In this document: positions 1-64,000 of the stretch, one piece after another
Numbering within the stretch: position 1 is the first letter of the stretch
Layout of the letters: the number at the start of each line of letters is the position of its first letter
Assembly: GCA_030649935.1 (NCBI GenBank)
Contig: JAUSFN010000026.1
Span: forward strand, 124,001 to 188,000
DNA: 64,000 nt
Direction of reading: 5' to 3'
Source of the DNA: Candidatus Planktophila sp.
GTDB taxonomy: Bacteria > Actinomycetota > Actinomycetes > Nanopelagicales > Nanopelagicaceae
Translations under genes and position numbers: made by a program
Notes under the pieces: generated by a model
Database searches by the model: none
The model's input: only the letters and a program-made list of their open reading frames with translations
Told to the model about the DNA's origin: nothing

Positions 1-306
1 ATTCCCAGATCCATCCAACAATGTTTTTATTTCACCAGACAAATCCATCTTTACAATGTCATCGGTAATTAATTGCGCACCGAAACGTTTAGCTTGCTTT
101 CGCATATTTTCCATCAAGTCAGGACCAATAATTCCATCGACAAAACCTGGAAAGTTTTCAACTTCAGTCGTGTTCATTAAAGCACCACCGGCTGTAACAG
201 CACCTTCATAAATAATTGGATTCAATTGGGCGCGTGAAGCATAAATCGCAGCCGTATATCCAGCCGGGCCTGAACCAACAATGACAACATCTCTTACTTC
301 ACTCAC
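1..306 (-). CDS. trxB: Thioredoxin reductase, N-terminal part (cut by window edge)
   Basis: The first 102 codons of a thioredoxin reductase are visible; the rest lies beyond base 1. The product is a cytoplasmic FAD enzyme that passes electrons from NADPH to thioredoxin. The N-terminus has the FAD-binding GxGxxG motif in [20 protein letters not shown], followed by [16 protein letters not shown], which is diagnostic of the family. The GTG start at 306 is preceded by AAAGGAG, so this gene uses a ribosome binding site. It lies 32 bp downstream of murJ on the same strand, the usual actinobacterial order close to oriC, and is probably the last visible member of a NUDIX-DUF6049-murJ-trxB transcription unit. 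The identification is firm; the C-terminal half, including the CxxC active site, cannot be seen. Confidence 0.95.
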
Positions 307-338
307 GTGCACTCCTTTGGGTGGCTAATCAAACTAAT

Positions 339-1976
339 TTAATCATTACTAGATGAACGACGAACGACAGAATCACGAAGATGGCCAATCATGGAAATTT
401 CTTCTACTCCGGCGGCTTTGCCGGCAATCAAATAACCAAAAAAAGCCATCACCATCACGATAGCTAACTCACCAGCACGGGCGATGGGGGTTAATTCAAC
501 CCCAACCCAAGTAAGGTATTGCGTTAGCCCAAACAACGGAGCCATTACCGCAACTGAAGCCCCAATTAATCGCAGATGTTGCCCAAAGAAATCCCTGATC
601 TTGAGCGGACCAGTATGTCTTTTCAAGAGTGCGAGAGTAATCAACAGGCCAACAATGTAACTAATAGAAAAAGCCACCCCAAGACCTATGGTCACCCATT
701 GATTCTTAAGAATATTAAGAAAGAGATATGAGAGTGCCACAGAGATCACATTGATGAGAAGTATAGAAATCACTTGTGTACGGGTGTCTTCAAAGGCATT
801 AAAGCCTCGGATTAGAATCAAATTAATAGAAAATGCCACGAGCCCAAAGCTCAATGCTGATAAAACAAAACCGATGTATCTCGAATCCTCTATTGGCACC
901 CCAATAAAAATCACCTCGGTGATTAGGGGACCGAAAAATAGAAAGGCAACGGCGCTAGGAATCGTAATAACCCCAACTAACTTAATTGCTCGTATTAACT
1001 GAAGGCGAACCTCTTCATGGTCTTTAGCAAGAGCCAAACGAGACAGGTGTGGCAATATCGCGGTGATTATAGAGATGGTGACGATTGAATAAGGCAATAA
1101 CATAACGAAATAAGCGTATGTATAAGGGGTATATCCGACTCCTCGAGCCACACCCTCTTGAGCACTTCGCACCGCTGCGCTTGTAGCAACATTTACTGTT
1201 ACGAGATAGCCGAGTTGTGAAATTAAAACATATAGCAGAGTCCACCCAGCCAAACCAAAGGATTTTCCAAGACCTGCTAGACCCCACTGCGGGCGTAACT
1301 TGATACCTAAGCGCTTAATAACTGGCAACAAGACCAGTGCTTGAACAACAACACTAAAAGTTGTACCCCAACCTAAAATCAGGATTTGAGTTGAAGTAAT
1401 CGTTGAAACTGCAATATCAGAGGAGAAAAATAAAAAACTGCCAAATAAAATTATGCCAACAATGTTATTAGCAATTGGAGCCCACATAAGTGGACCAAAA
1501 GATCCTCGAGCATTTGCGACTTGTCCAAGCATGGTGAAGAGACCAAGGAAAAAAATTTGAGGTAAACAATAACGAGTGAATGCAATCGCAATTTCTTTTT
1601 CGCTTTCAAAGCCCGGAGTAAAGAATTCAGGGGCATAGAGACGTACAAGTGCCGGCGCAAAATAAACTCCAACTACAACCAAGACTATTAATATAAGTGA
1701 AATAGTTGTAATTAAGCGAGAAGCAAAACCATCCCCACCATCTTCTTGATCAAATGAGCGAACTAATTGAGGAATAAATATCGCTGTAAGTGCTCCTCCA
1801 ACAAGTAAGTTGTAAAGAATATTTGGCATGGTATTTGCCACGTTGTACGTGTCAGCCAACAATGTTGTGCCCAGTACTGCCACAATTAATATTCCTCGAA
1901 TAAATCCAGTGATTCGAGAAATAATAGTTCCAAGCGCCATGATTCCAGAGGCTCGAAATAACTCGTTAGATTTCAC
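339..1976 (-). CDS. murJ: Lipid II flippase MurJ (MviN family)
   Basis: Polytopic membrane protein of about 545 residues that would move lipid-linked peptidoglycan precursor across the cytoplasmic membrane. The sequence has about 14 hydrophobic segments and the N-terminal family signature SGIMALGTIISRITGFIRGILI with the conserved Arg residues. An upstream ATG at 2015 would make a 50 bp overlap with the preceding gene. The GTG at 1976 is preferred because AGAGGGGG lies about 7 nt upstream of it and the family homology begins there, leaving an 11 bp overlap. Mycobacterial MurJ carries a long C-terminal pseudokinase extension; this one ends after the membrane domain. The neighbours (NUDIX, DUF6049, trxB) are the standard actinobacterial set. 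Confidence 0.95.
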   Translation of the reverse strand: MKSNELFRASGIMALGTIISRITGFIRGILIVAVLGTTLLADTYNVANTMPNILYNLLVGGALTAIFIPQLVRSFDQEDGGDGFASRLITTISLILIVLVVVGVYFAPALVRLYAPEFFTPGFESEKEIAIAFTRYCLPQIFFLGLFTMLGQVANARGSFGPLMWAPIANNIVGIILFGSFLFFSSDIAVSTITSTQILILGWGTTFSVVVQALVLLPVIKRLGIKLRPQWGLAGLGKSFGLAGWTLLYVLISQLGYLVTVNVATSAAVRSAQEGVARGVGYTPYTYAYFVMLLPYSIVTISIITAILPHLSRLALAKDHEEVRLQLIRAIKLVGVITIPSAVAFLFFGPLITEVIFIGVPIEDSRYIGFVLSALSFGLVAFSINLILIRGFNAFEDTRTQVISILLINVISVALSYLFLNILKNQWVTIGLGVAFSISYIVGLLITLALLKRHTGPLKIRDFFGQHLRLIGASVAVMAPLFGLTQYLTWVGVELTPIARAGELAIVMVMAFFGYLIAGKAAGVEEISMIGHLRDSVVRRSSSND

Positions 1977-3081
1977 TTTGTCGCCCCCTCTTGATTCGAC
2001 GTACACTTTGCGCAATTGCAGCCAACAAGAGAAGTATTGCCGTTCCAGTCGTGAACCAGGTTACCCGCGAATCGATAACCGTCGCATTGAGCTCTAAAAC
2101 CGCTGAGGGCACCACGCTAATTCCGAGAGCATCTGTAATCTGAGCAAGAACAACTGTTTGGCCGGGTGCAATTACAAAGGCGTTAAGTTCAAGTTGGAGC
2201 TTTGAAAGAGCAGGTAGTACCACTCCTGTAAAGCTATCGACAATGATTCGCGCATTTCCTGCCACCATGCGTATATTCACTGTGACCTCAACCGGAAAAT
2301 CATTAATCACCGTTACTGGAAGAGAGCTCATCTCAGTAGTGAGCTGGTATTTGCCCCTAACTATCCGAAGTTTTTGAACCTGCGCATCAACTGCAGAGCG
2401 GGCATTAAGTGAAAACGCGGTGCGCTCTTCAAAATTGAGGAATGGCGACAATAATCGAGCTAAACCCATTCGTAATTGTTCAAGATCTGGTGAGGTGACA
2501 ACCCTTGATAAACGGGTTAAATCCTTTCGTGCATCACCGTAGCTTCTACTCAAATCACCGTTCAGTTTCGCCGTCCCTTTACTCCAGAGTTGGTTTGGCT
2601 CACTGCGGACGTTGCGCCCCAAAGCTAATTCCAGAGCAGTTTTCCCATAGGCAAAGTAAGCCCGTAACTCACTTGGGGCTAAGCGTTTGGCAAGTGCTAC
2701 ATCTGGATTTCCATAAGCTAAAGCAATAACTTCATTATTACTCGAAATTTCCCTCAATTGAGTTAGCCACGAGAGGGCAATTTCCTTGCCACTTGGAGTA
2801 GCACCTCCAATAAGAATGTAATCACCTGTCATCGCTATAACTTCATCAATCAAAGCCGGATCAATCGCCCAGATTTTTGCTTCTTTAAAAGGTGTAAATA
2901 CCAACTGACCTAATCTCCCAGAAGGAGTTAGTTCTTGAGCTAGATCATCATTGACAAATTCTCCAGTGAAATTTTGATGCACAGTGCTGGTAATGCGAAC
3001 AACAGGTTCTTCTGCGGAAGCGAAAGGTAAAGTTATGAAAAGAAAGAAAAGCGAAAGTAGAATAAAAATTAATTTCCTCAT
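1966..3081 (-). CDS. DUF6049-type exported membrane-anchored protein
   Basis: Predicted cell-surface protein of 371 residues with a clear signal peptide (hydrophobic stretch after MRKL ending near ASAEEP) and a single C-terminal transmembrane helix (around residues 340-358) followed by a basic cytoplasmic tail, RRIKRGR. The bulk would face outside. It sits between the NUDIX gene and murJ, exactly where actinobacteria encode the DUF6049 family, to which I assign it mainly by position and architecture. Family members are often about twice as long, so this is a compact version. Its stop overlaps murJ and its start overlaps the NUDIX stop by 4 bp, implying translational coupling. The biochemical role is unknown; a link to peptidoglycan export is guilt by association only. 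Confidence 0.75.
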   Translation of the reverse strand: MRKLIFILLSLFFLFITLPFASAEEPVVRITSTVHQNFTGEFVNDDLAQELTPSGRLGQLVFTPFKEAKIWAIDPALIDEVIAMTGDYILIGGATPSGKEIALSWLTQLREISSNNEVIALAYGNPDVALAKRLAPSELRAYFAYGKTALELALGRNVRSEPNQLWSKGTAKLNGDLSRSYGDARKDLTRLSRVVTSPDLEQLRMGLARLLSPFLNFEERTAFSLNARSAVDAQVQKLRIVRGKYQLTTEMSSLPVTVINDFPVEVTVNIRMVAGNARIIVDSFTGVVLPALSKLQLELNAFVIAPGQTVVLAQITDALGISVVPSAVLELNATVIDSRVTWFTTGTAILLLLAAIAQSVRRIKRGRQSEI

Positions 3082-3647
3082 ATTTTTAACTCACCGCTGC
3101 GGGCAATTAATTTCTTTTCATCAGGATAAGCAAGACGCTCAATGATTTCTCCTAACGGAAACCATGAGACATCATCGACCTCACTCTCTTGTGGCATTAA
3201 CACGCCACCCACTTCTGTGAATAAGAAGTGATGTACTGTTTTATGAATTCTCTTACCTCCGGCCATAAACCAAAAATCAATAACTCCTAAAGGTCTAGAA
3301 ATTAATGAGGTTATTCCCGTTTCCTCAGCAACTTCACGGATCGCTGCCTGTTCAGGGGTTTCACCTTCTTCAATGTGTCCCTTTGGGAGAGACCACAGAA
3401 GTCGAGTACCACTGGCATCTTTATGATCAATTCGACCGATGAGAAGCCCTTGCTCTCCACTTGAATCGATTACCAATCCACCTGCACTGACTTCATCTAC
3501 ACGTTTGGCGTAATGGCGTTTAATGGCAGGCTTTACTGGAGTAGAGGCAGGAGGCTTATGAGGAGTTTGGGGGCCGCGGTTAGCGGAGCGCTTGCGCTTC
3601 CGCTTCTTTTTAATACCATCGCTGCCCGCACCAGGTGCCGGGTTCAT
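3078..3647 (-). CDS. NUDIX hydrolase
   Basis: Cytoplasmic NUDIX-fold hydrolase of 189 residues. The Nudix box G-x5-E-x7-REUxEExGU is intact (GHIEEGETPEQAAIREVAEE then TGI, near residues 95-117), so Mg2+-dependent cleavage of a nucleoside-diphosphate-X substrate is expected; the substrate cannot be read from the sequence. The first 45 residues are Lys/Arg/Pro-rich and probably disordered, as in actinobacterial homologues next to murJ. The ATG at 3647 has no Shine-Dalgarno but has TACTCT 6 nt upstream on its strand (3654-3659), indicating a leaderless transcript. It is divergent from cca, whose start lies inside the shared promoter region. Confidence 0.92.
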   Translation of the reverse strand: MNPAPGAGSDGIKKKRKRKRSANRGPQTPHKPPASTPVKPAIKRHYAKRVDEVSAGGLVIDSSGEQGLLIGRIDHKDASGTRLLWSLPKGHIEEGETPEQAAIREVAEETGITSLISRPLGVIDFWFMAGGKRIHKTVHHFLFTEVGGVLMPQESEVDDVSWFPLGEIIERLAYPDEKKLIARSGELKI

Positions 3648-3679
3648 GGAGCAAGAGTACTGCTCTAACCTTACTTATT
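3648..3679. promoter_or_regulatory. Divergent leaderless promoters for NUDIX operon and cca
   Basis: On the minus strand TACTCT (3654-3659) sits 6 nt before the NUDIX ATG. On the plus strand TAACCT (3666-3671) sits 8 nt before the GTG proposed for cca. Neither gene has a purine-rich ribosome binding site, so both transcripts probably begin at or next to the start codon. Confidence 0.5.
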
Positions 3680-5119
3680 GTGACTAGTGCATTGGGGGCG
3701 GCAGGCGAGTTAGCGATCCGTTCTCTCGTAGAACGCGCTCCATTAGCAAGCTCTTTAGCTCAGGCCTTTAAAGATAAAGGCTTTACATTGGCACTTGTCG
3801 GTGGCCCTGTACGAGATGCGATTTTAGGGCGGCTCGGTAATGATTTAGATTTTACAACAAATGCTCTACCGCAACAATCAAAAATGATTTTGCAAGGATG
3901 GGCAGAAAGCATTTGGGAAACTGGAATCGCTTTTGGAACCGTGGCTGGAAAACGTGCGGACACAACTGTTGAGGTCACTACTTATCGCAGCGAAAACTAT
4001 CTTTTAGATTCTCGTAATCCCGAAGTCGAATACGGTAAAGATATTCTTGGAGATTTGTCTCGGCGAGATTTCACGGTCAATTCAATGGCGTTAGAACTAA
4101 CTGGAATTTCCCCACAATTCTTTGACCCTTTTGACGGTTTACAAGATTTAGCAAAAAAAATATTACGAACCTCAGGTAGACCAAGTGACTCGTTTAACGA
4201 TGACCCATTGCGCATGATGCGTGCAGCGCGCTTTGCCAGCCAATTAGATTTCGATATCGACCCCGAAGTCATAACAGCGATGAAAAACTTAGCCCCTCGC
4301 ATTTCGATTGTTTCTGCCGAACGAGTGAGAGATGAATTCATAAAAATTTTAATGTCTAAAAATCCGCGTATCGGAATTACAGTTTTAGTAGACACTGGAT
4401 TAGCTGACCTAGTAATACCTGAAATCCCGAAGTTACGGTTGGAAGTTGATGAGCATCATCACCACAAAGATGTGTACGAACACTCCATCACGGTATTAGA
4501 GCAGGCCATCACTCAAGAGGATCGCCTACAGGGACCTAACTTAGTGATTCGATTGGCTGCACTCTTACATGACATAGGTAAGCCTAAGACACGGAGTTTT
4601 ATCAAGGATGGTGGCGTCTCATTTCACCACCATGAAGTTGTGGGTGCGCGATTAGTCAAAAAACGATTACAGGAACTTCGATTTGATCGCAACACTATCG
4701 ACGCCGTTGAAACATTAACCGCGCTCCATTTACGTTTTCATGGCTACGGAGATGGAGAATGGACCGACTCAGCGGTGCGCAGATACATACGCGACGCTGG
4801 AGATCTATTAATACATCTACATGTGCTTACCCGTGCAGATTGCACGACGCGAAATATAGCTAAAGCAGTTCGACTATCAGGCATATACGACTCACTTGAG
4901 GCGCGCATCAAAATTTTGATGGAGCAAGAAGAGTTGTCAAAGATTCGCCCGGATTTAAATGGCGCTCAAGTAATGGAGATTCTCAAACTAAAACCTTCAC
5001 GAGAAGTCGGCGCAGCAATGGATTTCTTAATGGAGCTACGGCTTGATCAAGGTTCAATTGGTGAAGAAAAAGCCACTGCCGAGCTACTTAATTGGTGGGA
5101 AAACCGAGCTCCGAAGTAG
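3680..5119 (+). CDS. cca: CCA tRNA nucleotidyltransferase with HD domain
   Basis: Adds or repairs the 3'-CCA end of tRNAs. The N-terminal nucleotidyltransferase head has LALVGGPVRDAILGR and the metal-binding DLDFTT, followed by the poly(A)-polymerase RNA-binding part (DDPLRMMRAARFASQL). The C-terminal half has an HD phosphohydrolase motif, LAALLHDIGKPKTR, with downstream His residues (FHHHEVVGARL). About 479 residues from the GTG at 3680; the frame is open back to a GTG at 3635, but that would lie inside the divergent NUDIX gene. The 3680 start is chosen because a -10-like TAACCT lies 8 nt upstream. The 3' end overlaps the convergent MFS gene by 36 bp. Actinobacteria often call this gene pcnB. 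Confidence 0.93.
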   Translation: MTSALGAAGELAIRSLVERAPLASSLAQAFKDKGFTLALVGGPVRDAILGRLGNDLDFTTNALPQQSKMILQGWAESIWETGIAFGTVAGKRADTTVEVTTYRSENYLLDSRNPEVEYGKDILGDLSRRDFTVNSMALELTGISPQFFDPFDGLQDLAKKILRTSGRPSDSFNDDPLRMMRAARFASQLDFDIDPEVITAMKNLAPRISIVSAERVRDEFIKILMSKNPRIGITVLVDTGLADLVIPEIPKLRLEVDEHHHHKDVYEHSITVLEQAITQEDRLQGPNLVIRLAALLHDIGKPKTRSFIKDGGVSFHHHEVVGARLVKKRLQELRFDRNTIDAVETLTALHLRFHGYGDGEWTDSAVRRYIRDAGDLLIHLHVLTRADCTTRNIAKAVRLSGIYDSLEARIKILMEQEELSKIRPDLNGAQVMEILKLKPSREVGAAMDFLMELRLDQGSIGEEKATAELLNWWENRAPK

Positions 5120-6355
5120 ACGCAAAGCTACGAGTAGATAGGCCACACTTACACACAATGGAACAACGGCAGAAACTCCGGATTGAGGCAGTAAAAGCGC
5201 AGCGATTAGACCAGCTGAAACAATTGCTCCATTGACCACCACATCATAAACAGCAAAAACACGCCCTCGGTAATAATCATCGATCTTTGATTGGACTAAG
5301 GCATCATTTGTTACTTTCAAATTTTGGCCGAAGAAGGCGGTAAAAAAAGCGGTGAGAGCCAAAGCGATTTGAGTTTGCCACATAGCAAGGATTAAAGGAG
5401 CGGCTGCACTTGCAAACATTGCATATTTAATCCATAAATGCCGGCCGACTTTAGAAACGCCAAATGGTGCAAGAAATGCACCGCAAAAGAGCCCAACGCC
5501 TGCCACTGTAAGCGCGATACCGAAACCTGCTAAACCATCTTCAGGCTTACTTGGGTCGTTGAAAGTATTTCTCTCTAGCAACAGTGCAGTCAATGTTAGT
5601 GCAGTTAAACCACCTCGATGAACTGCGGTCGCTAGAATTCCACGAGCGGCATCAGAGTTTTTAGCTAGAAATTGGAAACCTTCACGCATATCTCTTAAAC
5701 CTTGGGAAAAACTTGATGCCTCTTTTTCATGTGTTAGGGGCCCAATTTCAAATTTCTTTAATCGCCCCGCCAATATCGCGGAAAATAAATAACCACAACT
5801 TGCAATTAAAACAAGCAAAGCATCGGCATGATTGGCAAGAACTCTAGAATCAAATAAAGTTCGAACACCAACACCAATTCCTCCACCAATTACGACGAGA
5901 AGTGAACCACCTGTGACGGCAATTGCATTTGCCGTTATCAGCGATTTAGTATCAATAAGTAGTGGTAAACCAGCGGAGAGGGCGGCAAGTATCAATCGAT
6001 TGATACCGAAAGCAATGAGGACTGCAACGGTTAATGTAGCGCCAGAAGTTCCACTAAAGATAATGAGAGCAACTACTAAGAGATTAAGAGAGCGTAAGAG
6101 ATTAGAAAATAGAAGGGCTCGTTGTCTTGAAATTCGATCAAGAAGGGTTCCAACAAAAGGCCCGACTATTGAATATGGCAATAACACCACCGCAAAACCC
6201 GTCGCCGCACTTAGTGCATTTGCCTGTCGATTCGGGGAGAAAAGAATGAATGAGGCCAGAGCACTTTGAAAAACACCATCAGTGGTCTGACCTGACCAAC
6301 GAATAGCAAGTAAGCGAGAGAACCTAGGATGTTTAATTACTTCCTTAAAACCCAT
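5084..6355 (-). CDS. MFS transporter, 12-TM type
   Basis: Major facilitator superfamily membrane protein of about 423 residues from the ATG at 6355. It has around twelve hydrophobic segments and a cytoplasmic loop 2-3 motif, GTLLDRISRQRALLFSN, like the MFS signature GxxxDRxGRR. An upstream ATG at 6421 would overlap the divergent DUF5318 gene. The 6355 start is preferred because TACGCT lies 7 nt upstream (leaderless pattern) and homology-like sequence (HPRFSRLLAIRWSGQ) begins just after it. The substrate is unknown; this subfamily resembles enterobactin/macrolide exporter-type MFS proteins. Its last 36 bases overlap the convergent cca gene. Confidence 0.85.
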   Translation of the reverse strand: MGFKEVIKHPRFSRLLAIRWSGQTTDGVFQSALASFILFSPNRQANALSAATGFAVVLLPYSIVGPFVGTLLDRISRQRALLFSNLLRSLNLLVVALIIFSGTSGATLTVAVLIAFGINRLILAALSAGLPLLIDTKSLITANAIAVTGGSLLVVIGGGIGVGVRTLFDSRVLANHADALLVLIASCGYLFSAILAGRLKKFEIGPLTHEKEASSFSQGLRDMREGFQFLAKNSDAARGILATAVHRGGLTALTLTALLLERNTFNDPSKPEDGLAGFGIALTVAGVGLFCGAFLAPFGVSKVGRHLWIKYAMFASAAAPLILAMWQTQIALALTAFFTAFFGQNLKVTNDALVQSKIDDYYRGRVFAVYDVVVNGAIVSAGLIAALLLPQSGVSAVVPLCVSVAYLLVALRLLRSSVFPPIK

Positions 6356-6398
6356 AAGAAAGAGCGTAGTCGCAGAACTTGGTTTATTCTTATCCTCT

Positions 6399-6812
6399 AT
6401 GAAATCGCAACGTTCGTACATCGATTATTCACTTGATAAGCGAGCGACTCTTCTTGCGCTCTTTCGTGGAGCTATCGATGCTTGCGATGCCGACCCTTAT
6501 TTGGTGAGAGCAGCGAAATGGCACGGTGAAAAGGTTGCCCGAAACTGCCCGGTCTGTAAGAAAAACTCACTTGTAGAGCTTGGATACACCTTCGGAGAAC
6601 AACTCGGCCAATACTCAGGGCGCATTAAGTCACCCAAGGAGCTTCGCACCATGGAGAGCGAGTTTGGTGAATTTAGGGTTTATGTCGTCGAAGTGTGTAA
6701 GGAGTGTTTGTGGAATCACCTGTGTGTCTCTTTCATCTTAGGAGATGGCAGGGAGCGTAAAGCGCCTCGAAAAGTACGCACTCTTGAGGACGAAGATTAC
6801 GCAGCACGGTAG
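6399..6812 (+). CDS. DUF5318 family protein, zinc-ribbon-like
   Basis: Small cytoplasmic protein of 137 residues. It has a CPVC pair (around residue 47) and a CKEC pair followed by WNH (around residue 105), which could form a zinc ribbon. The segment EFRVYVVEVCKECLWNH and the start QRSYIDYSLDKRATLL match the actinobacterial DUF5318 family, which is regularly encoded just before a class A penicillin-binding protein, as here. No Shine-Dalgarno; TATTCT at 6385-6390 lies 8 nt before the ATG. The function is unknown; conserved linkage suggests a role near cell-wall synthesis, which is only inference. Confidence 0.85.
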   Translation: MKSQRSYIDYSLDKRATLLALFRGAIDACDADPYLVRAAKWHGEKVARNCPVCKKNSLVELGYTFGEQLGQYSGRIKSPKELRTMESEFGEFRVYVVEVCKECLWNHLCVSFILGDGRERKAPRKVRTLEDEDYAAR

Positions 6813-6821
6813 CCTTAACTA

Positions 6822-8783
6822 ATGCTACGCAAACTGCTCATTAGAACCACGGTCTTTCTGGCCGGCATTGGTTTTATTGCTGGAGCAGTTCTATTTGCCC
6901 TTGCTTATTTCACCGTTGAAATTCCAGACCCAAATGCCTATGTCAACAGTCAATCAACCATTATTAAATATGCAAATGGCACCGAGATTGGTCGAGTAGG
7001 CACACAAAATCGTCAGATTTTACCATTGGCGAAGATTCCACTCAATGTACGTCATGCAGTGCTAGCTGCTGAAGATCGCAACTTCTATTCGAACCGCGCG
7101 TTTAGTATCACGGGTATTGTACGAGCGATTATAAATAATTTAAAAGGTGGTTCCTTACAAGGTGGATCAACAATCACACAACAATACGCAAAGACTGCAT
7201 TCTTAACACCCAGTCGCACGATTCAACGTAAAATAAAAGAGCTCGTAATATCAATCAAGTTGGAGAACCAGTTATCAAAAGATCAAATTTTTGAAAGCTA
7301 CTTAAATACAATCTATTTCGGCCGTGGTTCATACGGTGTTATGACTGCGGCCCAACAGTATTTCAATCGCAATGTGGGTCAATTAACCGATGCCCAAGCT
7401 GCAGTTATTGCATCCATCTTGCGCTCACCCGGTTTATATGATCCGGCATTTCAAGAGGGCAACAAGGAACGACTAATGGCTCGATTCGACTATGTAAAGA
7501 ATGGAATGCTCGAGGCTGGATGGCTGGATAAGAAATCCTTTAACTCTATGAAATTACCGGAGATCGCACCACGATCTACCTCAGGGCAGTTGAGTGGACC
7601 AAAAGGTCACATTATTGAGGCGGTGCAAAAGGAGTTAGCTAAACTCGGATTCACGCAAGACCAACTATTAGTTGGCGGACTTGTAATCAAAACAACCCTC
7701 GAACAAAGAGCTCAGCAATCTGCAGTCGATGCAGTGAATAAGTACTATCCGACTAAAGCTCCCAAGGATTTGCGTATAGGTCTTGTGGCAATTAGACCTG
7801 GTACTGGCGAAATTGTCGCCTTATACGGTGGCCGAGATTACCTTGCGCGCCAATTAAGTGATGCGACTCAATCAATTGCATTGGCAGGATCAACTTTTAA
7901 ACCCTTTGCAATTATTGCCGCACTAGAACAAGGGATTCCCCTCACCTCTATGTGGAATGGAGATTCACCACAAACATTTGATGACGCCGGAAAACCTTAT
8001 GTAGTTTCAAATTACGGGAATGAGGGCTGGGGTCAGATAAGTTTGCTCTTTGCTACACAACACTCAGTTAATACAGTCTTTGTCCCACTTGGAATTAAAA
8101 TTGGTCCAAACGCATTTATCGATGTCGCCCGACGTGCCGGGATTCCAGATTCTGTTGCAATGATGCCAACCCCATCTGTGGTCTTAGGCGTGGCAAGTCC
8201 ACGCGTCATTGATGTTGCTAATGCATATGCAACCTTTGCCGCCGAGGGCATAAAATCAAAACCATATTTAGTTGCCCAAGTTATTGGACCAAACAGAGGC
8301 GTTCTCTATGAGGCAAAACCTGAAACGCAAGAGGTATTTTCAAAAGAGGTCATGGCCGATTTAACATATGCACTTAAAGCAGTAGTAACAGGTGGAACCG
8401 GTGGGGCGGCCCTTGCTTTAGGGCGTCCAGCTGCAGGCAAGACCGGAACATCTCAGTCAAATGCATCGGCGTGGTTTAGTGCCTATACGCCACAGTTAGC
8501 GGCATCGGTCGCACTTTTTAGAGATAGTGCATCTGAATCGCTCAACGGAATCGGCGGACTTACCTCCGTTACCGGCGGAACTTTTCCGGCAAAAATTTGG
8601 ACTGCTTTTATGAAGGGTGCATTAAAAAAGCAAAAAGTATTAAATTTTCCAGCCCCATCAAATATTGGCGGACTTGAACCAATAGTCATGACGACTAGTG
8701 AAACGCCACCGCCAACGCCCCCACCAACAACACCTCCAACTACACCTCCACCACCACCACCATTACTGACGCCAACGCCTTAA
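6822..8783 (+). CDS. Class A penicillin-binding protein (glycosyltransferase/transpeptidase)
   Basis: Bifunctional peptidoglycan synthase of 653 residues anchored by one N-terminal transmembrane helix (residues 9-31). The GT51 domain has the catalytic-Glu motif LAAEDRNFYSN (near residue 85) and GGSTITQQYAKT. The transpeptidase domain has the three penicillin-binding motifs: STFK (nucleophile Ser near 357), SVN (near 415) and KTGT (near 540). A Pro/Thr-rich tail of about 25 residues ends the protein and probably crosses the cell wall. TAGCCT at 6810-6815 lies 6 nt before the ATG, so it may also have a leaderless promoter of its own at the end of the DUF5318 gene. It corresponds to ponA-type proteins; it precedes a GT87 gene as in other actinobacteria. 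Confidence 0.95.
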   Translation: MLRKLLIRTTVFLAGIGFIAGAVLFALAYFTVEIPDPNAYVNSQSTIIKYANGTEIGRVGTQNRQILPLAKIPLNVRHAVLAAEDRNFYSNRAFSITGIVRAIINNLKGGSLQGGSTITQQYAKTAFLTPSRTIQRKIKELVISIKLENQLSKDQIFESYLNTIYFGRGSYGVMTAAQQYFNRNVGQLTDAQAAVIASILRSPGLYDPAFQEGNKERLMARFDYVKNGMLEAGWLDKKSFNSMKLPEIAPRSTSGQLSGPKGHIIEAVQKELAKLGFTQDQLLVGGLVIKTTLEQRAQQSAVDAVNKYYPTKAPKDLRIGLVAIRPGTGEIVALYGGRDYLARQLSDATQSIALAGSTFKPFAIIAALEQGIPLTSMWNGDSPQTFDDAGKPYVVSNYGNEGWGQISLLFATQHSVNTVFVPLGIKIGPNAFIDVARRAGIPDSVAMMPTPSVVLGVASPRVIDVANAYATFAAEGIKSKPYLVAQVIGPNRGVLYEAKPETQEVFSKEVMADLTYALKAVVTGGTGGAALALGRPAAGKTGTSQSNASAWFSAYTPQLAASVALFRDSASESLNGIGGLTSVTGGTFPAKIWTAFMKGALKKQKVLNFPAPSNIGGLEPIVMTTSETPPPTPPPTTPPTTPPPPPPLLTPTP

Positions 8784-8785
8784 CT

Positions 8786-9976
8786 GTGTTACGTTTTAGA
8801 GTTGTCCTCGTCTTAGCTGTTTTAGCCTCACTCATCTCTTTTGCAAAGTTTTCTCATTGCGAAGGCACAACGTGGGCGACACCAGATCAATATGTGCACG
8901 CCTGTTATAGTGATTTACCTTCACTCTTTGGTGCGCGCGGTCTAGATAAAAATGATTGGCCCTATACAAGCGAATTGAATTCAGTTGAGTATCCAGTTTT
9001 AACTGGCATGGTTATGTTTGCAACAGCGATATTTGTAGATTCTCCAATAGCTTACTTTAACCTCAACGTAATTTTCCTAGCGCTTTTATTTATTGGATTA
9101 GTTTTATTGGTTAGGAGAATGAAGCCCGAATTTAGTTATCTATTACCGGTGGCACCAGCAATGCTCGCATCCCTATACATCAACTGGGATTTATGGGCGA
9201 TTATTACAATGATGCTGGCGATATATTGGTTCGATAGAAAATCATATCTATTTAGTGCTTTGGCCATCGGAATTTCTATATCCACAAAGTTTCTACCTAT
9301 CTTTTTACTTTTACCTATTGCTTTTATTTTGTGGCGCCAAGATCGCGTTAAGGAGTTATTGAAATACTTAATAACAACGGCTTTAGTCTGGCTAGCGATA
9401 AATCTTCCCTTTGCTTTAACCACACCTACTGGCTGGTGGCGCTTCTATAAACTTAACTTGGAACGTGGAGCCGACTGGGGCTCTTTATGGTTAGCTTTCA
9501 ATCAACTCGGTTTGAACCTTGCTAATTTAAATTATCTCTCTTTACTTCTTTTGTTAATCGGGATGACTTCAATTGCAATCTTTCTCTTTGAAGTTAGGTC
9601 TACTCCGACCCTTGCATCCGTCGCTTTCATAGTGCTGGCAACTGTGATGGTTGCTAGCAAGGTTTATTCACCCCAATATGTTTTATGGCTGACCCCCCTT
9701 GCTGTAATAGCGCTAACGAGTACAAAGGATCTCCCGGCATTTTGGATGTGGCAGGGTGGTGAAGTTCTGTACCACATCGCCATCTGGCAACATCTAGCCA
9801 GTGTCACAGGTGCCACCTTTGGTCTACCTGCCGGCGGATATGCCGTTTTCACGCTCCTTCGAATCGCGACGACCCTGTATTTGATCTGGATCCTTGGCAA
9901 AAGAGCCCTACAAGCGCGAAATCCACAGGGCTCCCTCTTCGATTTACTCTTTGACTCCTCTAAGCCCTACCCTTAA
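8786..9976 (+). CDS. GT87/DUF2029-type membrane glycosyltransferase
   Basis: Polytopic membrane protein of 396 residues with about ten hydrophobic segments. It resembles the GT87 (DUF2029) alpha-mannosyltransferases that use polyprenyl-phosphate-mannose for envelope glycolipids. A motif with KFLPIFLLLPIAF in the middle and the C-terminal SKVYSPQYVLWLTPL match that family. It starts with GTG only 2 bp after the PBP stop, so it is translated from the same message. Position between the PBP gene and rpsF is the standard actinobacterial order. The exact sugar and acceptor cannot be read from the sequence. Confidence 0.8.
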   Translation: MLRFRVVLVLAVLASLISFAKFSHCEGTTWATPDQYVHACYSDLPSLFGARGLDKNDWPYTSELNSVEYPVLTGMVMFATAIFVDSPIAYFNLNVIFLALLFIGLVLLVRRMKPEFSYLLPVAPAMLASLYINWDLWAIITMMLAIYWFDRKSYLFSALAIGISISTKFLPIFLLLPIAFILWRQDRVKELLKYLITTALVWLAINLPFALTTPTGWWRFYKLNLERGADWGSLWLAFNQLGLNLANLNYLSLLLLLIGMTSIAIFLFEVRSTPTLASVAFIVLATVMVASKVYSPQYVLWLTPLAVIALTSTKDLPAFWMWQGGEVLYHIAIWQHLASVTGATFGLPAGGYAVFTLLRIATTLYLIWILGKRALQARNPQGSLFDLLFDSSKPYP

Positions 9977-9979
9977 CCC

Positions 9980-10042
9980 TCTTGAACCAGCATTTAATGT
10001 CGGCTCAAGAAGCACTAACCCTCCTGTCACGGAAATACCGTG
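9980..10042 (+). promoter_or_regulatory. rpsF leader with two hairpins (possible S6:S18 autoregulatory site)
   Basis: The 99-bp gap before rpsF contains TCTTGA (9980-9985) pairing with TCAAGA (10005-10010), then CACGG-AAATA-CCGTG (10028-10042), a perfect 5-bp hairpin followed by GCCG. Bacterial rpsF leaders are known to bind the S6:S18 complex through a stem with CCG nearby. The match here is by position and general form only; I did not fold the RNA. GAGGAGG follows as the rpsF ribosome binding site. Confidence 0.35.
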
Positions 10043-10075
10043 GCCGTCTTAGTCCAGAGGAGGTCGGGTTAACGC

Positions 10076-10363
10076 ATGCGTCACTACGAACTTATGGTCA
10101 TTCTTGATCCAGAACTTGAAGAACGTACAGTCACACCAAGCCTAGAAACATACTTAAAGATTATTAAAGACTCCGGCGGAACCGTCAACAAGCTCGACTT
10201 GTGGGGCCGTCGCCGTATGTCATTTGAAATCATGAAAAAAGGCGAAGGTATCTACGCAGTTATTGATATGAACTGCGAACCAGCTGCAATCAAAGAGTTA
10301 GATCGTCAACTTAATTTGAATGAAGCGATTCTGCGCACCAAAGTTATACGCCCAGAAAAATAA
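10076..10363 (+). CDS. rpsF: 30S ribosomal protein S6
   Basis: Small-subunit protein of 95 residues that binds the central domain of 16S rRNA together with S18. It begins [16 protein letters not shown], the family start, and contains [14 protein letters not shown], the conserved segment. The normal length is kept and there is no acidic tail extension. A GAGGAGG ribosome binding site lies 11 nt upstream. First gene of the rpsF-ssb-rpsR-rplI operon; expression is possibly controlled through the leader hairpins described separately. Confidence 0.98.
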
Positions 10364-10410
10364 GCACGGACTCCACCAGTAGATAATCGAGAAAGAGATT
10401 GGAATAAAAA

Positions 10411-10917
10411 ATGGCAGCAGGAGATACAACAATCACAATGATTGGCAACTTAGTTGACGATCCGGAGCTACGTTTCACACCATCAGGTGCGGCCGTTGCA
10501 AAATTTCGCGTTGCGTCAACACCTCGCTATTTAGATAAGCAAACTAATGAGTGGAAAGATGGCGAGAGTCTTTTTCTACAGTGTCAGATCTGGCGTCAAG
10601 CAGCTGAAAATGTTGCCGAGTCACTGACAAAGGGAATGCGTGTCATCCTCTCTGGTCGATTGAAGCAACGTTCTTATGAAACTAAAGAGGGCGAAAAGCG
10701 CACAGTCTTTGAGGTAGAAGTAGATGAAGTCGGACCATCACTACGTAACGCAACCGCTAAGGTCACCAAGACCCAACGCGCTGCCGGGACAAGTGGCGGA
10801 TTCTCAGCACCAGCTGCGAGCGATTCATTTACCGAAGATCCATGGGCCGCAGCATCATCAACGCCAGCAGCTGGCGGTGGTTGGGGAAGCTCAACTACCG
10901 ACGAGCCACCGTTTTAA
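10411..10917 (+). CDS. ssb: Single-stranded DNA-binding protein
   Basis: SSB of 168 residues: an N-terminal OB fold ([20 protein letters not shown], then [11 protein letters not shown] and the [21 protein letters not shown] segment) and a low-complexity Gly/Ala/Ser linker ending in the acidic tip DEPPF that docks replication and repair proteins. It coats single-stranded DNA during replication. It is the second gene of the conserved rpsF operon, 47 bp after rpsF, and near-contiguous with the dnaB region, consistent with a replication-linked neighbourhood. Confidence 0.97.
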
Positions 10918-10993
10918 ATCCACCTATCCATCCATTCCTAGTATTAGTTTAAAAAACTAAACAAACTAGGGCATCTGAAAAAGGAGCACCACA

Positions 10994-11281
10994 ATGGGAG
11001 CAAGAAATAATAAGGCTCTACGCGAGCCGAAGAATAAGGGCGCAAAAGCCGCTGCCCTGAATAAAAAGTTTAAAAAGAAGCCGTGCAGCTTCTGCCAGCA
11101 GAAGGTCACATATATCGATTACAAAGATATTGCGACTCTTCGTAAGTACATCTCTGATCGCGGCAAAATCCGCGCTCGTCGCGTGACAGGTGCATGCACA
11201 CAGCACCAGCGCTCGATCGCAACTGCAGTTAAAAACAGTCGTGAAGTAGCGTTACTTCCTTACACATCTTCAGCGAAATAA
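10994..11281 (+). CDS. rpsR: 30S ribosomal protein S18
   Basis: S18 of 95 residues, partner of S6 on the small subunit. It contains [17 protein letters not shown] and the conserved C-terminal [17 protein letters not shown]. The CxxC plus C and His suggest the zinc-binding (C+) type of S18. The N-terminus is about 15-20 residues longer than the shortest homologues and is rich in Lys/Asn/Arg. AAAAAGGAG provides a good ribosome binding site 8 nt before the ATG. The 76-bp gap after ssb has no clear terminator. Confidence 0.97.
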
Positions 11282-11295
11282 AGGGGGAATCGCTT

Positions 11296-11742
11296 ATGAA
11301 ACTCATCCTTACTCGTGAAGTTGCAGGCTTAGGCGCTGCAGGCGATGTCGTAACAGTTAAAGATGGCTTTGCGCGCAACTTCTTAGTTCCAAATGGAAAT
11401 GCAATTGCATGGTCAATTGGTGGCGAAAAGCAGATCCAGAGCATTCGCCGCGCGCGTTCTGCTCGTGAGGTCCGCGACATCGACCACGCTAAAGAGATCA
11501 AAGCGAAGCTTGAATCGGCAACAATTACCGCAAAGGTAAAAGTTGGCGCTAAAGGCGTTCTTTTCGGCTCAGTAACAGACAAGGACGTAGCTACTGCCAT
11601 TAAGGCAGCAGTTGGTTTAGATATCGATCGCCATGCGATCAAGCTTCCCGGTCACATCAAGAAGGTTGGCAATCACACTGTCAAAATCTCACTTGGCCAC
11701 AGTATCGTTGCAACTGCAACAGTTATCGTTGCGGCAGAATAG
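11296..11742 (+). CDS. rplI: 50S ribosomal protein L9
   Basis: L9 of 148 residues, which bridges the base of the L1 stalk. The N-terminal domain MKLILTREVAGLGAAGDVVT with GFARNFLVPNGNAI is diagnostic; a connecting helix follows and then a C-terminal domain with LPGHIKKVGNHTVKISL. AGGGGGA lies just upstream of the ATG. It is the last gene of the rpsF operon and is followed by an inverted-repeat element and a strong terminator. Confidence 0.98.
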   Translation: MKLILTREVAGLGAAGDVVTVKDGFARNFLVPNGNAIAWSIGGEKQIQSIRRARSAREVRDIDHAKEIKAKLESATITAKVKVGAKGVLFGSVTDKDVATAIKAAVGLDIDRHAIKLPGHIKKVGNHTVKISLGHSIVATATVIVAAE

Positions 11743-11757
11743 TAATTAATTAAAGAG

Positions 11758-11791
11758 ACCCGTCGCCGTATACCTGTTCGGCTTATAGTGA
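11758..11791. repeat. Left inverted repeat bounding the hipBA cassette
   Basis: The sequence from ACCCG (11758) through GCCGTATAC (11765-11773) and CTGTTCGGCTTATAGTGA (11774-11791) recurs in reverse complement at 13796-13834. The 18-nt and 9-nt blocks are exact; the right copy has 4 extra bases between them. Each copy has a short internal GCCG...CGGC palindrome. Confidence 0.85.
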
Positions 11792-11824
11792 TGATGCGGT
11801 AGCGCATTTTGGGTGAAATGACTT

Positions 11825-11864
11825 AACCCCTAGTTTTCTCTAACGAGAGCACTAGGGGTTATTT
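11825..11864 (+). terminator. Rho-independent terminator of the rpsF operon
   Basis: AACCCCTAGT (11825-11834) pairs perfectly with ACTAGGGGTT (11851-11860). The 16-nt loop contains its own CTCT-AACG-AGAG stem, and ATTTTCTTT follows. It can end transcription from rplI; the stem is symmetric and could also serve hipA from the other strand. Confidence 0.85.
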
Positions 11865-11938
11865 TCTTTGGAAAAACTAAGAGATTCTTGATTGTGGTTG
11901 TTAATGAAGTTAATCACTTCATAACTAAACACTTACAT

Positions 11939-13285
11939 TCAAAAACGTGCAGGGATACCGCGACCATTCATAGATACAACACATAAATTTGCCTGTTTGG
12001 TGACACGTTTCAATAGGTCTTTTGCAAACTCAAAATCATCCTTACTCAGTATTTCACTTGGTAGAGCGTCTATAGCTAGCTTCATAGCTTTTGGCGTGTT
12101 TGAAATAACTTCCAAAACTACGGATTTAGTTTTTTCCTTATCAAGTCCATTTTCCTTGGCGAGAAGTTCCCAATCAACGCCTGTAATTTGCCGGAGTTTT
12201 GGCGTAGTCCCAATTTTCATAGCCAATTCACCGTCATGGATGCTGATCTTTCCGGGTGCTATGTTGCGAACCTCTGACACCTCATAAGGAAGTATGCTGT
12301 TAAGGTCATAAAGAGGGGCTAACCGAACATCTGCACCGGATAGCAAGAGGCCGTAATTCTTGGCATGAGCGTCAGTCCCACCAATCACCCATGCTAAGGC
12401 TAAGGCGCTAATGAATTGCCAATTCGCTTCCTCAGCATGTAGTGGGTTCATTACCCTCTTAAATAGACTAATTATTTCCTTTGTTCCAGGTCCTGGCCCA
12501 GGACCTCTATCAGCCTCATACTTTTTCAAAGAGCTCAAACCAAGTGCCTGACATAAATCCTCTTGGTGAACACGAATTAATCCTGTGGGCGAATGTGATC
12601 GATCAAATCTCTCAACAACAAGTGCGCGCTTCGTCCCAAACATCCTGATCTCACTATGTGCCGTCGGTATACCCACCCCTGCAGCAGTGGCTAGACAGAG
12701 ATGTTCGTTTATTTCTTGGTGTGCCCAGGATTTACTTGGTGGTTTAATAATATGGGTTGTGGGTTCTGAGCCCCAAGGCTCACCCCACTGTGAGCCATCT
12801 AGTCTAAGTGCGGTTTTAGGTTGAGCGCCCGGGAGGGAGAATTGGCCCTGGCGGGTAGTCGCATTCCATGCAGCTGGATCATTTTCGAGAACTTCTAATC
12901 TAGTCTCGATTTCCTTTATTGATAGCTTTTCTATGCCACCTGCCTTAAGGTGCGGTAGTTCTTTTTCCGGTACGAACTGAACAGCACCTGCAACATCTCG
13001 CCCAACATGTTCCATTAATGCAAAGGGATTCTTAGGTGATACTTTGTATTGCGCTCCCCATCTAGCCAGGACTGCTTCGTTATCTGGCAGTAGGTTATTT
13101 AGCCAGTCATTAATAATCCTTCCTTTATGTACCGCTTGTGCTACTGGCATTGATAAGGAAAGGGGTGTTGGGCTGGGGAGTGCTTGGTAGGCGGCCTCAT
13201 ATTGAAAACTTATGATCCCATGACGATCTTGCGTTAGTCTGCCCGAGATCTTTCCTCCGATTACTACCAGAATTTCCTTACTCAT
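11939..13285 (-). CDS. hipA: HipA-type serine/threonine kinase toxin
   Basis: HipA-family kinase of 448 residues. HipA toxins phosphorylate targets such as glutamyl-tRNA synthetase and cause growth arrest. The N-terminal couple_hipA-like domain contains LPTPLSLSMPVA-type sequence and LLPDNEAVLARWGA. The kinase core has SLPGAQPKTAL (ATP-binding region near residue 150), HQEDLCQALG, the catalytic loop GGTDAHAKNYGLLL (near residues 299-312) and the Mg-binding APLYDLNS. All key residues look intact, so the toxin is probably active. It follows hipB by 2 bp on the same strand. An odd Gly-Pro run (GPGPGPGT) sits in the kinase lobe. The cassette interrupts a conserved ribosomal/replication neighbourhood and is bounded by inverted repeats, which points to acquisition. 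Confidence 0.93.
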   Translation of the reverse strand: MSKEILVVIGGKISGRLTQDRHGIISFQYEAAYQALPSPTPLSLSMPVAQAVHKGRIINDWLNNLLPDNEAVLARWGAQYKVSPKNPFALMEHVGRDVAGAVQFVPEKELPHLKAGGIEKLSIKEIETRLEVLENDPAAWNATTRQGQFSLPGAQPKTALRLDGSQWGEPWGSEPTTHIIKPPSKSWAHQEINEHLCLATAAGVGIPTAHSEIRMFGTKRALVVERFDRSHSPTGLIRVHQEDLCQALGLSSLKKYEADRGPGPGPGTKEIISLFKRVMNPLHAEEANWQFISALALAWVIGGTDAHAKNYGLLLSGADVRLAPLYDLNSILPYEVSEVRNIAPGKISIHDGELAMKIGTTPKLRQITGVDWELLAKENGLDKEKTKSVVLEVISNTPKAMKLAIDALPSEILSKDDFEFAKDLLKRVTKQANLCVVSMNGRGIPARF

Positions 13286-13287
13286 TT

Positions 13288-13701
13288 TTACACGTGGTAC
13301 TTACTGAGTACGTCATCAAGTTTCGGATTTCCATTTGCATCTTCAAGACCTGCTTGAGCTTTACCAGTGACTTCTAATCTCGTCTGGCCATGGGTTGCGT
13401 GAGAGGTAGGCTTTAGATTCTTCGGGGCTTTAGTGATCTCAGCGCGAGGGCTGCGCTTTTTGCTTGGTTTGTCTTCACCAAGATTTGCAGGATCCTCGAC
13501 AGTTAATTGTAAATTCATACCAAGAACGCTGACGAGGCGCAGGACAGTATCCCAGCTAGGGTTAGACTTTCCCTGCTCTAGGGTTACCAGCGAAAATCTG
13601 GACAAACCTGCCTTTTCGGCTAAATCTGTTTGTGTCCAACCTTTATTTTTTCGGGCAGCAAGAACGGCTTGTCCCAGCGCAGCCTGACTTGTCATCTCCA
13701 T
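13288..13701 (-). CDS. hipB: HipB-type XRE antitoxin/repressor
   Basis: DNA-binding antitoxin of 137 residues. The XRE helix-turn-helix covers about residues 8-65 (VLAARKNKGWTQTDLAEKAG, LSRFSLVTLEQGKSNPSWDT). A Lys/Pro/Ser-rich linker follows and then a short C-terminal segment ending DDVLSKYHV. It should neutralise HipA and repress its own promoter, as in known hipBA operons. AGAGAGG lies 8 nt before the ATG. Upstream are two exact direct copies of a 15-bp element and a short inverted repeat, likely operators. Confidence 0.9.
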   Translation of the reverse strand: MEMTSQAALGQAVLAARKNKGWTQTDLAEKAGLSRFSLVTLEQGKSNPSWDTVLRLVSVLGMNLQLTVEDPANLGEDKPSKKRSPRAEITKAPKNLKPTSHATHGQTRLEVTGKAQAGLEDANGNPKLDDVLSKYHV

Positions 13702-13718
13702 TTGAGTACCTCTCTGTT

Positions 13719-13797
13719 AGAACCTATACAGTTCTGTGGGAGCTTACTTTGTCAAGTATACTACACATTCTAATATTGTAAGGTATACTACACATTC
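13719..13797 (-). promoter_or_regulatory. hipBA promoter and candidate HipB operators
   Basis: GTATACTACACATTC occurs twice in direct orientation, 27 bp apart (13756-13770 and 13783-13797). On the minus strand the nearer copy abuts TTGACA (-35-like), and about 19 nt further is TGTATA (-10-like). AGAAC-N7-GTTCT (13719-13735) overlaps the -10 region. This arrangement fits an autoregulated antitoxin promoter. Confidence 0.6.
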
Positions 13798-13834
13798 ACT
13801 ATAAGCCGAACAGGGTTGTATACGGCGGGTTTTT
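13796..13834. repeat. Right inverted repeat bounding the hipBA cassette
   Basis: TCACTATAAGCCGAACAG (13796-13813) and GTATACGGC (13818-13826) are exact reverse complements of blocks at 11774-11791 and 11765-11773; the GGTT between them is absent on the left. It abuts the second HipB operator copy on one side, and on the other is followed by GGG and seven T, which could act as an outward terminator. Confidence 0.85.
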
Positions 13835-14764
13835 TTATTTCTCCGTTACATGGACCAATGCATCTCGAAAATACCCACTCGTAAACTCACTTCGGGCTAG
13901 ATCGTATTTAGCCATTCCCCACTCCCAGAAATCAAAGTCGAGCTCTGAGACGGAGCTTTGAATAGAAGCCCACAAACTCCATCCATACTTTGCAACTAAG
14001 GCCCACAACCATGCGCGTGCGACTTTATCGGGACGGTACTGCCCGTAATAAGCAGTTACTAATTCTTCCAGAGCATCTAAAGGTAAGAATGCTTCAGCCC
14101 AGACATTGCCAATCTCAAAGCAGGCATCATTATTTCCTGAGTATTCGTAGTCGATTAACCAAATCTTTTCACCATCATCAATGAAGTTGCCCGGCAGTAA
14201 GTCGTTGTTGCATGGAACAAGACCGTCAATTAAAACCGTAAAAGCTCTTTTTATTTCATCTATCTGAGGTGCAAAATTTAAGTAGCCATCAGGCATTCTA
14301 AATCCCTGCGACTGCACGATACCTAAGTAATTTTTCTGAGTGGTGAACATGTTAAATTCATGATCAAAGAGATCAAGTGAATGCAAAGCACGTAAACTGT
14401 GTGCAATGCGGCTCAGATTTGATGCGACATCATCGGGACCAAATGTCTTGCCTTCAATATAGGAGATAAGCAAAAGCCCTTCGCCCGGTAGATAATCTAG
14501 AACTTGCGCACCTACTCCGCCTTTTCCGGCAATCGTTGAGTTAACAAACTCAGAGCCGCGATCGATGGCTAGAAGCGAGGAAGAGTTGCTAGATACACGG
14601 GCAACGAATTTTTCCTCTGGGGTTTGAATGAGAAAATTCCGATTCGTTAGGCCACCCGAGAGTTCACTAATAGAGATTCGAGAGCGAAGCCTTTCAACCT
14701 TGTCAAAGAGTTGAGCGAATTCACGCTCCAACTCACTGGCATCACTCACCTGTTCAGGATACAT
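13835..14764 (-). CDS. Choline-kinase/aminoglycoside-phosphotransferase-fold kinase
   Basis: Soluble kinase-like protein of about 309 residues. The N-terminal lobe has ISELSGGLTNRNFLI, typical of choline kinase/LicA enzymes. The catalytic region is PCNNDLLPGNFIDDGEKIWL followed by IDYEYSGNNDACFEIGN; the first Asn replaces the usual His of HNDLxxxN, but the catalytic Asp and Asn are present, as is the Mg-binding Asp of IDYEYSG. The ATG at 14764 is chosen over an upstream TTG at 14803, which lies inside the divergent gene. That divergent gene encodes a dimethylglycine/sarcosine dehydrogenase-like enzyme, so choline or another methylated amine is an attractive substrate, though this is inference. 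No Shine-Dalgarno is seen. Confidence 0.8.
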   Translation of the reverse strand: MYPEQVSDASELEREFAQLFDKVERLRSRISISELSGGLTNRNFLIQTPEEKFVARVSSNSSSLLAIDRGSEFVNSTIAGKGGVGAQVLDYLPGEGLLLISYIEGKTFGPDDVASNLSRIAHSLRALHSLDLFDHEFNMFTTQKNYLGIVQSQGFRMPDGYLNFAPQIDEIKRAFTVLIDGLVPCNNDLLPGNFIDDGEKIWLIDYEYSGNNDACFEIGNVWAEAFLPLDALEELVTAYYGQYRPDKVARAWLWALVAKYGWSLWASIQSSVSELDFDFWEWGMAKYDLARSEFTSGYFRDALVHVTEK

Positions 14765-14772
14765 TTGAAGGC

Positions 14773-17223
14773 GTGTCAATGTCAGTAGTGCCAAGCAGAG
14801 CAAAAATCGTCATTATCGGAGGCGGTGTTGGTGGGACCTCTGTTGCCTATCACTTAGCCGAACTTGGTGAGAAAGATGTAGTTCTCCTAGATCGCAATGA
14901 GTTAACAAGCGGATCTACTTTTCATAGCGCCGGTCTGGTGGGTCAACTGCGTGCCGATCCAACCCTGACGTTAATGAACATGCACTCTGTAGATTTATAT
15001 CGAAAGCTTCAGACAACAGACACGCCTCCAAGCTGGCGCGAGTGTGGCAGCATTAAATTGGCCTCCTCGCCCGAGCGCATGCAAGAGATTCGCCGCCAAA
15101 TTGGATGGGCTAAGACTTTTGGTCTGGATTTACATGAGATTTCACCTCAAGAGGCGCAGAACCTTTTCCCACTTATCGATTTAGATGGCGTTGTCGGTGC
15201 CTGTTATATGGGCTCTGATGGCCAAGTAGATCCTTCCCAGTTAGCGATGGCGCTGGCAGCAGGTGCACGCAAGAACGGTGTGCAGATATTTACCCATACC
15301 CGCGTTTTAGAAATTAAAACAATGAAGGGTCGAGTCAGCAACGTTGTCACCGATAAAGGTGAGATCGAATGCGAGATAGTTGTTAACTGTGGCGGAATGT
15401 ATGCACCACACATCGGCCGAATGGTGGACGTGCGAATCCCTATTGTTCCAATGAGCCATCAATATTTAATTACCGACAATTTTATGGCCGAGGATGCACC
15501 ATTCTTGCCATCACTGCGCGACCCAGACAATCTCATCTACTTTCGTCAAGAGGTTTCGGGCTTGCTCATGGGCGGATACGAGCGAAATTCAAAGGCGTGG
15601 TCGGCCGATTACAATAATGTAGATGACATTCCCACAAACTTTAACAATACGTTGCTGCCTGAAGATTGGGATCGATTTTACGACATCGCTGAAGCTTCAC
15701 AAAAACGCGTTCCTAAAATGGCCGAGGTTGGGATTAAAAACTTTATTAACGGCCCCGAAGGCTTTACTCCCGATAATGAGTTCTGTCTAGGTGAAACTTC
15801 GGTCGGCGGATTTTTCGTTGCCGCTGGTTTCTGTGCCCACGGAATCGCTGGCGCCGGTGGAATTGGAAAATCCGTTGCCGAATGGATCGTTGCCGGAGAA
15901 CCAACTATGGACTTATGGCACATGGATATTAAACGCTTTGGTGCATCCTATGAATCACCTGAATTTACATTGCAGCGCATTACTGAAAACTATGAAGAGT
16001 ATTACGACATTCACTACCCTGGCGAAGAACGAAAAAGCGCACGTCCAAAGTTCACATCCCCTGTCTATGGATGGCACAGCGCTAATGGCGCAGTTTTTGG
16101 TGAAAAAGCCTCGTGGGAGCGCGTTAATTACTACTCAACCAATAGCGGCGATGAGGCTCTACGCCCTATTGGATGGCTTGGAAAAAACTGGTCATCTGCA
16201 GTTCAAGTAGAACACCATGCAACACGAAACGCTGCAGGCTTATTTGATGAGTCGAGTTTTGCCAAAGCACGCGTTACTGGAGTTCGAGCTTCTGAGTTTC
16301 TAAACTTTGTCTGTGCCAATAATGTAGTTAAAGGTGTTGGCAAAACGGTTTACACGCAAGCGCTCAACTCAAAGGGCGGAATCGAATCTGATTACACCGT
16401 TACACAAACTGGTGACAACGAGTTCATGATTATCACTGGCACAGCCTTTGCAACGCATGATTTTGGTTGGCTAGAAAAAATCCGTCGGGAGTTTAATTTT
16501 GATGGAGTGGAGATTACAAATATCACTCATGAACTAACCTGCTTTGGAATTATGGGACCAAATTCCCGCGCGATTTTGCAATCACTGACAACTTCCGATT
16601 TGAACCACAGCGCTTTTCCATTTATGGGTTCTCAGGAAATTACTCTTGCAGATATAAAAGTTCGTGCAACTCGGATTACATATGTTGGCGAGCTCGGTTG
16701 GGAGATTTACGCACCAGTTGCAGATGGGTTAAATCTTTGGAAAGAGATTATTGAGGCTGGACGAGATTTAGGTTTAATCCCCTGTGGTTATCGTGCTATT
16801 GAATCCTTACGTTTAGAAAAAGGTTATCGTGCATGGGCAGGTGAGATTAATACTGAAACCAATCCTTATGAAGCCGGTCTTGGCTTCGCAGTTTCGCTAA
16901 AAAAAGATAACTTCCACGGGAAAGCTGCAGCGGTTGAAGCTAAGGAGAATCAAACAAGAAAGCTTGTTGCAATTACTTTCGACGACATAACATCGGTTCC
17001 CTTTGGCTCTGAGCCGATTCGAATAAATAACAACATAATTGGACGCATTAAATCCGGTGGTCAGGGCTACACGATTAATAAAGCCATCGCTTACGCATAC
17101 TTACCGATCGAACACACTGGGCCAGGAACGGCCGTTGAGGTTGAGCTCTTTGGGATATGGTCTGCCGGAGAAATCGCCGCGGAACCCCTTTTTGATCCAG
17201 ATAATGCTCGAATACGCACATAA
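14773..17223 (+). CDS. Dimethylglycine/sarcosine dehydrogenase-like FAD oxidoreductase with GcvT domain
   Basis: Two-module enzyme of 816 residues. The N-terminal DAO-type FAD domain has GGGVGGTSVAYHLAELG (near residues 14-30) and the STFHSAGLVGQLR segment that contacts flavin in dimethylglycine and sarcosine dehydrogenases. After an FAO-type middle region, the C-terminal half is a GcvT/aminomethyltransferase fold (HELTCFGIMGPNSR, ELGWEIYAP, then GYRAIESLRLEKGYRAW and NPYEAGLGFAV), which binds tetrahydrofolate. Likely role: oxidative demethylation of a methylated glycine with the C1 unit captured on folate. The GTG at 14773 has TACATT 7 nt upstream (14760-14765); ATG 14779 is an alternative. 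It is divergent from the choline-kinase-like gene. Confidence 0.88.
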   Translation: MSMSVVPSRAKIVIIGGGVGGTSVAYHLAELGEKDVVLLDRNELTSGSTFHSAGLVGQLRADPTLTLMNMHSVDLYRKLQTTDTPPSWRECGSIKLASSPERMQEIRRQIGWAKTFGLDLHEISPQEAQNLFPLIDLDGVVGACYMGSDGQVDPSQLAMALAAGARKNGVQIFTHTRVLEIKTMKGRVSNVVTDKGEIECEIVVNCGGMYAPHIGRMVDVRIPIVPMSHQYLITDNFMAEDAPFLPSLRDPDNLIYFRQEVSGLLMGGYERNSKAWSADYNNVDDIPTNFNNTLLPEDWDRFYDIAEASQKRVPKMAEVGIKNFINGPEGFTPDNEFCLGETSVGGFFVAAGFCAHGIAGAGGIGKSVAEWIVAGEPTMDLWHMDIKRFGASYESPEFTLQRITENYEEYYDIHYPGEERKSARPKFTSPVYGWHSANGAVFGEKASWERVNYYSTNSGDEALRPIGWLGKNWSSAVQVEHHATRNAAGLFDESSFAKARVTGVRASEFLNFVCANNVVKGVGKTVYTQALNSKGGIESDYTVTQTGDNEFMIITGTAFATHDFGWLEKIRREFNFDGVEITNITHELTCFGIMGPNSRAILQSLTTSDLNHSAFPFMGSQEITLADIKVRATRITYVGELGWEIYAPVADGLNLWKEIIEAGRDLGLIPCGYRAIESLRLEKGYRAWAGEINTETNPYEAGLGFAVSLKKDNFHGKAAAVEAKENQTRKLVAITFDDITSVPFGSEPIRINNNIIGRIKSGGQGYTINKAIAYAYLPIEHTGPGTAVEVELFGIWSAGEIAAEPLFDPDNARIRT

Positions 17224-17253
17224 TCTCACGATGTAAGATGGGCAAAAATACTT

Positions 17254-17403
17254 TTCTCCACAGCTCTGTGTGTATAGAAATCACCTCTGACCTGCATCTT
17301 TGCCCAAAAACTGAGTCAAACCAAAGACTTATCCACAGTCCATCCACCGCTTCCTGCACAGAAAAACTCACTTATCCACGTCTTTCTCCACACCTTATCC
17401 CCA
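17254..17403 (+). promoter_or_regulatory. Cluster of DnaA-box-like 9-mers upstream of dnaB
   Basis: All on the plus strand: TTATCCACA at 17329-17337 (perfect consensus), plus single-mismatch copies at 17254-17262 (TTCTCCACA), 17372-17380 (TTATCCACG), 17384-17392 (TTCTCCACA) and 17395-17403 (TTATCCCCA). The last three are spaced 12 and 11 bp, about one helical turn. This suggests DnaA binding that regulates dnaB or acts in replication control. The region is otherwise non-coding (17224-17496). Confidence 0.6.
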
Positions 17404-17496
17404 TGGCCTCCAGGAACCTCTCGCCTGCGATAGGGGCGCGCATTTAAGTTGAGCACACGAGGTCAGGACGTCAGTGGTCAATGGGAGGGTATACGT

Positions 17497-18948
17497 GTGA
17501 GCATCGCAGAACTTCCCAGTAATCGGACATCGCGCGATCTGAGTATCGCATCCATTGGTGCCGAGTTCGAACGCACACCACCTCAAGATTTAATCGCAGA
17601 GCAATCAGTTCTTGGTGGAATGTTGTTATCGAAAGATGCGATCGCCGATGTAATTGAAATTATTCGCGATCGTGATTTTTATCGGCCGGCACATGAGTTA
17701 ATTTATGATGCAATTATCGATTTGTATGGCCGCGGCGAACCCGCAGATGCAGTTACAGTTTCAGCAGAGCTAACTAAACGCGGAGATATTGCTCGTGCCG
17801 GTGGCGCGCCATATCTACACACACTCATCTCATCGGTTCCTACGGCGGCAAATGCGGGTTACTACGCAAAGATTGTTCGCGAGCATGCAATCATGCGCCG
17901 ATTGGTTGAAGCCGGCACAAAGATTGTGCAACTCGGTTATACATCCGAAGGTGAAGTCGATGACATGGTCGACCAAGCACAGGCCGAGGTCTATGCAGTT
18001 ACCGAACGTAGATCATCCGAAGATTACGTACAACTCTCAACGTTATTACCACAGGCACTCGATGAGATTGAAGCGATATCTAAAGGCATTGGCGTTGAAG
18101 GTATTAAGACTGGCTTTAAAGATCTCGACGCGTTAACCCATGGCTTCCATCCAGGTAACATGATTATTCTCGCTGCGCGTCCTGCAATGGGTAAATCAAC
18201 ACTTGGTTTAGATATTGCTCGCCATGCATCAATTTCAAATGGTTTAACATCGGTTATTTTTTCTCTTGAAATGTCGAAATCTGAAATTACCATGCGTATG
18301 TTATCGGCCGAAGCCCGCGTTGGCTTAAATAATATTCGCGCAGGTACATTATCCGACGATGAGTGGTCACGTCTGGCACGCCGAATGGGAGAAATCTCAG
18401 AGGCACCATTATTTATCGATGACTCACCCAATCTTTCCATGATGGAGATCAGAGCAAAGGCCCGTCGTCTAAAGCAGCGCCACAACCTTAAACTCATTGT
18501 AATTGACTACTTACAGTTGATGTCATCGGGCAAGAAAGTTGAAAACCGTCAGCAAGAGGTCTCTGAATTTTCACGTCAATTAAAGTTAATGGCTAAAGAG
18601 TTAGATATTCCAGTTATCGCGATTTCACAGCTCAACCGTTCTCCCGAACAGCGCAGCGATAAAAAACCAATGCTCTCAGATTTACGTGAATCCGGTTCGA
18701 TTGAACAAGATGCCGACGTTGTTATCTTGTTACACCGTGACGATATGTACGATCAAGCGAACCGAACAGGTGAGGCTGATTTGATTGTTGCTAAGCACCG
18801 TAACGGACCAACGCGTACAATTACCGTCTCTGCACAACTGCACTATGCCCGCTTCTATGACATGCCTCAGAACCCTGGCTCCGGTACAGACTGGACACAA
18901 CAGCGCGAAGCGGTAACACCAGACGACAACAATAATTTTGGAAATTAA
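17497..18948 (+). CDS. dnaB: Replicative DNA helicase DnaB
   Basis: Hexameric helicase of about 483 residues. The DnaB_N domain begins PPQDLIAEQSVLGGMLL; the RecA-like motor has Walker A ARPAMGKST (near residues 226-235), a Walker B in KLIVIDYLQLM, and the DnaB motif ISQLNRSPEQR with LRESGSIEQDADVV. No intein is present, unlike many mycobacterial copies. The GTG at 17497 is chosen because GGGAGGG lies 7 nt upstream; the frame is open back to a TTG at 17449. It is separated from the rpsF operon by the hipBA cassette and the choline-kinase/dehydrogenase pair, whereas actinobacteria often have dnaB close behind rplI. A DnaA-box-like cluster precedes it. Confidence 0.97.
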   Translation: MSIAELPSNRTSRDLSIASIGAEFERTPPQDLIAEQSVLGGMLLSKDAIADVIEIIRDRDFYRPAHELIYDAIIDLYGRGEPADAVTVSAELTKRGDIARAGGAPYLHTLISSVPTAANAGYYAKIVREHAIMRRLVEAGTKIVQLGYTSEGEVDDMVDQAQAEVYAVTERRSSEDYVQLSTLLPQALDEIEAISKGIGVEGIKTGFKDLDALTHGFHPGNMIILAARPAMGKSTLGLDIARHASISNGLTSVIFSLEMSKSEITMRMLSAEARVGLNNIRAGTLSDDEWSRLARRMGEISEAPLFIDDSPNLSMMEIRAKARRLKQRHNLKLIVIDYLQLMSSGKKVENRQQEVSEFSRQLKLMAKELDIPVIAISQLNRSPEQRSDKKPMLSDLRESGSIEQDADVVILLHRDDMYDQANRTGEADLIVAKHRNGPTRTITVSAQLHYARFYDMPQNPGSGTDWTQQREAVTPDDNNNFGN

Positions 18949-18980
18949 CTAGCGGAAATTAACTAGCGGAAATTAGTTAA
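18940..18980. repeat. Tandem 14-bp repeat and small palindrome at the dnaB 3' end
   Basis: GGAAATTAACTAGC occurs twice in tandem (18940-18953, 18954-18967) and a third partial copy, GGAAATTAGTTAA, follows. The first copy contains the dnaB stop codon. TTAACTA (18959-18965) pairs with TAGTTAA (18974-18980), a weak AT-rich hairpin between the convergent dnaB and DMT-transporter genes. Confidence 0.6.
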
Positions 18981-18987
18981 TTAATAA

Positions 18988-19908
18988 TTAATGTGCGGCA
19001 ATTCGTGCTTTATCAGCTAATACAATTCCAGTAATCACGACTACTCCACCAATTAATTGAATTGTTCCCCAATTTTCCGACAACCAGAGCCACGCAAAAA
19101 CCCCAGCCAATACCGGTTCGCTCATACCCATCACACTGCTCGTGGATGCCGACAAAAGCTTTAATCCATTCACAACAAGCAAGTACGGAACTATTGTGCC
19201 CAAAATGATGACCCAAGCGATCAGCACCCAACCAGAAACGTTGTAAGCGGCAAAGCGACCCTGTAAATTCATACTCTGAGTAAAAATTTCAGTTGGGAAA
19301 GACCACAAAGGCATCGTGATCGCCAATGCTAAGGATGCAAAACCAAAGCCGTAGACCATAAGCGATTCAACATCGCGCTTAGCAGTGAGTTTTTCTCCCA
19401 GTAGAAAGAAAGTAGCCAGCATAATTCCATCGGCAAGGGCGGCGATAACACCAATTGGATCTAACGTACTTCCTCTCCACACTTGGGCAATCAAGACGAG
19501 GCCACTAAAAGCCATAAAAATCGCGATCCACATCAGTGGGGGTACGTACTTCTTTTTCACATATCTCAGCCATATGACGATCCAGATTGGCGCGGTGAAC
19601 TCCATAATCAGAGCAATACTCACGTGCAAGCGCGAGATAGCTACAAAGTACAGAGCTTGCACAGCTAAAAATCCAACTACTCCATAAATCGCCAAATGTG
19701 GAAGCTCGGCCATAGTCGTGCGCAGTTTTTCACGGTAGCGCAGGAAGATATAGCCTCCAAGAATAATAAAAGCACCCCCACAGCGCACTTGGGTTAGGCG
19801 CATTGAAGAAACTCCGTCGGTAAGAATTAACTTCGCAACGATTCCATTAAAGGAAAAGAGAATCGCACCTAAGAGAGTGAGAATCTGACCTTTGAATTTC
19901 GTAAACAC
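18988..19908 (-). CDS. EamA/DMT-superfamily transporter
   Basis: Membrane protein of 306 residues with ten hydrophobic segments arranged as two EamA repeats (GAILFSFNGIVAKLIL at the N-terminus; TIVPYLLVVNGLKLL and EPVLAGVFAWLWLSE in the second half). Such proteins export amino acids or other metabolites; the substrate here is unknown. The GTG start at 19908 lacks a Shine-Dalgarno but has TACTCT 6 nt upstream (19915-19920 on the plus strand), the leaderless pattern. It follows the acyl-CoA dehydrogenase gene by 17 bp on the same strand, so this promoter would lie at that gene's end. Confidence 0.88.
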   Translation of the reverse strand: MFTKFKGQILTLLGAILFSFNGIVAKLILTDGVSSMRLTQVRCGGAFIILGGYIFLRYREKLRTTMAELPHLAIYGVVGFLAVQALYFVAISRLHVSIALIMEFTAPIWIVIWLRYVKKKYVPPLMWIAIFMAFSGLVLIAQVWRGSTLDPIGVIAALADGIMLATFFLLGEKLTAKRDVESLMVYGFGFASLALAITMPLWSFPTEIFTQSMNLQGRFAAYNVSGWVLIAWVIILGTIVPYLLVVNGLKLLSASTSSVMGMSEPVLAGVFAWLWLSENWGTIQLIGGVVVITGIVLADKARIAAH

Positions 19909-19925
19909 CCAGTAAGAGTAGTGGT

Positions 19926-21749
19926 TTAAAAGGCGCTTTCTGGAATATCCATGATTGAACCATTTGTTGCCTCAACTATCACGCGATCAGCTGCGATCTG
20001 TGGCAAAAAGTTAGTGACAAAGAACTGTGCAGATGCAATTTTTCCCGTATAAAAATCGCTATCTTTGCCTGCATTCGGTAATTTCTCTGCGGCAATATCA
20101 GCCTGACGAATCAATAACCACGCGGTAATGATGTCACCTACCGCCATAAGGCATCGAGAGGTATTTAGACCAACGGTATAAATCTTCTCTGGATCCTCTT
20201 GTGATTCCATAGCATGAGCGATGAGAACCGAGATGATTCCATTGAGATTGCCGAGTGCGGTAAAGAGCGCAGCTTTTTCTTGAGTATGAGCGCCGCCAGA
20301 TTCAGCGAACTTTTGAATCTCTTTACCAAGCAGACCTATCGCACGACCTCCATCTTTAACAATCTTACGAAAGAAGAAATCTAAGCCTTGAATAGCAGTT
20401 GTACCCTCATACAGAGTATCGATTTTTGCATCGCGAACATACTGTTCTAATGGCCAGTCTTGCGTAAAGCCAGAACCACCAAAGGTTTGCAAGGATTCAG
20501 TTCCAAGAATTGTCCAGGACTTTTCGGAGCCGTAACCCTTCACAATTGGCAGCATTAAATCATTTCGCGCAATCATGTCGGCAAGGTGGTCAGCATCTCC
20601 ATCCTGTTCTGCAAGCTCAATTTCATCTTGAATTGAGGCGGTATACAGCACTAACGCCCGCATACCTTCAGAGTATGACTTTTGAACCATTAATGAGCGA
20701 CGTACATCGGGGTGATGAATAATGGTGACACGCGGACTAGCTTTATCGTTCATCACCTTCATGTCGCCGCCTTGCACACGCACTTTGGCATAACTAAGCG
20801 CTTGCTGATAACCGGCAGATAGCGTTGCAATCGCCTTAGTTCCAACCATCATGCGTGCAAACTCAATAACTTTAAACATCTGCGCTATACCTTGATGGAC
20901 ATCACCGAGTAGATAGCCGACTGCGGGTTCATGTTCTCCCAAATTCATTTCACATGTCGACGAAACGTTCAATCCCATCTTCTTCTCAACATTTGTCACG
21001 AAAATGCCGTTGCGTTTTCCAAGTTCGCCAGTTTCATGATTAAACATAAACTTCGGAATTAAAAATAGTGAGAGCCCTTTTGTACCTGGCCCGCCACCTT
21101 CGCGGCGCGCAAGAACAAAGTGCACGATGTTTTCATAAAGATCGGCATCTCCCGATGTAATAAATCTCTTTGTTCCAGTGATGTGCCAGGTTCCATCTTC
21201 TTGCTGGACGGCTTTGCTGCGGCCAGCACCGACATCTGATCCCGCATCAGGTTCAGTTAACTGCATAGTTGCGCCCCAGTGATGATCAATCATAAGTTTT
21301 GCAATCTTTTTTTGTTCAGGAGTTCCGAGAACATATGCAACATGTGCAAAGGCGTAACCTGATGCGTAAATATGAACTGCGGGGTTAGAACCTAAAACCA
21401 TCTCGGCAATTGCCCAACGCACCGATGGAGGAATCTTCATTCCACCAAGATCAACAGGTGCATCTAGGCGCCACCATTCACCATCGACATATGCATCGTA
21501 AGATTTTTTAAAACTTGCCGGAACTGTTACATCGCCAGTTGCTTTATTAAATACAGTTCCAAGACGATCACCCTCAATAAAAGATTCAGCGAGATCGTTT
21601 TCGCATAAACGCTTCATCTCTTCAAGCATGCCCATCGCAGTATCGCGATCGACATCGGAGTAGAGCGAGGTACCCATAACTTTGTCACGCTCAAGCAGAT
21701 CAAAGAGGCAGAATTCAATATCGCGGAGATTGGCGCTGTAATGGCTCAT
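19926..21749 (-). CDS. Acyl-CoA dehydrogenase (FadE5-like, long form)
   Basis: Flavoprotein of 607 residues. Acyl-CoA dehydrogenases introduce the trans-2 double bond in fatty-acid beta-oxidation and pass electrons to ETF. The FAD-binding MQLTEPDAGSDVGAGRSKA and WHITGTKRFITSGDADL segments are clear, followed by the C-terminal helical domain (QTFGGSGFTQDWPLEQYVRD and TLYEGTTAIQGLDFFFRK). The length (about 600 versus 380 for small enzymes) and the extended C-terminus resemble the FadE5/very-long-chain group. The EtfD-type reductase at 26.2-28.3 kb would take electrons from ETF, linking the two genes functionally. The nearest neighbour is a DMT transporter downstream. Confidence 0.93.
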   Translation of the reverse strand: MSHYSANLRDIEFCLFDLLERDKVMGTSLYSDVDRDTAMGMLEEMKRLCENDLAESFIEGDRLGTVFNKATGDVTVPASFKKSYDAYVDGEWWRLDAPVDLGGMKIPPSVRWAIAEMVLGSNPAVHIYASGYAFAHVAYVLGTPEQKKIAKLMIDHHWGATMQLTEPDAGSDVGAGRSKAVQQEDGTWHITGTKRFITSGDADLYENIVHFVLARREGGGPGTKGLSLFLIPKFMFNHETGELGKRNGIFVTNVEKKMGLNVSSTCEMNLGEHEPAVGYLLGDVHQGIAQMFKVIEFARMMVGTKAIATLSAGYQQALSYAKVRVQGGDMKVMNDKASPRVTIIHHPDVRRSLMVQKSYSEGMRALVLYTASIQDEIELAEQDGDADHLADMIARNDLMLPIVKGYGSEKSWTILGTESLQTFGGSGFTQDWPLEQYVRDAKIDTLYEGTTAIQGLDFFFRKIVKDGGRAIGLLGKEIQKFAESGGAHTQEKAALFTALGNLNGIISVLIAHAMESQEDPEKIYTVGLNTSRCLMAVGDIITAWLLIRQADIAAEKLPNAGKDSDFYTGKIASAQFFVTNFLPQIAADRVIVEATNGSIMDIPESAF

Positions 21750-21850
21750 GGGGTGATTTTGCTACCCGTCAGTAACTTATGCAAGCCTAAAACGATGCTT
21801 CATATGTGTTTGCCTCGGAAATAGAGCTTTAAAGGGATAGGGTTCTGCGC

Positions 21851-22429
21851 GTGCTACTAAGTGATCGCGATATACGTGCGGAAATCGCCTCAGGGCGGGT
21901 CGGTTGTGAGCCCTTTTCTGAATCCATGATCCAGCCCTCCTCAATAGATGTGCGCTTAGACAAGTTTTTCCGAACCTTTGAAAATCACAAATACAGCGTC
22001 ATCGATCCATCGATTGAACAGGCCGAGTTAACTCGCGAAGTAGTAGCGGAAGGCAATGAGCCCTTTATCTTGCATCCTGGAGAGTTTGTTTTAGCGAGCA
22101 CCTATGAAGTAATTACTCTGCCCGACGACATCGCTGGTCGTTTAGAGGGAAAGTCATCCCTGGGCCGTCTTGGCTTGTTAACCCACTCAACTGCCGGCTT
22201 CATCGATCCTGGTTTTAGTGGACACATCACGCTCGAACTATCAAATGTGGCAAACCTTCCCGTCAAATTATTTCCCGGCATGAAGATTGGCCAACTCTGC
22301 CTCATTAAACTCTCATCCCCAGCAGAGCATCCTTATGGCAGCGAAAAATATGGTTCGCGGTATCAGGGTCAGCGTGGGCCAACGGCCAGCCGCTCATTCA
22401 TAAACTTCCATAAATCAAAGTTAGATTAG
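21851..22429 (+). CDS. dcd: dCTP deaminase, probably the bifunctional actinobacterial type
   Basis: Enzyme of 192 residues that deaminates dCTP on the route to dTMP. It closely follows the mycobacterial enzyme as I remember it: [47 protein letters not shown] (active-site segment) and [15 protein letters not shown]. The mycobacterial protein also hydrolyses dUTP; given the similarity this copy may do both, which is inference. GTG start with TAGGGT (21838-21843) 7 nt upstream and no Shine-Dalgarno, so probably leaderless. Confidence 0.96.
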
Positions 22430-22486
22430 TCAGATAGGCAGATCAGAGTAGGGAATTAATATCCAGGAAAGGCGGTTTAATTAGCT

Positions 22487-23038
22487 ATGGAAATAATTGT
22501 AATTATTGGTGTCATAGCTCTTCTGGCAATCTTTTTTGTTGCTCAATACAACCGCCTGATTCGCCTCAACATTAGTGTCGATGAGGCATGGGCTCAAATC
22601 GAGGTTCAGTTAAAGCGTCGTGCCGATCTGATTCCTAACTTGGTTGAAACCGTTAAAGGCTATGCCAAGCACGAACAGTCAACTTTTGATGCAGTTGTTA
22701 CGGCACGCGCGAAGGCAACGACTGCAACAACCGTTGCCGATGTCGCAGCGGCCGATGGAATGCTCACGCAAGCTCTGCGTGGTTTACTGGCTGTTGCTGA
22801 GGCTTATCCAGATTTAAAGGCGTCAACAAACTTTTTAGCGCTACAAGAAGAGCTATCAACTACTGAAAACAAGGTCGCTTTTAGCCGTCAGTTCTATAAC
22901 GACAATGTGCGCTCGCTCAATACTGCGGTTAAAACCGTACCAACTAACTTCTTTGCAGGCTTTGCAAAAGTGAGTGAACGCGAGTTTTACGAGGTTGAAG
23001 ATCCTCAGGATCGTAACGCGCCAAAAGTTACTTTCTAA
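22487..23038 (+). CDS. LemA family protein
   Basis: Protein of 183 residues with one N-terminal transmembrane helix (residues 2-22) and a long helical soluble domain beginning RLIRLNISVDEAWAQIEVQL, with the conserved KRRADLIPNLVETVKGYAKH segment. The LemA fold is a helical bundle of unknown biochemical role. It is followed after 5 bp by an M48 metalloprotease gene of the HtpX type, a pairing seen in many bacteria, which suggests a joint role in membrane-protein quality control. AAAGGCGG lies upstream of the ATG. Confidence 0.92.
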   Translation: MEIIVIIGVIALLAIFFVAQYNRLIRLNISVDEAWAQIEVQLKRRADLIPNLVETVKGYAKHEQSTFDAVVTARAKATTATTVADVAAADGMLTQALRGLLAVAEAYPDLKASTNFLALQEELSTTENKVAFSRQFYNDNVRSLNTAVKTVPTNFFAGFAKVSEREFYEVEDPQDRNAPKVTF

Positions 23039-23043
23039 TTTAA

Positions 23044-23940
23044 ATGAACTTCAGAACACAACAGGCCGCCAATAAGCGTAAAACAGTTGGTCTGCTCGTT
23101 GGCATGGCCGTACTTGTCTGGCTCGTTGTCTATGCGGCTCTAACGTATTTCGGAACATCTACTGCAGGTATCGTCCCAATCGCAGTTGGAATCGCTCTGA
23201 TTTCAGTATGGGGTTCGTACTTTGGCGCCGATAAATTAGTAATAACTATGACCGGAGCTAAGTTAATTCAAGAGTCGGATAATCCAAAACTATTTAATTT
23301 AATTCAAGAGGTAACAATTGCAAGTGGTCTACCTATGCCTAAAGTAGCAATCGTCGTCGATGATGCACCAAACGCTTTTGCAACTGGGCGAAATCCTGAG
23401 CATGCACTCATCGCATTTACCACCGGAATTTTAGAGGCGATGGATCGAGACCAACTTCAAGGCGTAATCGCTCACGAATTAGCCCATGTTGCCAATCGAG
23501 ACACTCTGGTATCTGCCGTTGCTGCGACAACTGCTGGCGCGATTGCGATCTTAAGTGACATGATGACACGAATGTTGTGGTTCGGCGGAGGACGCCGGGA
23601 TCGAGACAGTAATGGCAATCCGATTCTTTTAATCGTTTCACTGTTGATTTTAATTCTCGCTCCACTTGCCGCCATACTCTTAAAGTCAGCTATTTCGCGC
23701 AAACGTGAATCACTCGCCGATGCAACGGCAGTTGCCTTCACACGCAATCCCGCGGGTCTGCGAAGTGCGTTGGAGGTTCTAGCTTCGGATTCAACTGTTG
23801 TGCGCCAGAAATCAACATCGGTTGCGCACATTTGGATTGAATCGCCATTGGATGGAAAGGCAGTTTCCAAATTATTCTCTACACATCCGCCAATCGCTGA
23901 ACGTATTGCAGTGCTCAAGGCGATGGAGGCGTTGAGCTAA
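23044..23940 (+). CDS. htpX: HtpX-type M48 membrane metalloprotease
   Basis: Zinc-dependent membrane protease of 298 residues. It has two N-terminal transmembrane helices, then the active-site HExxH (HELAH, His144-Glu145-x-x-His148), two further hydrophobic segments (residues 158-176 and 194-216) and the third zinc-ligand region around KRESLADATAVAFTRNP. It ends with STHPPIAERIAVL, typical of HtpX. It likely degrades misfolded membrane proteins. It forms an operon with the preceding LemA gene; only 9 bp separate its stop from the convergent histidine kinase stop. Confidence 0.93.
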   Translation: MNFRTQQAANKRKTVGLLVGMAVLVWLVVYAALTYFGTSTAGIVPIAVGIALISVWGSYFGADKLVITMTGAKLIQESDNPKLFNLIQEVTIASGLPMPKVAIVVDDAPNAFATGRNPEHALIAFTTGILEAMDRDQLQGVIAHELAHVANRDTLVSAVAATTAGAIAILSDMMTRMLWFGGGRRDRDSNGNPILLIVSLLILILAPLAAILLKSAISRKRESLADATAVAFTRNPAGLRSALEVLASDSTVVRQKSTSVAHIWIESPLDGKAVSKLFSTHPPIAERIAVLKAMEALS

Positions 23941-23949
23941 AAAAGCAGG

Positions 23950-25425
23950 TTAAACCTTAGTATTGGGGAAGAACAACGTAAAAGTAGCGCCTTGCCCAGG
24001 CTTTGATGTGACACTGACTTTTCCGCCATGAGCCGCCATCACAGCATCAACAATTGATAAACCAAGCCCGCTACCTTCATTTCTATTTCTCTGTCGTGAT
24101 GGGTCCGCTCGGAAAAAACGCTCAAAAATTCGTTTCTGATCCGCTTCACTTAAACCGGGGCCATTATCGGCAACACTCAGATATGCACCATCATCATCGG
24201 CGCGAGAAATGACGGTTATCGCCGTGCCCTCTGGAGTATGAATTCGTGCATTAGCAAGGAGATTGGCTATCACTTGGTAAATACGATCAGAGTCACCGAG
24301 TGTGTATAGCTCACTTGGAACAGCGACATCTATTGGATGATCTGGACCGGCAGCTCTCGCCGAAGCAACGGTTTCCTCAATAACATGAACGAGATCAACG
24401 GGCTTAAACTCCATTTGGCGCGATTGATCTATGCGAGCAAGTAGCAAGAGATCTTCAACTAATGCACCCATACGTATTGATTCTTTTTCAATGCGACTGA
24501 TGAGTTCCTTAGTTTTTTCGCCTTCTGGAACCGCGCCCTGTCTATGTAGTTCAGCAAATCCTCGAATCGCAGTTAAAGGAGTACGAAGCTCGTGGCTGGC
24601 ATCGGCTACGAAACGTCGAAGCTTGTCCTCGCTTTCAGTTCGAATCGCAAATGACTCTTCAATCCGTCCGAGCATTGTATTTAAGGAGGAACTCAAACGA
24701 CCAACTTCAGTATCGGGCTCGAAGTTATCAAGGCGCGCCGAGAAATCACCCGCTGCAATCTTTTCAGCGGTCAACTCCACGGCCTCAAGTGGTTTCATAC
24801 TTAATTTGATTACTTGGCGCGCCGCAAAACCAATAAGGAACAGAACTATAAAACCTATAATTAGAAAAACCCGACCAATTCGATTGGCCGTTCTCTCGAA
24901 ATCACTGAGCGATTGTGCAACTACAACTGAACCCATTGCAGAGGGAAGCACACGGGTTACAACTCGAAAATCGGCCCCAGGCGCCTCAACGGTAAATGGT
25001 TCACTTCCAAAAGATGCCACCTGACTGGGGATCATCCCTTGTAAATAATCGGCTATTCGGTTGGTATTTAAATCTCCACCTATTCCGCCAATAAGATTTC
25101 CGAAAGGATCTAAAACAGTGACAGAGATAGATGTTGGCACTCGATTCAAAGGTGTCATAGGCGCTGCGGCTCTCATTGGCATATGTTCAGTATCTCCAGA
25201 GTGTTTAGGATTTACCTCTTCATCATTAACGATGCCCGCAGCATTTACGCGGTTAGTCGTTCCGCCAATTACGCTATTGAGTTGTTCATCTACCTGACTC
25301 ATTAAGTAGCTACGCAAAAGAAACTGCGAAGTTAAACCGGCACCAATAAATCCGATTGCAGAAAGGAGCAAGACGCCAACGGTTAAACGGTTACGTAGCG
25401 ACCAGTTACGAATCGGAGAGTTCAT
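23950..25425 (-). CDS. Sensor histidine kinase, HAMP type
   Basis: Membrane sensor kinase of 491 residues. Domain order: N-terminal transmembrane helix (residues 12-35), extracytoplasmic sensor of about 150 residues, second transmembrane helix near residues 180-200, HAMP, HisKA with phospho-acceptor His278 in ASHELRTPLTAIRGF, and HATPase with DNGPGLSEADQKRIFERFFR and GSGLGLSIVDAVMAAHGG. All boxes are present. The signal is unknown. It starts 3 bp after the response regulator stop, forming a standard two-component operon. The pair resembles the PhoPR/TcrXY group of actinobacteria. Confidence 0.94.
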   Translation of the reverse strand: MNSPIRNWSLRNRLTVGVLLLSAIGFIGAGLTSQFLLRSYLMSQVDEQLNSVIGGTTNRVNAAGIVNDEEVNPKHSGDTEHMPMRAAAPMTPLNRVPTSISVTVLDPFGNLIGGIGGDLNTNRIADYLQGMIPSQVASFGSEPFTVEAPGADFRVVTRVLPSAMGSVVVAQSLSDFERTANRIGRVFLIIGFIVLFLIGFAARQVIKLSMKPLEAVELTAEKIAAGDFSARLDNFEPDTEVGRLSSSLNTMLGRIEESFAIRTESEDKLRRFVADASHELRTPLTAIRGFAELHRQGAVPEGEKTKELISRIEKESIRMGALVEDLLLLARIDQSRQMEFKPVDLVHVIEETVASARAAGPDHPIDVAVPSELYTLGDSDRIYQVIANLLANARIHTPEGTAITVISRADDDGAYLSVADNGPGLSEADQKRIFERFFRADPSRQRNRNEGSGLGLSIVDAVMAAHGGKVSVTSKPGQGATFTLFFPNTKV

Positions 25426-25428
25426 TAC

Positions 25429-26142
25429 TTACTTTGGTGGAATCCGTAAACGATAACCAACACCTCGTACTGTGTGAATCAGTGGAGGATCACAAGCATC
25501 GATCTTCTTACGAAGATATGAGATATATGTTTCTACGATTCCTGCATCTCCACGAAAATCATACTGCCACACGTGATCTAAAATCTGAGATTTAGAAACT
25601 ACACGATCGGCATTAATGATTAAGTAACGAATCAATGCAAACTCAGTGGGTGATAGATCAAGTAAGTTGCCAGCACGGCGAACTTCGTGTGTTGCCTCAT
25701 TTAATTCAAGATCGGCAAAGCGCATCTTCTCATCATCTATTTCAATCTCTGTTATTCCGGTGCGACGCAGAAGAGCACGAAGACGTGCAACTAACTCTTC
25801 AAGTGAAAATGGTTTAGTCATATAATCATCGCCACCAAGAGTTAAACCCTTTACTTTATCCTCCATGCCATCCTTTGCCGTGAGAAAAAGCACGCCTGTA
25901 CTTACACCTTCATTGCGAATCGCTTTGCAGACTGCAAATCCATCTAGATCTGGCAACATGACATCTAAAACCATCGCATGAGGCTTAAACTCCTCGGCAA
26001 TCGCCAAAGCCTGCGCGCCATTTGCAGCGGTACGGACATCAAAGCCGACAAAGCGAAGGCTGGTTGAAATCAGTTCGCTAATACTTGATTCATCATCGAC
26101 GACGAGAATGCGTTGCATGCTCTTTTCAGCGGTTGTATCCAT
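25429..26142 (-). CDS. OmpR/PhoP-family response regulator
   Basis: Transcription regulator of 237 residues. The receiver domain has ILVVDDESSISELI, phospho-acceptor Asp60 in VLDVMLPDLDGF, and Lys in DYMTKPFSLEEL. The C-terminal winged helix has LSPTEFALIRYLI, QILDHVWQYDFRGD and VETYISYLRKKID. The sequence resembles mycobacterial PhoP, but identity beyond the OmpR class is not certain. An internal ATG eight codons in (26118) is an alternative start. The 74-bp gap upstream to the EtfD gene contains AGGGGC about 11 nt before the ATG. Confidence 0.94.
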   Translation of the reverse strand: MDTTAEKSMQRILVVDDESSISELISTSLRFVGFDVRTAANGAQALAIAEEFKPHAMVLDVMLPDLDGFAVCKAIRNEGVSTGVLFLTAKDGMEDKVKGLTLGGDDYMTKPFSLEELVARLRALLRRTGITEIEIDDEKMRFADLELNEATHEVRRAGNLLDLSPTEFALIRYLIINADRVVSKSQILDHVWQYDFRGDAGIVETYISYLRKKIDACDPPLIHTVRGVGYRLRIPPK

Positions 26143-26216
26143 GGCTACAGAGTGCCCCTAAAGACTGTGAGTTTCCTGAGATTTAGCGGAAAACTAGGCT
26201 TGGGTTCGACCTATAC

Positions 26217-28265
26217 CTACTCTTTGACTGAGCGCAACAGAACCTGAGCAACGTCGAAGACCTCAACATCGGAGCCTCGGGCCGTCATTCCATCGCTGGT
26301 CATAACGCGACAGAAAGGACAGGCCACGGCGAGCTCTTTCGCCCCGGTCGCTATCGCTTCATCGACACGGTTGAGATTGATCTGACTTCCCAGCTTCTCC
26401 TCCATCCACATACGGCCACCACCAGCACCGCAACAGAATGAACGCTCTTTGTTGCGCGGCATCTCAGAGATTTCAACGCCTGTTGCCTCAAGTAGTTCGC
26501 GCGGAGGTTGATAAATTTCATTGTGACGGCCCAGGTAGCAAGGGTCGTGATAAGTCATCGCGGTGTGGCTCATTTTTATTGGTAACAACTTCTTATCGCG
26601 CAGAAGTTGATTGAGTAACTGAGTATGGTGAAGCATTTCCAACTCAAAACCACTTTGTGCATAATCGCGACCAATAGTTGTGAAGCAGTGCGGACAGGTA
26701 ACGACAACCTTCTTTGTTCCCTTACTTCGCCCAGCAAAGACCTCTTTAAATGTTTCGATATTTTCAGCTGCCAAGATCTGATAGAGAAATTCATTGCCAG
26801 CTCGACGTGCAGGATCGCCCGTACACGTTTCTTTCTTCCCAAGAACTGCGAAGTTAACTCCGGCCATATAAAGAAGTTCAGCTACAGCCTTGGTTGTCTT
26901 CTTAGCGCGCTCATCATAAGCCCCCGCACACCCAACCCAAAATAAATACTCAACTTCATCGGGCAACGTGCCCTCAACAACTCGAATTGGAAAATCACAT
27001 TCGGCGATCCATGCTTCACGGTCATTTTTATTAGCACCCCAAGGATTACCGGTTTGTTCTAAGTTACGAAAAGTTCCACCGAGCTCACTTGGAAAGTTTG
27101 ATTCAACCAAAACTTGGAAGCGGCGCATATTAACAATGTGATCAATGTGTTCAATATCGACTGGACATTCATTTACGCACGCACCGCACGTTGTGCACGA
27201 CCACAAAACATCAAGTGAAATAGGTGCACCTTCTCCCGCCATCGCCTCATTTTCAACGGTTTTGGCAAAGGCATGATCGCGCATGGCCATAATCAAAAGC
27301 TTTGGAGAAAGCGGTTTTTCAGTGTGCCAGGCTGGGCATTGAGACTGGCAACGACCACATTCGGTACACGAAGTCATGTCCAACAAACCCTTCCAGGTTA
27401 TATCGGCACGGGTACCAAGTCCAAAGACATCATCATCTTTTGGATCTTCAAAATTAATTACCTCACCATGTGACAACATCGCAGGTAGTGGACCGAGTGA
27501 AGATTTACCATCAGCGTTACGTCGAAAAAAGATATTAAACGGTGCTAAGAATCGGTGCCATGCAACACCCATTGTTAAGTTACTAGCGATAACGATAAAC
27601 CAGGCCATCGAAACAACGATTTTTATCATTGCAATCAACTGCACTGCTGAGGTGAGTTGACCCAATGTCCATGATTTCAACTGGGAAGCAATAAACCAAG
27701 TTGTTACAAAATGCCGATTCCATTCGGTCTCATCAGATAAAGCGCCCTCTAAACCACGTAAAGCAATTACACAAAAAACGATCACAAGTATCGTTGCCTC
27801 TACGTAATAACCTTTCACCATTCCTGAACCATAAAAACGAGATGTCCGACCCTTTTTTGCAATCCGTGTGTATTGACGAATTCCGATCAACACGAGAATT
27901 CCAACACCCGTTGCCCATGCAATTAATTCAGTGAAGTATTCATATGGCCATAAATGTCCAATGATTGGTAGCGCAAACTCCGGAGTAATTAACTGTCCAT
28001 AAGCGGTAATCAGTGTTCCAAACAAAACGACAAAGCCGACCATGACGAACCAGTGGGCAAAACCCACGATCGTGAAGTTAAACATTTTGGTGTGGCCGAA
28101 GATTTCTCCAACTGCCATGCGAATACGCCTGCCGCGATCATTACTACGTGTTGGGTCGGGCTGACCTTTTTTATAGATACCTATTAACTGCCGAGTCCGA
28201 ATCGTTAACAATGCTAGGGCTACAACAGTGATTCCATAGGCAATAACAACGAAAAAAAGGTTCAT
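26217..28265 (-). CDS. etfD: Iron-sulfur membrane reductase, EtfD/heterodisulfide-reductase type
   Basis: Fusion protein of 682 residues. The N-terminal third has about five transmembrane helices like the nitrate-reductase gamma/HdrE heme-binding domain. Two 4Fe-4S motifs follow (CTECGRCQSQCPAW and CTTCGACVNECPVD), then two CCG domains (WVGCAGAYDERA..., and HDPCYLGRHNEIYQPPREL with RSFCCGAGGGRMW). This matches mycobacterial EtfD (Rv0338c), an electron-transfer flavoprotein:menaquinone oxidoreductase needed for fatty-acid oxidation. It would accept electrons from the acyl-CoA dehydrogenase encoded 4.5 kb away through ETF. TAGTCT (28272-28277 on the plus strand) lies 6 nt before the ATG; leaderless pattern. 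Confidence 0.9.
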   Translation of the reverse strand: MNLFFVVIAYGITVVALALLTIRTRQLIGIYKKGQPDPTRSNDRGRRIRMAVGEIFGHTKMFNFTIVGFAHWFVMVGFVVLFGTLITAYGQLITPEFALPIIGHLWPYEYFTELIAWATGVGILVLIGIRQYTRIAKKGRTSRFYGSGMVKGYYVEATILVIVFCVIALRGLEGALSDETEWNRHFVTTWFIASQLKSWTLGQLTSAVQLIAMIKIVVSMAWFIVIASNLTMGVAWHRFLAPFNIFFRRNADGKSSLGPLPAMLSHGEVINFEDPKDDDVFGLGTRADITWKGLLDMTSCTECGRCQSQCPAWHTEKPLSPKLLIMAMRDHAFAKTVENEAMAGEGAPISLDVLWSCTTCGACVNECPVDIEHIDHIVNMRRFQVLVESNFPSELGGTFRNLEQTGNPWGANKNDREAWIAECDFPIRVVEGTLPDEVEYLFWVGCAGAYDERAKKTTKAVAELLYMAGVNFAVLGKKETCTGDPARRAGNEFLYQILAAENIETFKEVFAGRSKGTKKVVVTCPHCFTTIGRDYAQSGFELEMLHHTQLLNQLLRDKKLLPIKMSHTAMTYHDPCYLGRHNEIYQPPRELLEATGVEISEMPRNKERSFCCGAGGGRMWMEEKLGSQINLNRVDEAIATGAKELAVACPFCRVMTSDGMTARGSDVEVFDVAQVLLRSVKE

Positions 28266-28301
28266 ACGTGAAGACTATCTCAAGCCAAGATAGCTCTTCA
28301 G

Positions 28302-29243
28302 CTAATTGGATGAAGAGTTATTCAAAAATCCCAATATTTTGACTCGCTGTCTATATCCACGATATAGAGCAACCACATTTCTGCTCAATAGAAAATACAA
28401 CATCGTAAGATTCCGAAAACGCAATAAAGCAAGTGACTTAATCACCGAAATCGCAAAAAAGCGGGCACCTTGAACTCTGCAATTTGACCAGAAGAGATAG
28501 CTGGCATGCGATTGTTTAAGTCGCCTAAGTTCCATGTCGGATGTTGCATACTTTTTAGTCACTGTATTTAAATCTTTCACGAGTAAATCTTCTTGCTTGT
28601 GTAATTGACCTGGAGAAAGGCGATAAAGAACTAATGGTTCCTTCAAAATCCCTACTTCCATTTCCGAAATTATTTCCAAGCATAAATCTAAACCCGCCGT
28701 CATTGAAAAAAATTCAGAGTACTTACCAAATTTTTCGAGAGTAGTTTTTTTCATTAAACCTGTAGATTCTATTAAACCCCCAAAACCAGTCATTTTTAAC
28801 CAACGAGAAATCATTTTCCGAGCGTCACCATTAAACACGACTCTAAAATTATGCAGTTGTCCCTCGCTAAAAATTACATATGAAGTCAACAACAATCCAA
28901 AATTTGGATTAGCAAGCATAGTAACCATTTGTAGTTCGAGTTTTGATGGTAACCAAAGGTCATCTCCATCCAAGAATGCAATGAACTCCCCTTCAGCTAG
29001 CTCAATTCCCAAATTTCGCGTTCGAGTCTGACCAAAATTTTCTTGGCTAATTACCCTCCAATTTCCAGGATGGCTCGTCACAAATTCACTAACTACTGCC
29101 AAGCTTCCATCCGTGGATCCGTCGTCAATAATCAAACATTCCCAGTTCGGATATGTTTGATTATAAACAGTCAGCAAAGTCTGCGTAATCCATTTCTCTT
29201 TATTGAAAACAGGAATTACAATCGAAACGAGGGAATTAGACAA
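28302..29243 (-). CDS. Family 2 glycosyltransferase
   Basis: Cytoplasmic GT-A glycosyltransferase of 313 residues. The N-terminal nucleotide-sugar domain has VSIVIPVFNKEKWITQTL, LIIDDGSTDGS and the DxD-type FLDGDDLWLP near residue 90. The C-terminal part is variable and lacks obvious transmembrane helices. The sugar and acceptor cannot be read. It overlaps the flippase-like gene by 8 bp, so the two probably work together in making a surface glycan. Base composition is more AT-rich than flanking genes, suggesting transfer. Confidence 0.88.
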   Translation of the reverse strand: MSNSLVSIVIPVFNKEKWITQTLLTVYNQTYPNWECLIIDDGSTDGSLAVVSEFVTSHPGNWRVISQENFGQTRTRNLGIELAEGEFIAFLDGDDLWLPSKLELQMVTMLANPNFGLLLTSYVIFSEGQLHNFRVVFNGDARKMISRWLKMTGFGGLIESTGLMKKTTLEKFGKYSEFFSMTAGLDLCLEIISEMEVGILKEPLVLYRLSPGQLHKQEDLLVKDLNTVTKKYATSDMELRRLKQSHASYLFWSNCRVQGARFFAISVIKSLALLRFRNLTMLYFLLSRNVVALYRGYRQRVKILGFLNNSSSN

Positions 29244-30423
29244 ATCTATTCTTCCTTTTCATGTAGATAAGCACGCCAGAATAGCTAATTAGAAATCCAA
29301 TAGGTACACCAATTATTCCCTGCAACTTTGAAAATACAATAGCTAGCGGGCCGGCGGAGAAGAATAGTATTAGTGAGGCTTTGTGTGTTTGAGAAGATGC
29401 CCCTAGGGACACTTTGTAGTTTCCCAACATTTGGAAAGCTCCACGCGCTAATTCTTGGAGAGCGAATACTAAACTGACACCCCATGGCAGAAGCCAGTCG
29501 GAACCTAACATATGCTCTATCAGGTATTGAGAAGTGAATATCATTCCTGAAATGATTCCCGTCAAGCCTACTAATAGAATTAATGGATTTCTCAGGTAAT
29601 GTCTCCAGAATTCAGATTTTGAATTGACTAGAATTTTTGAAAAGGAATCGGGAATAAACCTAAAGAAAGAAATGAAACTAGACATAACAGTGTATTTTCC
29701 GAGAAGAACAACTGGAAGAAACCAAGCAATAATTAAGCGATCAAATCTGTCAACTAATCCAAGTACTGTTCCGATAGAGTGATTTCCTTTACTCATCTTG
29801 AGGAATATCTTTGGGTTCCCGAACTCTATTTTTTTTGCAAATTCTGAACGAAGAGTAAAAAGACAGAGAGTAATTATTATAAAGTAGGAGCCGGCAAATG
29901 ACAAAAGAAGTCTGACTGCAATTGAGAGATCTGTAAGTGCTTCGCCTATAAAATAAAATGAAATTTGTAATAAAATGGTGAGAATGTCGAATTTTCCCGC
30001 GGTTCTGAACTTGTCAAAAGCAAAAAGAATTTCATTAAATATCAAGTGCAAAGCCGACATTACAAAATATATAAGTGAAACATAAATGAGTGGAAGAGGC
30101 AGGTTTCCTTTGTATATTGAAAAACCAATTAGTGCTAGGTAGAAGAGAATGAGTCCGGAAAATGTCTCAATAATAATCAATGAAATAAATGACGAAATAT
30201 TTTTTTCATTTCTTGCCATTTTTGGAAGGTTTCGGAGGGTCAGCGTCGTTCCTGAAGTGATGATAACTATTATCAAAATGCTAAAAGTCATTACAACTGC
30301 CACATAGGACCTGTTAACAACACCCAAGTCTTTGCTATAGAGGAAGGCAAATAGAAGAGATAGCGTTGTGGTGATTCCGCGGGCCGGTAAATAAAACCGA
30401 TACTCCCCTTTAAGAATCCTCAT
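29236..30423 (-). CDS. Wzx-like polysaccharide flippase/membrane protein
   Basis: Polytopic membrane protein of 395 residues with about twelve hydrophobic segments. The start (YLPARGITTTLSLLFAFLYS) and the middle LIFNEILFAFDKFRTAGKFD resemble the MATE/MOP-type polysaccharide flippases (Wzx). It would move an undecaprenyl-linked glycan across the membrane, perhaps the product of the overlapping glycosyltransferase. Codon use is strongly AT-rich (many Ile, Phe, Asn and Lys AT codons). TAGGGT (30430-30435 on the plus strand) lies 6 nt before the ATG; leaderless pattern. It is divergent from dnaK across 163 bp. Confidence 0.78.
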   Translation of the reverse strand: MRILKGEYRFYLPARGITTTLSLLFAFLYSKDLGVVNRSYVAVVMTFSILIIVIITSGTTLTLRNLPKMARNEKNISSFISLIIIETFSGLILFYLALIGFSIYKGNLPLPLIYVSLIYFVMSALHLIFNEILFAFDKFRTAGKFDILTILLQISFYFIGEALTDLSIAVRLLLSFAGSYFIIITLCLFTLRSEFAKKIEFGNPKIFLKMSKGNHSIGTVLGLVDRFDRLIIAWFLPVVLLGKYTVMSSFISFFRFIPDSFSKILVNSKSEFWRHYLRNPLILLVGLTGIISGMIFTSQYLIEHMLGSDWLLPWGVSLVFALQELARGAFQMLGNYKVSLGASSQTHKASLILFFSAGPLAIVFSKLQGIIGVPIGFLISYSGVLIYMKRKNRFV

Positions 30424-30485
30424 TAGGCGACCCTAATACTTGCGGGAATAAGTTCTGGAGTATCTAGGTTTACATAAGTAACAAA

Positions 30486-30529
30486 CCTGAGTCGCTTCGA
30501 CTCAACCTTTTGTGTAGTATGGACTCAGG
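30486..30529 (+). promoter_or_regulatory. HAIR element (HspR operator) and dnaK promoter
   Basis: CCTGAGT (30486-30492), 7-nt spacer, ACTCAAC (30500-30506) matches the HspR operator CTTGAGT-N7-ACTCAAG at 12 of 14 positions. An extra half-site, ACTCAGG (30523-30529), follows. TAGTAT (30515-30520) is a plausible -10. This predicts repression of dnaK-grpE-dnaJ-hspR by the operon's own HspR. Confidence 0.85.
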
Positions 30530-30586
30530 TTTACCGCAGGCCTCGACCCTACCCCAGGCTCGAGCGAGATAAAAGGAGCGTTAATA

Positions 30587-32428
30587 ATGGCTAGAGCAGT
30601 TGGAATCGACCTCGGAACAACAAATAGTTGCGTATCGGTCCTAGAAGGTGGCGAACCCACGGTTATCGCTAACGCAGAAGGCGCCCGCACGACACCGTCG
30701 ATTGTGGCATTCGCAAAAAATGGCGAGGTCCTCGTCGGTGAGGTAGCTAAGCGTCAATCAGTCACTAACGTCGATCGTACGATCCGTTCAGTGAAGCGTC
30801 ACATGGGCACTGACTGGTCTATCGATATCGATGGCAAAAAGTACACAGCACAAGAGATTTCAGCCCGCGTATTGCAGAAGCTAAAGCGTGATGCAGAATC
30901 GTACTTAGGTGAAACCGTGACAGACGCGGTTATTACAGTACCCGCATATTTTAATGATGCACAGCGCCAGGCAACAAAGGAGGCCGGAGAGATTGCAGGC
31001 CTCAACGTTTTGCGCATCATCAACGAACCAACAGCCGCTGCGCTCGCATATGGTTTAGATAAAGCCGAACAAGAGCAGACGATTCTTGTCTTCGACTTAG
31101 GTGGCGGAACTTTCGACGTCTCACTTCTTGAAATCGGGGACGGCGTTGTTGAAGTGAAGGCAACTAATGGCGATAACCACTTAGGTGGAGATGACTGGGA
31201 TCAAGCACTAGTTGATTTCTTAGTACAAAACTTTGGCGCACAAAACGGAATCGATTTAACTAAAGACAAGATGGCGATGCAACGTATTCGTGAAGCTGCA
31301 GAAAAAGCAAAGATCGAACTTTCATCTTCACAATCTGCATCCATTAACCTGCCATACATCACTGTGGATTCTGGAAAGAATCCGCTGTTTATGGACGAGA
31401 CAATTACGCGTGCACAGTTCCAACAGTTAACTGGATCATTACTTGATCGATGCAAGAAGCCTTTCCAGTCGGTATTAAAAGATGCCGGTATTCCTATTAG
31501 CAAAATTCAGAGTGTTGTACTCGTTGGCGGATCAACTCGTATGCCGGCAGTTGTTGAACTTGTTAAAGAGCTCACAGGCGGAAAAGAGCCTAATAAGGGC
31601 GTAAACCCTGATGAGGTTGTTGCCGTTGGAGCTTCCTTACAAGCCGGGGTCTTAAAAGGTGAAGTAAAGGATGTCCTATTACTTGATGTGACACCACTAT
31701 CTCTTGGTATTGAAACTAAGGGTGGAGTAATGACTCGTCTAATCGAGCGCAATACCACGATTCCTACAAAGCGCAGTGAAGTATTTACAACTGCCGATGA
31801 TAATCAGCCAGCGGTACAGATTCAGGCCTATCAGGGCGAGCGCGAAATGGCGGCTTATAACAAGAAGCTAGGCATGTTCGAACTAACTGGTCTGCCACCT
31901 GCACCACGTGGAGTTCCACAGATTGAAGTTACATTCGACATCGATGCCAACGGAATCGTTCACGTATCGGCTAAGGATCTCGGTACTGGTAAAGAGCAGA
32001 GCATGACTATTACTGGCGGCTCAGCACTTTCAAAAGATGAGATCGCACGCATGATGGAGGATGCCGAATCACATGCTGAAGAAGATCGTCAGCGCAAAGA
32101 AGAGGCAGAGATCCGCAACGCGGGTGACTCACTTCTTTACTCAACCCAAAAGTTCATTAAAGATAATGAAGAAAAACTCAGCGAGGGCGATGCACTCGAA
32201 AAGAAGACCGAGACAGAGGCAGCTCTTACCGAACTCCAAACCGCTCTCGGTGGCTCTAACTTCGAAATGATTAAGAGCGCAACTGAAAAAGTTGCAACTG
32301 TTAGTCAGGCTCTGGGTGCGGCTCTTTATGCCGGTGCAGCAGCGGCGGGAGCATCTGAGAGTGAAGGCGCAACGCATGAAGATGGCGTTGAAGACGCAGA
32401 AGTGATCGACGAAGAGCCAGCGAAGTGA
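30587..32428 (+). CDS. dnaK: Chaperone DnaK (Hsp70)
   Basis: Hsp70 chaperone of 613 residues. ATPase domain motifs: [18 protein letters not shown] at the N-terminus, [33 protein letters not shown] and [12 protein letters not shown]. The substrate domain has [14 protein letters not shown] and a helical lid, with an acidic C-terminus ending EVIDEEPAK. It folds nascent and stress-damaged proteins with DnaJ and GrpE, encoded just downstream. AAAAGGAG is the ribosome binding site. An HspR operator (HAIR-like) lies about 85 bp upstream of the start, so heat regulation by HspR is expected. Confidence 0.98.
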
Positions 32429-32485
32429 GTGAACGAGACATAAGTGAGATGCAAAAGCATCGAGCATTGGAACTGGTCTAAATAA

Positions 32486-32983
32486 ATGACCACAGAGAGC
32501 GAAACAACGCAACCTGTAGATCAAGTAACCGAACTAGTTGACGATGTAACACCGGATCAGATAACTGATCCGGTGGTTACTCTCACTTATGATTTACAAC
32601 GACTTCAAGCAGAGTATGCCAACTATCGCAAGCGAGTTGAACGTGATCGTTCATTAGCGCATGAAATGGCAATCGGTGCGGTACTTACCGAACTATTGGC
32701 ATTGCTCGATGATGTTGATCGCGCAGAACAACACGGAGAATTAACAGGTGGATTTAAAGCCGTTGCCGATCAACTTAATGCAATCACAGCACGCATAGGT
32801 CTTGAAAAATACGGTACCGAAGGTGAAATCTTTGACCCGCAGATTCACGAAGCGCTCATGCACGACACATCAGCAGATGTGGCTGTTGCAACAGCTTCAA
32901 AGATTTTGCAGCCGGGCTATAAATACAAAGAGCGAATTCTGCGCCCCGCCCGTGTCTCTGTAACTGATCCAACGGGAGAGTAA
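32486..32983 (+). CDS. grpE: Nucleotide exchange factor GrpE
   Basis: Co-chaperone of 165 residues that releases ADP from DnaK. Acidic disordered N-terminus (about 40 residues), a long helix beginning LTYDLQRLQAEYANYRKRVE, and the C-terminal beta domain with LEKYGTEGEIFDPQIHEALM, the GrpE signature. It starts 57 bp after dnaK and ends 6 bp before dnaJ, within the HspR-controlled operon. Length is slightly short but complete. Confidence 0.96.
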   Translation: MTTESETTQPVDQVTELVDDVTPDQITDPVVTLTYDLQRLQAEYANYRKRVERDRSLAHEMAIGAVLTELLALLDDVDRAEQHGELTGGFKAVADQLNAITARIGLEKYGTEGEIFDPQIHEALMHDTSADVAVATASKILQPGYKYKERILRPARVSVTDPTGE

Positions 32984-32989
32984 GTATTC

Positions 32990-33910
32990 ATGGCCGCCAA
33001 AGATCTATATGAAAAGGACTTTTATAAGGTTCTCGGTGTAGATAAAAAAGCAGGCGCCGATGAAATCAAGAAAAAATATCGCTCGCTAGCTCGAGAGCTT
33101 CACCCCGATAAAAATAAAGGCGATGCCGTAAAAGAAGAGAAGTTCAAGGGCATTTCTGAGGCCTATGAGATCTTGTCCGATGCTAAAAAACGTGCCGAAT
33201 ATGACGAGGCGCGCTCACTCTATGAACGCGGTGGATTCCGTGCGCCGATGGGCGGACAAGGCCAGCAAGGTGGAGATTTCAACGACATCTTCGGCGGCGG
33301 AAACCCGCAGGATATCTTCGCAAATCTATTTGGTGGCGGTCGCCGCGGTCCACGCAAAGGTCAGGATTTACAGACCGAAGCGACGATTACATTTCGTGAA
33401 TCTATTTTTGGCACAACTTTGGATCTACGCCTTGCTACCGATCGCGGAGCGACACAGAACATCACAGCACGTGTGCCGGCCGGCGTTAACGATGGCGCCA
33501 AAATACGCGTCAAAGGCAAAGGAGCTGAGGGCGAAGCTGGTCCGGGTGACTTATTCATTCTCTTGCACGTAAAGCCTCATGCAATATTTGCACGCAAAGG
33601 TGAGAACTTAACTCTGACTTTACCGGTCACATTTGCCGAAGCCGCACTTGGCGCTGATATAAAAGTTCCGACGATGAGCGGTGATGATGTGACGGTTCGA
33701 ATTGCACCAGGAACATCCAATGGCCGGACCTTAAGAGTTAAAGGTCGCGGAATAACCAAGGGCTCAACGACGGGAGATCTTCTCGTGAGCGTTGACGTTC
33801 AGGTACCACAACGCGTTGATGGCAAAGCGTTAGAAGCGCTAAAAGTATTTGCTCATGAGACGGCCCATGAGAATGTACGCGCCGATTTAATCGCTAAGGC
33901 TAAGGTATGA
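32990..33910 (+). CDS. dnaJ: DnaJ co-chaperone lacking the zinc-finger domain
   Basis: J-domain protein of 306 residues. The J domain (residues 9-75) has the essential HPD in [10 protein letters not shown]; a Gly/Phe-rich linker follows ([20 protein letters not shown]), then two C-terminal beta domains with GTTLDLRL and the repeat [16 protein letters not shown]. None of the four CxxCxGxG zinc-finger repeats is present, so this is a class B (CbpA-like) protein although it sits in the position usually held by class A dnaJ in actinobacterial dnaK operons. It stimulates the ATPase of DnaK. It overlaps hspR by 4 bp (ATGA). Confidence 0.93.
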
Positions 33911-34296
33911 GCGAGAATACTGAAAATAATCCCCCAGACGATGACGCCGCCGTCTATGTGATCTCTGTCGCTGCAGAAATCTCTGGACTGCATCCTCAAA
34001 CTCTGCGCCAATACGATCGATTAGGTTTAGTTTCTCCTAATCGCACCGAGGGTCGCAACCGTCGATATTCACTGCGCGATATCGCATTACTTCGTGCGGT
34101 GCAAAGATTAGTTGGAGAAGGCATTAACCACGCAGGGATTAAAAGAATTATTGATCTAGAGTCTGCGATGGCCAATATGGCTATTGAGGTTGCGCAGTTA
34201 CGTATTGAAGTTGATGCACTAATAGATGCAAATCCACCTAAAGGTTTAATGCGTCGAAATCGCACCGAGGTAATTCTCTACAAAGATAAAAACTAA
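33907..34296 (+). CDS. hspR: Heat-shock repressor HspR (MerR family)
   Basis: MerR-type repressor of 129 residues. The winged-helix region has [20 protein letters not shown], followed by [20 protein letters not shown], characteristic of HspR, and a short coiled-coil C-terminus. HspR binds HAIR sites with DnaK as co-repressor; such a site lies before dnaK, so this gene closes a feedback loop. It is translationally coupled to dnaJ by an ATGA overlap. Its 3' end overlaps the convergent RHH gene by 4 bp. Confidence 0.96.
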
Positions 34297-34604
34297 GCAG
34301 ATTTTAAGTATTTTTCCAACGCTTCTCTGATAATCGAAGATGCAGTTTCCCCGCGGCGCTTAGCTTCTCTTTCAAGTGCAACTTTAAGTTTCTTTGGAAC
34401 TCTTGCCTTAATTTCAGGAGAGTGTATTTTTGGACCGGTCAAAGAGGGCCGACCAATAATCACGCCGAGATCCTTTTTTAGTATTCTTTCTACATAAGCA
34501 CTTGTTACACGCTTGCCATTTCTATCAAGAATTATTTCATGCTCTAAATCAACGTAGCGAGACCTCGCCGACGATTTTTTATTTAGCTTAGCTTTAGCAA
34601 CCAT
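34293..34604 (-). CDS. Ribbon-helix-helix protein, probable antitoxin
   Basis: Small basic protein of 103 residues. The last 40 residues contain a ribbon-helix-helix pattern (IKARVPKKLKVALEREAKRR then GETASSIIREALEKYL) like CopG/Arc antitoxins. The N-terminal 60 residues are Lys/Arg-rich with a short beta-like part (EIILDRNGKRVT). It starts 1 bp after the stop of a 78-residue gene that looks like a toxin, giving a toxin-first order as in BrnTA-type modules. It should bind the shared promoter and neutralise the partner. Identification of the RHH is good; the antitoxin role is inferred from size and pairing. Confidence 0.72.
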   Translation of the reverse strand: MVAKAKLNKKSSARSRYVDLEHEIILDRNGKRVTSAYVERILKKDLGVIIGRPSLTGPKIHSPEIKARVPKKLKVALEREAKRRGETASSIIREALEKYLKSA

Positions 34605-34605
34605 C

Positions 34606-34842
34606 TCACTTACCCCTTCTAAATCGATGCGGCATCACGTGTATAACTAGAATGCAATCTGGCAAAACAAGAGCTTCGATCTCCAAAATCAAACCTCGAT
34701 TATCAGGGCCAATCCAAATCAGTCGATCAGGATCACCTGAATCTCCATGGACTCGAATCGGTTGCACTGACTCGATAACAAAAACCGCTCTGGCTTTGCC
34801 TATTCGATGCTTGCGTGCCGATTGGGTGAAGTTTAAATCCAT
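34606..34842 (-). CDS. Small protein, probable toxin partner of the RHH gene
   Basis: Protein of 78 residues starting MDLNFTQSARKHRIGKARA and ending VIHVMPHRFRRGK. Arg/His-rich, with beta-strand-like blocks RLIWIGPDNRGLILEIEAL and CILVIHVMP. I recognise this as a recurrent small actinobacterial family found beside CopG-like proteins, but cannot name a Pfam family. The compact basic beta fold and toxin-first pairing suggest a BrnT/RelE-like RNase toxin; this is inference. TAATAT (34849-34854 on the plus strand) lies 6 nt before the ATG, the leaderless pattern. Confidence 0.6.
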   Translation of the reverse strand: MDLNFTQSARKHRIGKARAVFVIESVQPIRVHGDSGDPDRLIWIGPDNRGLILEIEALVLPDCILVIHVMPHRFRRGK

Positions 34843-34916
34843 ACCATCATATTATGTGCCACACAAAGAATCAAGAGAGTTTTATACTTGATTTGTGGAT
34901 AAAGATGAATAAACCC

Positions 34917-36155
34917 TTAAGCAGTTAAAAACGGGGTCCTTCCAGCCCACTTCCCAAGAATTTGCTCGGCGGGTGATTTCAAAATCGATTCAAGAACCGT
35001 GGCGTAGACATCCCTGAAATCCGTTGTTACCGCTAAATCTCCATCAACGAGTTTTGATAATGCTGGCTGGTCACCATAAAAACCACCCTTAACCTTTTCA
35101 CCTATCAGGAACATTGGCCCAGAAGTACCGTGATCGGTTCCTTGGGATGCATTGCCCTTTACTCTGCGACCAAACTCGCTGAAGACCATTACCGTGACGT
35201 CATTTAATCGGGTGGTTGATTTGAGTTGACTCATAAAACGAGTTAACGATGAAGAGACCACACCGAGCAGTTCGGCCTGAGCATTGGACTCATTGGCATG
35301 TGTATCAAAACCTCCAAGTGAGACCGACCAAACTTTTGTTGGAGACCCGGCAGCGATTAATTTTGCGACCACATCTAACTGTTGTGACAGATCACTTCCT
35401 CCACCTGCATTGCCACCATTTACCGTTGGCAGATCAACTGCGACTGGCGCCGGTGCTTTTAATATCGGTTGTATTGCCGTTGAAACCGAGAAGAGATTTC
35501 GCATTGATGTTGCCGCCGCTGCCATTAACTTTGAATCAGTAGGTGCAGGTTTTGAAAGTTTTATACATTGTGCTGCTAAAGCACCTTTTGGTATCAATAA
35601 TCCACCTAACGGTAGCGCTGATCCGGAAATCTTTGTTCCGGAAAGCATTGGCGGGAGTACAGATCCTAAAGAGATTGCGAGCATTGGATCTTCGGGTTGA
35701 GAATCTAACCAACGGCCCAACCAGCCACTATTAACGGCTTTGCCAGGGGATGCAGTCTGCCATTTTGCCATAGATGAAAAATGTGAGCGATCAGGTTTTG
35801 GATAGCCAACTCCGCGAATAATCGCAACTTTATTTTGATCCCACAGGTTCTTTATTCCTGTCATTGACGGATTTAAAGCTAGATCGGAATCAAGTGGCAA
35901 CATTGTTTCGGCTTGATATGAAATATCTGGTCGTGAAGAAAAATAAATCGGATCTTTATAAGGAATTACTGTATTTAGACCATCGTTGCCACCGTATAAA
36001 GTTACAACGACGACAATTGGTGTACCGGCTGCAAGAGGGCGGTCAATTGCCGCCTCGGCGATTTCATCAAAGGTTAAAAAATTCGCGGTGACTCCGACGG
36101 CAACTGCGCCAGTAGTTAATTTTAGAAACCTGCGTCGCGAAATCGTATCCATCAC
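34917..36155 (-). CDS. DUF1501 family protein, Tat-exported
   Basis: Exported protein of 412 residues. The N-terminus carries a twin-arginine signal (SRRRFLK then a hydrophobic stretch ending near EIAEAA), so it is folded before export. The body has the DUF1501 features YGGNDGLNTVIPY, VIRGVGYPKPDRSHF, and SEFGRRVKGNASQGTDHGT, a metal-binding-like segment that recalls alkaline-phosphatase/sulfatase-like folds. It follows the DUF1800 gene by 5 bp; this pair is widespread and probably functions together outside the membrane, but substrate and activity are unknown. Confidence 0.93.
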   Translation of the reverse strand: MMDTISRRRFLKLTTGAVAVGVTANFLTFDEIAEAAIDRPLAAGTPIVVVVTLYGGNDGLNTVIPYKDPIYFSSRPDISYQAETMLPLDSDLALNPSMTGIKNLWDQNKVAIIRGVGYPKPDRSHFSSMAKWQTASPGKAVNSGWLGRWLDSQPEDPMLAISLGSVLPPMLSGTKISGSALPLGGLLIPKGALAAQCIKLSKPAPTDSKLMAAAATSMRNLFSVSTAIQPILKAPAPVAVDLPTVNGGNAGGGSDLSQQLDVVAKLIAAGSPTKVWSVSLGGFDTHANESNAQAELLGVVSSSLTRFMSQLKSTTRLNDVTVMVFSEFGRRVKGNASQGTDHGTSGPMFLIGEKVKGGFYGDQPALSKLVDGDLAVTTDFRDVYATVLESILKSPAEQILGKWAGRTPFLTA

Positions 36156-36160
36156 TACTC

Positions 36161-37459
36161 CTAAGCACTCACTATGTATTCAGGGCTACATAGAGCAAGG
36201 AGGGTAAACTGAACAGGATCATCGAGCGCGCTCCGTAGAGCGGATTGAGTTCGAGAGCTCCACTCAGGTACACCTAGCCAGTCCGCGCTTTTTCGAACTC
36301 TTAACTCCCGAGGAATCTGAGTAAGGGCGGTTAAACCGCTCTGTTTGATAAGCCAGAAAGCAAAGGCCAATCGATACTGTGAAGTCGCAGAGGATAACCA
36401 AGCCTCACCCGCTGGCCAACCACCCACATTTGGTGGTTTAAATGGAACTTGACCTAATTTATCTAAATAACCATTTAATTGAGCGGTCGTTTGTAGTTGG
36501 GAAGGCGTTAATTCCAGCGCACGGCAGGCAGAGATAAACCATTCGACGGGAGATTTAACCAGCGCATTTTTAGAATCTCGCATTGCAGGATCTGCGGCCA
36601 TCGCCTGAACGGCGGCCGTGATATTTCGCTCCGCGAATGCTTTTTTTGCTGAGAAATCTGTGGGCATAACTTCAGTGCTAGAAATAAAGCGATACCACAA
36701 TCGTTCTGATATAAATGTCGCACAATCATCGCGAGCGACAAGGAAATCACTAAGCGTGTCGCCGGTAAATACACCAGTTTTACCTAACAAAGTTACGGGA
36801 TTTGTGTCTCTGCGATTTGGATTAATTATTACAGTGCCATTACTGCGCACAACTTGATACCCCGTGAGCACACGCGATATCGCCTTGACATCATCTTCGC
36901 TATATCGGTTCACCCCAAGAACAAATAGCTCCATAAGTTCGCGACCTAAGTTTTCATTGGGAGCTTTAGCAGTGTTGTCTTGGCCATCTAACCAAAACTG
37001 TAATGCACCATCATTGAGCATCGCCTTTGTCATAGCATTAAAATCGCCAAGTGCATGTGTGCGAAAAACTTTATTTTGTTTGAACATCGGTAAAGGAAAA
37101 TTTAATTTTTCAATTGAAGTCGCCCAATGTCCATGCCAAAACCAGACCATGCGCTCAGTTAATCCATGCCCACTCAAAGCCATTAAATCCAACCACCATA
37201 AACCCATCGCTTGAACCTGACTTCGCAGAGCGATCGCAAATGGAACAACCTCGGGGGAGTTTGCGGCCGGATACCTTCCTAGATCAATAATCTCTGGTTC
37301 AATCACAGGGGAGAGATTGGATGTGCTATCTGGAATAGTTGTTAACCGAACCCGTACTGTCGTTACACCATCTTTTAACGCCTGCGCATATTCGCCTGGA
37401 CGGGGACCAAAACTAAAGCGATCAAACAATCGCGATGTCTCAAGGCGCCGTGCATCCAT
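36161..37459 (-). CDS. DUF1800 family protein
   Basis: Protein of 432 residues with the family hallmarks LFDRFSFGPRPGEYAQAL, MVWFWHGHWATS, LGRELMELFVLGVNRYSEDD and PPNVGGWPAGEAWL. No signal peptide is visible, unlike its DUF1501 partner, so it may be exported as a complex with it (hitch-hiking on the Tat signal) or stay inside. It is the first gene of the two-gene operon. TAAAGT (37466-37471 on the plus strand) lies 6 nt before the ATG; leaderless pattern. The function is unknown. Confidence 0.92.
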   Translation of the reverse strand: MDARRLETSRLFDRFSFGPRPGEYAQALKDGVTTVRVRLTTIPDSTSNLSPVIEPEIIDLGRYPAANSPEVVPFAIALRSQVQAMGLWWLDLMALSGHGLTERMVWFWHGHWATSIEKLNFPLPMFKQNKVFRTHALGDFNAMTKAMLNDGALQFWLDGQDNTAKAPNENLGRELMELFVLGVNRYSEDDVKAISRVLTGYQVVRSNGTVIINPNRRDTNPVTLLGKTGVFTGDTLSDFLVARDDCATFISERLWYRFISSTEVMPTDFSAKKAFAERNITAAVQAMAADPAMRDSKNALVKSPVEWFISACRALELTPSQLQTTAQLNGYLDKLGQVPFKPPNVGGWPAGEAWLSSATSQYRLAFAFWLIKQSGLTALTQIPRELRVRKSADWLGVPEWSSRTQSALRSALDDPVQFTLLALCSPEYIVSA

Positions 37460-37557
37460 GGGGAGACTTTAAATCCATAGCATTACGTTTTAGTTAGTTT
37501 TAGGTGAATCCACATTGAACTCACAAGGTTTCGCTACAAGATAGTAGGCTCGCCCGC

Positions 37558-38091
37558 ATGAGTTCACGCGAGGCGTTAATAGATCAGATTGTAAAAAAAG
37601 CCGTGGTGCATGGCAAAGTCATCCTCTCCTCAGGTAAAGAGGCTGACTACTACGTAGATCTTCGCCGCGTCACCCTTGATCACGAAGCAGCACCCTTAGT
37701 TGGCGAGGTGATGTTAGAACTCACGAAGGATTTGAATTACGAAGCTGTCGGAGGATTAACACTCGGAGCCGATCCCGTTGCAACGGCGATGATGCATGTT
37801 GCTGCCCAGCAAGGAAAGAAGATTGACTCGTTTGTTGTCCGGAAAGCTGAAAAGGCTCATGGCTTACAACGTCGAATTGAAGGCCCAGATGTAAAGGGAA
37901 AACGGGTATTGGCCGTGGAAGATACATCAACAACCGGTGGATCAGTTTTAATGGCGGTCGACGCCCTCCTTGAAGCCGGTGCAATCGTTGTGGGTGTCGC
38001 CGTAATCGTCGAACGCGGCGCGGCTCCAAAGATTAAGGCGGCGGGATATGAATATCGCGCTGTTTTTCAATTAGAGGATTTGGGTCTTTAA
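37558..38091 (+). CDS. pyrE: Orotate phosphoribosyltransferase
   Basis: Enzyme of 177 residues that joins orotate and PRPP to form OMP in pyrimidine synthesis. The start ALIDQIVKKAVVHGKVILSS with GKEADYYVDLRR, and the PRPP-binding motif VLAVEDTSTTGGSVLMAV, identify it. The size is typical of actinobacterial PyrE. TAGGCT (37545-37550) is 7 nt before the ATG without a Shine-Dalgarno, so a leaderless transcript is likely. It is not next to other pyr genes in this window. Confidence 0.96.
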   Translation: MSSREALIDQIVKKAVVHGKVILSSGKEADYYVDLRRVTLDHEAAPLVGEVMLELTKDLNYEAVGGLTLGADPVATAMMHVAAQQGKKIDSFVVRKAEKAHGLQRRIEGPDVKGKRVLAVEDTSTTGGSVLMAVDALLEAGAIVVGVAVIVERGAAPKIKAAGYEYRAVFQLEDLGL

Positions 38092-38095
38092 TATT

Positions 38096-38734
38096 TTACT
38101 TGTGATGCTTGCGTGTCTGCCACTCACGAAATATTTCGATAAATACTGGAATTAAACTTATAAAAATAATTAAGCCGATGATTGGCAATAAATAAGCATC
38201 AACCGAACCTTCGAGTTTTTCACCAAGAACGAAGCCAAGGCCAATGACTCCCTGAGTCCAAATCACCGCACCGAACGCGTTATAGAAAAAGAACTTCCTT
38301 TTATCAACACCAATAACGCCACACATTGGATTAATTAATGTCCGGACAAATGGAACAAATCGAGCGAAGATAAGCGCTTTGCCTATCCCATACTTGCGAA
38401 TCCACTTTTCAGTGGTAATAACTTTTTGGTGGTTAAAGAATCGGCCATCTGGTCGATCAAAAAATTTACGACCATATTTTTCACCAAAGAAATAACCTAC
38501 TAGTCCGCCAACGGTGGCAGCAAAGGGAGCGCCAACAAAAAGCGCCACCGCAGATAGTTGCGCATCTCCCAAGATCGCCGCCCCCGAACCCGACGCCGCA
38601 ATTCCAGCTATAAATAGCAGCGAGTCGCCAGGAAAGGCCAGACCGATAAGCAGCCCAGTTTCAGCAAAGATAATTGCGAGGACTCCAGCTAATCCAAGAT
38701 CGGCGACAATCGAGTGTGCATCAAAGAGATTCAT
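38096..38734 (-). CDS. DedA family membrane protein
   Basis: Membrane protein of 212 residues with about five hydrophobic segments. DedA/VTT-domain motifs: ETGLLIGLAFPGDSLLFIAG at the N-terminus, GYFFGEKYGRKFF, and the conserved FARFVPFVRTLINPMCGV with Arg residues needed in known DedA proteins. Members are thought to act in lipid-carrier or phospholipid flipping and proton-motive-force homeostasis. TAGCCT (38742-38747 on the plus strand) lies 7 nt before the ATG; leaderless pattern. Convergent with pyrE with 4 bp between the stops. Confidence 0.93.
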   Translation of the reverse strand: MNLFDAHSIVADLGLAGVLAIIFAETGLLIGLAFPGDSLLFIAGIAASGSGAAILGDAQLSAVALFVGAPFAATVGGLVGYFFGEKYGRKFFDRPDGRFFNHQKVITTEKWIRKYGIGKALIFARFVPFVRTLINPMCGVIGVDKRKFFFYNAFGAVIWTQGVIGLGFVLGEKLEGSVDAYLLPIIGLIIFISLIPVFIEIFREWQTRKHHK

Positions 38735-38921
38735 TGTACTCAGGCTACCTCACGACGGTGGAGGGGCCAAAAACTAGTTATGAAATTGTTGTATTGGCAC
38801 GCTCAGTTTACATGGCGTTTTCATTGCTTTTAGCTACAAATGTGATGAGACTTGATGCACCCCATGGGACGCGGATTTCACAAGGATTCCGGACCAATGA
38901 CCCCCTGAAAGAAAAGGCGAT

Positions 38922-40226
38922 ATGAAAAATACCTTGAAACTCTCAGCTGTTTTAGGTGCTCTTGCTCTAGCTGCAACGACACTTATAACACCTGCTGCAA
39001 CTGCAGCACCTGCTTATTGCGCTGACTTTAAGCAGTTCGGAAAATTTAAGAATGTAACGGTCAAAGTATTCGCAGGTATTCGTGATCCAGAAGCATCTGT
39101 AATGACCAAAGTATTTTCACACTTCACGAAGTGTACAGGAATCAAAATTGCATATGAAGGAACAGATCAGTTTGAAACACTTCTACCTGTTCGTGTAAAG
39201 GGTGGAAATGCACCTGATATCGCAATTATTCCTCAACCAGGTCTTATCACAACAATGGTTGCAACTGGAAAAGCTGTTCCAATAACTGGAAGAACTCTTG
39301 CAAACCTAAACAAGTATTACAACGCTGCATGGAAGTCATTTACAACTGTCAAGGGCAAAGTGTATGGCGCACCATTCGGTGCATCATCTAAGTCACTTGT
39401 TTGGTACTCACCTGCACAGTTCAAAGCAATCGGTGCAACAGTTCCAACTACTTGGGCACAGATGGATGCAATTGGTGCAAAGTTCAAAGCTGCAGGAAAA
39501 CTTCCTTGGTGTGCCGGTATTGAATCAGGCGCAGCAACTGGTTGGCCTTCAACTGACTGGATCGAACAGATGGCGCTTCGTGAACTAGGTCCCGATAAGT
39601 ACAACTTATGGTGGAAAGGCAAGCTCAAGTTCTCATCTCCAGAGATGCAGGGCGTAATGGCCAAGACTGCAGCATGGTTGGGTACAGAGAGCCAAGTTGG
39701 AAATTTGCAATCAGTGGCAACTCGCAAGTTCCAAGATGCTGGTGTACCAGGACTTAAAGATGGCACATGCGGAATGTTGCAGCAGGCATCTTTCTATTCA
39801 TCAATGTTCCCAGCCGGAACTACATTTGGACCAAATGGAGATGCAAATGCTTTCTACTTGCCTCCAACAAACAACAAGTTTGGTAAGCCAATCGAAGGTG
39901 GAGCAGAGTTCCCAGTTGCCTTCAGCAAGAGAAAGGAAGTTGCAGCAGTGCAGGCTTACTTCTCTTCACCAGCTTACGGAACTGAGCGTGCAAAGCTTGG
40001 CGGATGGACATCTGCCAACAGTGGAATTCCACTTTCTGCATACGCAGATCCAGTTCTCAAGGTTGTTGCAGAATCACTTCAGTCAAAGAAGGGTTCAATT
40101 GTGTTCGATGCATCAGATTTGATGCCAACTGCAGTTAACGGCGCTTTCTGGAAGGAAATGACGAAGTTCTACGCAGAAGGTAAGTCAATGAAGGATGTTG
40201 CAGCAGCAATTGATGCAAACTGGTAA
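38922..40226 (+). CDS. Sugar ABC transporter substrate-binding protein (alpha-glucoside type)
   Basis: Exported binding protein of 434 residues. Signal peptide: KNTLKLSAVLGALALAAT to ATAAPA. The body has the family-1 solute-binding pattern with FETLLPVRVKGGNAPDIAII and VYGAPFGASSKSLVWYSPAQF. It resembles alpha-glucoside/maltose binding proteins. No lipobox Cys follows the hydrophobic core, which is odd in an actinobacterium, where such proteins are usually lipid-anchored; it may be released or held by another contact. Codon use is biased towards a smaller set, consistent with high expression. The permease genes follow after a strong terminator. AAAAGG lies upstream of the ATG. Confidence 0.92.
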   Translation: MKNTLKLSAVLGALALAATTLITPAATAAPAYCADFKQFGKFKNVTVKVFAGIRDPEASVMTKVFSHFTKCTGIKIAYEGTDQFETLLPVRVKGGNAPDIAIIPQPGLITTMVATGKAVPITGRTLANLNKYYNAAWKSFTTVKGKVYGAPFGASSKSLVWYSPAQFKAIGATVPTTWAQMDAIGAKFKAAGKLPWCAGIESGAATGWPSTDWIEQMALRELGPDKYNLWWKGKLKFSSPEMQGVMAKTAAWLGTESQVGNLQSVATRKFQDAGVPGLKDGTCGMLQQASFYSSMFPAGTTFGPNGDANAFYLPPTNNKFGKPIEGGAEFPVAFSKRKEVAAVQAYFSSPAYGTERAKLGGWTSANSGIPLSAYADPVLKVVAESLQSKKGSIVFDASDLMPTAVNGAFWKEMTKFYAEGKSMKDVAAAIDANW

Positions 40227-40252
40227 ATAGCAATTAGCTCGAAGTTGTAAAA

Positions 40253-40284
40253 AACTAGGGCCTACCTCTTGGTAGGCCCTAGTT
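40253..40284 (+). terminator. Strong intrinsic terminator between binding protein and permeases
   Basis: AACTAGGGCCTACC (40253-40266) pairs perfectly with GGTAGGCCCTAGTT (40271-40284) around a TCTT loop, a 14-bp stem. Lying within the transporter operon, it probably lets the binding protein be made in excess over the permeases by partial termination or mRNA 3'-end protection. The T-run is weak (TTTCTC). Confidence 0.85.
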
Positions 40285-40344
40285 TCTCAATTACACTGTG
40301 AAAGATTTCAATGTGAGAGATAGAAGAGAAACGAGAGTTTGCCT

Positions 40345-41331
40345 GTGATTACTTGGTCAACTTTGTATGCCAGTTCTTGGCCGAAGATTGTTCAAATTCT
40401 CACTGTGCTCATAATTTTCTTTGGTTTTTATGGAATCGCATTTGCTGCAGGCGCACGAATAAAAGGTAGGAAACAAAATAATCTGGCTTTGGCACTTTTC
40501 CTAGTTCCGGCTTTGATTTTAGTAATGACTGGTTTGGGTATTCCGGCAATCCAAACATTTATTGAGTCCTTTAAAAATGCTGACTCCTCTAAGTGGGTGG
40601 GATTAGCTAATTACACAAACGCTGTAAAAGATCCGGATATCCGATTAGCATTTATGAACACAATCGCTTGGGTTGTTATCTGCCCCGCCATTGTCACAAC
40701 TTTAGGAATCTCACTTGCAACAATGCTTAATAAGATGAAACGTGAAGCGCTTGCAAAGTCTTTAATTTTCATGCCCATGGCGATTTCATTCGTAGGTGGA
40801 TCTTTAATCTGGAATTTGATGTACTCATATCAGGAACAAGACGCACCTCAAACAGGTTTGATTGGCCAATTTTTTGTTTGGCTTAACTTTGATGTAAAGC
40901 ATCTGCTGTTGTGGTACCCCTGGAATAATTTGTTTTTAATGGTTGTCTATGTTTGGGGATTTACTGGCTTTGCGATGGTTATTTTATCAGCGGCAATCAA
41001 AGGAATCCCCTCTGAAATTGAAGAAGCCGCTCAACTCGATGGTGCAACAGGGATCAAATTATTCAGGACTATTACCGTCCCAATGGTGCGCACAACAATA
41101 ATCGTCGTTCTAACGACGGCAATGGTTGGGACCCTCAAGCTCTTTGATGTAATTCATACAATGACCGGTGGAAACTTCAAAACCGATGTTTTATCTAATC
41201 GAATGTTTGATGAGAACTTTGTCTATCTGAACTATGGCAGAGGCTCGGCCCTTGCAGTACTTATTTTTCTCGGCGTAATTCCGATTACGTATTACAACAT
41301 TCGCTCATTGCGTCAGGAGAGGAAGCACTGA
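40345..41331 (+). CDS. Sugar ABC transporter permease, MalF type
   Basis: Inner membrane permease of about 328 residues with roughly eight transmembrane helices. The cytoplasmic EAA loop that contacts the ATPase is present: EIEEAAQLDGATGIKLFRTI. An extra N-terminal helix pair (IVQILTVLIIFFGFYGIAF) precedes the core. The GTG at 40345 is favoured over TTG 40339 because of a GAGAAACGAGAG stretch at a suitable distance. The stop codon overlaps the next ATG by one base (TGATG). No ATP-binding subunit is encoded nearby, so a shared ATPase (MsmK/UgpC type) must be supplied elsewhere. Confidence 0.92.
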   Translation: MITWSTLYASSWPKIVQILTVLIIFFGFYGIAFAAGARIKGRKQNNLALALFLVPALILVMTGLGIPAIQTFIESFKNADSSKWVGLANYTNAVKDPDIRLAFMNTIAWVVICPAIVTTLGISLATMLNKMKREALAKSLIFMPMAISFVGGSLIWNLMYSYQEQDAPQTGLIGQFFVWLNFDVKHLLLWYPWNNLFLMVVYVWGFTGFAMVILSAAIKGIPSEIEEAAQLDGATGIKLFRTITVPMVRTTIIVVLTTAMVGTLKLFDVIHTMTGGNFKTDVLSNRMFDENFVYLNYGRGSALAVLIFLGVIPITYYNIRSLRQERKH

Positions 41332-42245
41332 TGGCTACTAAAGCGCCCGGAGCTAATCGCCCATTCACCTCACCGATCGCATCGCTCGTTGTTACAGTTA
41401 TTGCACTCTTATGGACAGTCCCGACCTTTGGTTTGCTCGTCACATCATTCCGTAAGAAAGAGGAGATAGTTTCAAGTGGTTGGTGGAATTCATTTACAAA
41501 CCCATCCTTCACCTTCGATAATTTTCGCGCAGTGTTATTTGAAAGCGGGGGAACTGTTGGCGAACAGGGAATGATCCCATTTGCCGTTAACTCACTCGCA
41601 ATTACTATTCCCGCAGTTCTACTATCAGTTGGCTTTGGTTTGATGGCTGCATATGCACTTGCTTGGATACCCTTTCGTTTCAGTGACCATGTTTTCTATG
41701 GCCTCTTTGCTCTGCAAGGTGTTCCACTGCAACTCTCACTCTTGCCGCTGCTTACTTTCTTTGCTAGCGGCGTGCAGTTATTCGGCCACACGATCATTCC
41801 GGATTTGAATATTGTAGGAAAGTTAGCTGCGGTCTGGCTGCCTCACACAATGTTTGGTCTGCCACTGGTAATTTACTTATTACACAACTTCGTTTCAGCT
41901 CTTCCAAGGGAATTACTTGAGGCTGCGCGAATTGATGGCGCTAATCACTTTGATGTTTTCCGAAGGATTGTATTGCCGCTCTCATTACCAGCAGTTGCAT
42001 CGATTGCAATTTTCCAATTCTTATGGATTTGGAATGATCTCTTAGTGGCACTTGTATTTGCTGGTGGAACCGATGATGTCGCACCATTGACATTGCATCT
42101 AGCCAACTTAGGTGGCTCTCTTGGCTCTCATTGGGAAAACGTCGCGCCTGCCGCCCTAGTTTCAATCATCATTCCGTTGATTGTCTTCTTCTCACTACAG
42201 CGCTATTTCGTGCGTGGATTGCTTGCGGGATCAGTTAAGTCCTAA
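41331..42245 (+). CDS. Sugar ABC transporter permease, MalG type
   Basis: Permease partner of 304 residues with six predicted transmembrane helices and the EAA loop ELLEAARIDGANHFDVFRRI (near residue 200). It starts in the stop of the MalF-type gene (TGATG), so expression is coupled. With the upstream binding protein it forms a CUT1-type oligosaccharide importer. The convergent GH1 beta-glucosidase gene suggests the imported sugar is a beta-glucoside such as cellobiose, although the binding protein looks alpha-glucoside-like; both are inference. Confidence 0.93.
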   Translation: MATKAPGANRPFTSPIASLVVTVIALLWTVPTFGLLVTSFRKKEEIVSSGWWNSFTNPSFTFDNFRAVLFESGGTVGEQGMIPFAVNSLAITIPAVLLSVGFGLMAAYALAWIPFRFSDHVFYGLFALQGVPLQLSLLPLLTFFASGVQLFGHTIIPDLNIVGKLAAVWLPHTMFGLPLVIYLLHNFVSALPRELLEAARIDGANHFDVFRRIVLPLSLPAVASIAIFQFLWIWNDLLVALVFAGGTDDVAPLTLHLANLGGSLGSHWENVAPAALVSIIIPLIVFFSLQRYFVRGLLAGSVKS

Positions 42246-42250
42246 TGTCC

Positions 42251-42265
42251 GAAGGCAATGCCTTC
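42251..42265. terminator. Short hairpin between permease and beta-glucosidase genes
   Basis: GAAGGC-AAT-GCCTTC is a perfect palindrome with a 3-nt loop just after the MalG-type stop codon. There is no T-run, so it may be a weak bidirectional terminator between convergent genes or a stabilising mRNA end. Confidence 0.5.
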
Positions 42266-42305
42266 AGGTATGTGGCAGGGGTTCCTCGGTAATGAGCGTT
42301 TACAG

Positions 42306-43676
42306 TTAGATGTTTTTCCCATTATTTTTAATCTGATTTCGGTACCAATAGCCTGAATCCTTAATAATTCGCTCCTGTGTGTCAAAATCGACGTGGATAA
42401 TTCCAAATCGCTTTTCATATCCCAGCGCCCATTCAAAGTTATCCATTAATGACCACTGGTAATAACCTTTCACAGGTGAACCTTGTTCAATAGCTTTTGA
42501 AACTGCCTTCAAATGGGTACGTAGGTAATCGATTCGACGAAGATCCCTAATTCGACCTTCACTATCTGGTCCATCGCCATATGCCACGCCATTTTCCGTA
42601 ATATATAAATCTGGCAGCTTGTCACCGTGTTCTTTATGCCAACGCACTAGTAAATTCTCTAAACCCTCTGGTGTTAGAGGCCAACCCATATCGGTCAATG
42701 GGCCACTCGGAGTTTCATTACTAGCAGCCCCAAACAGAGATGAGATTGAGTGCCATTGATCTAAACCCTTAACTTCAGGCCCGACTCGACTATCGAAGTA
42801 AAAGTTAATTCCAATGAAATCATTTTTCACAGTTGCCGCTTGCAAGTCGCCATCTTTTATGACTGCACTTAACTCTGCGCCAAACTCTTTCAACAATATC
42901 TCGGGATAACTCCCATACATAAATGCATCCATCCAGAATCGATTTTGTACCGCATCTAATACTTCTGCCGTATGTGATTGGAATGGATCATTCATATCAT
43001 CGGGAACATAGTTAGCTTGGTTTAGAACTGGACCAGTTAAAATATCACTTCGAACCGCACGCATTGCATTCGTTGATGCAGCATGGGCCAGTACCGTGTG
43101 ATGTGCAACGGCAAATGCAGATGCACGATCCTTAATTCCAGGTGCATGTATTCCAATGCCATGTCCGAGCCAAGCAACCACCCAAGGTTCATTGATCGGA
43201 GTGAATTTCTTAACTCGATCACCAAAACGTTCTACGACGGCCGTTGAATAGTCAGCAAATCGGTTAACGGTGTCGCGATTAACCCAGCCACCTTTATCTT
43301 CCAGCGCTTGTGGTAAATCCCAGTGATACAACGTTGCCAAGGGCTCGATACCGGCTTCAAGCACGCTATCGATCAATCGATCATAGAAATCAAAGCCGCG
43401 TTCCTCTCGCACTTCATCGCCTAGTGGAAACATTCGAGACCAGGCAAATGAAAAGCGATAACCCTGCAGGCCAATCTCCTTCATTAAGGCGATATCTTGG
43501 GGGTAGCGGTGGTAATGGTCATTGGCAACATCGCCAGTATCTCCATGTGCCACTTTGCCCGGAGTTTTTGAGAAGGTATCCCATATCGAGATCCCCCGCC
43601 CATCTTCTTGGGCAGCGCCCTCGATTTGATAGCTCGAGGTAGCCGCACCCCAGATGAAATCAGCTGGAAAACTCAT
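42306..43676 (-). CDS. GH1 beta-glucosidase
   Basis: Cytoplasmic family 1 glycosidase of 456 residues. It begins MSFPADFIWGAATSSYQIEG, with catalytic acid/base Glu163 in TPINEPWV and nucleophile Glu361 in LYITENGVAY; the +1-site sequence DNFEWALGYEKRFGI is also present. It hydrolyses beta-glucosides imported as di- or oligosaccharides. It converges with the ABC importer genes. TAGGCT (43683-43688 on the plus strand) lies 6 nt before the ATG; leaderless pattern. No signal peptide, so it works on imported sugar. Confidence 0.96.
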   Translation of the reverse strand: MSFPADFIWGAATSSYQIEGAAQEDGRGISIWDTFSKTPGKVAHGDTGDVANDHYHRYPQDIALMKEIGLQGYRFSFAWSRMFPLGDEVREERGFDFYDRLIDSVLEAGIEPLATLYHWDLPQALEDKGGWVNRDTVNRFADYSTAVVERFGDRVKKFTPINEPWVVAWLGHGIGIHAPGIKDRASAFAVAHHTVLAHAASTNAMRAVRSDILTGPVLNQANYVPDDMNDPFQSHTAEVLDAVQNRFWMDAFMYGSYPEILLKEFGAELSAVIKDGDLQAATVKNDFIGINFYFDSRVGPEVKGLDQWHSISSLFGAASNETPSGPLTDMGWPLTPEGLENLLVRWHKEHGDKLPDLYITENGVAYGDGPDSEGRIRDLRRIDYLRTHLKAVSKAIEQGSPVKGYYQWSLMDNFEWALGYEKRFGIIHVDFDTQERIIKDSGYWYRNQIKNNGKNI

Positions 43677-43807
43677 GGCATGAGCCTATCCCGCGGAGAA
43701 TAAGATATGTATGTTTTCACTTTTTACCCCTTTTGTGCTTAAACTTCCCTAGTCTTCGCGCCGACTAACTCAACTAGGCGTCCTGAAACTCCAATGGAGG
43801 AGAACTT

Positions 43808-46090
43808 ATGCGTGCTTCAAGCACCGTATCACTCGTACAAGTAACTGGATCAAACCTCAACCTCGTCTATGTGGTCCTTGCGATTTCACTCGGGGCGTTA
43901 GGTATTGCCTACGCATTACGCGCGCAGGTTTTGGCCGCCTCTGATGGCACTGCCAAGATGCGTGAAATCGCAGAGGCGGTTCAAGAGGGAGCTGCCGCTT
44001 TCTTATCACGCCAGTTCCGCACTCTTTCTTACTTTGTAGCAATCGTCTTCGTACTTCTATTTGCCCTTCCCGGTGATGCCGAAATTCGTATCGGTCGATC
44101 AGTATTCTTCTTAGTCGGTGCGGCGTTTTCTGCTCTCGTTGGTTACAACGGCATGTGGCTTGCAGTTCGCGCGAATGTACGCGTTGCAGATGCAGCACGT
44201 CATCAAGATGGTCAGAAGGCCGTTCAAATCGCTTTCCGTACCGGCGGAGTTGTTGGTATGACCACGGTGGGTCTTGGCTTAATCGGTGCATCCCTTGTTG
44301 TCATTATCTACCGCGAAAATGCACCATCGGTTCTTGAGGGCTTCGGCTTTGGCGCAGCGATGCTCGCGATGTTTATGCGCGTCGGCGGCGGAATCTTTAC
44401 TAAGGCAGCAGATGTTGGGGCGGACCTAGTTGGTAAAGTTGAAAAAAATATTCCAGAGGATGACCCTCGCAACGCTGCGACTATCGCCGACAATGTTGGA
44501 GATAACGTCGGAGACTGCGCTGGAATGGCCGCAGATTTGTTCGAGTCATATGCAGTAACTCTCGTTGCCGCACTGATTCTCGGTAAAGCCGCTTTCGGTG
44601 ATGCCGGACTTATCTATCCATTAATCGTTCCAGCGATCGGAACCGTCACTGCGGTAATCGGAATCTTTTTAACAAAACTTCGCAGCACAGATAAATCAGC
44701 GATGAGCGCAATAAACCGTTCATTCTTTATTTCAGCCATCATTAGCGCAGGCTTAACCGCGCTCGCAACATTTACCTACCTACCATCTGATTTCAAACTA
44801 CTCACAGGTTTAACGCCAGAGGCAGTAACCGCGGCTGGTAATACAAATCCTCGAGTACTAGCAATCGGTGCGGTATTAATCGGTATCGCACTTGCTGCCG
44901 CAATTCAGGTACTTACTGGTTACTTCACAGAGACAGGTAAGCGTCCAGTAAATGACGTTGCCGCATCCTCCGAAACCGGCGCTGCAACCGTGATTTTGGC
45001 TGGTATTTCAGTCGGTTTTGAATCAGCTGTTTACAGTGCAATCTTAATTGCATCTGCAGTATTCGGTGCCTTCTTGCTTGGCGGTGGAAGTATTGTTCTC
45101 TCACTTCTTGCAATCGCACTCGCTGGTACAGGTTTATTAACAACTGTCGGCGTAATCGTGGCTATGGATACGTTCGGTCCGATCTCAGATAACGCGCAAG
45201 GTATCGCTGAAATGTCTGGCGATGTCGAGGGCGAAGGTTCAAAGATTCTTACCAGTCTTGACGCTGTTGGTAACACAACTAAGGCGATTACTAAGGGAAT
45301 TGCAATCGCAACTGCAGTTCTTGCCGCCACAGCTCTCTTCGGTGCATTCACCGATGCAATCAAGCAAGCTGTTATCGATGCTGGACAAAAGACTGCCGAC
45401 CTTGCACTTCAATACCAAGGAGTTCTCGATGTTGCTAACCCACGCAACTTAGTTGGTTTAATTATCGGAGCGGCAGTCGTCTTCTTGTTCTCAGGTCTTG
45501 CAGTTAATGCAGTATCTCGAGCAGCCGGCGCGGTTGTTGTTGAAGTTCGTAAACAGTTCATTGAGCATCCTGGAATCATGAAGGGTACGGAAAAGCCAGA
45601 CTACGGTCGTGTTGTTGATATCTGTACTCGCGACTCACTGCGTGAATTAGCAACTCCAGGTCTGCTTGCAGTCATGGCACCTATCGCAGTTGGCTTCGGT
45701 CTTGGCGTTGGCGCACTTGGTGCTTACCTCGCCGGTGCAATCGGTACGGGAACTCTGATGGCAGTCTTTCTCTCTAACTCAGGCGGTGCTTGGGATAACG
45801 CGAAGAAGATGGTTGAAGATGGACATCACGGAGGAAAGAACTCTGATGCTCATGCTGCAACAATCATTGGCGATACTGTTGGAGATCCTTTCAAGGACAC
45901 TGCAGGCCCAGCGATTAACCCACTGATTAAGGTAATGAACTTAGTTGGACTTCTTATTACTCCCGCGATCGTCTCTCTAGCCCTCGGCGGAAGCACAACC
46001 ATCAGCACGTTGATCGGTATCGGGGCAACCCTCGTCATCATCGCCGCTTTGATTCGCAACCGTCGCCAAGCAACTGCGATTTTCGCATAA
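43808..46090 (+). CDS. hppA: Membrane proton-pumping pyrophosphatase, K+-independent type
   Basis: Integral membrane H+-PPase of 760 residues with about 16 transmembrane helices that hydrolyses PPi and exports protons. The substrate-site motifs are present: GGGIFTKAADVGADLVGKVE, DPRNAATIADNVGDNVGDCA and AHAATIIGDTVGDPFKDTAG. The position that decides potassium dependence reads GNTTKAITKG, with Lys (near residue 492) where K+-dependent enzymes have Ala, so this is the K+-independent proton pump. GGAGGAG precedes the ATG. It would conserve energy from PPi released in biosynthesis. Confidence 0.97.
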   Translation: MRASSTVSLVQVTGSNLNLVYVVLAISLGALGIAYALRAQVLAASDGTAKMREIAEAVQEGAAAFLSRQFRTLSYFVAIVFVLLFALPGDAEIRIGRSVFFLVGAAFSALVGYNGMWLAVRANVRVADAARHQDGQKAVQIAFRTGGVVGMTTVGLGLIGASLVVIIYRENAPSVLEGFGFGAAMLAMFMRVGGGIFTKAADVGADLVGKVEKNIPEDDPRNAATIADNVGDNVGDCAGMAADLFESYAVTLVAALILGKAAFGDAGLIYPLIVPAIGTVTAVIGIFLTKLRSTDKSAMSAINRSFFISAIISAGLTALATFTYLPSDFKLLTGLTPEAVTAAGNTNPRVLAIGAVLIGIALAAAIQVLTGYFTETGKRPVNDVAASSETGAATVILAGISVGFESAVYSAILIASAVFGAFLLGGGSIVLSLLAIALAGTGLLTTVGVIVAMDTFGPISDNAQGIAEMSGDVEGEGSKILTSLDAVGNTTKAITKGIAIATAVLAATALFGAFTDAIKQAVIDAGQKTADLALQYQGVLDVANPRNLVGLIIGAAVVFLFSGLAVNAVSRAAGAVVVEVRKQFIEHPGIMKGTEKPDYGRVVDICTRDSLRELATPGLLAVMAPIAVGFGLGVGALGAYLAGAIGTGTLMAVFLSNSGGAWDNAKKMVEDGHHGGKNSDAHAATIIGDTVGDPFKDTAGPAINPLIKVMNLVGLLITPAIVSLALGGSTTISTLIGIGATLVIIAALIRNRRQATAIFA

Positions 46091-46120
46091 CGTACTACCC
46101 ACTTTCCCACATAGGACTAC

Positions 46121-48895
46121 ATGGCAAAAGTAAAGACTGACCTGATTAAGTTGGTGATTGTCGAATCACCGGCAAAGGCCAGGAAGATTGGCGCCTACCT
46201 CGGCGACGGATATGTCGTCGAGGCTAGCGTCGGTCACATCCGTGATCTCCCTCAGCGTGCTGCCGATATTCCAAAAGAGTATAAAAAGATTGCATGGGCT
46301 AAAGAGGGCGTCGATATCGAAAACGATTTCGCTCCCCTATATGTCATTAACCCCGATAAGCGTGCAAAGGTCGCTGAGTTAAAAGAGCTCATGAAAAGCG
46401 CAGAAGAGTTAATTCTGGCAACGGATGAAGATCGCGAAGGCGAAGCCATCGCCTGGCACTTAGTGGAGGTTCTGCAACCCAAAGTGCCGATAAAGCGCAT
46501 GGTCTTTAACGAGATCACTAAAGAGGCGATTCAATCGGCCGTTGAAAATACACGGGATTTGGATTATCACTTAATCGATGCGCAAGAGACTCGCCGCGTA
46601 CTGGATCGTTTATTTGGATATCGACTTTCGCCAGTGTTGTGGAAAAAAGTTATGCCGCGAATTTCAGCTGGGCGTGTGCAATCCGTTGCAACGCGTTTAA
46701 TCGTTGAAAAAGAGCGCGAACGTATGGCCTTCATCTCATCAGGTTGGTGGGATTTAGCGGCCATCACAGCGCTCGGTTTTAACGCACGTTTATTAGAAGT
46801 TGACGGGAAAAAAGTTGCAGCAACAAGTGACTTTGGCGCCGACGGTGCAGTGAAGGAAAAATCCCTAGCCAACATTTTATTACTCGATGAAACCGGGGCT
46901 AAGCAGTTAGTTGATTCACTTAAATCCTCATCGCTCATTGTTAAGTCGATGGAAGAAAGTCCACGCACTGAGCGCCCTAAGCCACCATTTACAACATCTA
47001 CCATGCAACAAGATGCAGGCAGCCGTCTTGGTTGGGGTGCGCAGATTACAATGCGCATCGCTCAGCGCTTATATGAAAACGGTTACATCACATACATGCG
47101 TACCGATAGCGTTAACTTATCTGCTCAAGCTATCGATGCGGCACGCAAAGCTGCAAAAGCACTTTATGGCGCGGATCATGTTGCAGATAGCCCACGCGTC
47201 TACCTTGGGAAAACTAAAAACGCACAAGAGGCACACGAAGCTATCCGCCCAGCGGGAGAAACATTTAAAACCCCTGGTGAGTTAGCTTCAGAACTATCAC
47301 GCGATGAGTTCGCACTCTATGACTTAATCTGGAAACGCACCGTTGCATCGCAGATGGCAGATGCGAAGAAACTTCAGATGCGTGTTGATTTTGATGCACA
47401 AACTAATGATGGCAAAGCAACTATCTTTCGCGCTAATGGATCGGTGATTACATTTGCCGGCTTCTTAGCTGCCTATGATGAAATCAACACTGAAGAAAAT
47501 AAAGAGGAAGAGAGCGAAGATAAACGCCTACCTGCGATGGCGCTTGGCCAATCCGTTAAAGTCAATGAATACACATGCGAAGGCCATGAAACTAAGCCCC
47601 CAGCTCGCTACACCGAACCAACCTTGGTTAAGAAGTTAGAAGAGCTCGGTATTGGCCGCCCATCGACTTTTGCATCGATTATTCAAACGATTCAAGATCG
47701 TGGCTATGTCTATAAGCGAGGCCGCGCATTGGTGCCAACGTTCCTAGCTTTTTCAGTCACCGGTCTGCTTGAAACGCACTTCACAAAACTAGTTGATTAC
47801 GAGTTCACGGCCAGCATGGAAGAGGATCTCGACAAGATCGCTTCCGGTGAAGCAGGACGCGTTGATTGGCTGCGGGATTTCTTTTATGGTGTCGATGGTC
47901 AACCAGGGCTAAATGAATTATCTGCAGACCTTGGTGTTATCGATGCTCGCGCAACTAACACAATGAACTTATCTGACACGATTGAAATTCGCGTGGGTCG
48001 CTACGGTGCATATTTGCAGCAGAACTTACCCAATGAAGAGCGTAAGTTAGCAAATATCCCCGAGTCGTTAGCACCCGATGAATTAACACTTGCAAAGGCG
48101 ATTGAGTTATTAGAGGCACCATCGGGTGAACGCGATCTAGGAATAGATCCTGCAACGGGATTTCCAGTTATTGCAAAGAGTGGACGCTTTGGCCCCTATA
48201 TCACTGAAGTTATACCCGATGTTGAACCAGAGTTTACTGCTTCAGGAAAAAAGAAGCGAAAGAAAACCGATGCACCTAAAGCTAAGACTGCATCGCTTCT
48301 TTCGACGATGACGCTTGACACCGTCACATACGAAGATGCGTTGCAACTTCTCTCACTTCCGCGAACTCTAGGAACAAATTCAGCCGGCGATGAGATTACC
48401 GTCCAAAACGGACGTTACGGGCCGTACTTAAAGGCTGGCATTGATAGCCGCACGCTGACATCTGAAGATCAATTATTTTCATTGACTCTTGATGAAGCGC
48501 TAGAGATTTATTCAAGACCTAAAGAGCGACGCCGCGGGGTTGCAAAACCTCCAGTTAAAGAGCTGGGCGTGGATCCAGTAAGTGCAAAACCATTGATTAT
48601 TAAAGATGGACGATTCGGAATGTATGTCACCGACGGCGAAACAAATGCAACGCTTCGCCGAGGCGATACGGCAGAGGGCATGACACTTGAGCGTGGATTA
48701 GAGCTCCTTGCAGGCCGCAGAGCTTGGGAGGCCGAGAACGGCCCATCACCAAAGAAGAACCGCAAGAAAGCCGCAGCGAAGCCAAAGAAGGGTGAGACCG
48801 CGCCAACACTTACCAAGAACGTAGTAAAGAAAGCTGGCGCTAAAAAGGCGGCGAAAAAGGCGGCCACCGGCAAAGCCAAGAAGAAAGAAGAATAA
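46121..48895 (+). CDS. topA: DNA topoisomerase I (type IA)
   Basis: Topoisomerase of 924 residues that relaxes negative supercoils. The Toprim domain has LVIVESPAKARKIGAYLGDG and DEDREGEAIAWHL; the active-site Tyr is in GYITYMRTDSVNLS (near residue 325). The C-terminal region contains several repeats of the topo-C type (FPVIAKSGRFGPYITEV, ITVQNGRYGPYLKAG, PLIIKDGRFGMYVTDG) in place of Cys zinc fingers, as in actinobacteria, and a Lys/Ala-rich tail of about 50 residues. It ends exactly where the convergent PIN-toxin gene ends (adjacent stop codons). Confidence 0.98.
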   Translation: MAKVKTDLIKLVIVESPAKARKIGAYLGDGYVVEASVGHIRDLPQRAADIPKEYKKIAWAKEGVDIENDFAPLYVINPDKRAKVAELKELMKSAEELILATDEDREGEAIAWHLVEVLQPKVPIKRMVFNEITKEAIQSAVENTRDLDYHLIDAQETRRVLDRLFGYRLSPVLWKKVMPRISAGRVQSVATRLIVEKERERMAFISSGWWDLAAITALGFNARLLEVDGKKVAATSDFGADGAVKEKSLANILLLDETGAKQLVDSLKSSSLIVKSMEESPRTERPKPPFTTSTMQQDAGSRLGWGAQITMRIAQRLYENGYITYMRTDSVNLSAQAIDAARKAAKALYGADHVADSPRVYLGKTKNAQEAHEAIRPAGETFKTPGELASELSRDEFALYDLIWKRTVASQMADAKKLQMRVDFDAQTNDGKATIFRANGSVITFAGFLAAYDEINTEENKEEESEDKRLPAMALGQSVKVNEYTCEGHETKPPARYTEPTLVKKLEELGIGRPSTFASIIQTIQDRGYVYKRGRALVPTFLAFSVTGLLETHFTKLVDYEFTASMEEDLDKIASGEAGRVDWLRDFFYGVDGQPGLNELSADLGVIDARATNTMNLSDTIEIRVGRYGAYLQQNLPNEERKLANIPESLAPDELTLAKAIELLEAPSGERDLGIDPATGFPVIAKSGRFGPYITEVIPDVEPEFTASGKKKRKKTDAPKAKTASLLSTMTLDTVTYEDALQLLSLPRTLGTNSAGDEITVQNGRYGPYLKAGIDSRTLTSEDQLFSLTLDEALEIYSRPKERRRGVAKPPVKELGVDPVSAKPLIIKDGRFGMYVTDGETNATLRRGDTAEGMTLERGLELLAGRRAWEAENGPSPKKNRKKAAAKPKKGETAPTLTKNVVKKAGAKKAAKKAATGKAKKKEE

Positions 48896-49288
48896 TTACT
48901 TCATACCAGGGGATTCAACTTTAATCCCAAGCAATTTAGCATTAGCAATCATCTGTTTGTCATAGGTGATAAGCCCCTCGATACTTCCCTCCAAGCTCAT
49001 TACCGTTGCAATGTGGATTGCATCTAAAGTGCGCAAAGTGATCTCTGATGAAAAATTTTCAGCCGCCATCAGAATTGGATCGCTTATTGGTAGAAAGTTG
49101 ATCTTTTCTAACTCAAGATTTACTTCTGCTGTTTTTGTGAGTGCCATCCGAACCACAGTTCTTCGCACTTCAATCTTTGAAAGCCTAGAGGAAGTCGATT
49201 GCGAATTAAGAAGTCGCAACAGTTCTGGTCTCTCTTGTTCGTCAAATATAGTTTTAAGGATTGCCGAGCTATCTAGATACCAACTCAA
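48896..49288 (-). CDS. PIN-domain toxin (VapC-like)
   Basis: PIN-domain RNase-like protein of 130 residues. The first acidic residue is in YLDSSAILK (Asp6), further acidic residues in LSKIEVRRT (Glu), LRTLDAIHIATVM (Asp) and ITYDKQMIANAKLLGI (Asp), the usual Mg-binding quartet. It likely cleaves an RNA target when free. Its start overlaps the antitoxin stop by 4 bp. Its stop is directly adjacent to the topA stop on the other strand. Confidence 0.88.
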   Translation of the reverse strand: MSWYLDSSAILKTIFDEQERPELLRLLNSQSTSSRLSKIEVRRTVVRMALTKTAEVNLELEKINFLPISDPILMAAENFSSEITLRTLDAIHIATVMSLEGSIEGLITYDKQMIANAKLLGIKVESPGMK

Positions 49289-49674
49289 TAGCGTTCCTCT
49301 GCTCGTATTTCCATTAGAACCTCGGTTGACGTCTTATCTCCTTTAATTTTTATTGGATTCTTCGTTGGCTGCCAATTAGGATTCTTTGCAGGGATAATCA
49401 AACCAGCCTCGATGTACTCTTCGTACAGGGATTTTTTAATTGGCACCAATCGGGCCACTGGGACTCCGTGTTCAGTTATCTCAACAACTGCTCCATTTTT
49501 AACCTGATTTAAAATTTGCGAAGCAGATTGACGTAATTCGCGCACACCACATGATGTGCGTAACGGATTTAGCGAAATGTTCTTGGACGCGACTTTTTTC
49601 TTTGCTACCGTTTTTTTAACAGGGGCCGATTTCTTTGTTTCCGCCTTTTGAGTTTTATGTGCCGGTGTCGTCAT
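49285..49674 (-). CDS. Phd/YefM-type antitoxin with Lys-rich N-terminal extension
   Basis: Antitoxin of 129 residues. The Phd/YefM DNA-binding core is RTSCGVRELRQSASQILNQV with KNGAVVEITEHGVPVARLVP (residues 38-78); a toxin-binding tail follows. The first 37 residues are an unusual Lys/Ala/Thr-rich extension (KKSAPVKKTVAKKKVASK) not found in ordinary Phd proteins and similar to the tails of neighbouring TopA and the MFS-Tmk protein. A perfect inverted repeat upstream is its likely operator; TACATT 5 nt before the ATG suggests a leaderless transcript starting at this Met, so the extension appears real. Confidence 0.85.
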   Translation of the reverse strand: MTTPAHKTQKAETKKSAPVKKTVAKKKVASKNISLNPLRTSCGVRELRQSASQILNQVKNGAVVEITEHGVPVARLVPIKKSLYEEYIEAGLIIPAKNPNWQPTKNPIKIKGDKTSTEVLMEIRAEERY

Positions 49675-49681
49675 GGCTCAA

Positions 49682-49709
49682 TGTAGCACAAAGCCACTAA
49701 TGTGCTACA
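49682..49709. promoter_or_regulatory. Perfect palindromic operator of the PIN/Phd module
   Basis: TGTAGCACA (49682-49690), 10-nt spacer, TGTGCTACA (49701-49709), ending 8 bp before the antitoxin ATG and overlapping the TACATT -10-like box. Typical of an autoregulated Phd-type antitoxin promoter. Confidence 0.75.
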
Positions 49710-49784
49710 CCCAATAAACCTCTTTAAATAAGAGGGTTTGAACCACTATAGGTCTCATCAGTACGCCCCGATAGACTTCACGCC

Positions 49785-51986
49785 ATGTCTAGAACTCTGC
49801 CAAACCCTGCCGCACCGGCGCAGGATGAAACACGCGGAGTTCTAGCGATTAGGCCTTTTCGAAAACTCTGGAACTCGATGGTCTTCTCATCGCTTGGTGA
49901 TTGGCTAGGTTTACTCGCAACTACGGCGTTAGCCCAACAACTTTCGGGCGGAGATTACACAACAGCAAACTTTGCGATTGCCGGTGTATTTATTGCACGA
50001 TTGTTACCGGCTGTTTTCTTAGGTCCGATCGCAGGAGTAATCGCCGATCGCTTTGATCGTCGTAAATTAATGGTCGCGTGTGATGTTTTACGAACTGTGC
50101 TTTATATTTCTATTCCAATCGCACACAATTATTTTTGGTTATACACGGCAACTATTTTAGTGGAGTGCGTAACGCTCTTTTGGTCGCCGGCTAAAGAGGC
50201 ATCTGTACCAAATCTTGTTCCGCGTGAAAAATTAGAGTCGGCTAATCAAGTCTCTTTGCTTGCCGCATATGGCACTGCGCCAATTGCCGCAGCTCTATTT
50301 ACTTTACTCTCGCTCTTTACATCGGCCTTTGTCGCAATCATTCCGGGTTTTAGTGCAACTGCGGTTGATGTTGCACTGTATGTAAATGCAGCTAGCTTCG
50401 CTTTCGCCGCATTTACAATTTTCAACTTACATGAAATCCCAAAGGGTGCTGCAGCAAAACATGCCACCGAAACCGGAATTCTTAAATCCTTACTTGAAGG
50501 CTGGAAGGCCGTTAGTTCATCTAAAATTATTCGTGGCTTAGTCGTTGGAATGGTTGGCGCATTTATCGCTGCCGGCGCGGTTATCGGTTTAGCCCGAACT
50601 TTTGTTGGCGATTTAGGTGGCGGAGAAGCCGCCTATGGCGTACTTTTTGGCGCCGTATTTACCGGTTTAGCTGGCGGTATTGCATTTGGTCCTAAGGTTT
50701 TTGCACAGTTTTCTCGGAGACGATTATTTGGCGCATCATTAACAATCGCTGGTCTTTTTCTCGTTGTACTCGCGGCTATCCCTAACCTAGTTCTAGCCGT
50801 ATTTACCGTTATTACATTAGGCGCTTTTAGTGGAATCTCGTGGGTCACCGGCTTCACGATGTTAGGGATGGAGGTCGCTGACGATGTTCGCGGACGGACT
50901 TTTGCCTTCGTACAAAGTCTGATCCGCGTGGTTTTAGTAGGCGTTTTAGCTATTGCCCCCTTGATCGCCGCGGCAGTTGGCCAAAACACATTTAGATTTC
51001 AAAACACACAGGTGAGTTATAACGGAGCTTCGGTAACAATTCTCCTTGCCGGTCTTATCGCTTCGTTAATCGGTATGGCCTCATATCACCAAATGAAAGA
51101 TCGCCCAAATATCTCTCTCTGGTCAGATATTTCAAATGCACTTAAAGGTGAACTTGGCAGTATTACCGGCGAACCAACAAAGGGAATTTTCATCGCCTTT
51201 GAAGGCGGTGAAGGTATTGGGAAATCAACGCAAGCAAAGTTATTAAAAGCCTGGTTAGAACAAGAGGGCGAAACCGTCGTTTTATCCCGCGAACCAGGTG
51301 GCAGCGATTTAGGAATCGAGATTCGAAAAATTTTGCTCTCACACTCAACTGGCGATATCAGTCCCAGGGCTGAGGCTTTGTTATATGCCGCCGATCGCGC
51401 AAACCATGTTTTTAAGGTTATACGCCCAGCCCTTGCCGCAGGCGATGTTGTTATCAGTGATCGATACTTTGATTCATCGATTGCATATCAAGGTGCGGGC
51501 CGAATTTTAGAGCCAGGAGAAGTCGCTCGAATTTCGCGCTGGGCAACCGAGTCTCTATTCCCAACGCTTACAATAATCATCGACCTACCAGCAGACATCG
51601 GCCTGGCACGTTTACACAGCAAAGATCGTTTGGAATCACAACCCTTAGATTTTCACGAACGTGTTCGACAAGAGTTCATACAACTCTCACTCTTAGATCC
51701 AGAACGCTATTTCATTGTCGATGGCAATCAATCGATTGACGAAATACATACTGCAATTATCTCTCGTGTCAGTGAGATCCCCGCACTTAAGCGCAACGCC
51801 CGCGAAGATAAAGGCGCACTATTGCTGCGTCCGATTCGTGCGGTTAATAAAGCGGTTCGCACTACAGCTCAAAGGACTTCAGCTAGTGCAACGAAGGCCG
51901 TTAAGAGCAGTACTCAAGCGGTAAGAAAATCTGCCACAAAGGCGGGCAAAAAGCCTGCAGCGAAAAAGGCGGCCACCAAGAAGTGA
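49785..51986 (+). CDS. tmk: MFS domain-thymidylate kinase fusion
   Basis: Two-domain protein of 733 residues. Residues 20-450 form a 12-helix MFS transporter-like domain (IAGVIADRFDRRKLMVACDV is the loop 2-3 signature). Residues 466-680 are a thymidylate kinase with P-loop FEGGEGIGKST, VLSREPGGSDLGIEIR, ISDRYFDSSIAYQGAGR and a LID-like RLHSKDRLESQ. The C-terminal 50 residues are Lys/Ala-rich. Such fusions occur in several actinobacteria; the kinase makes dTDP and the membrane part may be a nucleoside/drug transporter or only an anchor. TAGACT (49772-49777) is 7 nt before the ATG. holB overlaps by 4 bp. Confidence 0.93.
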   Translation: MSRTLPNPAAPAQDETRGVLAIRPFRKLWNSMVFSSLGDWLGLLATTALAQQLSGGDYTTANFAIAGVFIARLLPAVFLGPIAGVIADRFDRRKLMVACDVLRTVLYISIPIAHNYFWLYTATILVECVTLFWSPAKEASVPNLVPREKLESANQVSLLAAYGTAPIAAALFTLLSLFTSAFVAIIPGFSATAVDVALYVNAASFAFAAFTIFNLHEIPKGAAAKHATETGILKSLLEGWKAVSSSKIIRGLVVGMVGAFIAAGAVIGLARTFVGDLGGGEAAYGVLFGAVFTGLAGGIAFGPKVFAQFSRRRLFGASLTIAGLFLVVLAAIPNLVLAVFTVITLGAFSGISWVTGFTMLGMEVADDVRGRTFAFVQSLIRVVLVGVLAIAPLIAAAVGQNTFRFQNTQVSYNGASVTILLAGLIASLIGMASYHQMKDRPNISLWSDISNALKGELGSITGEPTKGIFIAFEGGEGIGKSTQAKLLKAWLEQEGETVVLSREPGGSDLGIEIRKILLSHSTGDISPRAEALLYAADRANHVFKVIRPALAAGDVVISDRYFDSSIAYQGAGRILEPGEVARISRWATESLFPTLTIIIDLPADIGLARLHSKDRLESQPLDFHERVRQEFIQLSLLDPERYFIVDGNQSIDEIHTAIISRVSEIPALKRNAREDKGALLLRPIRAVNKAVRTTAQRTSASATKAVKSSTQAVRKSATKAGKKPAAKKAATKK

Positions 51987-53164
51987 GTTCAATAACGAAC
52001 GTGTATGAGAATTTAGTTGGACAAGCTCATGTTGTTGAGATTTTACAAAAGGCAGTAGCATCAACACGGAGCGGTGATAGCGAAGCTGAAGCGGGAATGA
52101 ATAACCAGATGGTCCATGCCTGGCTCTTTACCGGTCCGCCAGGATCTGGGCGATCGACGGCCGCTATAGCTTTTGCCCAAGCACTTGTTTGTCCAAATGG
52201 TGGCTGCGGAGTATGCAACGCCTGTCGCAGCGTCATACATGGCGCACACCCCGATGTTGAGGTGGTGCGTACGGAGGGTTTATCGATCAAGATTGATGAG
52301 GTCCGCGAACTCCTAGCCCGCGTGGCGTGGGCGCCTTCGATTGGTGGCTGGCGAGTAGTTGTGATGGAAGATGCCGATCGACTAACTGAAGCTGCGGCAA
52401 ACGCGCTACTAAAAGCGATTGAGGAGCCTGGCAACCGCACGGTCTGGCTTTTATGTGCACCGACTCTTCACGATGTTTTGCCGACGATTCGCAGCCGCTG
52501 CCGTCACGTGCAGTTAGTTACACCATCGACTGCCGCCGTTGCACGGGTTCTGGAAAACCGCGATGGAATCAGCCCGGCAATGGCTGACTTTGCCGCACGC
52601 GTTAGCCAAGGACATATTGGTCGCGCGAAATATTTAGCTAAGAACGAATCGGTGCGCAACACCCGCACCACGATTATGAAACTTCCACTTACATTAAAGG
52701 GAATCTCATCGGCCTTTGCAGCAGCTCAGACGCTCATTGATCTAGCAACGGAACAGGCACAAACATCAGCCGATGAGCGTAACCAGAGTGAGATTGATGC
52801 TTTATCCCTTGCTTATGGAAAAGGTGCAACTGGTCGCGGTATGGCAAGTGGCGCAAGCAAGGCGATTAAAGATTTAGAGAAAGAGCAAAAAACTCGTAGC
52901 ACACGAATGGTTCGAGATGGCCTTGATGCTGCGCTTCTGGATATTGCGACTTTCTACCGCGATGTCATGATGGTTCAAGCCGGTAGCGTTGATTCATTAA
53001 TAAACAAAGAGCTCGAACATCAGATCACGACATATGCTAAAAACACGAAAGCGCACACGACGATACATAAAATCAATGCGATTATGGAGGCACGCACGAA
53101 CTTGAGTCACAATGCTGCGCCACTCCTAACCATCGAAGCTCTAATGTGTGTCCTTGCGCGTTGA
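51983..53164 (+). CDS. holB: DNA polymerase III subunit delta'
   Basis: Clamp-loader subunit of 393 residues. AAA+ features: LVGQAHVVEILQKAV, P-loop-like TGPPGSGRSTAA, zinc-binding CPNGGCGVCNACRSV, and VVVMEDADRLTEAAANALLK followed by EEPGNRTVWLLCAP. It loads the beta clamp during replication. It begins with a GTG that overlaps the tmk stop (GTGA), and the tmk-holB pairing is widespread. The C-terminal part (after residue 250) is diverged, as is usual. Confidence 0.95.
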   Translation: MSSITNVYENLVGQAHVVEILQKAVASTRSGDSEAEAGMNNQMVHAWLFTGPPGSGRSTAAIAFAQALVCPNGGCGVCNACRSVIHGAHPDVEVVRTEGLSIKIDEVRELLARVAWAPSIGGWRVVVMEDADRLTEAAANALLKAIEEPGNRTVWLLCAPTLHDVLPTIRSRCRHVQLVTPSTAAVARVLENRDGISPAMADFAARVSQGHIGRAKYLAKNESVRNTRTTIMKLPLTLKGISSAFAAAQTLIDLATEQAQTSADERNQSEIDALSLAYGKGATGRGMASGASKAIKDLEKEQKTRSTRMVRDGLDAALLDIATFYRDVMMVQAGSVDSLINKELEHQITTYAKNTKAHTTIHKINAIMEARTNLSHNAAPLLTIEALMCVLAR

Positions 53165-54692
53165 CCAAGAGACAGGTCTTGATATTTTAAAATATAAATA
53201 CGCGCTAGTTATTGTAATAACTGCTCTCTTACTCGCAAGTTGTTCGTCAACTGCCAGAGCGCCATTTCCAACGGCTAGCAACGACGTTTCGAAATTAGCG
53301 TGGGAAAGCTGTAACGGTGGTTTTCAATGCGCGACGTTAAAGGTTCCTATCGACTACAACGATGTTTCACTGGGTGAATTCGAAATTGCAGTACTTCGCT
53401 ACAGAGATCAGAATCAGCATGATCGACTTGGTTCACTCGTGGTTAACCCAGGTGGACCTGGAGTAAGCGGGATTGAATTCGCCCGTAACGCCGAATTTCT
53501 GCTGAACCCTGAAATCTTGGAGCGCTATGACATCGTAGGCTTTGATCCACGGGGAGTAGGCCAATCCACGGCTATTCAATGCCTAAACGCCAAAGAACAA
53601 GATGCCTTGCTATCTGGTGATCCAAAGCCCGATAACGACGCCGAATTCGCTCAAGCAATCACCGAGACCCAGAGCTTTATCGATGAGTGTGTAGAAAAAG
53701 TACCCAACCTTGCTCACTTTTCAACGCGCGATGCCGCCCACGACATGGAGCTGCTGCGCCAAAGCCTCGGTGACGCGAAACTCAACTACATGGGTTTTTC
53801 ATATGGAACATATCTGGGAACTCTATATGCCCAACAGTTTCCATCCACAGTAGGACGCTTTGTTTTAGATGGAGCTATCCATCCAGGTATTTCAATTGAG
53901 CAACAATCCTTGATTCAAGCCGTTGCATTTGACAAAGCGCTTACAAATTTTATCTCCGCTTGTTTCGAAATTAAAAAATGTCCACTACCCGCCGGGGCAA
54001 CTCCACAATTCTTTATCGATCTGTTTAGTAGAATTTCGAATCAACCATTGACAACAACTGATAAAACTACAAGGAAGAAGCGTCAGATAACAGAGGGACT
54101 CGTTGTGACAGGGACGGCAGCCGCACTCTATGATGATGAAACAGGTTGGCCGCAATTACGAACTGCAATTTCACAGGCTTTACTCGGAGATGGAGCTGGT
54201 TTTGCTCAGTTGGCCGATGGATACAACGGTCGAAAGAGTGATGGGACATTTAAAGACAATCAAAATGATGCCAACATAATTATTAACTGCTTAGATTGGC
54301 AGCAGATTCGAAGTAATGAAGCCATCCGCCTGGCTTCTGCGAAGTTTGTTAAGCTCGCTCCGGTATTTGGTCCCTATGTTGCCTTCAGTGGAATCACATG
54401 CAACATATTGAATCGGGCAATTAATCGCACAGTGATTACTCATGATCAAAACTCTGCTCAAATTGAAAATACAGCCACCCCTGTTCTGATTATCGGAACC
54501 ACCCAAGATCCTGCGACACCGTATTTGTGGGCCAAAGCACTGGCCGCCTACATTAAAGGCTCCCGTTTAATCACATTACGAGGAGAAGGCCATACCGGCT
54601 ATGGCCGGGGCTCTGCCTGTACTGATGACGCCGTAGATGCCTATTTGGTATCCGGAGTTATTCCAACTCAAAACATTACCTGTACCCAGTAA
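53148..54692 (+). CDS. Secreted alpha/beta hydrolase, tripeptidyl-aminopeptidase type lipoprotein
   Basis: Lipoprotein-like hydrolase of 514 residues. A lipobox, LLLASCSS, ends a short hydrophobic signal (lipidated Cys near residue 32). The alpha/beta hydrolase core has LVVNPGGPGVSGIEFA, YDIVGFDPRGVGQS, nucleophile Ser in YMGFSYGTYLGTLYA, and the C-terminal TAP-like domain with TQDPATPYLWAKAL and GEGHTGYGRGSAC (catalytic His). It is likely an exopeptidase on the outer membrane face. The GTG start overlaps holB by 17 bp; the reading frame leaves little choice for another start. It resembles the SlpD/E-Tap family. Confidence 0.88.
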   Translation: MSLRVDQETGLDILKYKYALVIVITALLLASCSSTARAPFPTASNDVSKLAWESCNGGFQCATLKVPIDYNDVSLGEFEIAVLRYRDQNQHDRLGSLVVNPGGPGVSGIEFARNAEFLLNPEILERYDIVGFDPRGVGQSTAIQCLNAKEQDALLSGDPKPDNDAEFAQAITETQSFIDECVEKVPNLAHFSTRDAAHDMELLRQSLGDAKLNYMGFSYGTYLGTLYAQQFPSTVGRFVLDGAIHPGISIEQQSLIQAVAFDKALTNFISACFEIKKCPLPAGATPQFFIDLFSRISNQPLTTTDKTTRKKRQITEGLVVTGTAAALYDDETGWPQLRTAISQALLGDGAGFAQLADGYNGRKSDGTFKDNQNDANIIINCLDWQQIRSNEAIRLASAKFVKLAPVFGPYVAFSGITCNILNRAINRTVITHDQNSAQIENTATPVLIIGTTQDPATPYLWAKALAAYIKGSRLITLRGEGHTGYGRGSACTDDAVDAYLVSGVIPTQNITCTQ

Positions 54693-54695
54693 CTT

Positions 54696-55250
54696 CTATC
54701 TAAAGATTGGCGTATTTGTTGCGCGCGATGCTTCTTCCACCCAAGGATTTTCCAAGGTGAGTTCTTCAATATCTTTAACCTTTAATTTCGGTAAATCCCA
54801 TAATCCAACACATGACCAATCTGGATTGTAAAAACTCCACCATGAGACACCTGAAATGCCATCATTTTTATAAACCTTCAGCGCCCACGATTGTGTAACT
54901 GTTCGATCACGCGTTACCACCCGAGACGGTCGAATTTTCAGTTTCAGCAGGTTAGCTGCATCATCCATATCAAAAATAACGCTCTCTGGTTTGAGAGTGT
55001 AGGTCGCAATCACCCAACGGCTTTCAGGAAGAGTTTTCATTGGGCGAACCATCATTGAATCCCATGCAGATAAAAAACCAAAACTCTCTGAAACTGCACA
55101 ACTCCCACTTGTCGCTAAATAGCCAACGGCGTAGTGGTTCAAGTTATCAACGCGCGCCATACCTTGATTTGGTGGAAAGTAAAGAGGATGTCCAGGTTCA
55201 CGCTTCTTTGCACTTGGCAGAAATGGAATGACACGAAATAAATCGAGCAT
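54696..55250 (-). CDS. RES-domain toxin (module 1)
   Basis: Protein of 184 residues with a RES-domain pattern: ARVDNLNHYAVGYLATSGSC, then AVSESFG, giving the Arg, Tyr and Glu expected in the NAD-binding pocket, and the conserved-Ser segment GVSWWSFYNPDWSCVGLWD. RES toxins degrade NAD+. It directly follows an Xre/MbcA-type antitoxin gene, with the antitoxin stop (TAA) immediately followed by this ATG. It is clearly different in sequence from the second RES protein at 60.3 kb. It lies convergent to the alpha/beta hydrolase gene. Confidence 0.8.
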   Translation of the reverse strand: MLDLFRVIPFLPSAKKREPGHPLYFPPNQGMARVDNLNHYAVGYLATSGSCAVSESFGFLSAWDSMMVRPMKTLPESRWVIATYTLKPESVIFDMDDAANLLKLKIRPSRVVTRDRTVTQSWALKVYKNDGISGVSWWSFYNPDWSCVGLWDLPKLKVKDIEELTLENPWVEEASRATNTPIFR

Positions 55251-55727
55251 TTACGCAAATGCCCCAGTTGACAATGCACTTATTGCGGGGATAACAGAGG
55301 CAAGTCCATTAACTTGAAATACATTGATAGGGGATGCTCCACCTAAATGTGCATTCGGATTTTGTAACCATTGTTCTATTTGATCAGGATATAGAGTTAA
55401 GGATAATTGATCGATAATGTAATCAAGATCGATGAGCTTTTGTTGATTGATAAGCGATGCCTGTTCATCACCTTCACTCCAACGCGACGTTTGACTTTGG
55501 TTGACTTGAATTATTCGGGCAAGAGAGTTATTACCAAAAATTGCCGCCAATTTTTTCGTGCGCATTTGGGCATTAACCAGGTAAATGCCATCGGCATCTG
55601 CCTTAATCTTTATTGACCGCTTTCCAGACACTGCTTGTTTCTCCTTTTTAACCCCGGCGATATAAACCTCCTTGCCCAATGGTAATCGTTGGGTTACTCT
55701 TTGAATACCTGTATGTAAAACAGCCAT
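55251..55727 (-). CDS. Xre/MbcA/ParS-type antitoxin (module 1)
   Basis: Antitoxin of about 158 residues. An HTH (FGNNSLARIIQVNQSQTSRW) is followed by a C-terminal toxin-binding domain with QWLQNPNAHLGGASPINVFQ, the DUF2384 signature. The start at 55727 is preferred because AAAGGGG lies 6 nt upstream; an upstream ATG at 55838 would add 37 residues unlike the family. The preceding palindrome TTCAGCGCTGAA (55738-55749) overlaps the ribosome-binding region and may be its operator. Confidence 0.82.
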   Translation of the reverse strand: MAVLHTGIQRVTQRLPLGKEVYIAGVKKEKQAVSGKRSIKIKADADGIYLVNAQMRTKKLAAIFGNNSLARIIQVNQSQTSRWSEGDEQASLINQQKLIDLDYIIDQLSLTLYPDQIEQWLQNPNAHLGGASPINVFQVNGLASVIPAISALSTGAFA

Positions 55728-55737
55728 TTTCGCCCCT

Positions 55738-55853
55738 TTCAGCGCTGAATCGCAAACATCCGTGAAACCACAGAAAAAGTTAGCTCGAAATCCACCGCCC
55801 AACCCATTGCTAATCGCCCTATTTATGGTAAAGAGCACCCCAATTCATAGGGC
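55738..55853. promoter_or_regulatory. Candidate operators between RES module 1 and the VOC gene
   Basis: A perfect palindrome, TTCAGCGCTGAA (55738-55749), lies just before the antitoxin gene. A second inverted repeat, GCCCTAT (55816-55822) and ATAGGGC (55847-55853), lies in the divergent intergenic region. Either could be bound by the Xre-type antitoxin. Confidence 0.4.
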
Positions 55854-55865
55854 AAGATATTACCT

Positions 55866-56513
55866 ATGCGCTTAGACCATGTTTCATACGTAACCTCCCA
55901 TGATCAATTGGCCGACACTGTTCAGCGCTTAGGTTCGCGTCTTGGCAGTACTTTCGTCGATGGCGGAGTCCACCCAAGATTTGGTACTCGCAACTTCACA
56001 CTGCCGCTTCAAAATGGCCATTACATTGAAGTTGTATGTCCACTCGATCACCCAGCATCAGATTCATCACCATTTGGAATGGCCGTCTCACGACGGGCCG
56101 CAGAAGGCGGCGGTTGGCTTACATGGGTAGTAGCAGTCGATGATGTTGCCGCAATTGAAACGCGTTTAGGTCGCTCGGCAGTTGAAGGTCACCGCACAAA
56201 ACCAGATGGAACTGATATTCGTTGGAGGCAGATTGGCGTTCTTGGAACTTTAGAGGACCGTCAACTTCCATATTTTATTGAGTGGACTGAAAACCACCAC
56301 CCATCAACAGATGGAAAAGCTGTTGCAAAGATTTTAAAAGTTGAAATTGCTGGAGATGAAAAGACTATTACCGATTGGCTGGGCTCTGATGCCGCCGCAG
56401 CACTTGGCAGTAACGTAGAAGTTGTTTGGTTATCACCTGCCGATAACGATGGAGAAAATGGAATCGTTGCTGTGCATCTGAGTACGCCTACTGGAGTTGT
56501 TCGCCTCGATTAA
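55866..56513 (+). CDS. VOC superfamily protein (glyoxalase-like domain)
   Basis: Cytoplasmic protein of 215 residues. The glyoxalase_3-like pattern is MRLDHVSYVTSHDQLADTVQ, with FTLPLQNGHYIEVVCPLDHP and LPYFIEWTENHHP, paired beta-alpha-beta-beta-beta units that often bind a metal through His/Glu (H5, E36-type and E-containing WTE). The substrate is unknown. It is divergent from RES module 1 and convergent with the pullulanase. Confidence 0.85.
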   Translation: MRLDHVSYVTSHDQLADTVQRLGSRLGSTFVDGGVHPRFGTRNFTLPLQNGHYIEVVCPLDHPASDSSPFGMAVSRRAAEGGGWLTWVVAVDDVAAIETRLGRSAVEGHRTKPDGTDIRWRQIGVLGTLEDRQLPYFIEWTENHHPSTDGKAVAKILKVEIAGDEKTITDWLGSDAAAALGSNVEVVWLSPADNDGENGIVAVHLSTPTGVVRLD

Positions 56514-56524
56514 TTCACAGTAAC

Positions 56525-58909
56525 TTATTGCTGAAGCACAGTTGTACTTTGCCCGGCAACGTTAATCCTAGCCATCCTGCCTGAACTAATTACTTTAGTT
56601 CCTGCCTTATCACCCGCAACAACAACTGACCACTTGCCAGCTTTCGGAAGCTTTATCTCCTGCGCAGTGGCATTGGAATTGTGAATAACAACAAAGTTTG
56701 CAGTTTTATCGCCAACTGCTTTACCAGCAAGTGAGTACATGATGACGCTATTTGGCACCGAATAGAACTTCAGATTCTTAATCACCTGTGCCTCTGTTCT
56801 CATTCTAAAGGCCGGGTGGGCTTTTCGAAGTGCAATTAACCCCTTGAAATACTTATACGTTGCTATGTTCGTCGCTTTGGTGCTCCACTTGAGTGAGTTC
56901 ACGGCATCAGAAGATTTATAACTATTTTCATCACCGTTTTTACTGCGCAAAAACTCTTGCCCAGCTTGAATAAATGGCAAACCCTGCGCCAATAATGCAA
57001 TTGAAGATGCAAAACGTGACATCTGTGCAACCTGTGCCGGTGTTGAATTCGGAACACTTCCAGAAATCTTGTCGGCTAACGTTAAGTTGTCATGAGATTC
57101 GACATAGTTAACGGATTGTCCCGGTGCAATAGTTGTCCACTTAGTTGTGATGGTATTTGAATAAGCAGTGTTTCCAGTAATACCTGCCATGACACTGTTT
57201 ATCGATGCAGGGTTGCCCGTTGCAAAACCTCTATCTAAACGATCAAAGACCGAGCCTTTGATTCCATCACGTAATTGATCATTAAACATCGAAACCCCAG
57301 GCAATAAATCGATATTCATCTGCCCCGCCCGATCTTTTTCCGGCAGGGCTCCCATGTTCCACCCTTCGGCGATAATGATGATGCTCTTATCAATCTTCTT
57401 CAGAGCTGCGCTGATTGCAGAGACGGTATCGATATCCATTAAACCCATCAGGTCAAAACGAAAACCATCGAGGTTGTACTCATCTGCCCAGTATTTAACT
57501 GAATCCACGATGAATTTACTGACCATCGACCGCTCTGAAGCCACATCGTTGCCTATGCCACTGCCATTAGTCAGAGCGCCGTTGCTATCGGTTCTAAAAA
57601 AGTAGCCCGGAACAATTTGATTTTGACTAAAACTATTAACGTCAAAGACGTGGTTATAGACAACATCCATATTCACCCGCAAACCTTGATTGTGAAGCGC
57701 CTGGATAGCTGATTTCAATTCAGTAATACGTACCGTTGGTTTAGTCGGGTCAGAGCTATACGAACCCTCTGGGACGTTGTAGTTCTGAGGATCATATCCC
57801 CAGTTAAAGCTGGGGTTCTTCTCATCAATTGATGCGAAATCAAAGATTGGTAGCAGTTCGACATGTGTGACACCAAGCTCTTTAATCGATGTAACTGCAG
57901 TAGATACTCCAGATTTGCTCGTTTTAGTCTCAGTAAAGGCTAAATACTTACCGGCGTTAACCGCTTTGACTCCGCTGGATTCATCGATTGATAAATCGCG
58001 AACATGAAGTTCGTAAACAACGGCATCCGATGGCTTGCCACTAAATTTCGGTTTCTTAGTCGACCACCCTTTTGGATCTGTCTTTGAAAGATCAACGACC
58101 ACACCACGTAAACCATTAACTGTCGTTGCACGAACATAAGGATCAACGGCCTCGCGCAATACGCCATCGACTGTAACGCGGTAGTTGTATATCAAACCAT
58201 TCTTGTCACCGCTAAGGGATGCCGTCCATGTTCCATTTACATCACTTGTCATCGCTGTTAGAATTCCGGTAGAAGCATTACTTTCGGCCGATGCATATGT
58301 GACTAATGAAACTTCGGTCGCCGTCGGTGCCCACACACGGAATGCAGTTTTACTTTTGCTATATGTATTTCCTAAATCATCACCTTTGTAGGTGTACTTC
58401 TTTGAAAACTCTAATGAGTCGTAAATCTTTGCCTGCGCAATCGCAGGGTTTTCTTTTACCGCTTCAGTTGGTAGCGAGTAGTGAATCTGAGTATCGCCTT
58501 TGCGCAGCCAAACTTCTGCCTTTCCATTTGCATCAAAAACACTAATAAAGCGATCAGCGTCGACATCTTTTTGCGCCCAATCATTTAAGCGAACGATGAT
58601 GCCAATGTCGTCAAAACCCTTCATGTCGGGAATCTCTAAAGTTAAGACTTTGCCAAAACTGTCATCGCCATTGAACTGGACTCCTTTTGGATCAATAGAT
58701 TTGTCCAAGGCGTTATTAGATGAGTTCTTCCATAACCAAAGATTCCACCCTGCGTAATCGGCAGCCGGGCGCTGGTAGTGCACAACTAGCTTTACGACAT
58801 CAGGTGCTGCCGCTGAACTAATGGTCGGCATAACGATGGCCGCTAAGACAGTGATTAATAGCCCTACTAAGGCGGTACGGGGAGTTCTAATGCCAGGTTG
58901 AATTCTCAT
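56525..58909 (-). CDS. pulA: Secreted type I pullulanase
   Basis: Exported debranching enzyme of about 794 residues. Signal peptide: TALVGLLITVLAAIVMPTIS ending at SAA. Domains in order: a PUD/CBM41-like region (VVHYQRPAADYAGWNLWLWK), CBM48 (TAFRVWAPTATEVSLVTYAS), and the GH13 barrel with YDPQNYNVPEGSYSSDP, catalytic nucleophile Asp486 in GFRFDLMG, acid Glu in IIIIAEGWNMG, and VESHDNLTLADK. It cleaves alpha-1,6 bonds in pullulan and starch-like polymers. The start is set at the ATG 58909 because TAGATT (58916-58921 on the plus strand) lies 6 nt upstream; GTG 58915 is an alternative. Liberated maltodextrins could feed a sugar importer. Confidence 0.93.
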   Translation of the reverse strand: MRIQPGIRTPRTALVGLLITVLAAIVMPTISSAAAPDVVKLVVHYQRPAADYAGWNLWLWKNSSNNALDKSIDPKGVQFNGDDSFGKVLTLEIPDMKGFDDIGIIVRLNDWAQKDVDADRFISVFDANGKAEVWLRKGDTQIHYSLPTEAVKENPAIAQAKIYDSLEFSKKYTYKGDDLGNTYSKSKTAFRVWAPTATEVSLVTYASAESNASTGILTAMTSDVNGTWTASLSGDKNGLIYNYRVTVDGVLREAVDPYVRATTVNGLRGVVVDLSKTDPKGWSTKKPKFSGKPSDAVVYELHVRDLSIDESSGVKAVNAGKYLAFTETKTSKSGVSTAVTSIKELGVTHVELLPIFDFASIDEKNPSFNWGYDPQNYNVPEGSYSSDPTKPTVRITELKSAIQALHNQGLRVNMDVVYNHVFDVNSFSQNQIVPGYFFRTDSNGALTNGSGIGNDVASERSMVSKFIVDSVKYWADEYNLDGFRFDLMGLMDIDTVSAISAALKKIDKSIIIIAEGWNMGALPEKDRAGQMNIDLLPGVSMFNDQLRDGIKGSVFDRLDRGFATGNPASINSVMAGITGNTAYSNTITTKWTTIAPGQSVNYVESHDNLTLADKISGSVPNSTPAQVAQMSRFASSIALLAQGLPFIQAGQEFLRSKNGDENSYKSSDAVNSLKWSTKATNIATYKYFKGLIALRKAHPAFRMRTEAQVIKNLKFYSVPNSVIMYSLAGKAVGDKTANFVVIHNSNATAQEIKLPKAGKWSVVVAGDKAGTKVISSGRMARINVAGQSTTVLQQ

Positions 58910-58935
58910 AGGCACAATCTAACCAGTACTCAGTT

Positions 58936-59967
58936 TCATTTATTGTGCCTTGGAAGCCCTCGCTGCACCATGAATTCAACTGCCTCATTCATGTTCAACG
59001 GAATCACTTTTTGGCCTGGGTGAAGCGCTGGCCATACACGCAACATCTCATCCACGAAACCTTGACCAACCTCGACTACATCTTTGAAGTCAATTTCTAT
59101 TTCAGTGAATTTCTCCATCCCTGAAAGGATTCTTTTTGCTTCGCTGCGCGACATAAAGCGAACTCCAATTTCAAAGAGTTTTAGAATCGGTCGAGTCCGC
59201 ACAAACTCGTGATCCTCGCTAAATTTTCGGAAGAGATCACCGATAGCTTCCGTAGTGCTAACGCTGAGCTCTCCTGAGACTCTTGTTCCCACTTGGGTGG
59301 GCTCCACTCCCACAGAGCTATCATCCCTAATGTTGTCTAGAGTCCAACGAATACCATCTGAAGCCAGTTGGAAAATTTCGACAGCCTTGGAGGTAAAGAA
59401 AATTCCCTCCCCGGAGTGCCCTGATGGCGCGGTGGTTCTTTTACCCTTACTCAATTCTTGCAATGCATTGAATCTATCTTCCAGTCCGAGACCTTGCATC
59501 AAATTGGTGAACACGCCTTGGCCATCATCTTCTATTTCGAAGGCCCAAATCTGTGTATTTGCCCAAAACCGAACAATGACAGATTCGCCACGAGAGTGGT
59601 CAATTGCGTTGTTAAGCATTTCCGTCACTGCGTAAGAAAATGTATTGGCCACTTGTGAAGAAACATCCAATGCGAGGTCATTCACAATTCTCTTCCAGAC
59701 TTTGTCCTCTTCTAATCCCGCAATGTGAAATGACTTCTCCCACTGTGGTGCTCCATGAATGACTTCAAGTCCAGCGCCAGCCCTGAGAGACTGTTTCTGC
59801 CCAGCTCTTACGCTAAGAGCTGTTTTTACTTTTTCGACATTAAAAATCCTGTGACCTTTTGGTGTTTTATCCGACGGAATGACGCCCTCATCAGCTAATT
59901 TTCTAATCCAATTAGGGTGGAGCCCAACTATTTTAGATAGTTGACCAATTCTCACCGTCCCCTCCAC
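58936..59967 (-). CDS. HTH + GHKL-ATPase + STAS-like (DUF4325) regulator
   Basis: Unusual three-part cytoplasmic protein of about 343 residues. Residues 5-50: MerR/excisionase-like helix-turn-helix (VRIGQLSKIVGLHPNWIRKL then GHRIFNVEKV). Residues 100-250: GHKL/HATPase fold with N-box EMLNNAIDHS, G1 box EIEDDGQGV and G2 GHSGEGIFFTSKAVE, as in RsbW-type kinases and histidine kinases but without a HisKA dimerisation domain. Residues 270-335: DUF4325 STAS-like region (FMSRSEAKRILSGM, IDFKDVVEVGQGFVDEM). In partner switching these two modules are usually on separate proteins; here they share a chain with a DNA-binding head. The start at GTG 59967 has AAGGAGGG 7 nt upstream; GTG 59970 is next to it. 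A repeated operator-like motif lies upstream. The target is unknown. Confidence 0.85.
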   Translation of the reverse strand: MEGTVRIGQLSKIVGLHPNWIRKLADEGVIPSDKTPKGHRIFNVEKVKTALSVRAGQKQSLRAGAGLEVIHGAPQWEKSFHIAGLEEDKVWKRIVNDLALDVSSQVANTFSYAVTEMLNNAIDHSRGESVIVRFWANTQIWAFEIEDDGQGVFTNLMQGLGLEDRFNALQELSKGKRTTAPSGHSGEGIFFTSKAVEIFQLASDGIRWTLDNIRDDSSVGVEPTQVGTRVSGELSVSTTEAIGDLFRKFSEDHEFVRTRPILKLFEIGVRFMSRSEAKRILSGMEKFTEIEIDFKDVVEVGQGFVDEMLRVWPALHPGQKVIPLNMNEAVEFMVQRGLPRHNK

Positions 59968-60004
59968 CACCTCGCCCTCCTTCTTCTTAGTATCTAACAG
60001 AGCT

Positions 60005-60146
60005 ACTGTTAAGTTTGTCGGTTCAACTTACCCTATTTCTATAAAACTTAATAGTCAGAGTGTTAGATTTAACGCCTCACTTTAAACGGAATGAGCGTAA
60101 ACCGAGTTTCAATTTCCATAAAACTTAACAGTCAGTGTGTGAGGTT
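60005..60146. promoter_or_regulatory. Three-copy AAACTTAAYAGT operator array
   Basis: The motif occurs as AAACTTAATAGT (60044-60055), AAACTTAACAGT (60121-60132) and, in reverse, ACTGTTAAGTTT (60005-60016). The two direct copies lie in about 35-bp repeats (60035-60069, 60112-60146; consensus ATTTCYATA-motif-CAGWGTGT), 77 bp apart. The reverse copy forms an inverted repeat with CTAACAG just upstream. The array is immediately before the HTH-ATPase gene. The rest of this 312-bp gap (59968-60279) shows only one of the flanking direct repeats. Confidence 0.75.
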
Positions 60147-60197
60147 CATCCCCTACCCACGTGATACTACCGATATTCGCACCACCCACCTACCGCC

Positions 60198-60243
60198 GCA
60201 CAATAGAACTCAAGACCGACAGAACCTTGTATTAATCCACAGC
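60198..60243 (+). repeat. Direct repeat, copy 1, flanking RES module 2
   Basis: Contains ACCGACAGAAC (60215-60225) and AATCCACAGC (60234-60243) separated by 8 nt, preceded by a GCACA-led 17-nt segment that is partly conserved. The same architecture recurs 1260 bp downstream at 61458-61503, on the other side of the RES/Xre genes. Confidence 0.75.
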
Positions 60244-60279
60244 AAGCCCCAACCGGGATGCGAAATCCATCTCTGCCAC

Positions 60280-61002
60280 TTACTCATAACTAAAGTTCAT
60301 TTCTGCCTTGGTGGCTCGTGATGAGTTATTAAACCAACGAACTCCTTTAGCATCGGCGATACATGACCAATTTTCATCCCAACTAATGGGCTGTTTAGCA
60401 GCAAAACCCGACGGTGAAAGCATTGCAACACACAACGCTTTTATTGGATTTCTAACCGATGTATAAGCAATGCCTGCGACGCCGGATTGTCGAACTAAAG
60501 AGGCAAAGCGTTGAGATTCCAAGTAACTACTTTTATTATGGAAAATCTCCGGGCTTTTACTAAAAGGAGCCATTCGAACATCCACTAGATCCATCGAGGT
60601 TTTTACTGTGAAGAAAGTAAATGGTGTCGCTCCGCTGCTGACGAGCGCTGGTGAGTTTTTTACAAAAAGATGATGGTGATAGCCACGTTCTGCCGCGGCG
60701 GTTTCGATTGTGTCGGCCCCATAAAATACTCCAGAATCAAACTGCGCACGAAAGCGCGAACCGCCAGAGTATGACTTAGACGTAAAAGGCAGTTTTAATA
60801 ATGGATGCAGATCGCGAAGGCTTTCTTTCAATGATGAAATCTGCAGGCTAATCGCCTTTTCAACTGCCGCAAACTCCTCATCGTTATCTGTAATTTTGAC
60901 AATCGATGAGTAACGATTCTTTGTGACGAATCTACAAAGCGTCTCAGTGAAATGAACTCCTTTAGAGGCTATTAACGCTGGCGTCCAAGTAGTTAATGAC
61001 AT
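60280..61002 (-). CDS. RES-domain toxin (module 2)
   Basis: Protein of about 240 residues of the RES NAD-degrading toxin family: SGGSRFRAQFDSGVFYGADT then IETAAAERGYHHHL supply the conserved Arg, Tyr and Glu, and GVAGIAYTSVRNPIKALCVA gives the Ser. The region ahead of the RES core (first 70 residues) is helical. The ATG at 61002 has GAAGGG 7 nt upstream and is preferred to an earlier TTG at 61017. It overlaps the antitoxin gene by 41 bp. Likely role: NAD+ depletion when free of its antitoxin, as shown for MbcT-type toxins. Confidence 0.88.
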   Translation of the reverse strand: MSLTTWTPALIASKGVHFTETLCRFVTKNRYSSIVKITDNDEEFAAVEKAISLQISSLKESLRDLHPLLKLPFTSKSYSGGSRFRAQFDSGVFYGADTIETAAAERGYHHHLFVKNSPALVSSGATPFTFFTVKTSMDLVDVRMAPFSKSPEIFHNKSSYLESQRFASLVRQSGVAGIAYTSVRNPIKALCVAMLSPSGFAAKQPISWDENWSCIADAKGVRWFNNSSRATKAEMNFSYE

Positions 61003-61339
61003 GAACCAACCCTTCAACGCTTTGAATCAGATTAAAGGGTGAATCACCCAGCGCAGTATTTTCACCACGTAGCCAGGTTCTGGCAGCTTCTCTCTCTCCG
61101 AGAATTGCATCAAGGGAGGTAAATAACCGGATAAGAAGGATGGAGTTTTCCCATTCGCTCTTTATCGAAGGATTCAACTGATATTCAGATGCCCACAAGT
61201 GCGATGCTTTAGTAGGACTAACTCCAACAATGTGGGCAAACTCTTTCTGCTTCAATCCTAAATACTCCGAAGTGCGAAGCGCTGCCTTTGACACGGCAGC
61301 GGCAGCGCGATGTGAATCCATCTGCACCTGCCCAACCAT
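60962..61339 (-). CDS. Xre/MbcA/ParS-type antitoxin (module 2)
   Basis: Antitoxin of about 125 residues. HTH-like KQKEFAHIVGVSPTKASHLW, then the DUF2384 toxin-binding domain with AARTWLRGENTALGDSPFNL and LVHVINYLDA. The ATG at 61339 has GGAG 6 nt upstream; the ATG at 61345 is two codons earlier. It partners the overlapping RES gene. Sequence is quite different from module 1, so the two modules were probably gained independently or diverged long ago. Confidence 0.85.
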   Translation of the reverse strand: MVGQVQMDSHRAAAAVSKAALRTSEYLGLKQKEFAHIVGVSPTKASHLWASEYQLNPSIKSEWENSILLIRLFTSLDAILGEREAARTWLRGENTALGDSPFNLIQSVEGLVHVINYLDASVNSL

Positions 61340-61457
61340 TAGCATCTCCGTTCTCTTTCAAATACAAGAATATCACAATAAACTTTCATATGAAATACCT
61401 CCATTTCCTATTCCAACCCCATCGAACCCCAAGAGCCTTAGCGATAAGGCGTTGTGG

Positions 61458-61503
61458 GCACAGTAAATGTCAGCACCGACAGAACACTCAATCAATCCAC
61501 AGC
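61458..61503 (+). repeat. Direct repeat, copy 2, flanking RES module 2
   Basis: ACCGACAGAAC (61475-61485) and AATCCACAGC (61494-61503) with the same 8-nt spacing as copy 1; about 32 of 46 bases agree. It lies just upstream of the -10 box of the WecA-type gene. Confidence 0.75.
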
Positions 61504-61511
61504 CTGATACA

Positions 61512-61523
61512 TATACTCGCTCC
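61512..61523 (+). promoter_or_regulatory. Leaderless -10 box of the WecA-type gene
   Basis: TATACT (61512-61517) lies 6 nt before the ATG at 61524 and no Shine-Dalgarno is present. It supports this ATG over an earlier in-frame ATG at 61467. Confidence 0.6.
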
Positions 61524-62564
61524 ATGAGTTTTAGCGCTGGCCAATTCGCGCTCCTTGGTCTGATGGCATTTGCTCTCACAGGCCTGCTCACATGGCCCAT
61601 TCGACTCCTAGCGATCCGTATCGGAGCGATGGATAAGCCCAATCTCGAGCGCAAGACCCAGAAAGAGCCCGTGCCTTATTTAGGCGGCATCTCAATCGCC
61701 ATCGCTGTCACCGCGCTCGCTTACGCAGGCGTCGTCGCCTCTGATTTCACCACCACTAACTTTCCACTGGCCAGTTATGTTTTAATCCCCGCACTCATCA
61801 TGGGTGCAATGGGGCTCATCGATGATCTAAGCGGCCTGCCAGCCCTGCCACGTTTACTTGTTCAAACGATTATTGCAATCGCTGTCGCAGTTGTTTTAGT
61901 TAAAACCGATACCGTCGGCGTGGCCTTTGGCAGTTCATTTTTGAACCAGGCGCTCACCGTTGTATGGATCGTCGGAATCTGCAACTCTATAAACTTCTTC
62001 GATAACTTAGATGGTGGCGCTGCTGGCACAGTCGCCGTTGTCACTTTAGGTATTTTCTATATCGCCTTTAACCAAGGCCAGGAATCAGTCAGCGCGCTCG
62101 CAATCACCACTGCTGGTGCCACTCTCGGCTTTCTTATCTGGAACAAACAACCGGCCAAGATTTACATGGGCGATGCCGGTGCGCTGTTTCTGGGAGTGAT
62201 CATTTCTGTTTTAACGATTCGCGTGGACCCCGGTATAAACCCGAGTTGGAAATCTTTAGCCCTCATGCCGATTTTGTTAGCCGTGCCAATTTTAGATACA
62301 ACGGTTGCTGTAATATCGCGCATGTATCGCGGGATATCACCTTTGACTGGTGGCAAGGATCATTTGTCTCACCGTTTAGTGCGCAAAGGCGCAACCCATA
62401 AAACCGCAGCTATTTTATTGTGGGCTGGTTCAGCTCTATTTGCCTTACTGGCCATAGGAATTTATAACTCCCCAGCAAATGTTGGGACTCCACTAATTTA
62501 TCTCTCAGCAATTATTTGGGTAGGAGCTTTAATTTCTTTCCTACGAATCCCGTCTGAGGATTAA
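61524..62564 (+). CDS. wecA: UDP-GlcNAc:undecaprenyl-phosphate GlcNAc-1-phosphate transferase (WecA/TagO type)
   Basis: Polytopic membrane enzyme of about 346 residues with ten to eleven helices. It begins a lipid-linked envelope glycan by joining GlcNAc-1-phosphate to undecaprenyl phosphate. Family motifs: MGLIDDLSGLPALPRLLVQ, NSINFFDNLDGGAAG (catalytic Asp-rich segment), IYMGDAGALFLG and a His-containing GGKDHLSHRLVRKGATH, which distinguishes WecA/TagO from MraY. The 61524 start follows a -10 box; upstream sequence is not membrane-like. A candidate structured RNA follows at 62.67 kb. Confidence 0.92.
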   Translation: MSFSAGQFALLGLMAFALTGLLTWPIRLLAIRIGAMDKPNLERKTQKEPVPYLGGISIAIAVTALAYAGVVASDFTTTNFPLASYVLIPALIMGAMGLIDDLSGLPALPRLLVQTIIAIAVAVVLVKTDTVGVAFGSSFLNQALTVVWIVGICNSINFFDNLDGGAAGTVAVVTLGIFYIAFNQGQESVSALAITTAGATLGFLIWNKQPAKIYMGDAGALFLGVIISVLTIRVDPGINPSWKSLALMPILLAVPILDTTVAVISRMYRGISPLTGGKDHLSHRLVRKGATHKTAAILLWAGSALFALLAIGIYNSPANVGTPLIYLSAIIWVGALISFLRIPSED

Positions 62565-62588
62565 TTGAAGCAACAATTACAAACAATC

Positions 62589-62605
62589 TCGAGTTCGAAT
62601 CTCCA
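62589..62605 (+). other. tRNA T-arm-like fragment
   Basis: TCGAG-TTCGAAT-CTCCA resembles a tRNA T-stem and loop with 4 of 5 stem pairs. Only 24 nt separate it from the preceding gene, so no complete tRNA fits. It could be a leftover of an integration site or chance. Confidence 0.25.
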
Positions 62606-62673
62606 CCTACTAACATTTCTACCTTTAGGATTAGTAATTAGTCGCTTAAATGTGATATTGTTTTATCAAAGTT

Positions 62674-62727
62674 CCAACCCACCAATAAGAGCCTCAGCGC
62701 TCTTCCCGTAAGGGATAGGTGGGTTGG
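62674..62727 (+). ncRNA. Three-way-junction RNA element (candidate)
   Basis: Outer stem: CCAACCCACC (62674-62683) pairs perfectly with GGTGGGTTGG (62718-62727). Inside it are two adjacent hairpins: AAGAGC-ctcagc-GCTCTT (62687-62704) and CCC-gtaa-GGG (62705-62714). TCATTTTAAT follows. It could be a complex terminator for the WecA-type gene or a small structured RNA. The rest of the 364-bp gap (62565-62928) holds a tRNA T-arm-like fragment and one gene remnant. Confidence 0.55.
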
Positions 62728-62732
62728 TCATT

Positions 62733-62870
62733 TTAATAGTACTTATGGTAGCCATTTCTAAATATATTTAATTCCGTTGGCCGAAGTTTTGTTATCAATG
62801 AACCCCAAGGACGTAATTCACTTCGTTCAAGTTCAACATATTTAGCCCACGAAATATAATCAGCTACTTG
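62733..62870 (-). pseudogene. Remnant of an unidentified coding region
   Basis: An open stretch of 45 codons with natural-looking amino-acid composition (ADYISWAKYVELERSELR, ITKLRPTELNIFRNGYHKYY) ends in TAA. It has no ATG, GTG or TTG start and a stop codon lies directly upstream. It looks like the C-terminal end of a lost gene; I do not recognise the family. Confidence 0.35.
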
Positions 62871-62928
62871 TCAGTGGCACTAGGTACTCTTTTTAGCAGA
62901 GAAAAACTCTACTGAAAGGATCAACCCG

Positions 62929-63357
62929 ATGGCTCCTTGGTCTATCGAGGTTTTCACGGATTCAAATGGATACTCCCCTTTTACGAATTGGTTGGAGAAA
63001 GATTTAAGACCGGTGGAGGTCGAAGCGCTAGACATTGCAATTCAAAAAATATTGGCCCCAAACGGAAACTCACTAGCTTCGACCAAGTGGCTAACACCGT
63101 TGGGTCGAGGTCTCTATGAATTCCGAATCAGTCACACAGCAGATGAGATAGAAGGGTTCTACTCCCAGAAGGAGATAGGAAAAGGAAAAAAGCATCAAAA
63201 AATCTTGCTCCGGGTTTTTGTCCATTTTTACGGAAAGAAGGTTGTGTTGATCCTTGGCGGATATAACAAAGGGGCTCGCGACCAAACAAGATATCAACAG
63301 GAGCAGATTAGCCAAGCTCGAAAACTGTTAAAAAAGTGGAAATCTTACAAAGATTGA
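62929..63357 (+). CDS. HigB/Gp49-type RelE-fold toxin
   Basis: Toxin-like protein of 142 residues of the phage-derived Gp49/HigB family (DUF891): VFTDSNGYSPFTNWLEKD at the N-terminus, KWLTPLGRGLYEFRISH in the middle and ILLRVFVHFYGKKVVLILGG near residues 91-110, followed by a Lys/Arg-rich tail. These proteins are mRNA interferases that act on the ribosome. AAAGGAT precedes the ATG. The XRE gene 50 bp downstream is its antitoxin, giving the toxin-first order usual for HigBA. Confidence 0.85.
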   Translation: MAPWSIEVFTDSNGYSPFTNWLEKDLRPVEVEALDIAIQKILAPNGNSLASTKWLTPLGRGLYEFRISHTADEIEGFYSQKEIGKGKKHQKILLRVFVHFYGKKVVLILGGYNKGARDQTRYQQEQISQARKLLKKWKSYKD

Positions 63358-63360
63358 CAG

Positions 63361-63378
63361 TATGTGTTTATCCACATA
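63361..63378. promoter_or_regulatory. Palindrome between toxin and antitoxin genes
   Basis: TATGTG-N6-CACATA lies in the 50-bp gap before the XRE antitoxin gene. It may be an operator or promoter element for separate antitoxin expression. It contains TTATCCACA (63368-63376), which also matches the DnaA consensus. Confidence 0.4.
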
Positions 63379-63407
63379 TCATTGATTTCGATTGAAAGGA
63401 GATTCAA

Positions 63408-63803
63408 GTGGCAAAAAGTTTCGATGAAATTATGGCGCCTTATCGTGCCAATCGTTCGCTCGAGTCTAAGGAAGCGAATGAGGTCTTCTCGGCTGTCTAT
63501 ACCATAAGCGGCTCAATCATAGCTGCGCGTAAAATTCGAAAATTAACGCAGGTGCAACTGGCTCGCCTATCTGGAGTCCAGCAGGGTGATATCAGCCGTA
63601 TTGAAAATGGAAATCTTCTCCCAACGACTGCAACCCTTTCGAAATTACTTCTTGCCTTAGGTGCACGTATGAGTATTGAACTTGTAGATGAAAAATTAAT
63701 TCCAAACAAGCCTACTGTCGAATCAATTCAAGATGCTCGATCAAGTCTCACGAGTAAAACCAAAAACCCGCGTGAATTGCTCAAGAAGGTTAGTGCGAGA
63801 TGA
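63408..63803 (+). CDS. XRE antitoxin of the HigBA-like module
   Basis: DNA-binding protein of 131 residues. The HTH covers about residues 37-92 (AARKIRKLTQVQLARLSGVQ, QGDISRIENGNLLPTTATLS), followed by a short C-terminal region rich in Ser/Lys. It should neutralise the upstream Gp49-type toxin and repress the operon. GTG start with AAAGGAG about 7 nt upstream. Its stop overlaps the ATG of a truncated second antitoxin-like sequence (ATGA). Confidence 0.88.
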   Translation: MAKSFDEIMAPYRANRSLESKEANEVFSAVYTISGSIIAARKIRKLTQVQLARLSGVQQGDISRIENGNLLPTTATLSKLLLALGARMSIELVDEKLIPNKPTVESIQDARSSLTSKTKNPRELLKKVSAR

Positions 63804-63874
63804 TTAAGGTTAGGTTAATGACCCCTGGTGATCTACTACGAGAAGAATTCATGCGCCCGATAGGTATTAGTTAA
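63800..63874 (+). pseudogene. Truncated HigA/VapI-type antitoxin fragment
   Basis: A 24-codon reading frame whose ATG overlaps the XRE stop (ATGA). It contains MTPGDLLREEFMRPIGIS, which matches the conserved start of HigA-type antitoxins (PGEVLREEFLxPLGIS) and then hits TAA where the HTH should begin. It is a degraded extra antitoxin or a short coupled peptide. Confidence 0.55.
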
Positions 63875-63878
63875 GCGC

Positions 63879-63998
63879 TCAAAAGGAGGAAGTATTTTTT
63901 TTATTTACAGTAAATGTCCAGAATGGTTCGATCTCGGAAAACTTCAACGATGATAAATCAAAATCGGCAGCACGCAGCATCTCCGTGATCTCGGCCTT
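63879..63998 (-). CDS. C-terminal end of an incoming gene (cut by window edge)
   Basis: The last 39 codons of a minus-strand reading frame, ending EITEMLRAADFDLSSLKFSE, then IEPFWTFTVNKKNTSSF and TGA. The body lies beyond base 64000. The pattern of a short helix followed by a strand ending resembles the C-terminus of SAM-dependent methyltransferases, but this is too short to assign. It converges with the antitoxin remnant, 4 bp away. Confidence 0.45.
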   Translation of the reverse strand, partial: KAEITEMLRAADFDLSSLKFSEIEPFWTFTVNKKNTSSF

Positions 63999-64000
63999 GC

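Follow-up and report, generated by a model that had tools for sequence, protein, structure and literature searches.

We believe that positions 11773-13814 of the window, the 64,000-nucleotide stretch of Candidatus Planktophila sp. DNA analysed here, are very probably a transposon with terminal inverted repeats (TIRs) that lacks a transposase and carries a hipBA toxin-antitoxin pair. Our best reading is an element of the mobile insertion cassette (MIC) kind, and the confidence expressed here belongs to this core claim and not to the further proposal that the element is targeted to hairpins. An earlier note on this DNA, made from the sequence alone, had suggested a small non-autonomous mobile cassette, and that suggestion gains support from the 16 relatives in which rplI was located, all with the site uninterrupted, from duplication of the target, and from the presence of like ends around different cargo in two other genomes.

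The element is bounded by an exact inverted repeat of 19 nt, CCTGTTCGGCTTATAGTGA, located by a repeat search of the window at 11773-11791 (left, plus strand) and 13796-13814 (right, minus strand). At up to 3 mismatches only 0.01 TIR matches are expected in the shuffled window, confirming that the inverted block flanking hipBA is real. The ends carry CCTGTTCGGCTTATAGTG, are the same in the sister element of G010 and nearly the same in that of G281 (both described below), and in the window enclose 2,042 bp of DNA. The earlier note had described an 18-nt plus 9-nt block as a single repeat. Both parts are present, but they do not form one joint repeat, the 9-nt part (GCCGTATAC at 11765-11773 and GTATACGGC at 13818-13826) having a separate origin in the arms and loop of a split rplI terminator. 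The claim that the block occurs nowhere else holds for the window's own genome (G000; 1.82 Mb, 42 contigs), in which the unmismatched 18-mer has just the two window copies, both flanking hipBA, with three additional matches when 3 mismatches are permitted. The GC content of the element (0.45) equals that of the host (0.456), and its composition thus gives no sign of foreign origin.

The host gene upstream of the insertion is rplI, encoding ribosomal protein L9 (11296-11742, plus strand; Pfam Ribosomal_L9_N and _C), and the convergent neighbour on the far side is a choline-kinase-like gene (13835-14803, minus strand; Pfam Choline_kinase). Outside the 19-nt repeats the flanks read ACCCGTC-GCCGTATA on the left and GTTGTATA-CGGCGGGTTTTTTT on the right. 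The left arm of the host terminator, ACCCGTC (11758-11764, plus strand), and its right arm, CGGCGGGT with a T-run (13823-13836, plus strand), are identified from the window sequence, from folding of the rejoined site (-13.6 kcal/mol) and from the loci of relatives. We located rplI in 16 of the 24 same-genus relatives searched, and the empty-site counts rest on these 16. In every one a terminator hairpin stands unbroken 3' of rplI, and no exact TIR core occurs at the locus. The stem comprises at least 13 unbroken pairs (G-U counted) in 15 of the 16, that of L027 being imperfect. The relative with the closest rplI (93%) is G010; there, by eye, GGCCCGTCGCTTATGCGGCGGGCTTTTTT comes after the gene, with the kinase gene next. 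Because all 16 relatives keep the hairpin whole and without the TIR core, the GCCG...CGGC palindrome must be read as the host terminator cut in two: the sequence is present as the earlier note described it, but it belongs to the arms of the rplI terminator and not to the repeat. Alignment with the empty site, the check which that note had proposed, thus reveals an uninterrupted terminator at all 16 loci where rplI was found, and the TIR core is missing from these loci.

These comparisons bear directly on a different reading, in which the repeats are bidirectional or paired terminators that insulate hipBA and are not mobile ends at all. The outer parts are indeed terminator arms, and there is an extra hairpin inside the left end; however, whole terminators in 16 of 16 relatives stand without the TIR core beside them, and the TIR recurs at other loci, with other cargo and with target duplications, which leaves this reading scarcely credible. 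The outward-facing terminator pairs envisaged in the earlier note do not hold in that form, the GCCG...CGGC halves being one split host terminator while the element's terminator-like hairpin lies inside one end. A general caution follows: part of an inverted repeat flanking an insertion may be a split host hairpin.

Within the transposon, hipA (11939-13285, minus strand) is an uninterrupted frame for a HipA-type kinase toxin of 448 aa (Pfam HipA_C 6.6e-47, Couple_hipA 3e-22), and hipB (13288-13701, minus strand) encodes a helix-turn-helix antitoxin of 137 aa (Pfam HTH_31 and HTH_3; NCBIfam couple_hipB E 1.5e-16, under the curated cut-off). The two genes lie on the same strand with that for the helix-turn-helix antitoxin upstream of that for the HipA kinase, the arrangement of a type II HipBA system. 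The hipA product aligns with E. coli HipA (2wiu; E 4.2e-47), including VERFDR, TDAHAKN and YD, which we take to be the key motifs of the kinase. Because these motifs are present, the kinase looks intact, and on sequence grounds it would be expected to act as a toxin. Upstream of hipB are two 22-nt direct repeats with GTATAC cores (family D2; 13749-13797, minus strand), their starts 27 nt apart, that are likely to be HipB operators; the outer one touches the right TIR, and the hip promoter region starts almost directly after that TIR. At a threshold of 50 aa, the other open reading frames of the element range from 55 to 96 aa and overlap hipBA on the opposite strand. As the earlier note had stated, no transposase lies between the repeats, in the sense that neither hipA nor hipB matches one in Pfam, the frames of 55-96 aa falling outside that search. 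Within the genus, HipA relatives occur in 2 of 135 genomes, the window's own and G105 (partial, 31%), and among 60 genomes sampled from genus to class there were six with a match, the best besides the window's own being G055 at 43%. None was confirmed in the viral contig collection (viral_contigs), 1,891 plasmid records matched at less than 60% identity each, and blastn of the whole element returned zero matches in phages or plasmids.

The TIR pair is found in only 3 of 296 family genomes, and is therefore not the widespread ordinary terminator that the earlier note had considered: besides the window's own genome, it is present in G010, of the same genus, and in G281, of another genus. The elements measure 2,042 bp in the window, 1,658 bp in G010 and 2,366 bp in G281, and the cargo between their like ends differs. 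That of G010, which sits between rplA and rplJ, encodes a nucleotidyltransferase-domain protein of 210 aa (Pfam Polbeta 5.5e-08; PADLOC candidate PDC-M05A 4.1e-09; NCBIfam MntA antitoxin E 9.9e-06, under the cut-off) and a 133-aa partner that matched nothing in Pfam, NCBIfam or PADLOC and nothing meaningful in the PDB. On a plasmid of Rhodococcus qingshengii (L162), a homologue of the partner is encoded directly after a nucleotidyltransferase gene, and this pair lies near a McrC gene and an IS5 transposase. Its recurrence in such company suggests that the nucleotidyltransferase and its partner form a defence-like two-gene module. Before the G010 nucleotidyltransferase gene (L049:4060-4130) a unit of about 22 nt (ATGTGAGAACTATAATACTC) is, by eye, repeated three times in tandem, and these copies may be operators of the gene. 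The G281 element carries a 522-aa zinc-finger protein with six DUF4379 stretches, together with one of 155 aa that matches DUF4234 below threshold; a GIY-YIG-like protein end in G281 reaches an E of only 0.2. Pfam detected no transposase among the six main cargo proteins of the three elements.

Each of the three elements is flanked by an 8-bp target-site duplication, perfect in G010 (TCGCTTTC/TCGCTTTC) and G281 (TATTGCGA/TATTGCGA) and imperfect in the window, where the left copy, GCCGTATA (11765-11772, plus strand), spans the hairpin loop and is identical at 6 of 8 positions to the right copy, GTTGTATA (13815-13822, plus strand). When the sites are rejoined with one copy of the duplication they fold at -13.6 (window), -27.7 (G010) and -22.6 kcal/mol (G281), with z scores of -2.9, -6.8 and -5.9, and the centre of the duplication lies 0.5, 1.0 and 0.0 nt, respectively, from the hairpin dyad. 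All three insertions are therefore at a hairpin apex. In the window, 0.56, 0.20 and 0.08% of all positions are no more than 1 nt away from the dyad of a stem of at least 8, 9 and 10 pairs, respectively, so that at random the chance of three apex sites in three comes to about 2e-7 or less. This value is too favourable, in that the apex rule was formed post hoc and intergenic location is itself under selection. The sample consists of three elements, one per genome. For comparison with the G010 element, G061 and G066 by eye have a whole, similar terminator-like hairpin after rplA; the remaining relatives compared differ from G010 downstream of that gene. The left flank of the G281 element is limited to 35 nt of contig, and no alignable empty site was found for it, G298 and G296 carrying different sequence there.

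The same data could be produced by a TIR transposon with no targeting of hairpins, one that inserts at random and that selection, in a compact genome, leaves only in terminators, where most of the dispensable intergenic DNA is found. This account contains the same core claim as ours, and the two are not exclusive; we consider it possible, if rather doubtful. In its favour, the stretch from the rplI stop to the convergent gene in G010 leaves little besides the terminator (by eye; the stop-to-stem distance for rplI is 15 nt), and an unrelated IS-like repeat in the window's own genome also starts inside an apparent rplA terminator. Intergenic selection alone, however, does not predict that all three insertions should fall no further than 1 nt from the dyad, and insertion could have occurred at many other bases, both between rplA and rplJ in G010 and to the right of the G281 element. 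Insertion in a hairpin also resembles the use of folded attC sites and the behaviour of group IIC introns, and this likeness, together with the different cargo between like ends, might point to site-specific integration of an integron-cassette-like or tyrosine-recombinase element. Against this, the ends are inverted, the 8-bp duplication is a different one at each site, and Pfam finds no integrase among the six main cargo proteins, so that we regard such integration as very unlikely. An integron gene cassette in particular was rejected, since it would have directly oriented attC sites and the ends here are inverted.

The ends of the transposon have internal structure as well. Directly inside the left TIR is a subterminal region common to the sister elements (GCGCA.TTTT ... 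AATGAC..AAC; 11792-11828, plus strand; alignments A1 and A2), and within its conserved AATGAC..AAC sequence begins the element's own terminator-like hairpin (11824-11861, plus strand; inverted repeat I2), which is followed by TTTTCTTT. A hairpin of this kind is located inside one end of all three elements, with fold z scores of -6.0 in the window, -4.75 in G010 (L049:2940-2972) and -3.36 in G281 (L057:104-136). Comparison of the two strands of the window hairpin places the better post-stem T-run on the strand of the rplI transcript, the direction not being clearly single. In the window and in G010 the hairpin sits at the side where the ribosomal-protein transcript enters; in G281 it does not face the transcript that, judging from the T-run, would arrive there, an orientation that suits a role in replacing termination less well. 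Five of the six ends align across 58 model positions, TIR counted, and the match of the window's right end is limited to the first 20, without subterminal sequence beyond the TIR. Model R1 was built from the subterminal region, and its re-finding of 11792-11828 is by construction. Rfam gave no match around the window element or in L057, and no tRNA was found in L057.

Further copies were sought at several levels of stringency. With up to 2 mismatches, any TIR match occurs in 7 of 296 family genomes; the single hits in G272 (inside an open reading frame) and in G075, G144 and G242 (sequence judged by eye) were treated as chance, as were matches inside open reading frames in G010:C53 and G258. 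At 3 mismatches 79 of the 296 genomes matched, a frequency that by eye is similar to that of a reversed-pattern control, and a scan for the core CGGCTTATAG in 18 regions from this search gave no further pair with this TIR. The exact 17-mer is present in eight stretches of the genome_contigs collection, two of which are G010 and G281; L060, L065 and L067 are single matches in unrelated bacteria, and L061, L062 and L063, judged from the listing, were set aside as well. In viral_contigs the exact 18-mer has no further copies and the gapped end pattern 0 matches. The end-model search took 16 candidates per genome under strict filters, with which weak copies can be lost, and at the level of the order it covered 296 genomes, equal to the family count. 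An insertion sequence with these ends was found neither in genome_contigs (17-mer) nor in viral_contigs (18-mer) nor in the 296 family genomes, among whose 3-mismatch hits a part were opened.

The search for a transposase by profile covered the ISL3 and DDE_Tnp_1 families. ISL3 exceeds the cut-off in 2 of 296 family genomes (G290 and G287), DDE_Tnp_1 in 0 of 296, with one weak match under the cut-off in G021, and neither does so in G000, G010 or G281, of which the latter two are incomplete assemblies. An ISL3 origin of the ends, suggested by the TIRs of that family, is not supported, the full ISL3 copy in G290 having no such TIR; nor is an IS4-type origin supported by the DDE_Tnp_1 search, with none of the 296 over the cut-off.

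Among known elements, the MICs offer the nearest parallel. According to PMC3913671, MIC231A1, mic-qnrD and the qnrS2 cassette have inverted repeats and passenger genes, no transposase nearby and, usually, a target duplication, and MIC231A1 moves by means of the IS231A transposase, supplied in trans. The elements of the window, G010 and G281 are alike in being bracketed by inverted repeats around passenger genes with no transposase among the six main cargo proteins, and in their target-site duplication, which is 8 bp long and perfect in two of three cases, 6/8 in the window. They differ from MICs in the family of their ends, the 8-bp length of the duplication, the hipBA and other passengers, the insertion at a terminator apex and the possession of a terminator-like hairpin of their own. 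TIMEs and Tn3-derived non-autonomous transposons, as PMC4133298 describes them, are similarly non-autonomous and mosaic, with inverted ends, but produce duplications of 5 or 6 bp in AT-rich DNA, whereas here they are 8 bp and in hairpins. The same paper defines MITEs as small (about 30-300 bp) and multicopy (PMC4133298), and the 2,042 bp of the window element and its single pair of ends in the genome rule that class out. Toxin-antitoxin pairs also ride on Tn3-family transposons, where they are reported to belong to the transposition module (PMC7157771); the window element has no transposase. ISPpu9 of Pseudomonas putida (PMC8450116) is reported as an intergenic insertion sequence in REP palindromes, with its own transposase and a single repeat family as target, in contrast to the three unrelated terminators entered here by elements without one. 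According to PMC11658703, a terminator near one end of an integrative and conjugative element insulates the element's genes from host transcription. The window element is, by contrast, a TIR cassette; we infer by analogy with that system that its hairpin would have a similar role, with the addition of replacing the broken host terminator. We recognised no description of this cassette family among the open-licence PMC matches listed, judged by titles and the starts of abstracts.

Taken as a mobile cassette, the element suggests the following pathway. A transposase acting in trans would bind the ends, mobilise the cassette and, by a cut staggered over 8 bp, place it at the tip of a rho-independent terminator hairpin, perhaps through recognition of the hairpin itself. 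Landing in the rplI terminator would have broken it, and the element's own hairpin, being the first met by rplI transcripts, most likely takes over termination and most likely keeps read-through out of the hipBA operon, which lies antisense to it. The hipBA pair, in turn, may stabilise the cassette through addiction. We give roughly even chances to a more general model for compact actinobacterial genomes, in which transposase-less cassettes are inserted by an enzyme that recognises the terminator apex, their toxin-antitoxin or defence-like modules are exchangeable, and the cassette's own terminator replaces the one it breaks, such that ribosomal-protein operons are still terminated. The tip of a terminator would in this context be a route by which such modules enter compact genomes without harm to host genes, and if the enzyme does target hairpin apices, it would represent a structure-guided transposition system with a directly testable target rule.

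Other repeats were also encountered at terminators and in intergenic DNA. An IS-like repeat end, TGAACTGAACCCCGAAAGTTGGA, which we take to be IS3-like, is found at three contig ends of the window's own genome: L195 (start of G000:C33), L216 (end of G000:C14) and L194 (start of G000:C32). The C33 copy starts inside the apparent rplA terminator, and the C14 copy follows a terminator-like arm, GAGACCCCGGCGCAA. Because IS-like ends are also at terminators, terminators may be general safe harbours and not the preference of this element alone. In G005 (L130) the neighbourhood after rplA is different and includes a long hairpin-like stretch, GAACCTGCTCCTTCGGCGGGC..., and the junction after rplA thus varies among relatives. 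A dispersed intergenic motif, CCGGCTTATAGGGCGACTCTTCTT, is present in L079-L086 (G227, G176, G160, G178, G243, G114, G144 and G308), on both strands and in places a short way upstream of a start codon or downstream of a stop, with up to ten copies in 10 kb (L079, allowing 5 mismatches); this motif and the TIR have the 10-mer CGGCTTATAG in common.
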